A DNA stretch of 42,673 nucleotides from Phycisphaerae bacterium (GTDB lineage: Bacteria; Planctomycetota; Phycisphaerae; Sedimentisphaerales; UBA12454): positions 1-42,673 of the forward strand of contig JAPLMW010000071.1 in assembly GCA_026386845.1 (NCBI GenBank), read 5' to 3'. The notes below the pieces were generated by a model, which saw only the letters and a list, made by a program, of their open reading frames with translations, made no database searches and had not been told where the DNA came from. Shown here piece by piece: positions 1 to 42,673 of the stretch (position 1 is its first letter; each line of letters opens with the position of its first letter). The translations under genes were made by a program, and so were the position numbers.

Positions 1-65
1 TCTGAATTAAACCATTTTACTGTTCCTGTACTCCTTACTATCTCCTTGGCCTGTCTATAGGCCAT
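1..65 (-). CDS. Cold-shock domain protein, N-terminal fragment (runs off window)
   Basis: Reading the minus strand from the ATG at 65 gives a short lead-in and then TGTVKWFNS followed by GA at the window edge. GTVKWFNS is the hallmark first strand of CspA-family cold-shock proteins, small single-stranded nucleic-acid binders that act as RNA chaperones. Only about 21 residues are inside the window. The conserved block normally starts within a few residues of the initiator Met; here the nearest in-frame ATG lies 12 residues upstream of it, and an AAGGAG sits inside that lead-in (47-42), so the real start is uncertain. A good promoter lies upstream at 142-169. Family call fairly sure, start unsure. 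Confidence 0.6.
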   Translation of the reverse strand, partial: MAYRQAKEIVRSTGTVKWFNS

Positions 66-141
66 TAAACATACTATCTCTCGATTATATTTATTGGAAG
101 CATACTCTTGAGAGATGAAAGGATACATACCAAAAACACTA

Positions 142-169
142 ATTCTACAAACTGGATTTATAAAGTCAA
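142..169 (-). promoter_or_regulatory. Sigma70-type promoter for the cold-shock gene
   Basis: On the minus strand TTGACT (169-164) and TAGAAT (147-142) are separated by 16 bases. The start point would leave a leader of roughly 70 bases before the ATG at 65, which is compatible with the long leaders of cold-shock mRNAs. Seen in sequence; activity inferred. Confidence 0.5.
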
Positions 170-205
170 CAAAAATATTAATTGTGACAAATTCTCATTT
201 TTTCA

Positions 206-275
206 TTGACTTCTGTTAGGCGATTTGTTAAAATACCCTTGTTATTTGACAAATAGTGAAATTTTAGCTTACAAT
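206..275 (+). promoter_or_regulatory. Two overlapping sigma70-type promoters facing the HNH-AP2 gene
   Basis: TTGACT (206-211) with TAAAAT (229-234), spacer 17, and TTGACA (246-251) with TACAAT (270-275), spacer 18, both point rightward. The first gene downstream starts at 642, so a transcript would carry about 360 bases of palindrome-rich leader. Just beyond lie inverted copies of GTGTTTAC (298-305) and GTAAACAC (361-368), a possible operator or leader structure. Confidence 0.45.
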
Positions 276-428
276 TGCGCAAGTTGTTGACAGCGAGGTG
301 TTTACAGTTAACAGAACCCCGAATTTTACTGTAAACGGAAAACTGTCAAATTAAAAAACCGTAAACACGCATAATTACATCCTCAATTCTTACTCAAAAC
401 GAACCCCTAAATCTGCCGGTAACCTTTG

Positions 429-454
429 CGTCGCCGTGCCGGCGACGGCTAAAC
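429..454 (+). repeat. REP-like palindrome, family A
   Basis: The stem CGTCGCCG / CGGCGACG (429-436 and 440-447) is followed by GCTAAAC. The identical 26 bases recur in reverse orientation inside the FAD oxidoreductase gene at 1853-1878, and the same arms with a longer loop recur at 3888-3936. This shows it is a dispersed repeat and not a local hairpin. Confidence 0.7.
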
Positions 455-490
455 AAAAAAGAACGAACCCCGTCATCAAATCGGCAATTA

Positions 491-521
491 ACGAACCCTG
501 CCATTGTGATGGCAGGGCTAA
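491..521 (+). repeat. REP-like palindrome, family A
   Basis: ACGAA is followed by a perfect stem CCCTGCCAT / ATGGCAGGG (496-504, 509-517) and then CTAA. It shares the family layout of GAA, C-rich arm, G-rich arm, CTAA with the hairpins that flank the RAYT gene. Confidence 0.6.
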
Positions 522-530
522 CCCGAAAAG

Positions 531-560
531 AAAACCCCCAGTAAAACTGGGGGCTAAACG
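531..560 (+). repeat. REP-like palindrome, family A
   Basis: A perfect stem CCCCCAGT / ACTGGGGG (535-542, 546-553) with a 3-base loop is followed by CTAAACGAA. It closely resembles the copy at 3940-3966, which lies inside a coding sequence. Confidence 0.6.
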
Positions 561-584
561 AACAATTAAACACTTTTAAATTTA

Positions 585-624
585 CCCCCGCAGTTTTGCC
601 GGCGGGCAAAACTAAGCGCGGGGA
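585..624 (+). repeat. Long two-tier hairpin just before the HNH-AP2 ribosome-binding site
   Basis: The inner stem AGTTTTGCC / GGCAAAACT (592-600, 605-613) lies inside an outer CCCCGC / GCGGGG pairing (586-591, 618-623). It ends 7 bases before the AGGAG at 631-635 of the following gene. It could be another palindromic repeat, a transcript-end structure or a translation control element; the sequence alone does not decide. Confidence 0.5.
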
Positions 625-641
625 TTTATAAGGAGATTTAT

Positions 642-1265
642 ATGGAGACTAAACCAAAAAGAGATTACCTGATGTTCAAAATCAGAGGCCGGCTTGTAAA
701 AGTTGACCCGGACATTTTTTACAAAATCATAAATACCCGCCACTTCGTGCCTGACAAAAAATACAACGGCGATATTGCTTCAATGCGAATCACGAGCGAA
801 GGCTATGCGGTAATTATCCGCGGAGAAAAACCGCCGCAAAGGCATATCCTACTTTCGCGGTTTATAATGAACCCCAAAAAAGGCGAAATAGATGACCATA
901 TAAACAGAAACCCTTTAGATAACCGAAGAGTAAATCTTCGGATTGTGAATAAAAGACAAAACAACCTGAATAAAAAATGTAAAAACGGGTCAGGCTTTAT
1001 CGGTGTCAGCATAAAAAACAGAAAGGGGAGAAAATATTGCTCGGCGAAACTTCAACTAAGCGGCGGCAAACAATTATCGTTTCAACTGCCGGATAGTCCC
1101 CATAATCGCGTTATCGCAGCCTTTGCGAGAGACAGGTTTGTGCTTCAGATGGGAGAAGAAGATTTTGCACCTCTGAATTTTCCCTGTTTCAAAAATGAGC
1201 CATTCAGAAGTTTTCTGCTGCAGGAGGATTTAAGGAAGCGGGCGGAGAAGAGAGCAGGAGATTGA
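642..1265 (+). CDS. HNH endonuclease with C-terminal AP2-like DNA-binding domain
   Basis: The 207-residue protein carries an HNH-type nuclease core at about 84-110: D85-H86, then the PLDNRRVNLR block and paired Asn residues (N107-N108). From about 117 to 181 follows an AP2/ERF-like three-strand-plus-helix domain, opening GFIGVS and closing with the typical APLNFP. This architecture is common in stand-alone homing-type endonucleases of phages and bacteria, which nick DNA at specific sites. The ATG is preceded by AGGAG with a 6-base spacer. The gene sits behind a cluster of palindromic repeats, and a link to their spread is only a guess. No intron or phage genes are adjacent. Family call confident, biological role unknown. 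Confidence 0.8.
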   Translation: METKPKRDYLMFKIRGRLVKVDPDIFYKIINTRHFVPDKKYNGDIASMRITSEGYAVIIRGEKPPQRHILLSRFIMNPKKGEIDDHINRNPLDNRRVNLRIVNKRQNNLNKKCKNGSGFIGVSIKNRKGRKYCSAKLQLSGGKQLSFQLPDSPHNRVIAAFARDRFVLQMGEEDFAPLNFPCFKNEPFRSFLLQEDLRKRAEKRAGD

Positions 1266-1305
1266 ACATTGAATAAGAAGTCCACTTTATATATAATGAG
1301 AGATT

Positions 1306-3276
1306 ATGACATATAAACAGCCACAGGAAATTGCAGACCAGCTTAGCCGATTGATAAAGGGCGAGTGCTTTGCTGATATTTTTACGCGCGTGGCGTTCAG
1401 CACGGACGCGAGTATCTATCAGATAATTCCAATCTGTATCATCGCGCCTAAAGATATGGAGGATATTGCGGCAGTAATAAAATATGCAGGGCTAAACGGG
1501 ATACCTGTTGTCGCACGCGGCGCCGGCAGCGGACTTGGAGGTGAATCATTAACGGGCGGCATTATGCTCGATACGACCCGTTTTATGAATAAAATCATCA
1601 GCGCAAGTGCCGACGGGCGCACAGTCACCTGTGAGGTTGGAGTCGTGCTGGACGACCTCAATAAATATCTTTTACCATTTAATAAGAAAATCGGGCCTGA
1701 CCCATCGAGCGGAAACCGTGCGGTAATCGGCGGAGTCGTTGCCAATAATTCGACCGGCGCTCATTCGCTCAGCTACGGCTATATTGCTGAATATGTTGAA
1801 AAAATAAAAGCGGTTCTGGCCGATGGAACTATCGCTGAATTTGGGAATAACAGTTTAGCCGTCGCCGGCACGGCGACGTCAGAGCCGCGAACGTTAGTGA
1901 GCGGTATTGCGGGCGAATGTTTTGAATTATTGAATTCAAATGCTTTGCTTATTGAGAAGGCCCAGCCTGAAACGAAAAGAAATCACAGCGGCTATAATAT
2001 CGCGGATGTCGTTCACCCCGTTAGAGACAAGGCATCAAAGATGCCTGACGGCCACCAAAGGGGGCCTGTCTCTAACGGGGTTCATAACGGCAGAGTTGAT
2101 ATGGCGAAACTTCTGGCAGGTTCAGAGGGGACGCTTGCTGTTTTTACAGAAGTTACGCTGCGGACGGTTGATATACCGAAAGTTGCAGCGGTTATTCAGT
2201 TTGAATTTGATTCGCTTGATAAAATGGCAAGGGCGGTGCCGGCGATTGTTGACAGCGGCGCAGCGGCCTGCGAATTGATGGGTCAGGATTTAATAAGAAT
2301 CGCAAGGGAGGCCTTTGAGCAATACCACGATATTCTCAACCCTGATTCTGTCGCCAGTTTGCTTGTCGAGCATACGGGCAGCTCAACGGAAGAAGTTAAG
2401 CGGAAGATAGAGAAAACGGTTTCAGATGTCGGCGGTCTTTGTTTTGATAAGAAAATTGTCTTTGACCCGGAAGTGCAAAAGAGATTATTTAAATGCCGCA
2501 AGGATGCCGTTCCTTTGCTAAGCAGAAAGAAAGGATTGAAGCAGCCGATACCGTTTATTGAGGATGTTTCAGTTGATAATAAAAAACTTGCCGAGTATCT
2601 GGCGGGTTTGCAGAAAATCGGCGAAAAATTTAAAGTCGATATGGTTTATTACGGACACGCGGGCGACGGCGAAATTCACGTCAGACCCTATTTAGACTTG
2701 TCAGACCCGGCGGATGTCAAAAAAATGACCGATATAGCGGAAGAGGTTTTTACGCTGGCATTGTCGCTGGGCGGGTCGCTCAGCGGAGAGCACGCTGACG
2801 GTTTGATTCACGCGGCGTTTATGAGAAAGCATTTTGGCGAGGAGTATTTCGATATTCTAAAGCGGCTTAAGCGGATATTCGACCCGAAAAATATTCTCAA
2901 TCCCGGAAAAATCATCAGCGATAACGCCGAGGTAATGACGCAGAACTTGCGCGGCGGAAATAAAATCATCGGCGAAAGGACAAAAACAAAGCTTAACTTC
3001 AAGCCGGACGAATTTAAGTTCGAGCTTGTCAAGTGCAGCGGCTGCGGTGTTTGCAGGAGTACCGATTCTGCGATAAGGATGTGTCCTGTTTTTCGCGCGA
3101 CAGGTAATGAAATGGATTCTTCGCGGGCAAGGGCGAACCTGCTGGCGGCCTGGGCGAAAGGGATTTTGACAGAACAGGATTTTGAATCGGAGAAGTTTCG
3201 AGAAATTCTGTCAACCTGTCTGAACTGCAAAGCCTGTGTGTTGATTGTCCTTCGGGCGTTGATGTTTCAAAAATGA
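1306..3276 (+). CDS. FAD-linked oxidase / Fe-S oxidoreductase (GlcD-like), N-terminal part of a frameshifted gene
   Basis: This is the front two thirds of a roughly 1000-residue D-lactate/glycolate dehydrogenase-like flavoprotein with fused Fe-S domains. An FAD-binding PCMH fold (about 40-240) shows the RGAGSGLGG loop and PDPSSGNRAVIGG. The oxidase C-terminal domain shows GHAGDGEIHVRP and SGEHADG, the usual substrate and metal residues. Near the end come ferredoxin-type motifs, CSGCGVC and then CLNCKAC. The reading frame breaks right after that last Cys: the matching VDCPSGVDVSKM continues in another frame from 3240, so one base is missing around 3238-3239. Two foreign palindromes lie in frame (1853-1878 and 2016-2080). 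Likely an electron-donating 2-hydroxyacid dehydrogenase if the frame is intact in the cell. Confidence 0.85.
   Translation: MTYKQPQEIADQLSRLIKGECFADIFTRVAFSTDASIYQIIPICIIAPKDMEDIAAVIKYAGLNGIPVVARGAGSGLGGESLTGGIMLDTTRFMNKIISASADGRTVTCEVGVVLDDLNKYLLPFNKKIGPDPSSGNRAVIGGVVANNSTGAHSLSYGYIAEYVEKIKAVLADGTIAEFGNNSLAVAGTATSEPRTLVSGIAGECFELLNSNALLIEKAQPETKRNHSGYNIADVVHPVRDKASKMPDGHQRGPVSNGVHNGRVDMAKLLAGSEGTLAVFTEVTLRTVDIPKVAAVIQFEFDSLDKMARAVPAIVDSGAAACELMGQDLIRIAREAFEQYHDILNPDSVASLLVEHTGSSTEEVKRKIEKTVSDVGGLCFDKKIVFDPEVQKRLFKCRKDAVPLLSRKKGLKQPIPFIEDVSVDNKKLAEYLAGLQKIGEKFKVDMVYYGHAGDGEIHVRPYLDLSDPADVKKMTDIAEEVFTLALSLGGSLSGEHADGLIHAAFMRKHFGEEYFDILKRLKRIFDPKNILNPGKIISDNAEVMTQNLRGGNKIIGERTKTKLNFKPDEFKFELVKCSGCGVCRSTDSAIRMCPVFRATGNEMDSSRARANLLAAWAKGILTEQDFESEKFREILSTCLNCKACVLIVLRALMFQK
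1853..1878 (-). repeat. Family A palindrome inside the FAD oxidoreductase gene
   Basis: This is an exact reverse complement of the 26-base repeat at 429-454. It is read in frame as part of a surface-type linker (LAVAGTATSEP) between the FAD-binding core and the region leading to the second half of the domain. Confidence 0.7.
2012..2084 (+). mobile_element. MITE-like palindrome, type B, inserted in frame in the FAD oxidoreductase gene
   Basis: Perfect 14-base outer arms begin CCCCGTTAGAGACA (2016-2029) and end with the complement (2067-2080). An inner stem AGGCATC / GATGCCT lies at 2030-2046. The element is flanked on both sides by TTCA (2012-2015 and 2081-2084), a 4-bp target duplication. 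Element plus duplication is 69 bases, exactly 23 codons. Removing it restores ADVVHNGRVDMAKLLAGSEG, the expected family sequence. Confidence 0.85.
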
Positions 3277-4301
3277 TAATGGAGGCGCGGACGAGACTTG
3301 CCCAAAAACGCGGCCTGAATCACACGGCTAAAGTTCTGGTCTCCAATCGTTATATGAGCATTTTCGCATCCGCTTTTGCGCCGATAAGCAATATCTTTAT
3401 GAGCCTTGCACCTGTCAGATGGATTATGCAGATATTAACGGGAATTGATAAAAGAAGGGCGATGCCGAAATTCGGCTTTTCGACGTTTATAAGAAAAGCA
3501 GAAAAATGGCTGGCAGAGCAGCCTAAATTAGAAAATCCCGTCGATAAAGTCGCATATTTTACAGACACTTTTGTTAATTATAACGACCACAAACTTGGTT
3601 TTGCCGTTATAAAGTTTTTAAGGCACAATAATATTGATGTGATAATTCCAAAACAAAGGCCTGCACCGCTGCCTGCTGTTGTTTACGGCGATATAAAAAC
3701 AAGCAAGAAAGATTTAGAGTTTAACGTCAAATATTTAAGCGAAGCGGTAAAGAGAGGTTATAAAATTATTTGTTCCGAGCCGAGTGCCGCACTGTGCATG
3801 AAGGAGGATTTGAGATTTTTCGTCGATAATCCCGACGCAAAAATTGTTTCGGAAAATACATTTGAGTTTTTTGATTATTTGAAAAACGTCGCCGTGCCCC
3901 TCGACTCTGCTCAGGACAGGCCGGCGACGGCTAAACAAACCCCCAACATAAAGTTGGGGGCTTACGGACTAACCGATAAATACGTTCATCATACACCCTG
4001 TCATCTTCTTTCGTTAGGCGTCAAGCCGGCATCAATAGAGGTTTTGAAACGGCTTGCGGGAATTGAAGTAAGAGAACTTGACGGCGGATGCTGCGGAATA
4101 GCGGGAACATTCGGAATGCAAAAGAAAAATTACGACCTTTCAATACAAATCGGCAGGAAATTAGCCGAGAAAATAGAAAAATCTGGGGCAGGAATAATCC
4201 TTACCGAGTGCTCAACGTGCAAAATGCAGATTGAACAGTTGACCGGCAAAGAGGTAAGGCATCCGATTAAGGTCCTGGCTGAGGCGTTCGGTCTATTGTA
4301 A
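3240..4301 (+). pseudogene. Fe-S oxidoreductase (CCG-domain) C-terminal part of the frameshifted FAD/Fe-S gene
   Basis: This frame continues the broken protein: VDCPSGVDVSKM supplies the last Cys of the second 4Fe-4S motif and joins directly to the text ending CLNCKAC upstream. An independent start at 3273 is possible but has no plausible ribosome-binding site. The part contains two cysteine-rich (CCG-type) repeats. The second is intact: HHTPCH, GGCCGIAGTFG and TECSTCKMQIEQL. The first has lost its paired cysteines and reads QRPAPLPAVVYGD where CC is usual, so it may not bind its cluster. A double family A palindrome is read in frame at 3888-3966. Missing-base frameshift: authentic decay or sequencing error cannot be separated here. 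Confidence 0.75.
3888..3966 (+). repeat. Two tandem family A palindromes read in frame inside the Fe-S oxidoreductase
   Basis: The first copy has arms CGTCGCCG (3888-3895) and CGGCGACG (3922-3929) followed by GCTAAAC, the same arms as 429-454 with an extra inner hairpin in the loop. The second copy is a perfect stem CCCCCAAC / GTTGGGGG (3940-3947, 3953-3960) followed by CTTA. Together they add about 26 residues of linker between the two CCG repeats. Confidence 0.7.
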
Positions 4302-4369
4302 TTTAGCCGGTTTTATTGTTCACCATAGAGCCACAGAGAAAATAGGGGTTTTATTTAATATTGAAGAAT

Positions 4370-4423
4370 GAACCCGCTCGGCATCCTTCGACTGCGCTCA
4401 GGATTAAGGCCGAGGGGCTAAAT
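4370..4423 (+). repeat. REP-like hairpin upstream of the RAYT gene
   Basis: GAACCC-G-CTCGGC (4370-4382) pairs with GCCGAGGGG (4409-4417) and encloses a second stem ATCC / GGAT (4383-4404). It ends GGGGCTAAAT. It has the same nested layout and the same inner ATCC...GGATTAAG text as the copy just after the RAYT stop codon. Confidence 0.8.
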
Positions 4424-4461
4424 GACGAATAAAAAAAAATAAATTGCAGAGAGGCAATCCA

Positions 4462-4932
4462 ATGTCTATTATTCCATATATGCAAAAACTTTTAGCATAT
4501 ATGATAACGTGGACTACATATGGCACATGGCTGCAAGGCGATGAAAGAAGATATGTCAAAGACGGACAAACCCTTGACCCTAATCCAAACCTTAAAAAAT
4601 CAAACCTATCATCACTTAAACAACAAACAACAAAACTTACACCCCAACAAAAAACTACAGCACAAAACGCAATCCTCGAAGAAGCAAAAAGAATCAATCA
4701 TAAAATTCATGCCATCGCAGTATATTCCAACCACATACATATCGTCGCAGAAAATAACCATACGCCAATAAACCAGATGGTTTCAAGATATAAAAATGTC
4801 GTAACAGCAGTGTTAAAACGAACAGGATTCAACGCCAAATTGTGGACAAAAGGATATGATAAAAGATTCTGCTTTACAGAAGAACAGTTAAAACAAAAAA
4901 TAGAATATGTTAATAAGCATAATATTCAATAA
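4462..4932 (+). CDS. REP-associated tyrosine transposase (RAYT, Y1 family)
   Basis: This 156-residue single-strand DNA transposase belongs to the IS200-like Y1 superfamily. The N-terminal strand reads ITWTTYGTWLQGD, typical of the REP-associated branch. The HUH metal-binding pair is H91-I-H93 in SNHIHIVAE, and Y110 in the following helix is the likely nucleophile. The start chosen is the ATG at 4462, with AGAGG 8-9 bases upstream; a TTG at 4444 is an alternative. RAYT proteins bind and cut REP hairpins and are thought to spread them. Here a matching hairpin lies on each side, one about 40 bases before the start and one beginning 4 bases after the stop. The base composition is much more A-rich than neighbouring genes, consistent with transfer. 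Confidence 0.88.
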   Translation: MSIIPYMQKLLAYMITWTTYGTWLQGDERRYVKDGQTLDPNPNLKKSNLSSLKQQTTKLTPQQKTTAQNAILEEAKRINHKIHAIAVYSNHIHIVAENNHTPINQMVSRYKNVVTAVLKRTGFNAKLWTKGYDKRFCFTEEQLKQKIEYVNKHNIQ

Positions 4933-4936
4933 CGAC

Positions 4937-4994
4937 GAACCCCCCGGCATCCTACTTCGCCAAGGCTACGTAGGATTAAGGCCGGGGGGCTAAA
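4937..4994 (+). repeat. REP-like hairpin downstream of the RAYT gene
   Basis: CCCCCCGGC (4940-4948) pairs with GCCGGGGGG (4981-4989), with an inner stem ATCCTAC / GTAGGAT (4949-4955, 4970-4976), then CTAAAT. The preceding bases are CGAA, as in other family A copies. Confidence 0.8.
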
Positions 4995-5011
4995 TAGAAA
5001 ATTGAAAATCA

Positions 5012-5039
5012 TTGTAATTTTTCCGGCTTATTTTACAAT
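5012..5039 (+). promoter_or_regulatory. Promoter of amrS, giving a near-leaderless transcript
   Basis: TTGTAA (5012-5017) and TACAAT (5034-5039) are 16 bases apart. The ATG of the gene is at 5046, only 6 bases after the -10 box, so transcription would begin at or next to the start codon. No Shine-Dalgarno sequence is visible between. Confidence 0.45.
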
Positions 5040-5045
5040 AATGGT

Positions 5046-6080
5046 ATGGCGGAAAAGTTAAAAGAAGCTGTTTTATATCAATCGCTCGACGATAAAAAGG
5101 TTCGATGCAATCTTTGTAATTGGCGGTGCGTTATAAACGATGATTCTTTGGGGCATTGCTGCGTTCGTAAGAATATCGGCGGGAAATTATATTCACTTAA
5201 TTATCATAAGCTCTGTTCGGCGAACCCCGACCCGATTGAAAAAAAGCCGCTGTTTCATTTTCAGCCGGGAAGCAAGAGTTTTTCCATAGCAACGCCCGGC
5301 TGCAATTTTCAGTGTGTTTTCTGTCAGAACTGGCAGATAAGCCAGCAGGCAATAGAAGACGGCGAAATCGACGGGCAGGCACTTGAGCCGGCAAAGATTG
5401 TGGAGTTTGCACTCAAGGCAGACTGCAAGAGTATGGCATACACATATACCGAGCCGACAATATTTATGGAGCTTGCGGCGGATTGCGGCAGAATCGCGAA
5501 ACAAAAAGGCCTTGCCAATGTTTTTGTCTCCAACGGCTATATGACAAAAGAAGCGATTGATTTCGCATCGGACTGGCTCGATGGAATAAACGTCGATTTG
5601 AAAAGTTTCAGCGAAGATTATTATAAAAATCTCTGCAAAGCGAAATTAAAACCTGTTTTGGATACAATAGATTACATCGCTAATCATACAAAAATATGGA
5701 TGGAGATAACGACTCTTGTTGTGCCGGGGCAAAATGATTCTGATGAAGAATTGAAACAGATAGCGGATTTTCTTGTTAATACCTGCGGAGCTGATATTCC
5801 CTGGCATGTGAGCAGGTTTTATCCGCAGTATAAATATTCTGATGTGCCGCCGACGCCAGGGTCAACTTTGCAAAGGGCTGAGATAATCGCAAAGGCGGCG
5901 GGTCTGCATTACGTTTACATCGGCAATTTGCGAACAATGAAAGGAGAAAATACGTATTGTCCGAAATGCGAGCGTTTATTGATTGAGCGGAAAGGTTTTT
6001 ATGTAACCGAAAACAGCATCAAAAACGGCTGCTGCCCCGGTTGTAATAAGAAAATCGCAGGTTTTGAGCTTAATAGTTGA
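5046..6080 (+). CDS. amrS: AmmeMemoRadiSam-system radical SAM enzyme (AmrS-like)
   Basis: The 344-residue radical SAM protein has the CxxxCxxC cluster motif at C86, C90 and C93 (PGCNFQCVFCQNW). In front is a cysteine-rich N-terminal segment (C21, C24, C28, C38, C39), and at the end a CPKC...CPGC ribbon. Length and motif layout match AmrS, formerly grouped with pyruvate-formate-lyase activating enzymes. Family members often occur with AMMECR1 and Memo proteins; neither partner is in this window, so the gene stands alone here. The exact reaction of this family is not settled. The start is close behind a promoter and lies just downstream of the REP-RAYT unit. Confidence 0.85.
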   Translation: MAEKLKEAVLYQSLDDKKVRCNLCNWRCVINDDSLGHCCVRKNIGGKLYSLNYHKLCSANPDPIEKKPLFHFQPGSKSFSIATPGCNFQCVFCQNWQISQQAIEDGEIDGQALEPAKIVEFALKADCKSMAYTYTEPTIFMELAADCGRIAKQKGLANVFVSNGYMTKEAIDFASDWLDGINVDLKSFSEDYYKNLCKAKLKPVLDTIDYIANHTKIWMEITTLVVPGQNDSDEELKQIADFLVNTCGADIPWHVSRFYPQYKYSDVPPTPGSTLQRAEIIAKAAGLHYVYIGNLRTMKGENTYCPKCERLLIERKGFYVTENSIKNGCCPGCNKKIAGFELNS

Positions 6081-6089
6081 TATTTGTTG

Positions 6090-6118
6090 TTTACAAGCCA
6101 TAATAGGGGTAGTATAAT
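6090..6118 (+). promoter_or_regulatory. Promoter upstream of the NPD-family flavoenzyme
   Basis: TTTACA (6090-6095) and TATAAT (6113-6118) have a 17-base spacer and face the gene at 6257. The leader would be about 130 bases. Confidence 0.5.
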
Positions 6119-6256
6119 CTGCAAAATGTATTAAATCGGAATTGTCGCGTAATTTGGCATTGAAACAATGAATTCGCCTGACAGCAATATAGACTTCGAT
6201 ATCGCTCATTAACGACATTTCTCTTGTAACGCGAACCTTTGTGAAATGAGATATTT

Positions 6257-7357
6257 ATGAACACAAACGGCATACCAGCTTTGAAAATCGGGAATTTAAC
6301 CATCAGCCCGCCAATAATACAGGGCGGAATGGGCATCCGTGTATCTGGGGCAAATCTTGCCTCTGCTGTCGCGAATACCGGTTGCGCCGGTGTCATAGCA
6401 AGCACAGGGATCGGCATGTTTGAGGATTTCCAGGGCACCAATTTATGGATGTTTAACGGCGAGTCCTTAAGAGGTGAAATCAGAAAGGCCAAAAGCCTTA
6501 CCAAAGGTATAATCGGCGTCAACATAATGGTCGCTCTTACCGATTACGAGAACCTTGTGAAGGTGTCGGTCGAAGAAAATGTAGATATGATAATTTGCGG
6601 GGCCGGTCTGCCGCTGGATTTGCCGAAATTTCTTAACGGCAAGGATATTAAACTGATTCCGATTGTTTCCTCATCGAGAGCGCTTCAAATTATTTGCAGA
6701 AGATGGCAAAGTCATTTCAATAAACTGCCCGATGCGGTAATTGTAGAAGGCGTTCATGCAGGCGGACATTTAGGTTATTCTTATGAGAGTGTAACGGAAA
6801 ATACGACACAGACGCTTGAACAGATAGTCGAGGATGTAATTATCGTTGCTAATTCTTTCGAGCCTGCCATACCTGTGATTGCGGCGGGCGGGATTTTCTA
6901 CGGAGCGGACATCGCCCGTTTTCTTAGAATGGGCGCTGCAGGCGTTCAAATGGCAACACGTTTTGTCTGCACTGATGAATGTGATGTCCATCCCAACTTT
7001 AAGCAGGCCTATTTGAATGCCAAGGCCGAGGATATAACAATAATCAAAAGTCCTGTGGGTTTGCCGGGCAGAGTTATAAACAACAGCTTTGTGGAAAAAA
7101 TCAAGCAGGGCCAAACTATGCCTTTCAAATGCAGTTATAAATGTCTCAGGACCTGTGACCCTGAGAAAGCGCCTTATTGCATAGCCAAAGTTCTGGCAAA
7201 CGCGGCAAAAGGCAAACTGGACGAATCTTTCGCATTTGCCGGCTCAAACGCCTACCAATGCAGCGAAATCGTACCGGTGAAAGTACTTGTTGACAAATTA
7301 GTTGAAGAATTAAGCCAGGCACTTGCCGCGGAAAAGCAAAGCTTTAGTGTAAAATAG
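6257..7357 (+). CDS. NAD(P)H-dependent flavin oxidoreductase, nitronate monooxygenase / FabK family
   Basis: This is an FMN-binding TIM-barrel enzyme of 366 residues. Visible motifs are PPIIQGGMGIRVSG at the N-terminus, VEGVHAGGHLGY with the conserved active-site-region His, and AAGGIFYGADI and MGAAGVQMATRF for phosphate binding. After the barrel a Cys-rich tail (CSYKCLRTC and a further Cys at PYC) is seen; such tails occur in a subgroup of this family and may hold a metal or Fe-S centre. It could detoxify alkyl nitronates or act as an enoyl-ACP reductase. No fatty-acid genes are nearby, so the narrower name is not decided. It has its own promoter. Confidence 0.8.
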   Translation: MNTNGIPALKIGNLTISPPIIQGGMGIRVSGANLASAVANTGCAGVIASTGIGMFEDFQGTNLWMFNGESLRGEIRKAKSLTKGIIGVNIMVALTDYENLVKVSVEENVDMIICGAGLPLDLPKFLNGKDIKLIPIVSSSRALQIICRRWQSHFNKLPDAVIVEGVHAGGHLGYSYESVTENTTQTLEQIVEDVIIVANSFEPAIPVIAAGGIFYGADIARFLRMGAAGVQMATRFVCTDECDVHPNFKQAYLNAKAEDITIIKSPVGLPGRVINNSFVEKIKQGQTMPFKCSYKCLRTCDPEKAPYCIAKVLANAAKGKLDESFAFAGSNAYQCSEIVPVKVLVDKLVEELSQALAAEKQSFSVK

Positions 7358-7382
7358 CACAACTCAATTCCAAAATCTTTAA

Positions 7383-7410
7383 TTGAATCAAAGCTAAAAT
7401 CTTATATAAT
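7383..7410 (+). promoter_or_regulatory. Promoter of pdxB
   Basis: TTGAAT (7383-7388) and TATAAT (7405-7410) are spaced by 16 bases. The ATG is 14 bases after the -10 box, so the leader would be very short. Confidence 0.5.
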
Positions 7411-7424
7411 ATCAGGGATAAATT

Positions 7425-8555
7425 ATGAGAATTATCGCTGATGAGAATATCCCGTTTGTAAGAGAGTGCTTCAATTCTGTCGGAGATGTTCTGACAATTC
7501 ACGGCCGAAGGATTACGCCTGAGATTTTGAAAAATGCTGACGCACTTCTGGTTCGCAGTATCACAAAGGTCGGCAAAGATTTGCTCGACGGTTCAAAAGT
7601 GAAATTTGTCGGCACGGCAACAATCGGTTTTGAGCATATCGACGTTGATTACCTTGCGGCGAAAAAAATCGGTTTTGCATCGGCGCCGGGTTCAAACGCA
7701 AATTCTGTTGCTGAATATATGGTTTCCGCACTTTTAAATCTGGCAGATAAATATCAATTTGAAATTAGCGAAAAGTCAATCGGCATTGTCGGGGTCGGTA
7801 ATGTCGGCAGCAGAGTTGAGAAAAAAGCCAGAGCGCTTGGAATGAGGGTAGTCTTGAATGACCCGCCTTTGAAGATAAAAACAGATGATGAAAAATATCG
7901 GCCGATAGAGGAAATTTTCGATTGCGATATCGTAACGCTTCACGTTCCTTTGACGAACGAAGGACCGGACAAAACTTATCATTTAGCGGATGAAAAGTTT
8001 TTTAAATCCCTGAAAAAAGATGTCATCTTTTTCAATACCTGTCGCGGCAAAGTGCACGATACAGCGGCGCTGAAAAACGCCATAACCTCCTATAAAACAT
8101 CGGCTTGCGTGCTGGATGTGTGGGAAAACGAGCCGAATATTGATATTGAACTGGTAAAAATGGTCGATTACGGAACGCCGCATATTGCGGGGTATTCCTA
8201 TGACGGCAAAATTATCGGGATGATTATGATTTACCAGGCGTTCTGTAAATTTTTCGGCGTTAAACCGAAATTCATCGCAAAAGATTTTCTGCCCAAGCCC
8301 CAGGTTGAGAAAATAGACATTAGCAAAGACGACCCCAAACCATTGTGGACAATTGTTAATACACTCTATGATATAAAAAAGGACGATGAAAAATTAAGAC
8401 AGATAATAAATAAGCTGGCCGAAAAACAAGGCGCTTATTTTGACTCTTTGCGGAAGAATTATCATATCCGCAGGGAGTTTCAGAATACCGCTGTTTCCAC
8501 TGGAAATAAAAAGCTTAAAAATATTTTGGAGGGGTTGGGTTTTAAAGTTGCGTGA
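7425..8555 (+). CDS. pdxB: 4-phosphoerythronate dehydrogenase
   Basis: PdxB oxidises 4-phosphoerythronate in the DXP-dependent route to pyridoxal phosphate. The 376 residues match the family length. The opening MRIIADENIPF and GTATIGFEHID are typical. The NAD-binding loop is GIVGVGNVGSRV. The catalytic set of 2-hydroxyacid dehydrogenases is visible as the Arg in CRGKVHD, the Glu in WENEPNID and the His in PHIAGYSYDGK. A C-terminal dimerisation domain follows (about 290-376). The stop overlaps the likely TTG start of folP, so the two cofactor genes are probably co-transcribed and translationally coupled. Confidence 0.92.
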   Translation: MRIIADENIPFVRECFNSVGDVLTIHGRRITPEILKNADALLVRSITKVGKDLLDGSKVKFVGTATIGFEHIDVDYLAAKKIGFASAPGSNANSVAEYMVSALLNLADKYQFEISEKSIGIVGVGNVGSRVEKKARALGMRVVLNDPPLKIKTDDEKYRPIEEIFDCDIVTLHVPLTNEGPDKTYHLADEKFFKSLKKDVIFFNTCRGKVHDTAALKNAITSYKTSACVLDVWENEPNIDIELVKMVDYGTPHIAGYSYDGKIIGMIMIYQAFCKFFGVKPKFIAKDFLPKPQVEKIDISKDDPKPLWTIVNTLYDIKKDDEKLRQIINKLAEKQGAYFDSLRKNYHIRREFQNTAVSTGNKKLKNILEGLGFKVA

Positions 8556-9408
8556 TAAAAGTAATGATATTTTAGTCTGGCCGACAGGCAAACTTGATTT
8601 TTCCATTGGCTGTGTTGTGATGGGCATTTTAAATATCACGCCTGATTCGTTCAGCGACGGCGGTGATTTTCTCGATACACAAAAAGCTGTCGAACGCGGC
8701 GTCGAAATGGCTGAAGAAGGAGCGGCGATAATCGATGTCGGCGCAGAATCCACCCGCCCCGGCTCAAAACCGGTTAGTGCGGAGGAGCAAATCAAAAGAG
8801 CGATACCTGTTATTGAGAAACTTGCTGCAAAAGTAAAAGTTCCCATAAGCATCGACAGCAAAGATTATGAGGCTGCAAAAGCTGCTCTCGATGCAGGCGC
8901 AGCGATAATAAATGATATAACATCACTAAGCGATGGAAGAATGGCCAAACTCGCAGCGGAACGAAAAACACCCATTGTTTTGATGCATATGCAGGGCAGT
9001 CCCAACACAATGCAGATTGAACCGAAATACGGAAATGTTGTCAGCGAAGTTCTTGAATATCTGCTTGATAGAGCCAAAGCCGCTCAGGAGGCAGGCATTG
9101 AGAAGGAAAAAATTTTTATCGACCCGGGAATAGGTTTCGGAAAGACGCTGGAGCATAATTTAGAACTGTTGCGCAACATAAGTATTTTTGTAAACAGCGG
9201 ATACAGAGTTCTGCTTGGTACGAGCAGAAAGAATTTTATTGGTATTTTGACGGACAAAAAGGCGCCAAAGGAAAGGATTTTCGGCACGGCCGCGACGGTT
9301 GCAGTTGCGGCGGCGGCAGGCGTTTCGATTGTTAGAGTACACGACGTTGCGCAAATGGTTGATGTGGTGAAAGCAGCAAACAGACTCCGAAAAAAAACTA
9401 AAGATTGA
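8548..9408 (+). CDS. folP: Dihydropteroate synthase
   Basis: FolP condenses p-aminobenzoate with the pterin pyrophosphate to make dihydropteroate in folate synthesis. All family signatures are present: MGILNITPDSFSDGG, DVGAESTRPGS, SIDS, INDITSL, LMHMQG, DPGIGFGKTLEHN, LLGTSRKNFIG and the final RVHDV. A longer open frame reaches back to 8440 but lies wholly inside pdxB; the TTG at 8548, which overlaps the pdxB stop and has GGAGGGG about 14 bases upstream, gives 286 residues, the normal family size. The start is therefore chosen by length and overlap, with moderate confidence. The function call is very secure. Confidence 0.92.
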   Translation: MRDKSNDILVWPTGKLDFSIGCVVMGILNITPDSFSDGGDFLDTQKAVERGVEMAEEGAAIIDVGAESTRPGSKPVSAEEQIKRAIPVIEKLAAKVKVPISIDSKDYEAAKAALDAGAAIINDITSLSDGRMAKLAAERKTPIVLMHMQGSPNTMQIEPKYGNVVSEVLEYLLDRAKAAQEAGIEKEKIFIDPGIGFGKTLEHNLELLRNISIFVNSGYRVLLGTSRKNFIGILTDKKAPKERIFGTAATVAVAAAAGVSIVRVHDVAQMVDVVKAANRLRKKTKD

Positions 9409-9433
9409 AATATTCTTCAATCGCAATTATAAT
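9405..9433 (+). promoter_or_regulatory. Promoter of the acyl-CoA dehydratase activase gene
   Basis: TTGAAA (9405-9410) overlaps the folP stop region, and TATAAT (9428-9433) follows after 17 bases. The ATG at 9469 lies 35 bases on, behind GGAGAGG. Confidence 0.5.
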
Positions 9434-9468
9434 ATGCCCCGGTTTGTTTGACTTTGGAGAGGTTGAAA

Positions 9469-12400
9469 ATGCAGCCGAAAAATCAATCCGAGAAAATTCT
9501 CCGGACTTCAGTGCCGGTTCGCAAGCTTGAGCCGCTTAAGGGCGGGGGCGGTTTTTATCTCGGCATTGATGTTGGCTCAACGAGTTCTGATATTGTTGTG
9601 CTTGACGGACAGCAGCAAATTGTTTACAGCAGTTACAAACGCACAAAAGGCAAAGCCGTTCAAACACTCATTTCCCAGCTTGAGGAGTTTTTTAAAGTCA
9701 TAAGCATCGACAGGATAGAGTTTGCCGCCGCTACAGGCTCGGCATCGAGACCGATAGCGTCGCTGCTTGAAATTCCTTATGTCAATGAAGTTTCAGCTCA
9801 AGCGACGGCGATTGCACAATTGTATCCGCATTTCAACCAGGCGACGGTAATCGAAATGGGCGGGCAGGACAGCAAACTTATTTTTCTACGAACGGAAAAA
9901 GGACGATTGGTATTGACGGATTTTGCGCTCAATAGCGTCTGTGCGGCCGGAACAGGTTCGTTTCTTGACCAGCAGGCCCAGCGGTTAGGCGTTAATATCG
10001 AAGATGAATTTGGGAAAATGGCGCAGTCGGCAAAAAATGTTCCGACTCTTGCCGGCAGATGTTCCGTTTTTGCAAAAAGCGATATGATTCATCTCCAGCA
10101 GCAGGCTACGCCGGCTGAAGAAATTATCGCGGGATTATGTCTTGCACTTGCCAGAAATTTGAAAAGCAATCTCGGCAAAGGCAGGGAATTTATAAAGCCG
10201 ATAATTTTTACCGGCGGCGTCGCGGCCAATATCGGCGTGGTAAACGCAATGGAGCGTGCGCTATGTTTGCAGGCCGGTCAGCTTATAGTCCCTAAAGAAC
10301 ATTTCTTCACCGGCGCAATCGGAGCGGTGCTTGCCGCAACTAAAGACAGCTGTAAATTAAAAATTGATAAGTTATATGAGTATCTTAATTCGCAGGCGAG
10401 CAGTCTCCAAAAAGCTCCGCGTAAAGAGCCGCTTTCAGAACCTTTTTTTGATGTGCCGCAGAGGAATATCTGCCGATTGTCCGCGGACAATCGGGTTGAG
10501 GCGTATCTTGGCGTGGATGTCGGCAGCATAAGCACAAATGTTGTTGTGATTGATAGTCAAAAGAATGTTCTTGCAAAGGCTTATCTTATGACGGCAGGCA
10601 GACCGCTTGAGGCCGTCAAGAAAGGCCTGCAGATGGTTACGGAAGAAATTCGCGGCCGAGTCGAGATAAAAGGCGCAGCAACGACAGGTTCCGGCAGATA
10701 CCTGACAGGCGATTTTATAGGCGCCGATATCGTGATAAACGAGATAACCGCTCAGGCGACCGGCGCCGCTATTGTGAGTCCTGCGGTTGATACAATTTTT
10801 GAAATCGGCGGTCAGGACAGCAAATTTATTTCGCTTAAGGATGGCGTTGTTGTTGATTTTGAGATGAATCACGCCTGCGCAGCGGGAACAGGTTCATTTC
10901 TCGAAGAGCAGGCGGAAAGGCTCGGCATAAGCATAAAAGACGAATTTGCCGCTCTCGCTTTTCAAAGCACATCGCCGATAAAGCTTGGCGAAAGATGCAC
11001 CGTGTTTATGGAATCCGACCTGCTCGATTATCAGCAGCAGGGCGCCGGGACAAAAGACCTTGTTGCGGGACTGGCCTATTCGATAGCAACCAACTATCTC
11101 AATCGCGTTGTCGGCAGAAGAAAGCTCGGCGATAATATCTGTTTTCAGGGAGGGACGGCATTTAACAAAGCTGTCTGGGCGGCATTTGAAAAAATTCTCG
11201 GCAAACCTGTTCGTGTGCCCGACCATCACGAGGTAACCGGAGCGCTCGGCGCCGCCGCGATTGCAGCGGACTTCATAAAAAAACAAAGAGAGCAGAAACC
11301 ATTTGTTTCGAGCAAATTCAGAGGCTTTGAAAATCTCATCGGGATTGAATACGAGGTCGAGACGTTTGCCTGTGAGCATTGCTCGAACACCTGCGAAATC
11401 AAGAAGGTTAGTCTGCCTGATTGCGAACCGTTATATTACGGCTCCCGCTGCGACAGGTATAATGTATCAAAGGTGAAGAAACCCAAGAGGATTGCGCCTG
11501 CTTTTGAGTATCGCTCACAGATGCTGCGGCGTTTTGCACAGCTTGACCCCGCACCTTCTGAATATTCGAAAAATTTAATACAGAGAAGGTGCGGGGTTGA
11601 CGATCAGGCAGAAAGTAAACGTAAAGAAAAAATCGGAATACCGCTGGCGCTTGTAAACTACCAGTACCTGCCCCTGTTCAGCGTGTTTTTCAAAAATCTG
11701 GGCTTTGATCCCCTTATAACTTCCCCAACCGGCCGGTCAACTGTAAAAAAAGGCGTCGAATCGGTAACGGCCGAGCCTTGTTTTCCGGTTAAGGTCGCAT
11801 TCGGACACATCGCGGAACTTATTGAACAGGAAGCAGACTATATTTTTCTGCCGAGCATCGTAACTCTTGAGAACGTATTTGAGCTGAACAAAACATCGAA
11901 GCTCTGCCCTTATGTTCAGTCACTGCCGTATCAGATAAAAGCCGCATTTGCCGACAGACTGGGCAAAACGAAGATTCTTTCGCCTGTTATGCGGCTGGGT
12001 GAGGGCCGAAAAGAACTTCTGAAAAGTTTTCTGGGTCTTGCCTCGCAGTTGAGAGTAAAAGCGGCCCTGGCAAAACGGGCGTTCGAAAAAGCTCTTGCCG
12101 CACAAAAAGCCTTTGAGAAAAGTCTTATCGAAGAAGGCGGCCGGATATTATCTTCGATTAAGGCTACCGAAAAGCTGTTTGTGCTTGTCGGCCGGCCCTA
12201 CAATGGCTGTGATTCACAGATAAATCTCCGTCTGGCCGACAAACTCGCAGAGCTTGGGGTTATTATGATACCGATGGATATGCTTTCTGTTGCTGATGCA
12301 CCGGTGAGCGATGAGGATTTGCACAGCAGCATTTATTGGGGCTGGGGCCAGAAAATTCTGAGAACCGCTGAGATTATAAAGCGAGACAAACGATTATTCG

Positions 12401-13857
12401 CCGTATATCTGTCGAATTTCAGCTGCGGGCCGGATTCTTTCCTGATGACGTTCTTCAAGGATATTATGGCCGATAAGCCCTGTCTGTTTCTTGAGCTGGA
12501 CGAGCATTCGGCTGACGCAGGACTTATTACAAGGCTTGAGGCATTTCTCGACAGTCTCAGTCACCATAGGCCGAAAGAATCAGCAAAGACTGAAATGAAA
12601 AAAGCCGTGCAGACCATCGGTAATCGTAAAATATATGTTCCCTATATGGGAGATTGTTCTTATGGTATGGCGGCGGCGATAAAGGCTCACGGCCGGGATG
12701 CGGAAGTTATGAAGTGCGCCGATGAGCAGGGGCTGCTTATAGGCAGAAGATTTACGACCGGCAAAGAATGTCTGCCCTGCACGATAACCATCGGCGATAT
12801 GCTTATAACGACACAGCGAGAAGATTTTGATTCTGAAAAAAGCGCATTTTTTATGCCTTCAGCGTCAGGGCCGTGCAGACTCGGACTTTACAACTGTATG
12901 CAAAGACTGGTGCTGAAATATGCCGGCCTGCCGGAGGCGTTTGTTGTTTCGCCGAATCAGGACACAACCTTCTACGAAGAACTTGCGGGCTGCACAGACA
13001 AAAAGCGATCAAGATTTATGCTGGATGCATGGGTCGTGATGGTGGGCATCGACCTTTTAGGAAAACTGCTGCTGAAGGTGCGGCCTTACGCAAGAGACAG
13101 GAAAGCTGTCGGGCAGATTTACGAGGAATGTCTGAAGATTTGGATAGAGGCGGCAGAGAACCGCGCAGCTTTTTCGCGGCAAAAAAAACTTATGGCCGAT
13201 TTTGCCCGCAGATTTTCTGCTCTTGAATTTGATTATACTGTCCGCAAGCCGTGCATAGGTGTAGTCGGCGAAATTTATGTCAGGAGTCATCCGTTTGCGA
13301 ACAATAATATAATAAAACAGCTCGAATCGCTGGGGGCAGCGTGCAGTCTGGCGCCGCTTGCGGAATGGGTTTATTATACGAATTTTACAAGATTGGACTC
13401 CGCGAAAAGAAACAGGGATTTCAAAAATTATCTTATTAATTTTATGACGGATTTTCTGGAGCGCAGAAAAGAAAAAGCCCTTGCCGTGCCGCTTGAAAAG
13501 AAATTCGGGAAATTGGCGGAAGGAAAAACATCCCAGCTCCTGAATTACAGCCGCCCCTATATGGACACCGCGTTCGAGGGCGAGGCGATTTTGAGTATTG
13601 CAAAGACGGTTGAGTTTTTCCACGATGGCTTTGCCGGCGTGGTAAACGTAATGCCTTTCAGCTGTATGCCTTCGACAATTGTCAGCAGTATAACGCCGCA
13701 ATTAAGCAGAGATTGTGAGAATATGCCGATACTTAACATAAGTTTCGATGGCTCCGAGGACGCGACTTCTCAGACCCGGCTGGAAGCATTTTTTCAGCAG
13801 TGCTGCAGAAGAGAGGGTTCGATGCTTAGCGTATCAGAAGTTCTGCAAAGAATGTAA
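9469..13857 (+). CDS. Two-domain acyl-CoA dehydratase activase-related protein (BadF/BcrA + DUF2229)
   Basis: This large protein (1462 residues from the ATG at 9469; a TTG at 9448 is less likely) holds two ASKHA ATPase domains in tandem. The first (about 30-320) reads GIDVGSTSSDIVVLD and CAAGTGSFLDQQA; the second (about 345-620) reads GVDVGSISTNVVVID and CAAGTGSFLEEQA. In activators of 2-hydroxyacyl-CoA dehydratases and benzoyl-CoA reductases these Cys residues hold a 4Fe-4S cluster at the dimer interface and ATP drives electron transfer. Next come a CEHCSNTCEI cysteine set, a DUF2229 domain and a long C-terminal region with further conserved Cys (GKECLPCTITIGD). Such long forms carry activator and dehydratase-like parts in one chain; no separate dehydratase subunits lie nearby. 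It has palindromic insertions in two linkers (10473 and 11547). Confidence 0.82.
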   Translation: MQPKNQSEKILRTSVPVRKLEPLKGGGGFYLGIDVGSTSSDIVVLDGQQQIVYSSYKRTKGKAVQTLISQLEEFFKVISIDRIEFAAATGSASRPIASLLEIPYVNEVSAQATAIAQLYPHFNQATVIEMGGQDSKLIFLRTEKGRLVLTDFALNSVCAAGTGSFLDQQAQRLGVNIEDEFGKMAQSAKNVPTLAGRCSVFAKSDMIHLQQQATPAEEIIAGLCLALARNLKSNLGKGREFIKPIIFTGGVAANIGVVNAMERALCLQAGQLIVPKEHFFTGAIGAVLAATKDSCKLKIDKLYEYLNSQASSLQKAPRKEPLSEPFFDVPQRNICRLSADNRVEAYLGVDVGSISTNVVVIDSQKNVLAKAYLMTAGRPLEAVKKGLQMVTEEIRGRVEIKGAATTGSGRYLTGDFIGADIVINEITAQATGAAIVSPAVDTIFEIGGQDSKFISLKDGVVVDFEMNHACAAGTGSFLEEQAERLGISIKDEFAALAFQSTSPIKLGERCTVFMESDLLDYQQQGAGTKDLVAGLAYSIATNYLNRVVGRRKLGDNICFQGGTAFNKAVWAAFEKILGKPVRVPDHHEVTGALGAAAIAADFIKKQREQKPFVSSKFRGFENLIGIEYEVETFACEHCSNTCEIKKVSLPDCEPLYYGSRCDRYNVSKVKKPKRIAPAFEYRSQMLRRFAQLDPAPSEYSKNLIQRRCGVDDQAESKRKEKIGIPLALVNYQYLPLFSVFFKNLGFDPLITSPTGRSTVKKGVESVTAEPCFPVKVAFGHIAELIEQEADYIFLPSIVTLENVFELNKTSKLCPYVQSLPYQIKAAFADRLGKTKILSPVMRLGEGRKELLKSFLGLASQLRVKAALAKRAFEKALAAQKAFEKSLIEEGGRILSSIKATEKLFVLVGRPYNGCDSQINLRLADKLAELGVIMIPMDMLSVADAPVSDEDLHSSIYWGWGQKILRTAEIIKRDKRLFAVYLSNFSCGPDSFLMTFFKDIMADKPCLFLELDEHSADAGLITRLEAFLDSLSHHRPKESAKTEMKKAVQTIGNRKIYVPYMGDCSYGMAAAIKAHGRDAEVMKCADEQGLLIGRRFTTGKECLPCTITIGDMLITTQREDFDSEKSAFFMPSASGPCRLGLYNCMQRLVLKYAGLPEAFVVSPNQDTTFYEELAGCTDKKRSRFMLDAWVVMVGIDLLGKLLLKVRPYARDRKAVGQIYEECLKIWIEAAENRAAFSRQKKLMADFARRFSALEFDYTVRKPCIGVVGEIYVRSHPFANNNIIKQLESLGAACSLAPLAEWVYYTNFTRLDSAKRNRDFKNYLINFMTDFLERRKEKALAVPLEKKFGKLAEGKTSQLLNYSRPYMDTAFEGEAILSIAKTVEFFHDGFAGVVNVMPFSCMPSTIVSSITPQLSRDCENMPILNISFDGSEDATSQTRLEAFFQQCCRREGSMLSVSEVLQRM
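10473..10494 (+). repeat. Perfect 22-base palindrome in the linker between the two ATPase domains
   Basis: CCGATTGTCCG is followed immediately by its exact reverse complement, with no loop. It encodes part of CRLSADNRVEAYLG, at about residue 335, exactly at the junction of the two ASKHA domains. No clear target duplication was found. Confidence 0.6.
11543..11600 (+). mobile_element. MITE-like palindrome, type C, inserted in frame in the activase gene
   Basis: The arms CCCCGCACCTTCT (11547 on) and AGAAGGTGCGGGG (to 11596) surround a short AT-rich core, 50 bases in all. TTGA stands on both sides (11543-11546 and 11597-11600). Element plus duplication is 54 bases, 18 codons. Without it the protein would read AQLDDQA across the site, a linker before the DUF2229 domain. 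It is a short version of the 110-base copies at 35357 and 36463. Confidence 0.85.
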
Positions 13858-13863
13858 CGGTCT

Positions 13864-16353
13864 TTAGGAAACAGCTTTTCGATTTTTTGCGCAGAACTGG
13901 CCCATAAGTTTCATAGCGATATTAAGTTTTTCGTCTGAGCCGTCCATATTCGCATAAGCATCAACAAGCTCGACAAGCTCGGAGTCCGCAGGTTTCAAAC
14001 CGAACTGATGGGCGACATTTACAATCCCCGCATCAAGACCATAACGTATTGCTACCTCGGCGTAGGCGCGTGCGACACCGATTTTCCTGCCCGGCAGGTC
14101 GCGCACACAGTTTGTAATCCCAAGCGAGAAGTGACATTTCTTTAACTGCGGGTCGGTCTTTATTTTCTTGATTGTATTAAAGGTTCGATGAGTGTAGCTC
14201 GGCACGCCGGGCTGCATAGGCATATCAATCGCCAGCGGAAATACGGTAGAATCAAAGAAAATCTCTTCAGGCTTAAAGCCGTATTTATTCACGGCGGCGT
14301 CATAAATCGTCTTTGCCAGTTTGTAAAGGTCGTCAATAGTATCGGTCCTGCTGGGGTCTGTCGCTTTTCCTTCGCTCAGCAGCAGGCCGATGAATTTATA
14401 ATCGAAATGTTTCTTCAACGGCATCAGATTGTCAATCGTGTAAATTTTTATGGAGTTTATAAGGGGCGGCAGGACTTTTTCATTAGTGTTATACCATTCC
14501 TTCAGGCCTGCCGTCAGCACGTTATCGTCGCTGCTGTCGATGCAGACAGGCACGCCTCTGCTGAATTTGCGGACAAGCTTTACATATTCTTTCATCAGCT
14601 TTACGGCATAAGCCGGGTCGGATTCGCCGAACTGGTCGATATTGACCGCGAGGTAATCAGCGCCGTCGGCAGCCTGTGATTCTATCAGGGCTTTTATATA
14701 ATCAAGCTGCGGACCGGGCGTCTCAAAGGCTTTTTCGCCCAAGGCGTGAAGGTGTTTCATAATCTGGCCTGTTTTTGGTATTGAAGCGTGCACAAGCTCA
14801 CCCGTGCTTATGAGCGGATTTTTCTGCGTATGGTCTTTGCCGAAAAGGTAATTTAATATCGAAGCGGTATGCTCAAGATGGGACATTCTGGGCTTGTTGA
14901 TGATTTTCCTGAGTTTTTCGAGACCTTCTTTTTCCGCTGCCGCGGCTTTATAGATGCGGTCGCCGATGCAGATTTTGTCGAGATTGTTTCCGCATTTACC
15001 TTCAGCAGTTGAGTCGCCGCAGGGAGCGTTATCCATTCCTTTTTCGCATCCGCCTATTGTGCAAAGGCTGAAATTTTCAGGAAGATAGCAGTCGCCGCAT
15101 TCCTCGCAATCGAACAGACAATATTTGATTGGTTTTTCTGCCATAAAGAAAGTTCTGTAGATGAAGCCTTTGCCTTTGTCGGCGCCGAGAAATTTCATTG
15201 TCTTTTTGAACGCGTGAAAACCGCAATGATTCGGATCAAGAATAGCGAAGTGCATAAAATCAAAGAACCGGAGATGAAGCGTTTTGCTGAATTTTTTCAG
15301 TTTGGTTCTGTTTCCCGATTCATCATAAAGATAAAAAGCTTCTTCGGTTCGACTTCGCTCACCATAAATTGGCGGCCAGCAGAGATTGTCTTTGAATTGC
15401 TGCCAGTTATCGCCTATTTCGGCGGCGCGTTTGAGTATCTTTATGAACATTTCGTAGTTCGGCACGCCTCCGACATCAACACCTGCGGCGCCAATGGATT
15501 TATACATAGCAACCTGCTGGGCGGCACGTTCGATATGCTGGTCGATTTTTTCACTGCAAACCTTGTTGAAGAGTTCGTCGCTGACAAAACAGCCGGGCAG
15601 TTTTATGTCGTGCATCAATCTCGGGGCCGGAGTAATAGTGCTGAGCAGATAAACGTTTCCGATAACCGGGATATCTAATTTTGTCTCGGCAAGATACCGC
15701 ATCAGTTCAACACTTTTTTTCCAGTCCCAGCCGACCTGTGTTATCAGGAATTTCGCGCCGGATGCGATTTTTTTCTCTATCTTGAAATACTGCTGCATTT
15801 GGGATTCTTCGTTGTATTTAAATGGCGAGACGGCAGCGCCGGCGGAAAATCGCGGCACGGACTGGAGAGATTCCGGCTTTGCAGATATGATGGCATCGTT
15901 ATTTAAGCGGGTAATTAAGTTGAGTAAACCTATGGATTCCAGTTCAAAGACACCTTTTGCCTCTATGGGTTTGTCGCCTGTCAGAGCGAGCAGGCTTTCG
16001 ATGCCGGCTGATTTATGGGTATTTAAAAGACTCCTGATACCATCTTTGTTCATATCCTTGCAGCTTACGTGCGGAATGAAGTCCAGTTCGCCGAGCAGAT
16101 TATTGTTTACTACAAAACGAAGAACGTCAGTAGGTTCAAGATTGGCGACCCCACCCGGACTTTGCGGACTGGTTATGCCGACAAAGTTAAAATCGGCAGG
16201 TATGTCTTTGCCGCCGGCTTCTTTATAAGCGGTAAGAAATTTTTTAATCGGCTCATAACTAAAATTTGGTCCGCCGGTAAGTTCGGCAATAATGACAAAA
16301 CGGCTTTTGTTTCTCAATGCCTGACTTAATCTTTTTTTTGTGCCCGATTCCAT
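13864..16353 (-). CDS. Methylenetetrahydrofolate reductase fused to MetV-like and pterin-binding methyltransferase domains
   Basis: The 829 residues form three parts. Residues about 15-320 are a MetF-type TIM barrel (FVIIAELTGGPNFSYEPIKK, HVSCKDMN, LLALTGDKP), which reduces methylene-THF to methyl-THF. Residues about 355-490 are a cysteine-rich MetV/MTHFR C-terminal module (CLFDCEECGDCYLPENFSLC and further Cys), the zinc or Fe-S subunit seen in acetogens. Residues about 520-829 resemble the dihydropteroate-synthase-like barrel of methyl-THF:corrinoid methyltransferases (NIDQFGESDPA, VCIDSSDDN, SLGITNCVRDLPGRK). The start ATG is preceded by AAAGGA. One chain could thus make methyl-THF and pass the methyl on; no acs/cdh genes are in the window. 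The first two domains are sure; the acceptor of the third is inferred. Confidence 0.83.
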   Translation of the reverse strand: MESGTKKRLSQALRNKSRFVIIAELTGGPNFSYEPIKKFLTAYKEAGGKDIPADFNFVGITSPQSPGGVANLEPTDVLRFVVNNNLLGELDFIPHVSCKDMNKDGIRSLLNTHKSAGIESLLALTGDKPIEAKGVFELESIGLLNLITRLNNDAIISAKPESLQSVPRFSAGAAVSPFKYNEESQMQQYFKIEKKIASGAKFLITQVGWDWKKSVELMRYLAETKLDIPVIGNVYLLSTITPAPRLMHDIKLPGCFVSDELFNKVCSEKIDQHIERAAQQVAMYKSIGAAGVDVGGVPNYEMFIKILKRAAEIGDNWQQFKDNLCWPPIYGERSRTEEAFYLYDESGNRTKLKKFSKTLHLRFFDFMHFAILDPNHCGFHAFKKTMKFLGADKGKGFIYRTFFMAEKPIKYCLFDCEECGDCYLPENFSLCTIGGCEKGMDNAPCGDSTAEGKCGNNLDKICIGDRIYKAAAAEKEGLEKLRKIINKPRMSHLEHTASILNYLFGKDHTQKNPLISTGELVHASIPKTGQIMKHLHALGEKAFETPGPQLDYIKALIESQAADGADYLAVNIDQFGESDPAYAVKLMKEYVKLVRKFSRGVPVCIDSSDDNVLTAGLKEWYNTNEKVLPPLINSIKIYTIDNLMPLKKHFDYKFIGLLLSEGKATDPSRTDTIDDLYKLAKTIYDAAVNKYGFKPEEIFFDSTVFPLAIDMPMQPGVPSYTHRTFNTIKKIKTDPQLKKCHFSLGITNCVRDLPGRKIGVARAYAEVAIRYGLDAGIVNVAHQFGLKPADSELVELVDAYANMDGSDEKLNIAMKLMGQFCAKNRKAVS

Positions 16354-16864
16354 ACGGAAAAATCCTTTTGGTTGTTGTTATTGGTTATTTATGTAAACCG
16401 ATACAATATAATAACCTTTGTCAAAATAACCACTATAAACACAAGGTCTTTTTTTGGCATTATGCTGTTAAGGAGAAGGTTCATTTGCGAAGAGACAGGT
16501 CTTTAATTGTGTGGATAGGGTGTTGATAACATTATGATGGAGTTAAGATGGATGTTTTGCGAAGGGCAGAGAAATTTGTGGTGCCACGGCAATTTTTGTA
16601 TGGAAGTGGAAGTTTAAAATGCGACAGACCGATAATTTGTGCTATAAGTTTAGTTTTTAGATATAGTTATAACTTCGCCATTCACCGTTATTTACCGGCC
16701 GGCATACCGACTGGTATATTATATAGGGTTTTAGGGGAATCTAAAGTGCATATATTCGTTAAATTTTAACGGCCGTGCGAAAAGGTGGATAACTCCTTTG
16801 GTCGGCAGGTTTATAGCTTTTGTAAAATAAAAGACTTACAATCAGCTTTTAGTTATTTTTGCAA
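16354..16864. other. Gene-free interval of about 510 bases between thiE and the MetF fusion
   Basis: Short open frames exist on the plus strand (16317-16526, 16548-16769), but they lack family resemblance and good start signals. On the minus strand TTGACA occurs about 80 bases before the MetF fusion start, without a convincing -10 at standard spacing. Three DnaA-box-like words are present (16510-16518, 16521-16529, 16784-16792). No riboswitch motif was recognised. Confidence 0.5.
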
Positions 16865-17917
16865 TTAGTCCGGGTTGTATTGTAAGATTTTTTGCTTAAG
16901 TTTTCTGCACATCTGGCCTGGATTTTCAGCTTTGCAGATGCAGGAAGAAACTGCGATTCTTTTTGCTCCAGCCTGAAGAACTTTTTCAATATTCTCCAGG
17001 TTAATGCCGCCGATTGCGACAGCTTCGGTGGGTTTGTCCTTCAGAAACGAAATCGCCTTGGATACATACTCAAGACCGCAAACATCGACCTGTTGTTTGG
17101 TGTCTGTTGAAAAAACTGAGCCTAATCCTACATAATGCGGCCTATGCTCAACCGCTTTCATAAGTTCAGCCATTGAATGTGTACTTATTCCTGTGATAAG
17201 GGGCTTGAGCTGGCACTTGCGAACTTCCTCGATTGGCAGGTCGTTCTGGCCGAGGTGAATTCCATCGGCCTGTGCTGCGACAGCTATGTCTATTCTGTCG
17301 TTGATTATGCTTATGACGCTATGGTGTTTGCATAAATCAACAAACCTTTTGGAAAGCGAGAGGAATTCCGCATCTGTTATATTCTTTGCCCGCAATTGCA
17401 GGCAATCGGCTCCGTTTTCGGCACAAGCCTTTGAAACAGCCATCACATCCGGGCAGCTTTCAACGGTAATAATGCCATAAAGTCTTACTTTTGCGAATTT
17501 TAAGGCGCCGAAGCCAAACAGGGCAATATCTTTTTCAAGTGTGTAGCAATCGTAACGCAGCCGTTCAAACGCATTGGCTGTTGCTGCGTCTATGGTTGCG
17601 GCAGTTTCAGCAAGAACTCTTAATGCCTCAGTAGTTCTTGCGAAGCCGGCGGTAACGCAGTCTTCAAGCCCGCCTCGTTTCATTTGCTCAGCGACTTTCA
17701 TTCCGCAGCCGATGTCGTTTTCGGTATCACGAGCAGTAACAAGTCGTTGCGTATCAAATTTGCCGACAGCGGAGCTTAATTGATGTCTGGCCTGTTTACA
17801 GCGGCTGCTGAGAGCTTCATTATTCAGGGCAAATCTGCAGAATTCCTCTGCTATGCGCAGGCCTTCGCGTGCACGGTTGAAATTAGCATCTATGATCCTG
17901 TAAATCGCCTGGTTCAT
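16865..17917 (-). CDS. thiE: Thiamine-phosphate synthase with N-terminal helical domain
   Basis: ThiE joins the thiazole and pyrimidine phosphates to form thiamine phosphate. The catalytic barrel occupies about residues 145-350: LQLRAKNITDAEF, INDRIDIAVAAQADGIHLGQ, GISTHSMAEL, VGLGSVFSTDTKQ and AIGGINLENI. In front is a helical domain of about 135 residues (IDANFNRAREGLRIAEEFCRF), found in the longer ThiE proteins of planctomycetes, cyanobacteria and some others; its role is not well known. No TPP riboswitch was found upstream. On the minus strand TATAAT (17931-17926) stands only 8 bases before the ATG, so the message may be leaderless. Confidence 0.92.
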   Translation of the reverse strand: MNQAIYRIIDANFNRAREGLRIAEEFCRFALNNEALSSRCKQARHQLSSAVGKFDTQRLVTARDTENDIGCGMKVAEQMKRGGLEDCVTAGFARTTEALRVLAETAATIDAATANAFERLRYDCYTLEKDIALFGFGALKFAKVRLYGIITVESCPDVMAVSKACAENGADCLQLRAKNITDAEFLSLSKRFVDLCKHHSVISIINDRIDIAVAAQADGIHLGQNDLPIEEVRKCQLKPLITGISTHSMAELMKAVEHRPHYVGLGSVFSTDTKQQVDVCGLEYVSKAISFLKDKPTEAVAIGGINLENIEKVLQAGAKRIAVSSCICKAENPGQMCRKLKQKILQYNPD

Positions 17918-18322
17918 AGCGTTAGATTATAAAGGTACACAAGGGAAAATTAAAGCAGGAAAGCGGTTATGGTAATTTGCGCAAAAAAAGGAGCTGCCTC
18001 CTCCCGGCCAGCTCCCAAACCAAACGCAATATATAACTTAACAGGGCTCTTTTTTTAGTTTTTTTAGCCCTGGTTGCGTCCAGAGGGGGGTCTCTACTTC
18101 TTCCTCCTCCAAGGAATTCATAGAGCCCCTCCCGCCAATAATGGCTTAAAATTGAGCAAAGGTTATGCCAGAATTTTTTAGTATTAAATCACTACATCTA
18201 AATTGACTACAAAGACAGGTTTCAGAACAAGTTATCAGCAGATTTTCTCGCCAAATTTACGCTTAAAGGTATGTTAAAGTTTAGCAGTGTGTTGTCTTTG
18301 GGCAACACAAGGGGTGATAACA

Positions 18323-18376
18323 ATGTTGAAAAGTCGTTTTTTATCGGCTCTAAGGTCTTGTAAGAGGCGGAGGTAG
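18323..18376 (+). CDS. Possible 17-codon basic leader peptide
   Basis: ATG at 18323 follows AAGGGGTG at good spacing and encodes MLKSRFLSALRSCKRRR, ending in TAG. The last codons contain GGCGGAGG, which is the ribosome-binding site of the next small ORF (18381). The tandem layout, strong Shine-Dalgarno sequences and a hairpin directly upstream suggest a leader peptide. It may equally be chance. No homology was recognised. Confidence 0.3.
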   Translation: MLKSRFLSALRSCKRRR

Positions 18377-18380
18377 TAAA

Positions 18381-18572
18381 ATGTTTAAAAAAAGCAACAA
18401 CGATTTGGGTCATATTACGGTTTTTCTAACGTCTGTCATAAACGGCCCTTGGCTCTCTGTTATTGGTCTGGCACAGCCAATTATCGAAAATACGCTTGTT
18501 TTTCTCTATGCCGTCGGGTCGCAGGCCGATAAACGTTTCTTTTTATTATTAGTTGAAAACTTCTGTAATTAA
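18381..18572 (+). CDS. Small hypothetical protein (63 aa)
   Basis: The open frame starts at ATG 18381 behind a strong GGAGG (7-11 bases upstream) that overlaps the end of a possible leader peptide. The product has a basic start (MFKKSNN), a hydrophobic middle (HITVFLTSVINGPWLSVIGL) and a second hydrophobic stretch (TLVFLYAVG), so it could insert in a membrane. It ends 66 bases before mprF. I do not recognise the family; it is supported by the start signal only. Confidence 0.35.
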   Translation: MFKKSNNDLGHITVFLTSVINGPWLSVIGLAQPIIENTLVFLYAVGSQADKRFFLLLVENFCN

Positions 18573-18638
18573 TTAAGCCTGTTTGACAAATAGACAAAGC
18601 AACGGCAAAATAAAGTTAATGAATAAGCCGGTGATTAT

Positions 18639-21188
18639 GTGAGTAAGAAAATATTTCGTTATTTTGGCAGTCTGGCGGGCATTTGTTTGTTCTGTGTTGC
18701 ACTGGTTATTATCCATCACAGGCTTAAGCAGTATCATTTCAGCGATATTATGGCACAGGTACATCAGACCCCTTTTGTATATTTGCTTTTGGCTGTATTG
18801 CTGACGGTTCTGGATTACACTGTTTTGACATTTTACGATACATTGGCTCTTCGTTACCTTCGTCATCAGCTCAGATACCCCCAGATTGCGTTTGCTTCCT
18901 TTGTGGGATACGTTTTCGGCCATAATCTGACTATATTAGGCGGCAGTACCGCCAAGCATCGAATCTATTCCGCCCTGGGAATTTCAACAGCCGAGATCGC
19001 AAAACTGATTGTATTCTGCAGTGTTACATTCTGGCTGGGATTTTTTAGTCTTGCCGGTATCGTCTTTATCTTTCTTCACCAGCAAATTCCTGCTGCATTG
19101 CACATACCGCTTGTCTCGGTCAAACCTTTGGGATTTGTTTTTATAGCAGCCGTAATCGGATACGTGGTCTATGCCGGTTTAAGCAAAAAACCTTTGAAAT
19201 TTGGCGGCTGGGAATTTGCCAGATTAAGTCCTGCGATTCTGCTCGGGCAGATAGTACTCGCCTGTACGGACTGGCTTCTCGCCTGCGGCGTTCTTTATGT
19301 TTTGCTTCCGGCCGGAACAGGACTAAGTTTCTTTCAGTTTGTCGGCATTTTTCTGCTTGCTCAGATAGCCGGTCTTTCAAGTTATATCCCCGGCGGCCTG
19401 GGAGTTTTTGAAACGGTAATTCTTTTGTTGTTGGCGCCGTTAGTTGAGCCATCTGCCGTCTTCGGCGCTCTTTTACTTTATCGCCTGATTTATTACCTGA
19501 TACCCTTTGGCTTTGCCGCCGGTTCTCTGGTGGTATATGAGCTGATTACGGGCAGAAAAGCATTAAGAGGAGCCGGCGCCGTATTTGGAAAATGGACCTC
19601 AATGATTACGCCTCAATTTCTCGCCCTGACAAGTTTTGTTGCCGGAATAGTTCTTCTTTTTTCCGGGGCTTTGCCGGCCGTCAGGGGGCGAATGTCGGTG
19701 TTGAGAGATATGCTGCCGCTTCCCGCAATTGAGCTTTCTCATTTCCTGGCCAGCATCGCCGGGGCGTTGTTATTACTGCTTGCGAGAGGTCTTCAACGCC
19801 GGATAAACATAGCGTATCATCTGACAATTATATTACTTGTCGCCGGTACGGTTTTTTCCCTGCTGAAAGGTTTTGATTATGAGGAAGCCGTGATTTTGTC
19901 TGTGATACTGCTGGCCTTTCTGCCCTGCCGCAGGGAATTTTATCGCAAGGCCGCTCTTTTTGCCCGGCGTTTTGAGCCGTTGTGGTTCCTGATGGTTGCC
20001 ATAGTGATAATTTGTTCTACCTGGGTAGGATTTTTCTCTTACAGACATCTCGAATATTCAAATCAGCTTTGGTGGCAGTTTGCGTTTCACAGCGATGCGC
20101 CGCGATTTCTCCGCGCCGCATCCGGCGCTGTTATTGTTGTTCTTTTGTATGCTGTTACGCAGCTGTTGCTGCCTCGTAAGCCGAAGATGGAAATTCCTCA
20201 GACGGATGAATTACAGACCGTGCGGCGGATTGTAAATTCATCGCCTGAAATATCCGCAAATCTTGCCCTGCTCGGCGACAAACATTTTCTGCTGAATGAC
20301 AAAAATAACGCTTTTATTATGTATGGCGTCGAAGGCAGAAGCTGGATAGCGATGGGCGACCCTGTCGGACCGGAAGATGAGTGGGGCGAGCTGCTGTGGA
20401 AATTCAGGGAGTTTTGCAGCTATTACGACGGCTGGCCTGTTTTTTATCAGATTGAAAATACTCATCTCGATTTATATCTCGATATAGGAATGTCTTTTTT
20501 GAAACTGGGAGAGGAAGCCCGCGTCAATATGAAGGATTTTTCCCTCGAGGGGGCTTTGCACAGGGATTTGCGGCAGACCCGCAACAAAATTCAGAAGCAG
20601 GACTATACATTTGAAATAATACCGCAGGAGATGACTGAACAGATTATCGATAAACTCCGGAACATTTCCGATATGTGGCTGAAGGAAAAGAATGCGAGAG
20701 AAAAAAGATTTTCACTTGGCTCTTTCAGCAGACAGTACATAGAGAATTTTCCTATAGCGATAGTGCGCAAAGGCGGGGACATAAAGGCGTTCGCCAATAT
20801 CTGGGCAACCGGACAAAAGGAGGAATTATCTGTTGATTTAATGCGACAATCGGCGGATTGCCCGAACGGCATTATGGATTATCTTTTTGCTGAAATGATG
20901 CTCTGGGGCAAAGAGCAGGGATATGAATGGTTCAATCTCGGTATGGCTCCTTTATCAGGCTTGACCGACAACACCTTGGCGCCGTTGTGGCACAGGTTTG
21001 GAACATTTGTTTTCAGGCACGGCGAACACTTTTATAATTTTAACGGATTAAGACACTACAAGCAGAAATTCAATCCGGTATGGCAGCCCAGATACCTGGC
21101 TTGTCCGAGAGGCTTGATGCTTCCTCGTATTTTAACAAATCTTACCAGCCTTGTTTCCGGCGGAATTACAGGAGCGGTTGCCAAATAG
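18639..21188 (+). CDS. mprF: Bifunctional lysylphosphatidylglycerol flippase/synthetase MprF-like
   Basis: MprF adds an amino acid from aminoacyl-tRNA to phosphatidylglycerol and flips the product, lowering surface negative charge and giving resistance to cationic peptides. The 849 residues begin with many hydrophobic segments (about 1-510), including the flippase signature region YIPGGLGVFETVILLLL. The cytoplasmic DUF2156/GNAT-like synthase domain (about 530-849) shows AFIMYGVEGRSWIAMGDPVG, FNLGMAPLSGL and LRHYKQKFNPVWQPRYL. The start is GTG at 18639; an in-frame TAA lies just upstream, so it cannot extend far. Its amino-acid specificity (Lys or Ala) cannot be told from sequence by eye. It stands alone, with small ORFs before it. 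Confidence 0.88.
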   Translation: MSKKIFRYFGSLAGICLFCVALVIIHHRLKQYHFSDIMAQVHQTPFVYLLLAVLLTVLDYTVLTFYDTLALRYLRHQLRYPQIAFASFVGYVFGHNLTILGGSTAKHRIYSALGISTAEIAKLIVFCSVTFWLGFFSLAGIVFIFLHQQIPAALHIPLVSVKPLGFVFIAAVIGYVVYAGLSKKPLKFGGWEFARLSPAILLGQIVLACTDWLLACGVLYVLLPAGTGLSFFQFVGIFLLAQIAGLSSYIPGGLGVFETVILLLLAPLVEPSAVFGALLLYRLIYYLIPFGFAAGSLVVYELITGRKALRGAGAVFGKWTSMITPQFLALTSFVAGIVLLFSGALPAVRGRMSVLRDMLPLPAIELSHFLASIAGALLLLLARGLQRRINIAYHLTIILLVAGTVFSLLKGFDYEEAVILSVILLAFLPCRREFYRKAALFARRFEPLWFLMVAIVIICSTWVGFFSYRHLEYSNQLWWQFAFHSDAPRFLRAASGAVIVVLLYAVTQLLLPRKPKMEIPQTDELQTVRRIVNSSPEISANLALLGDKHFLLNDKNNAFIMYGVEGRSWIAMGDPVGPEDEWGELLWKFREFCSYYDGWPVFYQIENTHLDLYLDIGMSFLKLGEEARVNMKDFSLEGALHRDLRQTRNKIQKQDYTFEIIPQEMTEQIIDKLRNISDMWLKEKNAREKRFSLGSFSRQYIENFPIAIVRKGGDIKAFANIWATGQKEELSVDLMRQSADCPNGIMDYLFAEMMLWGKEQGYEWFNLGMAPLSGLTDNTLAPLWHRFGTFVFRHGEHFYNFNGLRHYKQKFNPVWQPRYLACPRGLMLPRILTNLTSLVSGGITGAVAK

Positions 21189-21196
21189 CCTACAAA

Positions 21197-21472
21197 TTAC
21201 AGGTCGGCATCCTGTTCAATTCGGATTTTGACGTTGTTTCTGCCGTCGTTATCTTTATTGGTTTTTATCGTGCCTATAAAAATTCTGATTGCGTTAAAGC
21301 AGCAGACAAAACCTACCACGATAAAAATTGCAGCAGCGATAACAGCAAGAACTTCCTTGAGAATCCAGACAAGCGTGCCGAAACCGATAAGCAGTAACCC
21401 CACAACAAAAAGCCCCTTTGCGTAGCCTTTTGAGAACTGATTAAACGAATTTGAATAAAAATTGAAAAGCAT
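21197..21472 (-). CDS. Small two-helix membrane protein (91 aa), hypothetical
   Basis: The product has a polar start, two long hydrophobic segments (GLFVVGLLLIGFGTLVWILK and VLAVIAAAIFIVVGFVCCF) and a charged tail (TNKDNDGRNNVKIRIEQD). This pattern and the snug convergent fit with mprF (9 bases between the stops) support a real gene. It lies downstream of groEL on the same strand, separated by an inverted repeat. No family recognised. Confidence 0.6.
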   Translation of the reverse strand: MLFNFYSNSFNQFSKGYAKGLFVVGLLLIGFGTLVWILKEVLAVIAAAIFIVVGFVCCFNAIRIFIGTIKTNKDNDGRNNVKIRIEQDADL

Positions 21473-21479
21473 ACTAATT

Positions 21480-21560
21480 TAGCCACCAAGACACGAAGAC
21501 ACTAAGGACGAAAAAGATATAATTTAAAATACTTTGTGCCTTAGTGCCTTCGTAGCTATT
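21480..21560. repeat. Imperfect long inverted repeat after groEL
   Basis: ACGAAGACACTAAGG on the left pairs with CCTTAGTGCCTTCGT on the right, around an AT-rich core. The right arm is followed by TAGCTA and T5 on the plus strand. The text CCACCAAGACACGAAGACAC resembles simple dispersed repeats seen in other genomes. It might also end groEL transcription. Confidence 0.5.
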
Positions 21561-21565
21561 TTTCC

Positions 21566-23188
21566 TTAATACATTCCGCCACCGTGCGGCATTGGCGGAG
21601 TCTCTTTCTTTTCCGGTATTTCGCTGACGATTGCGTCGGTTGTCAGCAGTAATGAAGCGATTGAAGCTCCATTCTGCAGAGCGATGCGTTCGACCTTTGT
21701 CGGAACGATAACGCCGAACTCAATCATATTGCCGTATTCTTTTCTTAAGGCGTCGTAGCCGAAATTGGCATCGTCGCTTTCCATAACTTTCTGGGCGACG
21801 ATTGAGCCGTCAAGGCCTGCATTTGCCGCAATCTGTTTAATTGGTGCAATAACAGCTCTTTTTACGATATCAACGCCGATTCTTTCATCGCCTTTGGTTT
21901 TTATCTTGTCGAGCGCTTTCAGGGTTCGCAGCATTGCGACTCCGCCGCCGGGCAGAATGCCTTCTTCAACAGCTGCTCTGCACGCGTGCATAGCGTCCTC
22001 AACACGGGCCTTTTTCTCTTTCATTTCAGCTTCTGTGGCGGCTCCAACATTAATCTGCGCGACGCCTCCGGAGAGTTTTGCCAGTCTTTCCTTAAGTTTT
22101 TCAATGTCGTAATCGCTCGTTGACGTTTCGATTTCCTTCTTTATCTGCTCGATGCGGCCTTTAATGGTTTCAGTTGTGCCGGCACCCTCTATGATAGTTG
22201 TATTTTCCTTGTCGATAGTAACACGTTTTGCCTGGCCGAGCTGGGAAAGGTCAACGTTTTCAAGCTCGATTCCGAGATCTTCGAATACAGGTTCTCCACC
22301 TGTCAGCACGCCGATATCCGCGAGCATTGCTTTTCGTCTGTCGCCGAAACCGGGAGCTTTTACCGCGGCGCACTGCAGAACACCGCGCAACTTGTTCACT
22401 ACGAGCGTGGCAAGCGCCTCGCCTTCAACATCTTCAGCGATGATGAGCAGCGGCCTGCCGGCTTTAGCGATTTTCTCCAGCAGCGGCACGAGTGATTTTA
22501 TCGAGTTGATTTTCTTTTCATTTATGAGAACGTATGGTTTTTCGAGGACGCAGGTCATATTCTCGAAGTTATTGATGAAGTGAGGACTGATATATCCTTT
22601 ATCGAACTGCATACCTTCAACAAGTTCGACAGTAGTTAGCAGGCTCTGACCTTCCTCAACGGTGATAACGCCGTCTTTGCCGACTTTTTCCATTGCCTGG
22701 GCCATCGTTTTGCCGATTTCGGCATCCTGATTTGCCGAGCAGGTAGCGACCTGTTCGATTTGTTTGCCTGATTCTACAGAGGTGCTCATTTTCTTGAGTT
22801 CTTCGACGATTTTCTCAACGGCCATATCGATGCCGCGTTTTACCTGCATCGGATTGGCGCCCGCGGTGATGTTTTTAAGACCTTCCTCAAAAATAGACTC
22901 AGCAAGGATTGTCGCGGTGGTTGTGCCGTCGCCTGCGACCGTGCTGGTCTTGCTGGCGACTTCCTTTACCATTTGTGCGCCCATATTTTCATAGGAATCT
23001 TCCAGCTCAATTTCCTTTGCGACTGTAACGCCGTCTTTTGTAACGGTCGGCGAACCGTAAGATTTTTCAAGTATTACATTTCTTCCGCAGGGGCCCAGCG
23101 TAACCTTTACCGCCCGGGCAAGTTTTTTTATGCCCTGACGGATTGCCTCGCGGGCCTCGGTGTTAAAAGCAATTTTTTTTGCTGCCAT
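21566..23188 (-). CDS. groL: Chaperonin GroEL (60 kDa)
   Basis: GroEL forms the double-ring folding cage in the cytosol, driven by ATP. All 540 residues align with the family: [33 protein letters not shown] (ATP-site Asp and Thr residues), [20 protein letters not shown] and the Gly-Met-rich tail ending MPHGGGMY. The gene follows groES by 44 bases on the same strand, behind a good AGGAG, so the two form the usual operon. The classical CIRCE operator was looked for upstream of groES and not seen. Confidence 0.97.
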
Positions 23189-23232
23189 TTTATAATCTCC
23201 TATTTTTTAGACTTTTATTTTTCATTAGTTGT

Positions 23233-23523
23233 TTACTTTTCGATAATTGCCATGATATCTGATTCTTCCATAATCAGGTATTCTTTCCCGTCGAGTTTTA
23301 CTTCGTTGCCGGCATAGCTTGTAAAGAGCACTTCATCATTTTTTTTAACCTGCATCTCGCTTCTTGAGCCGTCGTCGAGAAGTTTTCCGGTGCCGACGCT
23401 GATAACTTTGCCTCGCTGCGGTTTTTCCTTTGCCGAATCCGGCAGAACGATACCGCCGGTCGTCCTGGTCTCGGCTTCGATGCGTTCGACAATTACCTTG
23501 TCGGCCAATGGTCTGATTTTCAT
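23233..23523 (-). CDS. groES: Co-chaperonin GroES (10 kDa)
   Basis: GroES caps the GroEL ring. The 96 residues start MKIRPLADKVIVERIEAE and contain the mobile-loop region TTGGIVLPDSAKEKPQ and the closing EYLIMEESDIMAIIEK. The start has AAAGGA upstream. Only 12 bases separate it from the stop of a receiver-like gene on the same strand, so that gene may be part of the operon. Confidence 0.97.
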   Translation of the reverse strand: MKIRPLADKVIVERIEAETRTTGGIVLPDSAKEKPQRGKVISVGTGKLLDDGSRSEMQVKKNDEVLFTSYAGNEVKLDGKEYLIMEESDIMAIIEK

Positions 23524-23535
23524 TCCTAATTCCTT

Positions 23536-23934
23536 TCAACTATTAAATAAATTACTATTATATCTTTTTACAAAGAGCCTGTGAAGCTGATTCTGAAGCA
23601 GCGGTATATCCACAGGCTTATTCATCACACTGAACACATCAAGTTCAAGCGCTGTCGAAAGTAATTTTTCTTCCGCACTGTCAGCCAGCAGGATACACGG
23701 CAGCAGTGGAAAACTGCTGCGTATAACTTTTATCATACTAAGCCCGTTTAGTATCTTCGAATCCATATCCACAATAGCCGTATGGATTCGCCTCTGCTGT
23801 AAAACGTTTAATGTCTCATCGGCCCGCTTTACTATCAGCAGTTCAACAGATCGGTCTTTGAAAATCCGCCTGACCGCATCCGGCCAGGCCCAGTCCGAAC
23901 CGTTAATAAGTACCTTGATACTATCTATAGTCAT
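23536..23934 (-). CDS. Response-regulator receiver-like protein directly upstream of groES
   Basis: From the ATG at 23934 the product is 132 residues and folds as a single CheY-like domain. The phosphorylatable Asp would be D56 (TAIVDMDSKILNG) and the conserved Lys K106 (VMNKPVD). The first acidic pair at the end of strand 1 is changed (VLINGSDWAWP), so metal binding may be weak. No output domain is present. The open frame extends upstream to 24186, but that part reads as non-coding, and the shorter start restores a normal receiver. The 12-base gap to groES suggests co-transcription, which is unusual. What it controls is unknown. Confidence 0.7.
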   Translation of the reverse strand: MTIDSIKVLINGSDWAWPDAVRRIFKDRSVELLIVKRADETLNVLQQRRIHTAIVDMDSKILNGLSMIKVIRSSFPLLPCILLADSAEEKLLSTALELDVFSVMNKPVDIPLLQNQLHRLFVKRYNSNLFNS

Positions 23935-23988
23935 AGAGTCTCTGCTTCGTATATGCTTGTAAATAAGCAAATTATGTGCCATCACTTT

Positions 23989-24009
23989 ATGACACCACCC
24001 AGTTGTCAT
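23989..24009 (-). promoter_or_regulatory. Candidate operator upstream of the receiver-groES-groEL genes
   Basis: ATGACA and TGTCAT form an inverted repeat with a 9-base spacer, 55 bases before the receiver-like gene. The spacing recalls CIRCE but the arm sequence is different. Speculative. Confidence 0.25.
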
Positions 24010-24179
24010 TAACGCTATATCTATAAAGAAGTTATAAAAATATCCCACTTTTGACCTTTCTGGCAAAATTGCAGTCTCGGCCATTCTCCTCTGCCAGCCT
24101 GACAGTCCGCCTTTTTCTCGTAAAACAGGTCCAAAAATGAATAATATCAAATATTTTATTGATTTTATTAATTTTTCAC

Positions 24180-24207
24180 TTGACATTATTGAATTATATA
24201 TTAATAT
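24180..24207 (+). promoter_or_regulatory. Promoter of the DUF2089 gene
   Basis: TTGACA (24180-24185) and TAATAT (24202-24207) are 16 bases apart, in very AT-rich sequence. It lies in the 317-base divergent space between the receiver-like gene and the DUF2089 gene. Confidence 0.5.
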
Positions 24208-24251
24208 TAGATAATAATATTAAACTTTTTATTATCAAAAAGGACAAAATT

Positions 24252-24527
24252 ATGAAAAAACTACCTTCTATATGCCCGGCCTGTCAAAGTCCGTTAAATA
24301 TCAAAAGGTTATCCTGCCAGAAATGCAGCACTGAAATAGAAGGATTATTTGAACTGCCGGCTTTGGCAAAGTTATCTGTTGAAGACCAGGAGTTTGTCGT
24401 CCAGTTCGTCAGGTGCAGCGGGTCTTTGAAAGAAATGGCTCGGCTGCAAAAACTGAGCTATCCGACCGTGCGAAATCAGCTTGATAATGTTATCGAACAA
24501 ATAAAAATTCCCGAAAACCAACAATAA
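24252..24527 (+). CDS. DUF2089 zinc-ribbon / helix-turn-helix protein
   Basis: The 91-residue protein begins with a zinc ribbon: C8 and C11 (CPACQSPLNIKRLSC), C22 and C25 (CQKC). The rest matches the DUF2089 pattern (FELPALAKLSVEDQEFVVQF, GSLKEMARLQKLSYPTVR), a helix-turn-helix that may bind DNA. The ATG at 24252 is chosen since the conserved ribbon starts right there; the open frame upstream (from 24159) is AT-rich noise over the promoter. A membrane protein gene follows by 20 bases and is likely co-transcribed, so this may be its regulator. Confidence 0.8.
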   Translation: MKKLPSICPACQSPLNIKRLSCQKCSTEIEGLFELPALAKLSVEDQEFVVQFVRCSGSLKEMARLQKLSYPTVRNQLDNVIEQIKIPENQQ

Positions 24528-24547
24528 CAATTTCGAAAGGAACGGTT

Positions 24548-25195
24548 ATGACTAATAACGAATTAAAAAACAATTCTCAAAACAGAACATTAAAACAATG
24601 GCTGTTTAATCCATTTCAGTTTATCGCCGGCGGCAATGCTTTATTTCTGGGTCTGGTTATTATGTTGGCGGCAGCATTCTTAGGCTCATTGGGCGATTTA
24701 CATTTCGATGGAGTAATTGATTTACACATCGGCAAACCTGCGCCGTTATGGTTCTTTATAGCCGAGGTACTGATTGACTGGCTCTGTCTTTCTATAGTGC
24801 TTCTGATTGCCGCTTTTTTCGTGTCACGGTCTTCCTTCAGAATAATTGATGTTTTCGGAACCCAGGCTTTGGCCAGAACACCTTATTTGGCAGCTCTGCT
24901 GGTTATAATGCCTAAGGGTTTTAACAGGTTTGCTGAATACTTGGCAGCTAAGGGAATGCAGCAGCCTACGACAATTACAATTGAAAGCACAGATGTATTA
25001 TTGTTTATCGTTGGAATTGTTGTCGTTCTGTCTATGCTTGTCTGGATGGTGGCCTTAATGTATCGAGCATACAGCGTATCGTGCAATACAAAAGGCGGCA
25101 AGGCTATAATCAGTTTTATAGCAGGATTAATTATTGCGGAAATTTTATCCATTGTGTCAATTTGGCAATTGGCATTGCGGACAGGCTTACGCTAA
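24548..25195 (+). CDS. Multi-pass membrane protein paired with DUF2089 (Yip1-like)
   Basis: The 215 residues contain about five hydrophobic segments: FLGLVIMLAAAFLG, WLCLSIVLLIAAFFV, PYLAALLVIMP, VLLFIVGIVVVLSMLVWMVA and IISFIAGLIIAEILSIVSIW. The pattern recalls the Yip1/YIF1-type membrane proteins that often sit next to DUF2089 regulators. A GAAAGG stands before the start. No catalytic motifs seen. Function unknown; possibly envelope stress or membrane composition sensing by analogy with similar gene pairs. Confidence 0.65.
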   Translation: MTNNELKNNSQNRTLKQWLFNPFQFIAGGNALFLGLVIMLAAAFLGSLGDLHFDGVIDLHIGKPAPLWFFIAEVLIDWLCLSIVLLIAAFFVSRSSFRIIDVFGTQALARTPYLAALLVIMPKGFNRFAEYLAAKGMQQPTTITIESTDVLLFIVGIVVVLSMLVWMVALMYRAYSVSCNTKGGKAIISFIAGLIIAEILSIVSIWQLALRTGLR

Positions 25196-25205
25196 ACGCT
25201 CAATA

Positions 25206-25233
25206 TTGATAATTATTTTTTGTATGCTATAAT
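25206..25233 (+). promoter_or_regulatory. Promoter of the UDP-sugar pyrophosphorylase gene
   Basis: TTGATA (25206-25211) and TATAAT (25228-25233), spacer 16, stand 43 bases before the ATG at 25276. Confidence 0.55.
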
Positions 25234-25275
25234 CCTCAGCCTCGTGCTTTTGTTATTTTTTAAGGTTAAGGAAAT

Positions 25276-26715
25276 ATGGATATTCAACAGCGATACGTGA
25301 AAGTCAAGCAACTGCTGGAAAAGTATAACCAGAGTCATCTTCTGACATTTTGGTCACAGTTGAACGAAAAGCAGAAGCATAATCTGCTGATTCAGATTGA
25401 GCAGCTTGAATTTGACCGGGTCGAGGAGAATATCAATCGGTATATCAAAAATCCTGCTTTTTCAGGATTACCGAAAAATTTTTCCGCAGCCCCTGCGTAT
25501 CCTGCCATGCCGCAAACTGCACAGCAGAAGGAGAAATATGAAAAGGCAAAAAAACTCGGAGTTGAGTTAATATCCGGCGGCAAAGTCGCTGCGTTTGTTG
25601 TTGCAGGCGGTCAGGGCACGAGACTTGGATTCGACGGACCGAAGGGGGATTTTGCAGTCAGCCCTGTTAAAAACAAAACCCTGTTTAGGCTTTCCGCCGA
25701 GCAGATTGCGGCAGCGGGCGTAAAATATAATTTTCAGCCGAGATGGTATATAATGACAAGCCCGCTTAATTATCAGCAAACGCTGAAGATTTTCAAACGA
25801 AATAATTTTTATGGTCTTGAGCCCCGGAGTGTGTTTATTTTTCAGCAGGGCACAGAAGTGAATTTTTCAGCGGATGGGAAGATTTTACTGGCCGAAAAAG
25901 ATACTTTAGCGACATCCCCCGACGGCCACGGCGGCAGCTTAAAGGCTCTCTATAAAAGCGGCGCTGCTATTGATATGAAAGACCGCGGTATCGAATACAT
26001 CAGCTATTTTCAGATTGACAATCCTTTAATAAATATTTTCGACCCTCTCTTTATCGGTCTGCACGCGATGGACAAAGCCGAAATGTCTTCGAAGGCTGTT
26101 GTAAAAACAGGACCGTTTGAGAAGGTCGGCAATTTCTGCCTGGTCGAAGGCAAAATCAAAGTGCTGGAATACAGTGACTTTTTGGGCGACGAGCTTCTGG
26201 AAAAGAAAAACCCGGATGGTTCGCTGATTTTTTCGCTCGGCAGCATTGCGATTCATATTATAAGCCGGGTCTTTATTGAGCAGCTTAACATAAAAGGTTT
26301 TGATTTACCTTATCACAAAGCGCTCAAAGAAATATCTTATATGGATTTACTGAGCGGCCATGTTATAAAGCCGCAGAAAGAAAACGGTATAAAATTTGAG
26401 ATGTTTGTTTTTGACGCTTTGCCGCTTGCCCACAAGTCAATTATTATAGAAACACTTCGCAGCGAAGAATTCGCACCTGTGAAAGAGAGAGACGAGGAAG
26501 GCACGGACAATCCTGCGACTGCAAAGCGGATGATGATTGACCGTGCAGCCCAATGGCTTGCACAGGCAGGTATAAAAATCCCGAGAAAACCGGACGGCTC
26601 AATAGACTGCCGGATTGAAATTGCACCGTCCTTTGCGATATGTAAAGAGGATATAGCGAACAAGAAAGATAAAATCCCCAAAATCAGACCAGGCGATGTG
26701 ATTTATCTGGAGTAA
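25276..26715 (+). CDS. UDP-N-acetylglucosamine pyrophosphorylase-like nucleotidyltransferase (UAP1/UDPGP family)
   Basis: The 479-residue enzyme is of the eukaryote-like UDPGP family, distinct from bacterial GlmU or GalU. The nucleotide-binding loop is VVAGGQGTRLGFDGPKG (about 108-124). Further family text is YIMTSPLN, PDGHGGSLKALYKSGA, IEYISYFQIDNPL, KTGPFEKVGNFCL, FEMFVFDALP and ERDEEGTDNPATAKR. It would couple UTP with a sugar 1-phosphate (GlcNAc-1-P or glucose/galactose-1-P) to make the UDP-sugar for envelope polysaccharides. The sugar cannot be fixed by eye. It has its own promoter and converges with the next gene. Confidence 0.85.
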   Translation: MDIQQRYVKVKQLLEKYNQSHLLTFWSQLNEKQKHNLLIQIEQLEFDRVEENINRYIKNPAFSGLPKNFSAAPAYPAMPQTAQQKEKYEKAKKLGVELISGGKVAAFVVAGGQGTRLGFDGPKGDFAVSPVKNKTLFRLSAEQIAAAGVKYNFQPRWYIMTSPLNYQQTLKIFKRNNFYGLEPRSVFIFQQGTEVNFSADGKILLAEKDTLATSPDGHGGSLKALYKSGAAIDMKDRGIEYISYFQIDNPLINIFDPLFIGLHAMDKAEMSSKAVVKTGPFEKVGNFCLVEGKIKVLEYSDFLGDELLEKKNPDGSLIFSLGSIAIHIISRVFIEQLNIKGFDLPYHKALKEISYMDLLSGHVIKPQKENGIKFEMFVFDALPLAHKSIIIETLRSEEFAPVKERDEEGTDNPATAKRMMIDRAAQWLAQAGIKIPRKPDGSIDCRIEIAPSFAICKEDIANKKDKIPKIRPGDVIYLE

Positions 26716-26763
26716 ATTAAAGAACAGATGTCCGGAATGAAAAACTGAACGGGGTTTTCAATA

Positions 26764-27237
26764 TTACGGCTGGTTTTCGCTGTTTTGCAGGTGCTCTTTT
26801 ATCCATTGAAATTCCTGCTGTTTCTGTTGTGTCGCAAGAGCTTGTTCGAACCGTTTTTTATTCATCCATTCAACCTTGCCGTTCAGCCACAGCACGACGC
26901 TGCCGGCTTTTACGAGTCCCCTGTAATTTTTTTCTGAATAAGCAAGAATTGTACTGTTAGGTTCTGAGCCGAATTCTATCCATGGCGCCCTGTAATGAAA
27001 GTCGGAAAGCCTTACCGCGCCGATTTTATCTATATATTCCTTTACGTAATATTCCGGCGGCAGCGAACCGTTGGTTTTTCGATATCGCAGGATTTCCTTA
27101 CCGACCAGTTCCGTTGCACGTATGGTCTCGGAGCGGTTAATTACATTTTTGATGTTTGCAAAGGCGGTTACCATAGCAACGGTAAAAACCAGAACTACTA
27201 TGATGTTGGCGACAAGTTTTTTCTGTCGGATATTCAT
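26764..27237 (-). CDS. Membrane-anchored hypothetical protein (prepilin-like layout)
   Basis: From the ATG at 27237 the product has 157 residues: a short basic start (MNIRQKKL), one hydrophobic helix (VANIIVVLVFTVAMVTAF), then a soluble part with GSLPPEYYVKEYIDKIG, DFHYRAPWIEFGSEPNSTIL and GSVVLWLNGKVEWM. The layout resembles type II secretion/prepilin-like proteins of planctomycetes, but no cleavage motif is seen. The start codon is formed at the edge of a MITE-like element: the element's last base and the target copy spell ATG. Without the element the same frame would start with TTG. A longer frame through the element to 27318 is thought spurious. Confidence 0.6.
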   Translation of the reverse strand: MNIRQKKLVANIIVVLVFTVAMVTAFANIKNVINRSETIRATELVGKEILRYRKTNGSLPPEYYVKEYIDKIGAVRLSDFHYRAPWIEFGSEPNSTILAYSEKNYRGLVKAGSVVLWLNGKVEWMNKKRFEQALATQQKQQEFQWIKEHLQNSENQP

Positions 27238-27334
27238 CCCGTTAGACCTTCTTTCATAGGCGTAAAGTGGTATAATGTTCCTGTTTTTGGTATAAAACAC
27301 ATATATAAAATCCAACAAGATCTAACGGGATTCA
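27233..27334 (-). mobile_element. MITE-like palindrome, type B, at the start codon of the membrane-anchored protein
   Basis: The plus strand reads TCCCGTTAGACC (from 27237) and GATCTAACGGGA (to 27330), 94 bases, with TTCA on both sides (27233-27236, 27331-27334). On the coding (minus) strand the element ends ...CTAACGGGA, directly followed by TGAA. It carries AGAAGG 9 bases before the new ATG, so it may supply the ribosome-binding site. Confidence 0.85.
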
Positions 27335-27349
27335 ATTAAATCCAGTCTT

Positions 27350-28426
27350 TTATTTTATAAACACTCTATTTTCTTTTATGCGGATTTTTCCCTGCGAAAA
27401 CAATTTTATCGCCTCGGGGTATGCGATACATTCCTGCTGGAAAACTCTTGCGGCAAGAGTATCAGGGGTATCATCTTCTTTGACGGGGCAGCATCGTTGA
27501 AGGACAATTGGCCCTTTGTCATACTCATTTGTGCAGAAATGCACCGTGCAGCCGCTGACTTTGCAGCCGGCCTTCAGGACCGCTTCATGCACATGATGCC
27601 CCCACATACCCTGTCCGCCGAATGACGGCAGAAGGGCAGGGTGAATATTCATTACACGGTTTTCGAATTCTGCCGGGATTTTCCACAGGCACAGCCATCC
27701 TGCCTGAAGAACAAGGTCAACTTTTGCCTTGAGAAGCGTTTTTCTTATCTGTCTGCTGAAGGTATCAAGGTCGGGAAAATCTTTTTTTCTTATTATTTCC
27801 AGCGGCAGTCCGGCGGCCCTTGCCTTTTCAACGCCGACCGTCTCCGACCTTGAGGAAATGACAATCGCTATCTCAGCATCAAGCTGTTTTTGTTTTATCT
27901 GTTCCTGAAAGTTAATCATAGTTCGGCCTGAGCCGCTGATGAGAATACCGAGCCGCAGATGTTTTGTCTTTCCGGGTTGCGGCGGGCTCTGCCCTGACGA
28001 GTCGTTTTTTTGTTCAATATCGCCTGCCGCATCAATGGCACGATTTACTAATTTGTCGGCAAGTTTGTTTTTTGCTCTCGGAATATAGCTTATCTGCCAG
28101 CTTTGAAACTCTGCGAGGATATCAAGACACTGTCTGAAAAGCTCTCTTAAGTTATCGTTTTTAACTTTGTAGTCGCCGTTAATCTGTTTTACCATCAGTT
28201 CGCTGTCGCTGAAGATTTTCAGGTTCTCAGCATTGATAGATTTTGCCTTTTCAAGTGCGCAGACAAGGGCGGTATATTCGGCAATATTGTTCGTGGCAAT
28301 GGACAGAAATTTTGCCTGTGCGCAGAACTGTTTGCCGTTTTCATCCAGCAGGACAAACGCCCCGGCGGCAGGACCGGGATTGCCTCTGCTTCCGCCGTCC
28401 GTATAGATTGTTATGGTCTGGGCCAA
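27350..28426 (-). CDS. purN: Fusion of ribonuclease HI-like domain and phosphoribosylglycinamide formyltransferase (PurN)
   Basis: Residues 1 to about 135 form an RNase HI domain with a full acidic set: D10 (YTDGGSRGNPG), E50 (NNIAEYTAL), D74 (IFSDSELMV) and D124 (NKLADKL). A polar linker (about 136-155) leads to a PurN domain (about 156-358) with ISGSGRTMINF, N260 and H262 (VMNIHPALLPSF) and D303 (NEYDKGP), the catalytic trio for formyl transfer from 10-formyl-THF to GAR in purine synthesis. The start is TTG at 28426, since the RNase H core begins at once and no ATG is near. The stop of the zinc-ribbon gene is 1 base away, so the two are coupled. Fusing these two activities is unusual; each domain looks active. 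Confidence 0.88.
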   Translation of the reverse strand: MAQTITIYTDGGSRGNPGPAAGAFVLLDENGKQFCAQAKFLSIATNNIAEYTALVCALEKAKSINAENLKIFSDSELMVKQINGDYKVKNDNLRELFRQCLDILAEFQSWQISYIPRAKNKLADKLVNRAIDAAGDIEQKNDSSGQSPPQPGKTKHLRLGILISGSGRTMINFQEQIKQKQLDAEIAIVISSRSETVGVEKARAAGLPLEIIRKKDFPDLDTFSRQIRKTLLKAKVDLVLQAGWLCLWKIPAEFENRVMNIHPALLPSFGGQGMWGHHVHEAVLKAGCKVSGCTVHFCTNEYDKGPIVLQRCCPVKEDDTPDTLAARVFQQECIAYPEAIKLFSQGKIRIKENRVFIK

Positions 28427-28427
28427 A

Positions 28428-29165
28428 CTATCGGTTCTCCGCTTCCCTAAAGTATAAAATGCGGGTACAGTTTGGACATCTGATGATTTCGTCGCGGCTC
28501 AGAAGAGTGTTTGCGGTCTCGGTAGTCAGGCTCATAAAGCATCCGCCGCAGGTATAAATTCCGCTTCTATTGTCGTGTATTTCGATTTCCGCAAGGGCTT
28601 CGCCGTCGTAAGTTTCTGCGACCCTCCTGAAGACTTCGAGAACTTGCGGGCTGACATCGGCAGCGGCCCGCTGCCACTGCTGCTCAATTTGAGCAATTTC
28701 AGCCTCGTATTTTTTCGCCAGTTCCTCGGTCTGTTTTCGGATTTCGTTAAGCTCGGTTTTTTCCTGCTCGATTTGTTTTTGTATCTGCTCGCTCTGCTGC
28801 TGGTCGGCGTCGATGATTTTCAGCAGTTCCAGTGCCTGCGACTCGACTTTGCTGCTGTCCGCCTTTGTCATATTGAGTTCGGTCAGTATCGCCGCATATT
28901 CTTTATTGCTTTTCGCGACGTTTAGCGCAGAGCGATACCTGACGAGAGTCTCATCTGTGCTTTTTAATTCAAGTTCGAGCCTGTCTGCCTGGATTCGAGT
29001 AAGCTGTATTTCTTCCTTCTTGGCTTCGAGTGAGTTTTGGAGTGTTCGGAGCTGATTTTCCTTTAGAATGACATTTCTGCGGCAACGGGTAAGTTTGGCC
29101 TTTGCCGCTCTTAAGTTATTTTCAACGCTTTGAAGTTTTACCAGAGCACTAAGCATCGTTCCCAT
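28428..29165 (-). CDS. Coiled-coil protein with C-terminal C4 zinc ribbon
   Basis: The 245 residues are mostly long helices with heptad pattern (about 5-185), then a C4 zinc ribbon with CGGC (TCGGCFMSL) and CPNC (IRCPNCTRIL). This is the layout of the widespread zf-RING_7/CT398-type family, whose role is unclear but which is often found next to RNase H-like or GTPase genes, as it is here. The ATG at 29165 is preceded by AAAGGAG; the longer open frame to 29219 has no such site. It is followed by the RNase H-PurN gene at 1 base. Confidence 0.82.
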   Translation of the reverse strand: MGTMLSALVKLQSVENNLRAAKAKLTRCRRNVILKENQLRTLQNSLEAKKEEIQLTRIQADRLELELKSTDETLVRYRSALNVAKSNKEYAAILTELNMTKADSSKVESQALELLKIIDADQQQSEQIQKQIEQEKTELNEIRKQTEELAKKYEAEIAQIEQQWQRAAADVSPQVLEVFRRVAETYDGEALAEIEIHDNRSGIYTCGGCFMSLTTETANTLLSRDEIIRCPNCTRILYFREAENR

Positions 29166-29313
29166 GAACGCTCCTTTAATTCCTATAGCTGTAAATCCTG
29201 AACCCTTCATTATGAGCAATTGAGGCTAATTTTCAACAAAAATTTTGATTTTTTATTTTAATCAGTGCGATATACTTGTAAATTATCGTTTATAATATAT
29301 TAAGGAAGTCTTT

Positions 29314-30537
29314 TTGAAACCTGAACTTACAGCACCTGCGGGAACTTTGGAAAAGCTTATCTGGGCGGCCCGATATGGCGCAGACAGCGTCTATTTCGGC
29401 ACAGAATTCGGCTCATTAAGGGCTTACGCCGGCAATTTAACGCTCGATGAAGCGGCCAAAGGCCTTGAATTTCTGCACAAAATGGGCAAAAAAGGTTGTG
29501 TTACACTCAATATTTATCCCTTCAGCGATGAATATGATAAACTTCTGGACATTGCCGGTCAGCTTGAAGATATGGGCGCAGATGCCCTGATTGTCTCTGA
29601 TATCGGTCTGATTTTTGAGCTTAAAAAGGCCGGGATAAAAACGCCGATTCATATAAGCACACAGGCCAATACCACAAGCAGTCAAACCGTTCTTGCTTAC
29701 AAACAAATTGGTGCAGCGAGGGTGAATCTCGCAAGAGAACTGTCTCTGGAGCAGATAAAACAGATAGGCAAAGACGCAAAACAGACAGGTATCGAAGTTG
29801 AAGTTTTTATCCACGGCGCCGTTTGTTTTTCATATTCAGGCAGGTGCGCAATAAGCGATTATCTTACAGGCCGAAAAGCCAACAGAGGCCAGTGTACTCA
29901 TCCCTGCCGATGGGAGTATTATCTGGTTGAGGAGAAAAGACCGGGTGAATATTTTCCTGTTTTCGAAGACCAGCGCGGACAATACATATTCAATTGCAAA
30001 GACCTTGCACTGTTTGATTTTGTTGAACCTCTTGCAGATGCGTCTGTCGCCTCGTTTAAAATCGAAGGCAGAATGAAATCAGTACATTATATTGCCTCAA
30101 TTGTTTCTCTTTATCGGCAGCTTATCGACGGCAAAAAAATCAGCACGGAGGATTGCCTCAAGCTTTTAAGCAGGGTAAAAAACAGGGGTTATTCCGCCGG
30201 CTTTATGAAAGGTTCGATTGTGCCGGATGATTATAGTTACGAAAAGAGTTTATCCGGCAGCGGCGCAACCTTTGTTGGCGATATTGTTGATGAAAAAACT
30301 GAGAAAGCCTGCGGTGAGCCTGTCGAATCCGGCTGTATTTGTTTTGTGCGAAATAAGATTTTCGCAGGCGAAACTCTTGAGGCGTTATCGCCTGACGGTA
30401 GTGTTTCGGAGATAGTAATGTCCAAACCGTTGAAAACCGTCAAAAGTGAACAGGCTGAATTTATCAATAATCCTCAAAAGATTTTACTTGAGCAAAAATT
30501 ACCGCCTTATTCAATTTTACGCAGGATTGAAAAATAA
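29314..30537 (+). CDS. Peptidase U32 family protein (YegQ/TrhP-like)
   Basis: The U32 signature is clear: EVFIHGAVCFSYSGRCAISD followed by NRGQCTHPCRWEY, with the Cys set that holds a 4Fe-4S cluster in studied members. The N-terminal barrel reads ELTAPAGTLEKL and YGADSVYFG. Members once called collagenase-like proteases are now known in several cases to take part in RNA hydroxylation (tRNA or rRNA), so a tRNA/rRNA modifying role is more likely than proteolysis. The start is TTG at 29314 behind AAGGA; TATAAT at 29291-29296 lies just upstream. The protein has 407 residues, normal for the shorter bacterial forms. Confidence 0.85.
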   Translation: MKPELTAPAGTLEKLIWAARYGADSVYFGTEFGSLRAYAGNLTLDEAAKGLEFLHKMGKKGCVTLNIYPFSDEYDKLLDIAGQLEDMGADALIVSDIGLIFELKKAGIKTPIHISTQANTTSSQTVLAYKQIGAARVNLARELSLEQIKQIGKDAKQTGIEVEVFIHGAVCFSYSGRCAISDYLTGRKANRGQCTHPCRWEYYLVEEKRPGEYFPVFEDQRGQYIFNCKDLALFDFVEPLADASVASFKIEGRMKSVHYIASIVSLYRQLIDGKKISTEDCLKLLSRVKNRGYSAGFMKGSIVPDDYSYEKSLSGSGATFVGDIVDEKTEKACGEPVESGCICFVRNKIFAGETLEALSPDGSVSEIVMSKPLKTVKSEQAEFINNPQKILLEQKLPPYSILRRIEK

Positions 30538-30576
30538 AACCAAGGGCATAAATGTTAATATTATCAATTTTTTTCT

Positions 30577-30605
30577 TTGAGCATTCGTCCCTATGAGGCT
30601 AAAAT
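30577..30605 (+). promoter_or_regulatory. Promoter of the methyltransferase gene, near-leaderless
   Basis: TTGAGC (30577-30582) and TAAAAT (30600-30605) have a 17-base spacer. The ATG at 30615 follows only 9 bases later, with no Shine-Dalgarno sequence between. Confidence 0.45.
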
Positions 30606-30614
30606 AGAAGTGCG

Positions 30615-31280
30615 ATGAAATTTATAAGATTTGTTAGTGAATTTTTAAAGCATCCAAAACAGGTTGGGGCAGTAGCGGAAAGTTCTCCATTTCTTGCCAG
30701 AAAGATGGTCCGTCAGATAGGCGGGGCAACCGATATCGTTGAATTTGGTCCCGGAACCGGCGCCGTTACAAAGGAAATTTTGCGGCATCTGCCCGAAAAC
30801 GGCAAACTGACCTGTTTTGAAATCAACCCCAGCTTTTGTGAGCAGTTAAAAGCGATAAAGGACCCGCGGCTGAAAGTTATCAATGACGATGTCAAAAATT
30901 GCGGGCGATATGTTGATAATCTTGATTGTATTGTATCCAGTCTGCCGCTTGCGGCTTTTGATGAATCAGAAAAGGAGGAAGTTCTTGCTTTGTCAAGCAA
31001 GTCCAGGACTTATATCCAATTTCAATACAATCCTTTTTTAAAGTCTAAATTGAAGAGATATTTTCGGGATGTGAAGATAAAATTTGTCCCCCTGAATATC
31101 CCCCCGGCGTTTGTTTACGTATCCAAAAATCCCCGGCATAAAGCGATTCGTTCCGAATATCGCAGCCAGCGAAAAGCCCAGCGCGATATTTTCTCTCGCC
31201 AAGTTACACGAACAACCCTTAGGGTTTCATTGGTTTACGCAAATCTCTTGGCTTTGATAAGTAAAATATTAAAGGCTTAA
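30615..31280 (+). CDS. SAM-dependent methyltransferase, phospholipid N-methyltransferase-like (PmtA/COG3963 type)
   Basis: The 221-residue class I methyltransferase carries the SAM loop IVEFGPGTGAVTKEIL (about 41-56), an acidic strand end (TCFEINPSF) and VINDDVKN. The start, FVSEFLKHPKQVGAVAESSPFLA, is characteristic of the phospholipid N-methyltransferase / rRNA-dimethylase-like group. It might methylate phosphatidylethanolamine. In this organism that is an inference, and a different lipid or small-molecule target is possible. It converges with the PAP2 gene, 4 bases between the stops. Confidence 0.75.
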   Translation: MKFIRFVSEFLKHPKQVGAVAESSPFLARKMVRQIGGATDIVEFGPGTGAVTKEILRHLPENGKLTCFEINPSFCEQLKAIKDPRLKVINDDVKNCGRYVDNLDCIVSSLPLAAFDESEKEEVLALSSKSRTYIQFQYNPFLKSKLKRYFRDVKIKFVPLNIPPAFVYVSKNPRHKAIRSEYRSQRKAQRDIFSRQVTRTTLRVSLVYANLLALISKILKA

Positions 31281-31284
31281 AAAA

Positions 31285-32106
31285 TTAAAATTCTTTTGCC
31301 AGCATAATGCCTGTAGCAGAACCCCTGTGAGGAGCAATGAGTGGCAGTATTTCAAAACCTGCAAGTTCAAGTTTTTTATTTTCGCCGGCTACGGCATGTC
31401 CCACTACGTAGCCTAAAACTCCGCCGAAAAGAACGTCGCTCGCCCAGTGGTCGCCGGAGTCCATCATTCGATAGCCCACGAAACCGGCAAGCAAATAAGC
31501 CGGGATGCCCACTTTGGGTCCATAAAATTCATCAAGCACTGACGCGACGCAGAAGGAGCTTGCGGTATGTCCGCTCGGCCATGCCCAGCTTTTGTCGTTT
31601 GGAGTATCGTTGTTAACTATGCCCTTGAGTATCAGCGTCGTTGCGCCGGTAACTGCCAGCGCCCTTGCCATTACCCAGCTTCGCTGAATATTTAAATCAT
31701 CTTTTTTGTAGGCGGCTATCCCATACCAAATACCTGTAGCCGCGAAATGAATACCGGGATTGCCGGCTATATCCGTGAAATTGTCCAAATCGTGAGGCAG
31801 CGAGCGATGGTCTTTGAAGTTGTCCGCAATTTTGTCATCGGCATGCGAGTCGTGCAGCGCGATGCTTCCGCCGCCTGCCATAAGAATCAGCAGCAGATTA
31901 TTGCTGTTGAAATATGTTTTTTGCGCATCACTGAAAGCCGTTTTCGGAAATACTTTCGCATCCTGCCAGAAATTACCGGTTGCGCGAATCGGCGCGTTTG
32001 GGTCATTTACATCATTCGGCTCGATTGAAAAGGCCGGAAAACTGAATATGCAGATTAAAAATAAAAACTTCAAAGCTGAAATTTTAAATCTTAAATCCAT
32101 TTTCAT
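31285..32106 (-). CDS. PAP2-family phosphatase with signal peptide
   Basis: The protein (273 residues from the ATG at 32106; ATG codons at 32112 and 32100 are alternatives) opens with a signal peptide ([16 protein letters not shown]). It contains the PAP2 motifs PSGHTASSF and the later [20 protein letters not shown], with His and Asp of the acid-phosphatase site. It probably acts on lipid or undecaprenyl phosphates outside the inner membrane. The first motif is weak ([11 protein letters not shown]). The start ATG overlaps the guaA stop as ATGA, which suggests translational coupling to guaA. Confidence 0.8.
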
Positions 32107-33644
32107 TCCCATTCAATTGTTGAGGGCGGTTTTGATGAAATATCATAGACTACGCGGTTTATTCCGCGAACTTCATTTATTATTCGGTTTGCAATCAGGC
32201 CCAGCACGTCATAAGGAATCCTCGAAAAATCGGCCGTCATAAAATCATTCGTATCTACCGAGCGAATCGCAATAACGTTTTCATAGCTTCTCTCGTCGCC
32301 CATTACGCCGACGGTCGCCACCGGCAAAAGCACGGCCAGAGTCTGCGAAACTTTTCTGTATAGGCCGGCAGCCTTAATCTCGTCAATGAGTATTTCGTCA
32401 GATTCTCTTAGGACCTTAAGTCTTTCTTCTGTTATTTCTCCGATAATTCGCACGGCAAGACCCGGCCCCGGGAACGGATGCCGCCAGACGATTGCCTCCG
32501 GCAGCCCTAAATATTCGCCGACGAGGCGAACCTCATCCTTGAACAAATCCCGCAAAGGCTCAATCAGTTCAAAACCCAGTTCAGCCGGCAAACCGCCGAC
32601 ATTATGATGAAGTTTTATATTGGCGGCCAGGTTGCCGTCTTTATTGCCTGATTCGATTACATCAGGATATAATGTTCCTTGTGCGAGATATTTCGCATTG
32701 GGTATTTTCTTTGCCTCGGACTTGAAGGCCTCGATAAATTCGTACCCGATTATTTTTCTTTTCTTCTGCGGGTCCGTAACGCCCTTTAGAGCGGATAAAA
32801 ATTGTCTGCTCCAGTCAACTACGTGCAGGTCGATGTGAAAATGGTCTTTGAATGTGCTTTCAACCTGCTGTCTTTCGTTTTTCCTTAACAAACCATTGTC
32901 AACAAATATACATTTAAGCCTGTCTCCGACGGCCTTATGGACAAGCGTCGCTGTTATAGCCGAATCTACTCCGCCGGACAGTCCGCACAAAACGGTGCCG
33001 GTTTTCGCCTGATTGCGGATTTTTTCGATTGTCTGCTGGGCAAAATCTTTCATTTGCCAGTCGCCGCTGCATTTACAGATGTCATACAGAAAGTTTTTCA
33101 TCATTATATCGCCTTTCGGCGTATGACTAACTTCCGGATGAAACTGCAGACCGTAAAACTTTTTGTTTTTATTCCGCACCGCTGCGTAAGGGCAGGTGTT
33201 TGTTTTTGCAAGTGCGTCGAAGTCTTTACTGACGGCCTCGACCTGGTCGCCGTGGCTCATCCAGACTGTTGCGGTATCGCCGACGCCTGCGAATAAATCT
33301 TTTGAATCGGTGATTGTGATAGTCGCTCTGCCGTATTCTCTGCTCGCAGCCTGTTTGACTTTTGCCCCCAGTATCTTGCATCCCCACTGCATCCCGTAAC
33401 AGATGCCCAGAACCGGAACGCCGAGTTCGAAGATTTTCTCATCGGCCGTTGGCGCGTTCGGTGCATAGACGCTTGCCGGCCCGCCGGAGAGAATTATACC
33501 TTTGAGGTTTTTTATTTTCGCAAGCTCTTTTGCCGAAGCGCTCGGCCGGCAAATTGTCGAATAAACGTTATGTTCACGAACCCGCCGCGCAATTAATTGA
33601 CCGTATTGACTGCCGAAATCAATGATGACTATTGTTTCGTTCAT
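32103..33644 (-). CDS. guaA: GMP synthase (glutamine-hydrolysing)
   Basis: GuaA converts XMP to GMP. The glutaminase domain shows GICYGMQ with the catalytic Cys and FHPEVSHT; the ATP-pyrophosphatase domain shows [11 protein letters not shown]; the dimerisation end reads [16 protein letters not shown]. The 513 residues are the usual length. It lies 12 bases after guaB on the same strand, so IMP to XMP to GMP is encoded as one operon, probably driven by the promoter at 35329-35356. Confidence 0.97.
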
Positions 33645-33656
33645 AGTCTTTCTGAA

Positions 33657-35206
<1,550 letters not shown>

Positions 35207-35213
35207 AAGTCGA

Positions 35214-35330
35214 TTAGTCCCGTTAGAGACTTCCGACAACGGTCAGGATTGACAGTTGCAGGTATCATAAATGCTTTGTTTCTAATGGGACTGGCATCAA
35301 GCTGTAAAGCTTTGTCTCTAACGGGATTAG
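35214..35330 (-). mobile_element. MITE-like palindrome, type B, forming the guaB leader
   Basis: TCCCGTTAGAGAC (from 35218) and GTCTCTAACGGGA (to 35326), 109 bases, with TTAG on both sides (35214-35217, 35327-35330). A second, imperfect right end lies inside (35273-35290, 16 of 18 bases identical to 35309-35326), so the element is composite. Confidence 0.85.
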
Positions 35331-35356
35331 TATAATGACTTTAACCTGACAGTCAA
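35329..35356 (-). promoter_or_regulatory. guaBA promoter between two mobile elements
   Basis: On the minus strand TTGACT (35356-35351) and TATACT (35334-35329) are 16 bases apart. The -35 box overlaps the TCAA target copy of the type C element and the -10 box overlaps the TTAG copy of the type B element. Transcription would start inside the type B element. Confidence 0.65.
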
Positions 35357-35470
35357 CCCCGCACCTTCTAAATATTCAGAAATATATTTTTGAAAAACCA
35401 TAAAGATAATAGCTTGATATATCATATATATCAAATGCGAAAATCGAATAAAAAGAAGGTGCGGGGTCAA
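35353..35470 (+). mobile_element. MITE-like palindrome, type C, upstream of guaB
   Basis: CCCCGCACCTTCT (from 35357) and AGAAGGTGCGGGG (to 35466), 110 bases, with TCAA on both sides (35353-35356, 35467-35470). The core is AT-rich. It has the same length as the copy at 36463-36572, and the two share the first ~20 and last ~13 bases only. Confidence 0.85.
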
Positions 35471-35499
35471 AAGAAATTTGGTCTGATGCGGAATGTGAA

Positions 35500-36228
35500 T
35501 TATGGCTGTTTTTTGCAGAGATTTATCGCTTCAGCGAGGTTTATTGTGCCTTCGTAGAGTGCTCTGCCGACAATGGCCGCGGAAATCACCTTGGTTTCGG
35601 CTAGTTTCGTAATATCCTCAATGGTTGTTACGCCGCCGGCCGCGATAACAGGCAGGTTTACAGCTTCAGCCAATTGTTTGGTTCTTTCGATATTTGGCCC
35701 GGCCAGCATACCGTCCCTGTTTATGTCTGTGTAAATAATCGCTGCAAGCGGAAGCTGGGCGGCTTTTTTCGCAAGTTCGGTAATTTCCAGCGAGCTGTCC
35801 TTTTTCCAGCCATCGGTTGCGATTCTGCTTCCTCTCGCATCGAGGCTCAGGACGATTTTGCCGGCAAATTCCTGTGCGACTCTGCCGAACCACTCAAAAT
35901 CGCTTACAGCCTTAGTGCCGAGGATTACTCTTGTAACTCCCATATCGAGTATTTTTGTGATGGAGTCTCTGTCGCGGATGCCGCCGCCGACCTGGATTTT
36001 TAACCCTTTTGCCTCCTGGACGATTTGGCGAATCGTATCGGTATTGACGCATCTGCCGATTTTTGCGCCGTCAAGGTCGATTATGTGCAGCCATTCGGCG
36101 CCGGCATTGCGGAATTCAATCGCCTTTTTGGCAGGGTTATCTTCGTAGTTTATGTAGCGGTTGTATTCGCCTTGTATAAGGCGAACGCATTTGCCGCCGA
36201 GGATATCTATTGCAGGAATAACAAACAT
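35500..36228 (-). CDS. hisA: Phosphoribosylformimino-AICAR-P isomerase
   Basis: HisA performs the Amadori isomerisation in histidine synthesis. The barrel reads FVIPAIDILGGKCVRL with the catalytic Asp, LQVGGGIRD, VILGTKAV, VLSLDAR, IYTDINRDGMLAGPN with the second Asp, and VIAAGGVTTIEDI. The ATG at 36228 is chosen over the GTG at 36234 because AAAGGA stands 7 bases before it. The protein then has 242 residues, normal for the family. No other his genes lie here. Confidence 0.95.
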   Translation of the reverse strand: MFVIPAIDILGGKCVRLIQGEYNRYINYEDNPAKKAIEFRNAGAEWLHIIDLDGAKIGRCVNTDTIRQIVQEAKGLKIQVGGGIRDRDSITKILDMGVTRVILGTKAVSDFEWFGRVAQEFAGKIVLSLDARGSRIATDGWKKDSSLEITELAKKAAQLPLAAIIYTDINRDGMLAGPNIERTKQLAEAVNLPVIAAGGVTTIEDITKLAETKVISAAIVGRALYEGTINLAEAINLCKKQP

Positions 36229-36571
36229 TTCCACGTCCTTTAAAAATCTGACTGATTTTAGATGGATATTAACCGTCTTTCAAGGTCATTTTTTATAAAT
36301 TTTAGAACCGTTAAAAACTTAAAAAATCGCCTATTTCCGCCTAAAATACCGCGGTTTTGCGTAATAGAATTGAAATTCCGTTGACCTTATGCCGATGATT
36401 GTTATAATAAACTGTTTAATTATCTCTAACGATTCAGGCAGAAAGGGCCAGCAGCCAATGAATCCCGCACCTTCTAAATATTCAAATTTTTGATATTGTT
36501 TTATTGAGAGACGAAATGAAAAATAGCATTATAAAAGGTTTAAACAGAATTAAACATAAAGAAGGTGCGGG
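36229..36571. other. Divergent region between hisA and ackA
   Basis: About 340 bases without a gene. It contains the ackA promoter (36381-36408), the presumed original ackA leader (36409-36458) and a type C element (36463-36572). No clear hisA promoter was identified. Confidence 0.7.
36381..36408 (+). promoter_or_regulatory. Promoter of ackA
   Basis: TTGACC (36381-36386) and TATAAT (36403-36408), spacer 16. It lies 50 bases before the place where ackA began prior to the element insertion. Confidence 0.6.
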
Positions 36572-36576
36572 ATGAA
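36459..36576 (+). mobile_element. MITE-like palindrome, type C, at the ackA start codon
   Basis: TCCCGCACCTTCT (from 36463) and AGAAGGTGCGGGA (to 36572), 110 bases, with TGAA on both sides (36459-36462, 36573-36576). The last A plus TG of the target copy forms the ackA ATG. Its right arm carries AGAAGG, 5 bases before the start, as a possible ribosome-binding site. Removing it rejoins CCA to ATGAAAGTT. Confidence 0.88.
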
Positions 36577-37762
36577 AGTTCTCGTTATCAACGCCGGCAG
36601 CAGTTCAATCAAGTATCAATTGTTCGAAATGCCTGCTGAAAAAGTACTTGCGAAAGGACTTCTCGAAAAAATCGGCGAAGAAAACTCGCAGTTAAATCAT
36701 TTCAGCGACTCGAAAGAGCATAAAATCCGGACAAAAGTGGCCGACCACTCAGCCGGTATGAAGCTGATTCTCGATACGCTCGTTGCTCCTCAGACAGGTG
36801 TTATAAAAAATGTTTCCGAAATTTCCGCAGTCGGCCACAGGGTTGTTCACGGCGGCGAAGAATTCACCGGCTCAGTTGTGATTGATGATACAGTTATTGC
36901 CTCGATAGAGAAATTTGCCGACATTGCTCCGCTGCACAATCCGCCTAATCTTACAGGCATTAAGGCCGCGCAGAAAGGTCTGCCGAAAGCATTGCAGGTC
37001 GCCTGTTTTGATACGGCTTTTCACACAACTATTCCGAAGGTCGCCTATATTTACGCACTGCCTTATGAAATCTATGAAAAATTTCGCGTAAGAAAATACG
37101 GCTTCCACGGCACAAGCCACAGGTATGTTGCCAGGCGCTGCGCTAAGATAATGGGCAGGGACAAATATGATATAAACGTTATTACCTGTCATCTCGGCAA
37201 CGGCTGTTCGATAACGGCCGTCAAGGCCGGCAAAAGTGTTGACACCTCGATGGGCCTTACCCCTCTTGAAGGTCTTGTTATGGGCACGCGCACCGGCGAT
37301 TTCGATCCTGCAATACTGTTTTACCTTTCGGAAAAAGGCTACAGCATTGACGAGCTTAATAATATGTGCAACAAAAAAAGCGGCCTGCTCGGCATATCGG
37401 GCGTTTCAAACGATATGCGTAATCTGCGCGACCAGGCTCTGGCAGGTAATGAGCGGGCTATGCTTGCCTTTGATATTTTCTGTTACCGAATAAAAAAATA
37501 CGTCGGTGCTTATACAGCGGCTCTCGGCAGACTTGATGCTCTGGTTTTTACAGGCGGCATAGGGGAAAATGCCGCCGATGTCAGGGCGCAGGTCTGCGAA
37601 AATCTGGAGCAAATAGGCATAAAAATAGACCCCGCGGCAAACGAACAAACCGTCCGCAAAGAAGGTCTTATAAGTTCCGCCGACAGCAGGGTAAAAGTCT
37701 TCGCGATACCCACAAATGAGGAGCTTGCCATAGCGCAGGACACATTCCGCCTTGCCGAATAG
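36572..37762 (+). CDS. ackA: Acetate kinase
   Basis: AckA interconverts acetyl phosphate and acetate with ATP, usually with Pta; no pta is in the window. The 396 residues open VLVINAGSSSIKYQLFE and show VGHRVVHGGEEF, YGFHGTSHRYVA, CHLGNGCSITAV, MGLTPLEGLVMGTRTGD and FTGGIGENA, so all nucleotide and substrate sites are present. The start codon lies at the exact edge of a MITE-like element, which now separates the promoter (36381) from the gene by an extra 114 bases. Confidence 0.97.
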   Translation: MKVLVINAGSSSIKYQLFEMPAEKVLAKGLLEKIGEENSQLNHFSDSKEHKIRTKVADHSAGMKLILDTLVAPQTGVIKNVSEISAVGHRVVHGGEEFTGSVVIDDTVIASIEKFADIAPLHNPPNLTGIKAAQKGLPKALQVACFDTAFHTTIPKVAYIYALPYEIYEKFRVRKYGFHGTSHRYVARRCAKIMGRDKYDINVITCHLGNGCSITAVKAGKSVDTSMGLTPLEGLVMGTRTGDFDPAILFYLSEKGYSIDELNNMCNKKSGLLGISGVSNDMRNLRDQALAGNERAMLAFDIFCYRIKKYVGAYTAALGRLDALVFTGGIGENAADVRAQVCENLEQIGIKIDPAANEQTVRKEGLISSADSRVKVFAIPTNEELAIAQDTFRLAE

Positions 37763-37832
37763 TTTTTGGTAAAGTCACCTCGTTAATTACCGATACTATA
37801 ATGGTCTGATAATCTTTCAAAAGGCTATGGTA

Positions 37833-37944
37833 TGGATCCCGTTAGAAATCGTAAATAGAGAAGAGAAGATTTCTGATGGGACAAAATCTTGCTAAGATAA
37901 CAAAATATTTAGAGCGCAAATTTAAGGATTTCTAACGGGATGGA
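37833..37944 (+). mobile_element. MITE-like palindrome, type B, at the start codon of the PilZ gene
   Basis: TCCCGTTAGAAATC (from 37837) and GATTTCTAACGGGA (to 37940), 104 bases, with TGGA on both sides (37833-37836, 37941-37944). A second imperfect right end is inside (37867-37881). The last A plus TG of the target copy makes the ATG of the next gene. The old ATG remains upstream (37832) and now opens an 8-codon ORF that ends in TAG. Confidence 0.88.
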
Positions 37945-38587
37945 TGTTCCTCAGATAGAAAAGCTCATTTCAGAGGCGATTGCCAATCGTCCGGTTGCGA
38001 CCGCTGCCCCGCTGAATCTTTATGTTTATAATGGCAGAGTCATCTGCGGCGCAAGGGCCGTTATGCCTAAGAATGCAAGATTCATATCTCATATCACCCC
38101 GCAGATCGTTGAGCATGGTTTTAGCGAAAGCGACTGGAAGGCCGTTGTTGAGAAGGCGTTGTGGATTTCGAAGGATTCTTCCAGCAGCCCCGTTGAAAGC
38201 GGAGATTTCAAAGAGCGCCGAAGAGAGCAGCGTCTCAAATTAGGCGGCAGTGTCTGGTTTAATTCTGATGGCGACGGCAGGACACTGCGAGGCCAGTTGG
38301 TTGATGTAAGCAGCAGCGGCATGGCGTTTACCTGTTATAACAATAGGACTATTCCCGCCCGCGGCCAGCAGATAACCGCAAGATTTTCAGTGCCGTTTTT
38401 TACGCCCGATGGCGTTATTCAGGAAAGAAAATTCACTCGCACGGCGAAGATTTGCCGCATCAGCGGCCCCGGCAGCTATCTCAAACGCATAGCCGTCCAG
38501 TTCGCAGAACCCTTACCTTTCAGACCAGCCGAGCAGGACCACTTGCCCGACGCCGATGTAACTGTTATTTCCTCCACCCAAAGCTGA
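37940..38587 (+). CDS. PilZ-domain protein
   Basis: The 215-residue protein has an unassigned N-terminal part (about 1-85; PQIEKLISEAIANRP, FSESDWKAVVEKALW) and a PilZ domain (about 92-195). The c-di-GMP motifs are visible: the Arg-rich RRREQRLKL and DVSSSGMAF (D-x-S-x-x-G). It probably senses c-di-GMP and adjusts surface, motility or polysaccharide functions. The ATG used overlaps the edge of a MITE-like element and is followed in frame by the natural second codons; AAGGA inside the element is 11 bases upstream, weaker than the original AAAAGG site it displaced. Confidence 0.82.
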   Translation: MDVPQIEKLISEAIANRPVATAAPLNLYVYNGRVICGARAVMPKNARFISHITPQIVEHGFSESDWKAVVEKALWISKDSSSSPVESGDFKERRREQRLKLGGSVWFNSDGDGRTLRGQLVDVSSSGMAFTCYNNRTIPARGQQITARFSVPFFTPDGVIQERKFTRTAKICRISGPGSYLKRIAVQFAEPLPFRPAEQDHLPDADVTVISSTQS

Positions 38588-38731
38588 TATTTCTCTTGGC
38601 GTAAGCCATCTGGCGTCAGCCATCCCCTCGCGGACCTAAGCGGACAATTCTTTTTTATTTCCAGTCTTGTTTTGTCGCCGCTTCTGTGTAAAATCATATT
38701 TGGAATTTATGTATTCTCAGGGAGCGTAAAA

Positions 38732-39370
38732 ATGAAAAAAGCGGCGGTAGTATCGGTTGTATTGTTATTTGCGGCAGGCTGTAATAGTCTTTATTACGGC
38801 ACAATGGAGAAATTCGGCAAATACAAAAGGGATATCCTTGTTGACCGTGTGAAGGATGCCCGTGACGCCCAGCAGCAGACCAAGGAGCAGTTCGTTTCTG
38901 CGATGGATAAGTTCCGAAGCGTTGTCAAAGTTGAAGACGGCAAGTTGCAGGAAAAGTATGATATCCTTAAAGGCGAGCTTGACAAGAGCGAATCGAAGGC
39001 TTCTGCCGTCAAAAAACGGATTAGCGATGTTGAAGATGTCGCACAGGCCCTCTTTGACGAATGGACGAAGGAGCTTGACCAGTATAAAAATTCCGAGTTA
39101 AAAGAAGCCAGTAAGAAAAAACTGGACCAGACCCGCGCCAGATACGCGCAGTTAATTGGTTCGATGAAGCAGGCCGAGAGCAAAATCGAGCCGGTTTTAT
39201 CGGCTTTTCGCGACCAGGTATTGTTTTTAAAGCATAATCTCAATGCCCAGGCCATCGCTTCGCTTCAAACCGAGCTTGGCACGATGGAAGCCGATATCGG
39301 CCGATTGATAACGGAGATGGAAAAATCAATTGCTGAAGCCGATAGTTTCGTCAAAACAATGCAGGAATAA
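38732..39370 (+). CDS. DUF2959 lipoprotein
   Basis: The 212-residue product begins with a lipoprotein signal (KKAAVVSVVLLFAAGC, lipobox AAGC) and continues with long charged helices rich in Lys, Glu and Gln, typical of DUF2959 (SLYYGTMEKFGKYKRDILVDR). It is probably an envelope-attached coiled-coil protein; no enzymatic motif is seen. The ATG at 38732 with GGGAG upstream is preferred to the longer open frame from 38672. A stem-loop lies after the stop at 39408-39439. Confidence 0.82.
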   Translation: MKKAAVVSVVLLFAAGCNSLYYGTMEKFGKYKRDILVDRVKDARDAQQQTKEQFVSAMDKFRSVVKVEDGKLQEKYDILKGELDKSESKASAVKKRISDVEDVAQALFDEWTKELDQYKNSELKEASKKKLDQTRARYAQLIGSMKQAESKIEPVLSAFRDQVLFLKHNLNAQAIASLQTELGTMEADIGRLITEMEKSIAEADSFVKTMQE

Positions 39371-39407
39371 ACCGCGGGTCAGTAACCATTGAAGCAGAAA
39401 AAAATAA

Positions 39408-39439
39408 AAATGGGGATGACATAAAAGCCATCCCCATTT
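39408..39439 (-). terminator. Strong stem-loop, intrinsic terminator on the minus strand
   Basis: The 11-base perfect stem AAATGGGGATG / CATCCCCATTT is followed on the minus strand by TTTTTATTTTTTT. On the plus strand the tail is weak, though it may still help to end the DUF2959 transcript. Confidence 0.65.
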
Positions 39440-39713
39440 GTCAAATTAACATTTCACTAAGAAACAGAAAACCTCTGCATTTTTAGGAAATACTAACTTC
39501 CCAGTCCGCCAGTGTCGAAAATACCGGACAAAAACTCGCCGGTAACCAATAGGCGCAGGGAATGGGTACCTTTTTGTACGCATTTCCAAAATCCTTTCTG
39601 GAAAGCTCTTGACTTACAGGTAGAAATGCCGATAATAGTGTTGCTTACAAAATTTCGGGTTCTACCCGGCCCAAGGGTTTGTTTCCTTGAACTCTTGGGA
39701 ATAGTAAAATGCT

Positions 39714-39738
39714 GGCCACCAGTTACTCACTGGTGGCC
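39714..39738 (+). terminator. Stem-loop between convergent genes
   Basis: A perfect 10-base stem GGCCACCAGT / ACTGGTGGCC with a 5-base loop is followed on the plus strand by TATTTTATT. It lies 4 bases from the stop of the minus-strand gene at 39743 and would end rightward transcription. Confidence 0.6.
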
Positions 39739-39742
39739 TATT

Positions 39743-40507
39743 TTATTCCTGATTATTTGCTTTATTATCCATGCTTTTCTTATCAAGCCCTGATTTGAAA
39801 GCTTGTAATAGCTTTATCAATAAGTCCACTTCTTCTTGTACTGGTTCTCCGCCCGAGATGCTCACAGAGGCCGTTTTGCCAAGAAGCGGGAAATTCCAAG
39901 TAACCCCGCCCGTAATAGGTTTGGATATTTGCTGAGATACAACTTTCATAGGCGTCGATTCCGGATTAGAAGCTTCTTCTTGTTTAATTACCGCATTGCT
40001 GCCATCATAATCTTTTACCTGTTCCTTAATAAACGCAATCGTATCTCGGAGGCACCATATTGTCGTACTTGCACTCTGTTCTGAGAATCCGTTTTGTTTA
40101 AGATCCCATTTCAGCGTATCGTCTGATGGCAAACTCTCAGGATGTTTCTGAAGTATCTCGTCAAATATATTTGGTGTCCTCAAACATCTTTCCAATGCTT
40201 CATTTTTCGCCGGTGAATCAGGGGGAGCTTCTATTATCACAAAAGCATCTTCAGAAATCCCAACACTGCCGCTTTGATTGCGAAGAAGACCATATTGAGC
40301 AACAGAAGCCAGCATCGTCATAGATTTACCATGCAAAGCCTTATAATCCCACGCTTTTACTGCAACTTGCCGTGGTACAAGCGCTCTGCCTTCTTTCTTG
40401 TACAACGCTCGGGCTTTTTCAACAGCATCCCGTAAGCTAATGCTTGGATATCGGGGGCTACGTCCTTTAATTTTTCCTGTTTTTTTAGGTTCATTTGTTT
40501 CATTCAT
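39743..40507 (-). CDS. Uncharacterised protein with winged-helix-like N-terminal region
   Basis: The 254-residue product starts with a basic stretch (KKTGKIKGRSPRYP). A helical block then reads SLRDAVEKARALYKKEGRAL and KSMTMLASVAQYGLL, which looks like a small DNA-binding or winged-helix fold recurring in hypothetical proteins. The rest is polar with a middle helical part (about 95-150) and a Ser/Pro-rich linker. No enzymatic motif. AAAGGA stands before the ATG. The function is unknown and the DNA-binding idea is only from the look of the N-terminus. Confidence 0.7.
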   Translation of the reverse strand: MNETNEPKKTGKIKGRSPRYPSISLRDAVEKARALYKKEGRALVPRQVAVKAWDYKALHGKSMTMLASVAQYGLLRNQSGSVGISEDAFVIIEAPPDSPAKNEALERCLRTPNIFDEILQKHPESLPSDDTLKWDLKQNGFSEQSASTTIWCLRDTIAFIKEQVKDYDGSNAVIKQEEASNPESTPMKVVSQQISKPITGGVTWNFPLLGKTASVSISGGEPVQEEVDLLIKLLQAFKSGLDKKSMDNKANNQE

Positions 40508-40937
40508 AACATTTTCCTTTCGCGCAAACTAACCGTAAAATATGCCTACTTAATTATTATCGTCGACTACCTCGATAAGTGCAAGTAAAAAAATACTTAA
40601 AAAAGAATAATTTTGAGATATACCGGTATATTATAAGGTTTTGCCGTATTATTGCCAGTAAAAAGACTCGTAAAGTATAGACCGTGTAAGAATATAAGTC
40701 TATTAAACAAAAGATGTTATGGTCAATAATAGCAACTGACCTGGGCAAATAGGTAATGGTTGTTAGTTTTTCTCCACTGGGGCATATTTATTCTTTAAAA
40801 TTCGCTATTTAAACCATATTGTATCTGTGATACGCCTTTTGGCTATCTCATCGGAGTAGTTTTATTTTCAATTTTTGATATTTGATTTTATTTCGAGCCG
40901 CGCAACCGCAACCGTTTGCCATATTTTCCTTATTTCC
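40508..40937. other. AT-rich gene-free interval
   Basis: About 430 bases between mnmG (its 3' end) and the gene at 39743-40507, both on the minus strand. The open frame on the minus strand at 40557-40748 has no ribosome-binding site or familiar sequence. No repeat of the families described here was found. Confidence 0.5.
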
Positions 40938-42110
40938 TTACCTCTTTATGTCCTTACTTCCTTTCTTCAAATGTATCTGTATCACCGTAATATCAGCCGG
41001 TGTAATTCCCCCGATTCTGCCCGCCTGTCCTAATGTATATGGCTGAAACTGTTTGAGTCTTTCTTTTGCTTCTGCGCGAAGATGCTCGATTTTGTCGTAA
41101 TCTATCCCTTGCGGCAGTTTATAATTCTCCATCTTCCTTTGTTTGGCGACAATGTTTTCCTGTTTAATTAAGTAGCCCTCGTATTTTGCGTCGATTGTTA
41201 CAGCTTCGATAACATTGGAGTTGAAGTTCATCTGTTTTATCATTGGCAATTCAGATAAATTTTCTGCCAGTGGACTATTTGGCTGTTTTAATTGCTGCCA
41301 GAGCAAAACGCCGTCTTTGCGGGTAGTTTTGAGAAACTCAGCAAGTGCGGCAATTTGTGAAAGTTTAAGTTGAAACTTTTCCCATCGTTTTTCACTGACA
41401 AGTCCGACCGTTTTGCCGATTTGAGTCAATCTTCTATCCGCGTTATCAGACCTTAAGCTCATTCGCCATTCCGCTCTCGATGTAAACATTCGATATGGCT
41501 CGTCGATTTGTCTTGTAAGTAAATCGTCAATCATCACGCCGATATATGCCTGGTCTCTGCCGAGGATTAACGGCTCTTTTTTGTCTAATAATCTTGCCGC
41601 GTTTACCCCTGCGATAATTCCCTGACCGGCCGCTTCCTCATATCCGCTCGTTCCGTTAATTTGCCCCGCGAGAAACAGCCCGCCGATTTTTTTCGTCTCA
41701 AGACTCGGCTTTAACTGAACGGCAGGGCAGTAGTCGTATTCAATCGCATAAGCGTAATGAACGATTTTTGCGTTTTCAGTCCCCGCCATTAGTTTTATCA
41801 TTTGCTCCTGCACATCCTGCGGCACCGATGTGCTTATGCCGTTGCAGTAAATTGTTGTTATGTTTTCGTCTTCCGGCTCAAGAAATACCTGATGTTTGTT
41901 TTTATCCGCAAAACGGATAACTTTCGTTTCAATGCTCGGACAGTATCTCGGCCCCGTGGATACTATCTGCCCCGTATAAAGCGGCGCTCTGTCGAGATTG
42001 TCGAGCAAAAGTTTATGAATTTTTTCATTTGTGTATGTTATCCAGCAGGGGACTTGTTTTTGTTTTATTGCGAGGGTCTCGAACGAAAACGCCGCAGGCT
42101 TTTCGTCGCC
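40938..42110 (-). pseudogene. mnmG: tRNA uridine-5-carboxymethylaminomethyl modification enzyme MnmG, C-terminal part after a frameshift
   Basis: MnmG with MnmE makes the cmnm5 group at U34 of certain tRNAs. This part carries LDNLDRAPLYTGQI, GPRYCPSIETKV, the FAD-associated GLFLAGQINGTSGYEEAAGQG, and the C-terminal helical domain ending GGITPADITVIQIHLKK. Its frame does not join the N-terminal part because the exact 20-base unit at 42091-42110 is repeated at 42111-42130. Removing one copy gives an unbroken reading (QYGDEKPAAFSFETLAIKQ). No native start codon exists for this part; the TTG at 42008 is arbitrary. As drawn the gene is broken. Confidence 0.88.
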
Positions 42111-42673
42111 GCCGCAGGCTTTTCGTCGCCATACTGAATTTGTATTTTATCGTAATCCACTGTTTTCCCATCGAGCCTCGGCGGCGTGCCTGTCTTTAAT
42201 CGTTTTACTTCAAGCCCGATTTTTTGCAGACAATCCGATAATTCATTCGCAGCAGGTTCGTCCAATCTCCCTGCCGGCCATTGTTTGTTGCCGGTGTGCA
42301 TTATGCCTTTCAGAAATGTTCCCGTTGCGACAATTACCGTCCCGCAGTTATAAATTTTGCCGTCTGTGCATAGAATACCTTTAACCTGGTTATTTTCGAC
42401 AAGGATTTCAGCGACTAATGCTTCAACGATTGCAAGATTGGGAGTTTTTTCAAGTTCATTTCGGACAAAATCGGAGTATTTATATTTATCGATTTGTGCC
42501 CTCGGCGAGCGGACAGCAGGTCCTTTTGAGCGGTTAAGAAGTCGAAACTGTATTCCGGTTGCGTCTGTTGCGATACCCATAATTCCGCCGAGCGCGTCTA
42601 TTTCTCTTACGATTTGTCCTTTTGCTATTCCGCCGATAGCGGGGTTGCAGCTTGCCTTTGCGATTGTATTTTT
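42065..42673 (-). pseudogene. mnmG: MnmG N-terminal part, cut by window edge and by a 20-bp duplication
   Basis: The frame is open to the window edge and reads CNPAIGGIAKGQIVREIDAL, then MGIATDATGIQFRLLNRSKG and PAVRSPRAQIDKYKY, all classic MnmG text. The first roughly 40 residues with the FAD loop are outside the window. The frame leaves the family sequence at the second copy of the 20-base unit and stops at 42065, after about 15 foreign residues (TKSLRRFRSRPSQ). Confidence 0.88.
42091..42130. repeat. Exact 20-bp tandem duplication in mnmG
   Basis: The unit GCCGCAGGCTTTTCGTCGCC occurs twice with no base between. Twenty is not a multiple of three, so mnmG is frameshifted. Confidence 0.9.

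Follow-up and report, generated by a model that had tools for sequence, protein, structure and literature searches.

Two MITE-like elements of different families at the guaBA promoter of a Sedimentisphaerales bacterium, with the promoter boxes rebuilt by target duplication

The analysed DNA, hereafter the window, is a whole stretch of 42,673 nucleotides (contig JAPLMW010000071.1) from the 2.4-Mb draft genome (96 contigs) of an uncultured planctomycete, whose nearest named relatives are metagenome-assembled genomes of the Sedimentisphaerales/Phycisphaerae. The genes hisA, guaB (IMP dehydrogenase) and guaA (GMP synthase) are located on its minus strand, and the guaB promoter is placed between hisA and guaB (table 1). 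The Rfam search of the window gave no matches.

Table 1. Features of the hisA-guaB-guaA region in window coordinates
Feature	Position	Strand	Remarks
guaA (GMP synthase)	32103..33644	-	Pfam GATase and GMP_synt_C
guaB (IMP dehydrogenase)	33657..35126	-	Pfam IMPDH 7e-160
Repeat-like palindromic tract, native part of the guaB leader	about 35163-35203		Partial copies elsewhere; absent here in relatives
Target duplication ATTAG, outer copy	35213..35217		Flanks the type B element
Type B palindromic element, 109 bp (usual copy 65 bp)	35218..35326		Inverted repeat TCCCGTTAGAGAC / GTCTCTAACGGGA; 36 genome copies; empty site in L032 and L033
Target duplication ATTAG, inner copy	35326..35330		Minus-strand CTAAT, of which CT closes the -10
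guaB promoter TTGACT-16-TATACT	35329..35356	-	Direct reading; conservation across the order
-10 box TATACT	35334..35329	-
Spacer, 16 nt, GTCAGGTTAAAGTCAT	35350..35335	-
-35 box TTGACT	35356..35351	-	Direct reading
Target duplication GTCAA, inner copy	35352..35356		Reads TTGAC on the minus strand, bases 1-5 of the -35
Type C palindromic element, 110 bp	35357..35466		Inverted repeat CCCCGCACCTTCT / AGAAGGTGCGGGG; abuts the -35 box; 39 genome copies; empty site in L032 and L033
Target duplication GTCAA, outer copy	35466..35470		Flanks the type C element
hisA	35500..36234	-	Pfam His_biosynth 5e-78; upstream gene, same strand as guaB

An earlier sequence-only reading had placed a minus-strand TTGACT-16-TATACT upstream of guaB, and direct reading agrees with it base for base (35356-35329). 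By chance, 0.01 occurrences of TTGACT-N15-19-TATACT are expected in the window. Upstream of the orthologues, 63 of the 71 distinct guaB regions collected at order level contain this promoter, that is, conserved -35 and -10 hexamers of sigma-70 type with 16-17-nt spacing. The exact form TTGACT is found in 15 of the 63, and TATACT in 36. Judged by this conservation, the guaBA promoter is real and old. It is probably still in use, with transcription starting from it.

The promoter is framed by two palindromic elements of different families. The type B element starts three bases beyond the end of the -10 box and forms the 5′ part of the predicted leader. The 4-bp duplications TCAA (35353-35356 and 35467-35470, around type C) and TTAG (35214-35217 and 35327-35330, around type B) are perfect, as the sequence-only reading had them, but the duplications behave as 5-bp tracts (GTCAA and ATTAG). 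The overlap of the -35 with a TCAA copy and of the -10 with a TTAG copy is exact in its coordinates. In fact, one copy of the type C duplication makes up the entire TTGAC of the -35, and the -10 ends in two bases (CT) of the type B duplication. The spacer had been regarded as the only unique DNA left; its 16 nt are non-duplicated, but the non-duplicated DNA between the elements amounts to 21 bp (35331-35351). Both elements fold strongly (type C, -37.3 kcal/mol, z -6.2; type B, -39.9 kcal/mol, z -6.1).

Comparison with relatives, the check that had been suggested, revealed the site before insertion. In G009 (L032) and G006 (L033), which belong to the same family, the region reads TTTGACT-16-TATACTAATCGACTTAAA with both boxes intact and neither element present, and the exact sequence of this empty site is ...TTTCTTTGACTGCTGGGCTAAAATCATTATACTAATCGACTTAAAC.... 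When a single copy of each duplication is kept, the flanks of the occupied site give the relatives' arrangement, save one extra T upstream. The empty site in two relatives shows that both insertions took place and that neither box was lost; because the site is exact, each duplication must have regenerated the box that it touched. This insertion history is close to certain. It provides a clean natural case in which mobile elements landed twice in the promoter of a core biosynthetic operon with its boxes unbroken and an empty site at hand for comparison.

The explanation that is preferred here, and that as a whole, with its expected effects on expression, is very probable, is that MITE-like elements from two families, both palindromic and non-autonomous, independently entered a pre-existing sigma-70-type guaBA promoter that is conserved across the order. 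The target of type C was TTGAC in the -35 box, and that of type B was CTAAT, which overlaps the end of the -10. The duplication spans about 5 bp in each case, and the copy facing the spacer regenerates the box, as the empty sites show. Both families take 4-5-bp targets often coinciding with expression signals (ATGAA start codons, TTGAC), and such signals can be spared by the insertion.

The genome copies of table 1 are non-redundant and were read from stretches around matches, with two mismatches allowed per arm and a length of 30-160 nt. Matches to the 12-mer arms numbered about 40 per strand, and reversed-pattern controls gave 2-8. Type C copies are mostly 50-118 bp long and type B copies mostly 65 bp. 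Exact 4-bp flanking duplications were found in 30 of 41 type C pairings (shuffled mean 9.8, maximum 18) and in 25 of 43 type B pairings (shuffled mean 3.2, maximum 10), with 5000 shuffles in each case. When only exact copies are counted, the match extends to a fifth base on one side in 72/75 (type C) and 26/28 (type B), with binomial probabilities of 1e-15 and 1e-5, respectively, against an assumed background of 55%. The duplication is therefore best described as 5 bp.

The termini T/C-CCCG...CGGG-A/G are common to both families (end sequences CCCGCACCTTCT and CCCGTTAGAGAC), which suggests that types B and C use related transposition machinery. In the predicted folds, type B in its usual 65-nt form makes a three-way junction, and type C a long hairpin. 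A conserved promoter inside type C was not supported, since the best sites vary in place and sequence among copies. Outside guaB, a general rule placing C/G-ended type C copies on -35 boxes was not supported either, with only weak candidates (e.g., L073 and L078).

The -35 site of guaB is occupied at the same nucleotide in three lineages, by two element families, that is, in three of the 63 promoters. Besides the 110-bp type C of this genome, a short type C in G008 (L125) ends at the same TTGACT, with its outer duplicate degenerate (TTGT). The third case, L140, is located well outside the genome's own family on the guaB tree and carries a type-B-like element at the same TTGAC with a clear TTGAC duplication. 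On this tree the occupied state needs three changes, and at least two of them are forced by well-supported branches. The insertions of this genome and of G008 differ in length and interior, and both are placed in a part of the tree without resolution. Two independent insertion events are firm, and three are likely.

Upstream of the -35, the ten bases are 74% A/T in the 60 promoters that are free of elements, with A/T at -6 in 60/60 and at -7 in 57/60. Element sequence (e.g., GGTGCGGGG) takes the place of this block in each of the three occupied promoters. In this genome the type C insertion shifted the block 110 bp from the -35. The earlier claim that the duplicated bases left the promoter intact thus stands for the boxes, which the empty sites show to be rebuilt, but not for the displaced A/T-rich block. 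The position of the block is where an UP-element-like contact would be, and a lower strength of the guaBA promoter is predicted for this reason; that the displacement weakens it is a fair prediction.

The promoter core would still fire, and transcription would start inside the type B inverted repeat. A strong stem-loop of about -40 kcal/mol would then form the 5′ end of the guaBA mRNA, separated by more than 80 nt from the start codon of guaB. At such a distance from the ribosome-binding site, it would affect mRNA stability or the rate of initiation more than translation. The whole leader folds much more stably than its shuffles (z -4.0). It had been described as element sequence by now, which holds for the 5′ part formed by type B, but a native remnant and the repeat-like tract are also present. 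In the guaB leader of G001 (L037), another inverted-repeat insert (TTGTAACACTTTAGCCGA ... TCGGCTAAAGTGTTACAA) is located just after the -10.

These leader structures, the insert of G001 and the occupation of one site by two families in three lineages would all fit a reading in which both elements are now regulatory parts of guaBA, kept for tuning expression via the type B 5′ stem-loop and the type C upstream region. However, an element occupies the -35 in only three of 63 promoters, the inserts have only the CCCG end in common in sequence, and the preference for TTGAC targets could account for the recurrence. A structure conserved across lineages is not part of the support. This reading is rather unlikely, and the same applies to any regulatory benefit of the insertions.

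The displaced A/T-rich block would also be in line with the bracketed promoter being a relic, with guaBA transcription now initiated within type C or reading through from hisA. On the minus strand, type C contains TTGATA-17-TATTAT (35434-35406), which has 10 of 12 consensus bases and the same score as the native promoter, and read-through is possible from hisA, which precedes guaB on this strand. For these reasons, the conserved promoter may no longer be the principal one. On the contrary, both native boxes are unmutated and in forms common in the order, where a dead promoter would drift, and type C copies do not share the internal promoter. A relic is thus unlikely, and insertion into a promoter that survived is preferred.

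By structural definition, types B and C are palindromic MITE-like elements, for which no parent insertion sequence was found in the searches below. They are short, non-coding and present in many copies, they have terminal inverted repeats, and their target duplication is matched by a single-copy empty site both at guaB (L032, L033) and at ackA (L267). Single-strand HUH insertion is not known to leave target duplications. It is improbable that types B and C are REP/REPIN-like repeats mobilised by a transposase of the IS200/IS605 type (RAYT/TIRYT) and not MITEs of a DDE-type insertion sequence. In favour of this reading, they are strong palindromes of high copy number, five Y1 transposase matches occur in this genome (one in the window) and RAYT genes flanked by long inverted repeats have been described (PMC3733652). 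However, the Y1 genes detected across the five genomes that were searched are not flanked by type B/C inverted repeats, the target is truly duplicated at the flanks and present once in the empty site, and in place of an unpaired GTAG/CGTC tag at the hairpin foot, T/C-CCCG is paired with CGGG-A/G beside the duplicated target.

At 12 Y1 loci (G000, G004, G006, and G008) there was no type B/C pair, only lone matches with two mismatches. The Y1 match of the window (4444-4932, IS200-like) is weak and without flanking type B/C inverted repeats. No autonomous element with these repeats was detected by an exact or one-mismatch search for long-range pairs in the draft genomes G000-G012, nor did an order-wide exact scan for such pairs give any. 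Among IS1380-type transposases no partner of the repeats was found, and two exact patterns had no match in viral contigs.

A literature search did not find the type B/C inverted repeats described as elements, nor any report linking a MITE with Sedimentisphaerales or of start codons rebuilt by bacterial MITEs; types B and C are apparently two undescribed families. They resemble the bacterial MITEs Correia/NEMIS, RUP, Nezha, and ERIC in being short, non-coding and multi-copy, with terminal inverted repeats, target duplication and strong hairpins, and often adjacent to genes; a Correia element, for instance, immediately follows the mtrCDE promoter (review PMC10969869). They differ from these in sequence, in a duplication of about 5 bp, in targets like ATGAA and TTGAC and in that no parent insertion sequence was found; moreover, the majority of type C copies coincide with a start codon to the base, and their inverted repeat includes a ribosome-binding motif.

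REP/REPIN and TIRtron repeats (RAYT/TIRYT), known from Planctomycetes as well (PMC3733652), are likewise palindromic, multi-copy and extragenic, but types B and C have true target duplications and were not found flanking Y1 in the genomes searched. The pneumococcal BOX, RUP, and SPRITE are also small interspersed hairpin repeats, of which BOX can encode start codons (PMC3049150); they favour convergent intergenic regions, whereas type C favours gene starts.

In this genome, 27 of the 39 type C copies and 9 of the 36 type B copies abut an ATG that opens an ORF of 60 codons or more. At these type C copies, the ATG is rebuilt from the last base of the element and the duplicated bases. Where a type C copy combines a TGAA duplication with T/A ends, it is on a start codon in 20 of 21 cases. 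Start codons make up about 30% (6/20) of the noncoding-or-start ATGAA sites of the window, and against this background the binomial P is 5e-10, a rough value since the background comes from a single window. In four relatives, 43 of the 60 listed type C pairings are on start codons, a few of them being alternates of one element. A Pfam scan of ten ORFs downstream of type C showed mostly whole genes with domains near the N-terminus, and two had no match.

The guaB case points to this wider habit of the elements, which sit on the starts of the core genes ackA, trpB, murF, acpS, and an hldE-like gene. The copy at ackA (36463-36572; with flanks 36459-36576) ends in ...AGAAGGTGCGGGATGAAAGTT, and its last A with the duplicated TGAA makes the ackA start codon, which is present without the element in the empty site of G007 (L267). 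At murF (L029, around 1500), type C has split the ATGA stop-start overlap of murE and murF, which is intact in several relatives; the murE stop was kept and the murF start rebuilt. Before the ATG of trpB in G009 and G008 (L292, L294), only the type C right arm AAAGAAGGTGCGGGATG is left, as if the hairpin had been lost and the ribosome-binding part kept.

Four bases before the ATG, the type C inverted repeat contains the ribosome-binding motif AGGTG, which is paired with the left arm in the full element. This motif is complementary to CACCU of the 16S rRNA. We tentatively propose, with somewhat less than even confidence, a mobile family that prefers expression signals, above all ATGAA starts, and is built for silent insertion: A with TGAA would remake the start, AGGTG would be supplied and TTGAC would remake the -35, guaB being the promoter version. 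The location of type C on start codons would reflect either targeting of integration or selective retention. This habit makes the evolution of signal-preserving insertion by small elements directly testable.

Some further repeats were observed in the window. A type B element (37833-37944; 104 bp, duplication TGGA) sits on the start codon of a PilZ-domain ORF (37940-38587). Two copies are found inside long ORFs, in frame and without stops, namely a type B (2016-2080) in a FAD-linked oxidase (+69 bp) and a type C (11547-11596) in a BcrAD/CoA-activase (+54 bp). A perfect 26-nt inverted pair, CGTCGCCGTGCCGGCGACGGCTAAAC, is located at 429-454 and 1853-1878, and a similar stretch, CGTCGCCG...CGGCGACG, is found upstream of ackA in L267.
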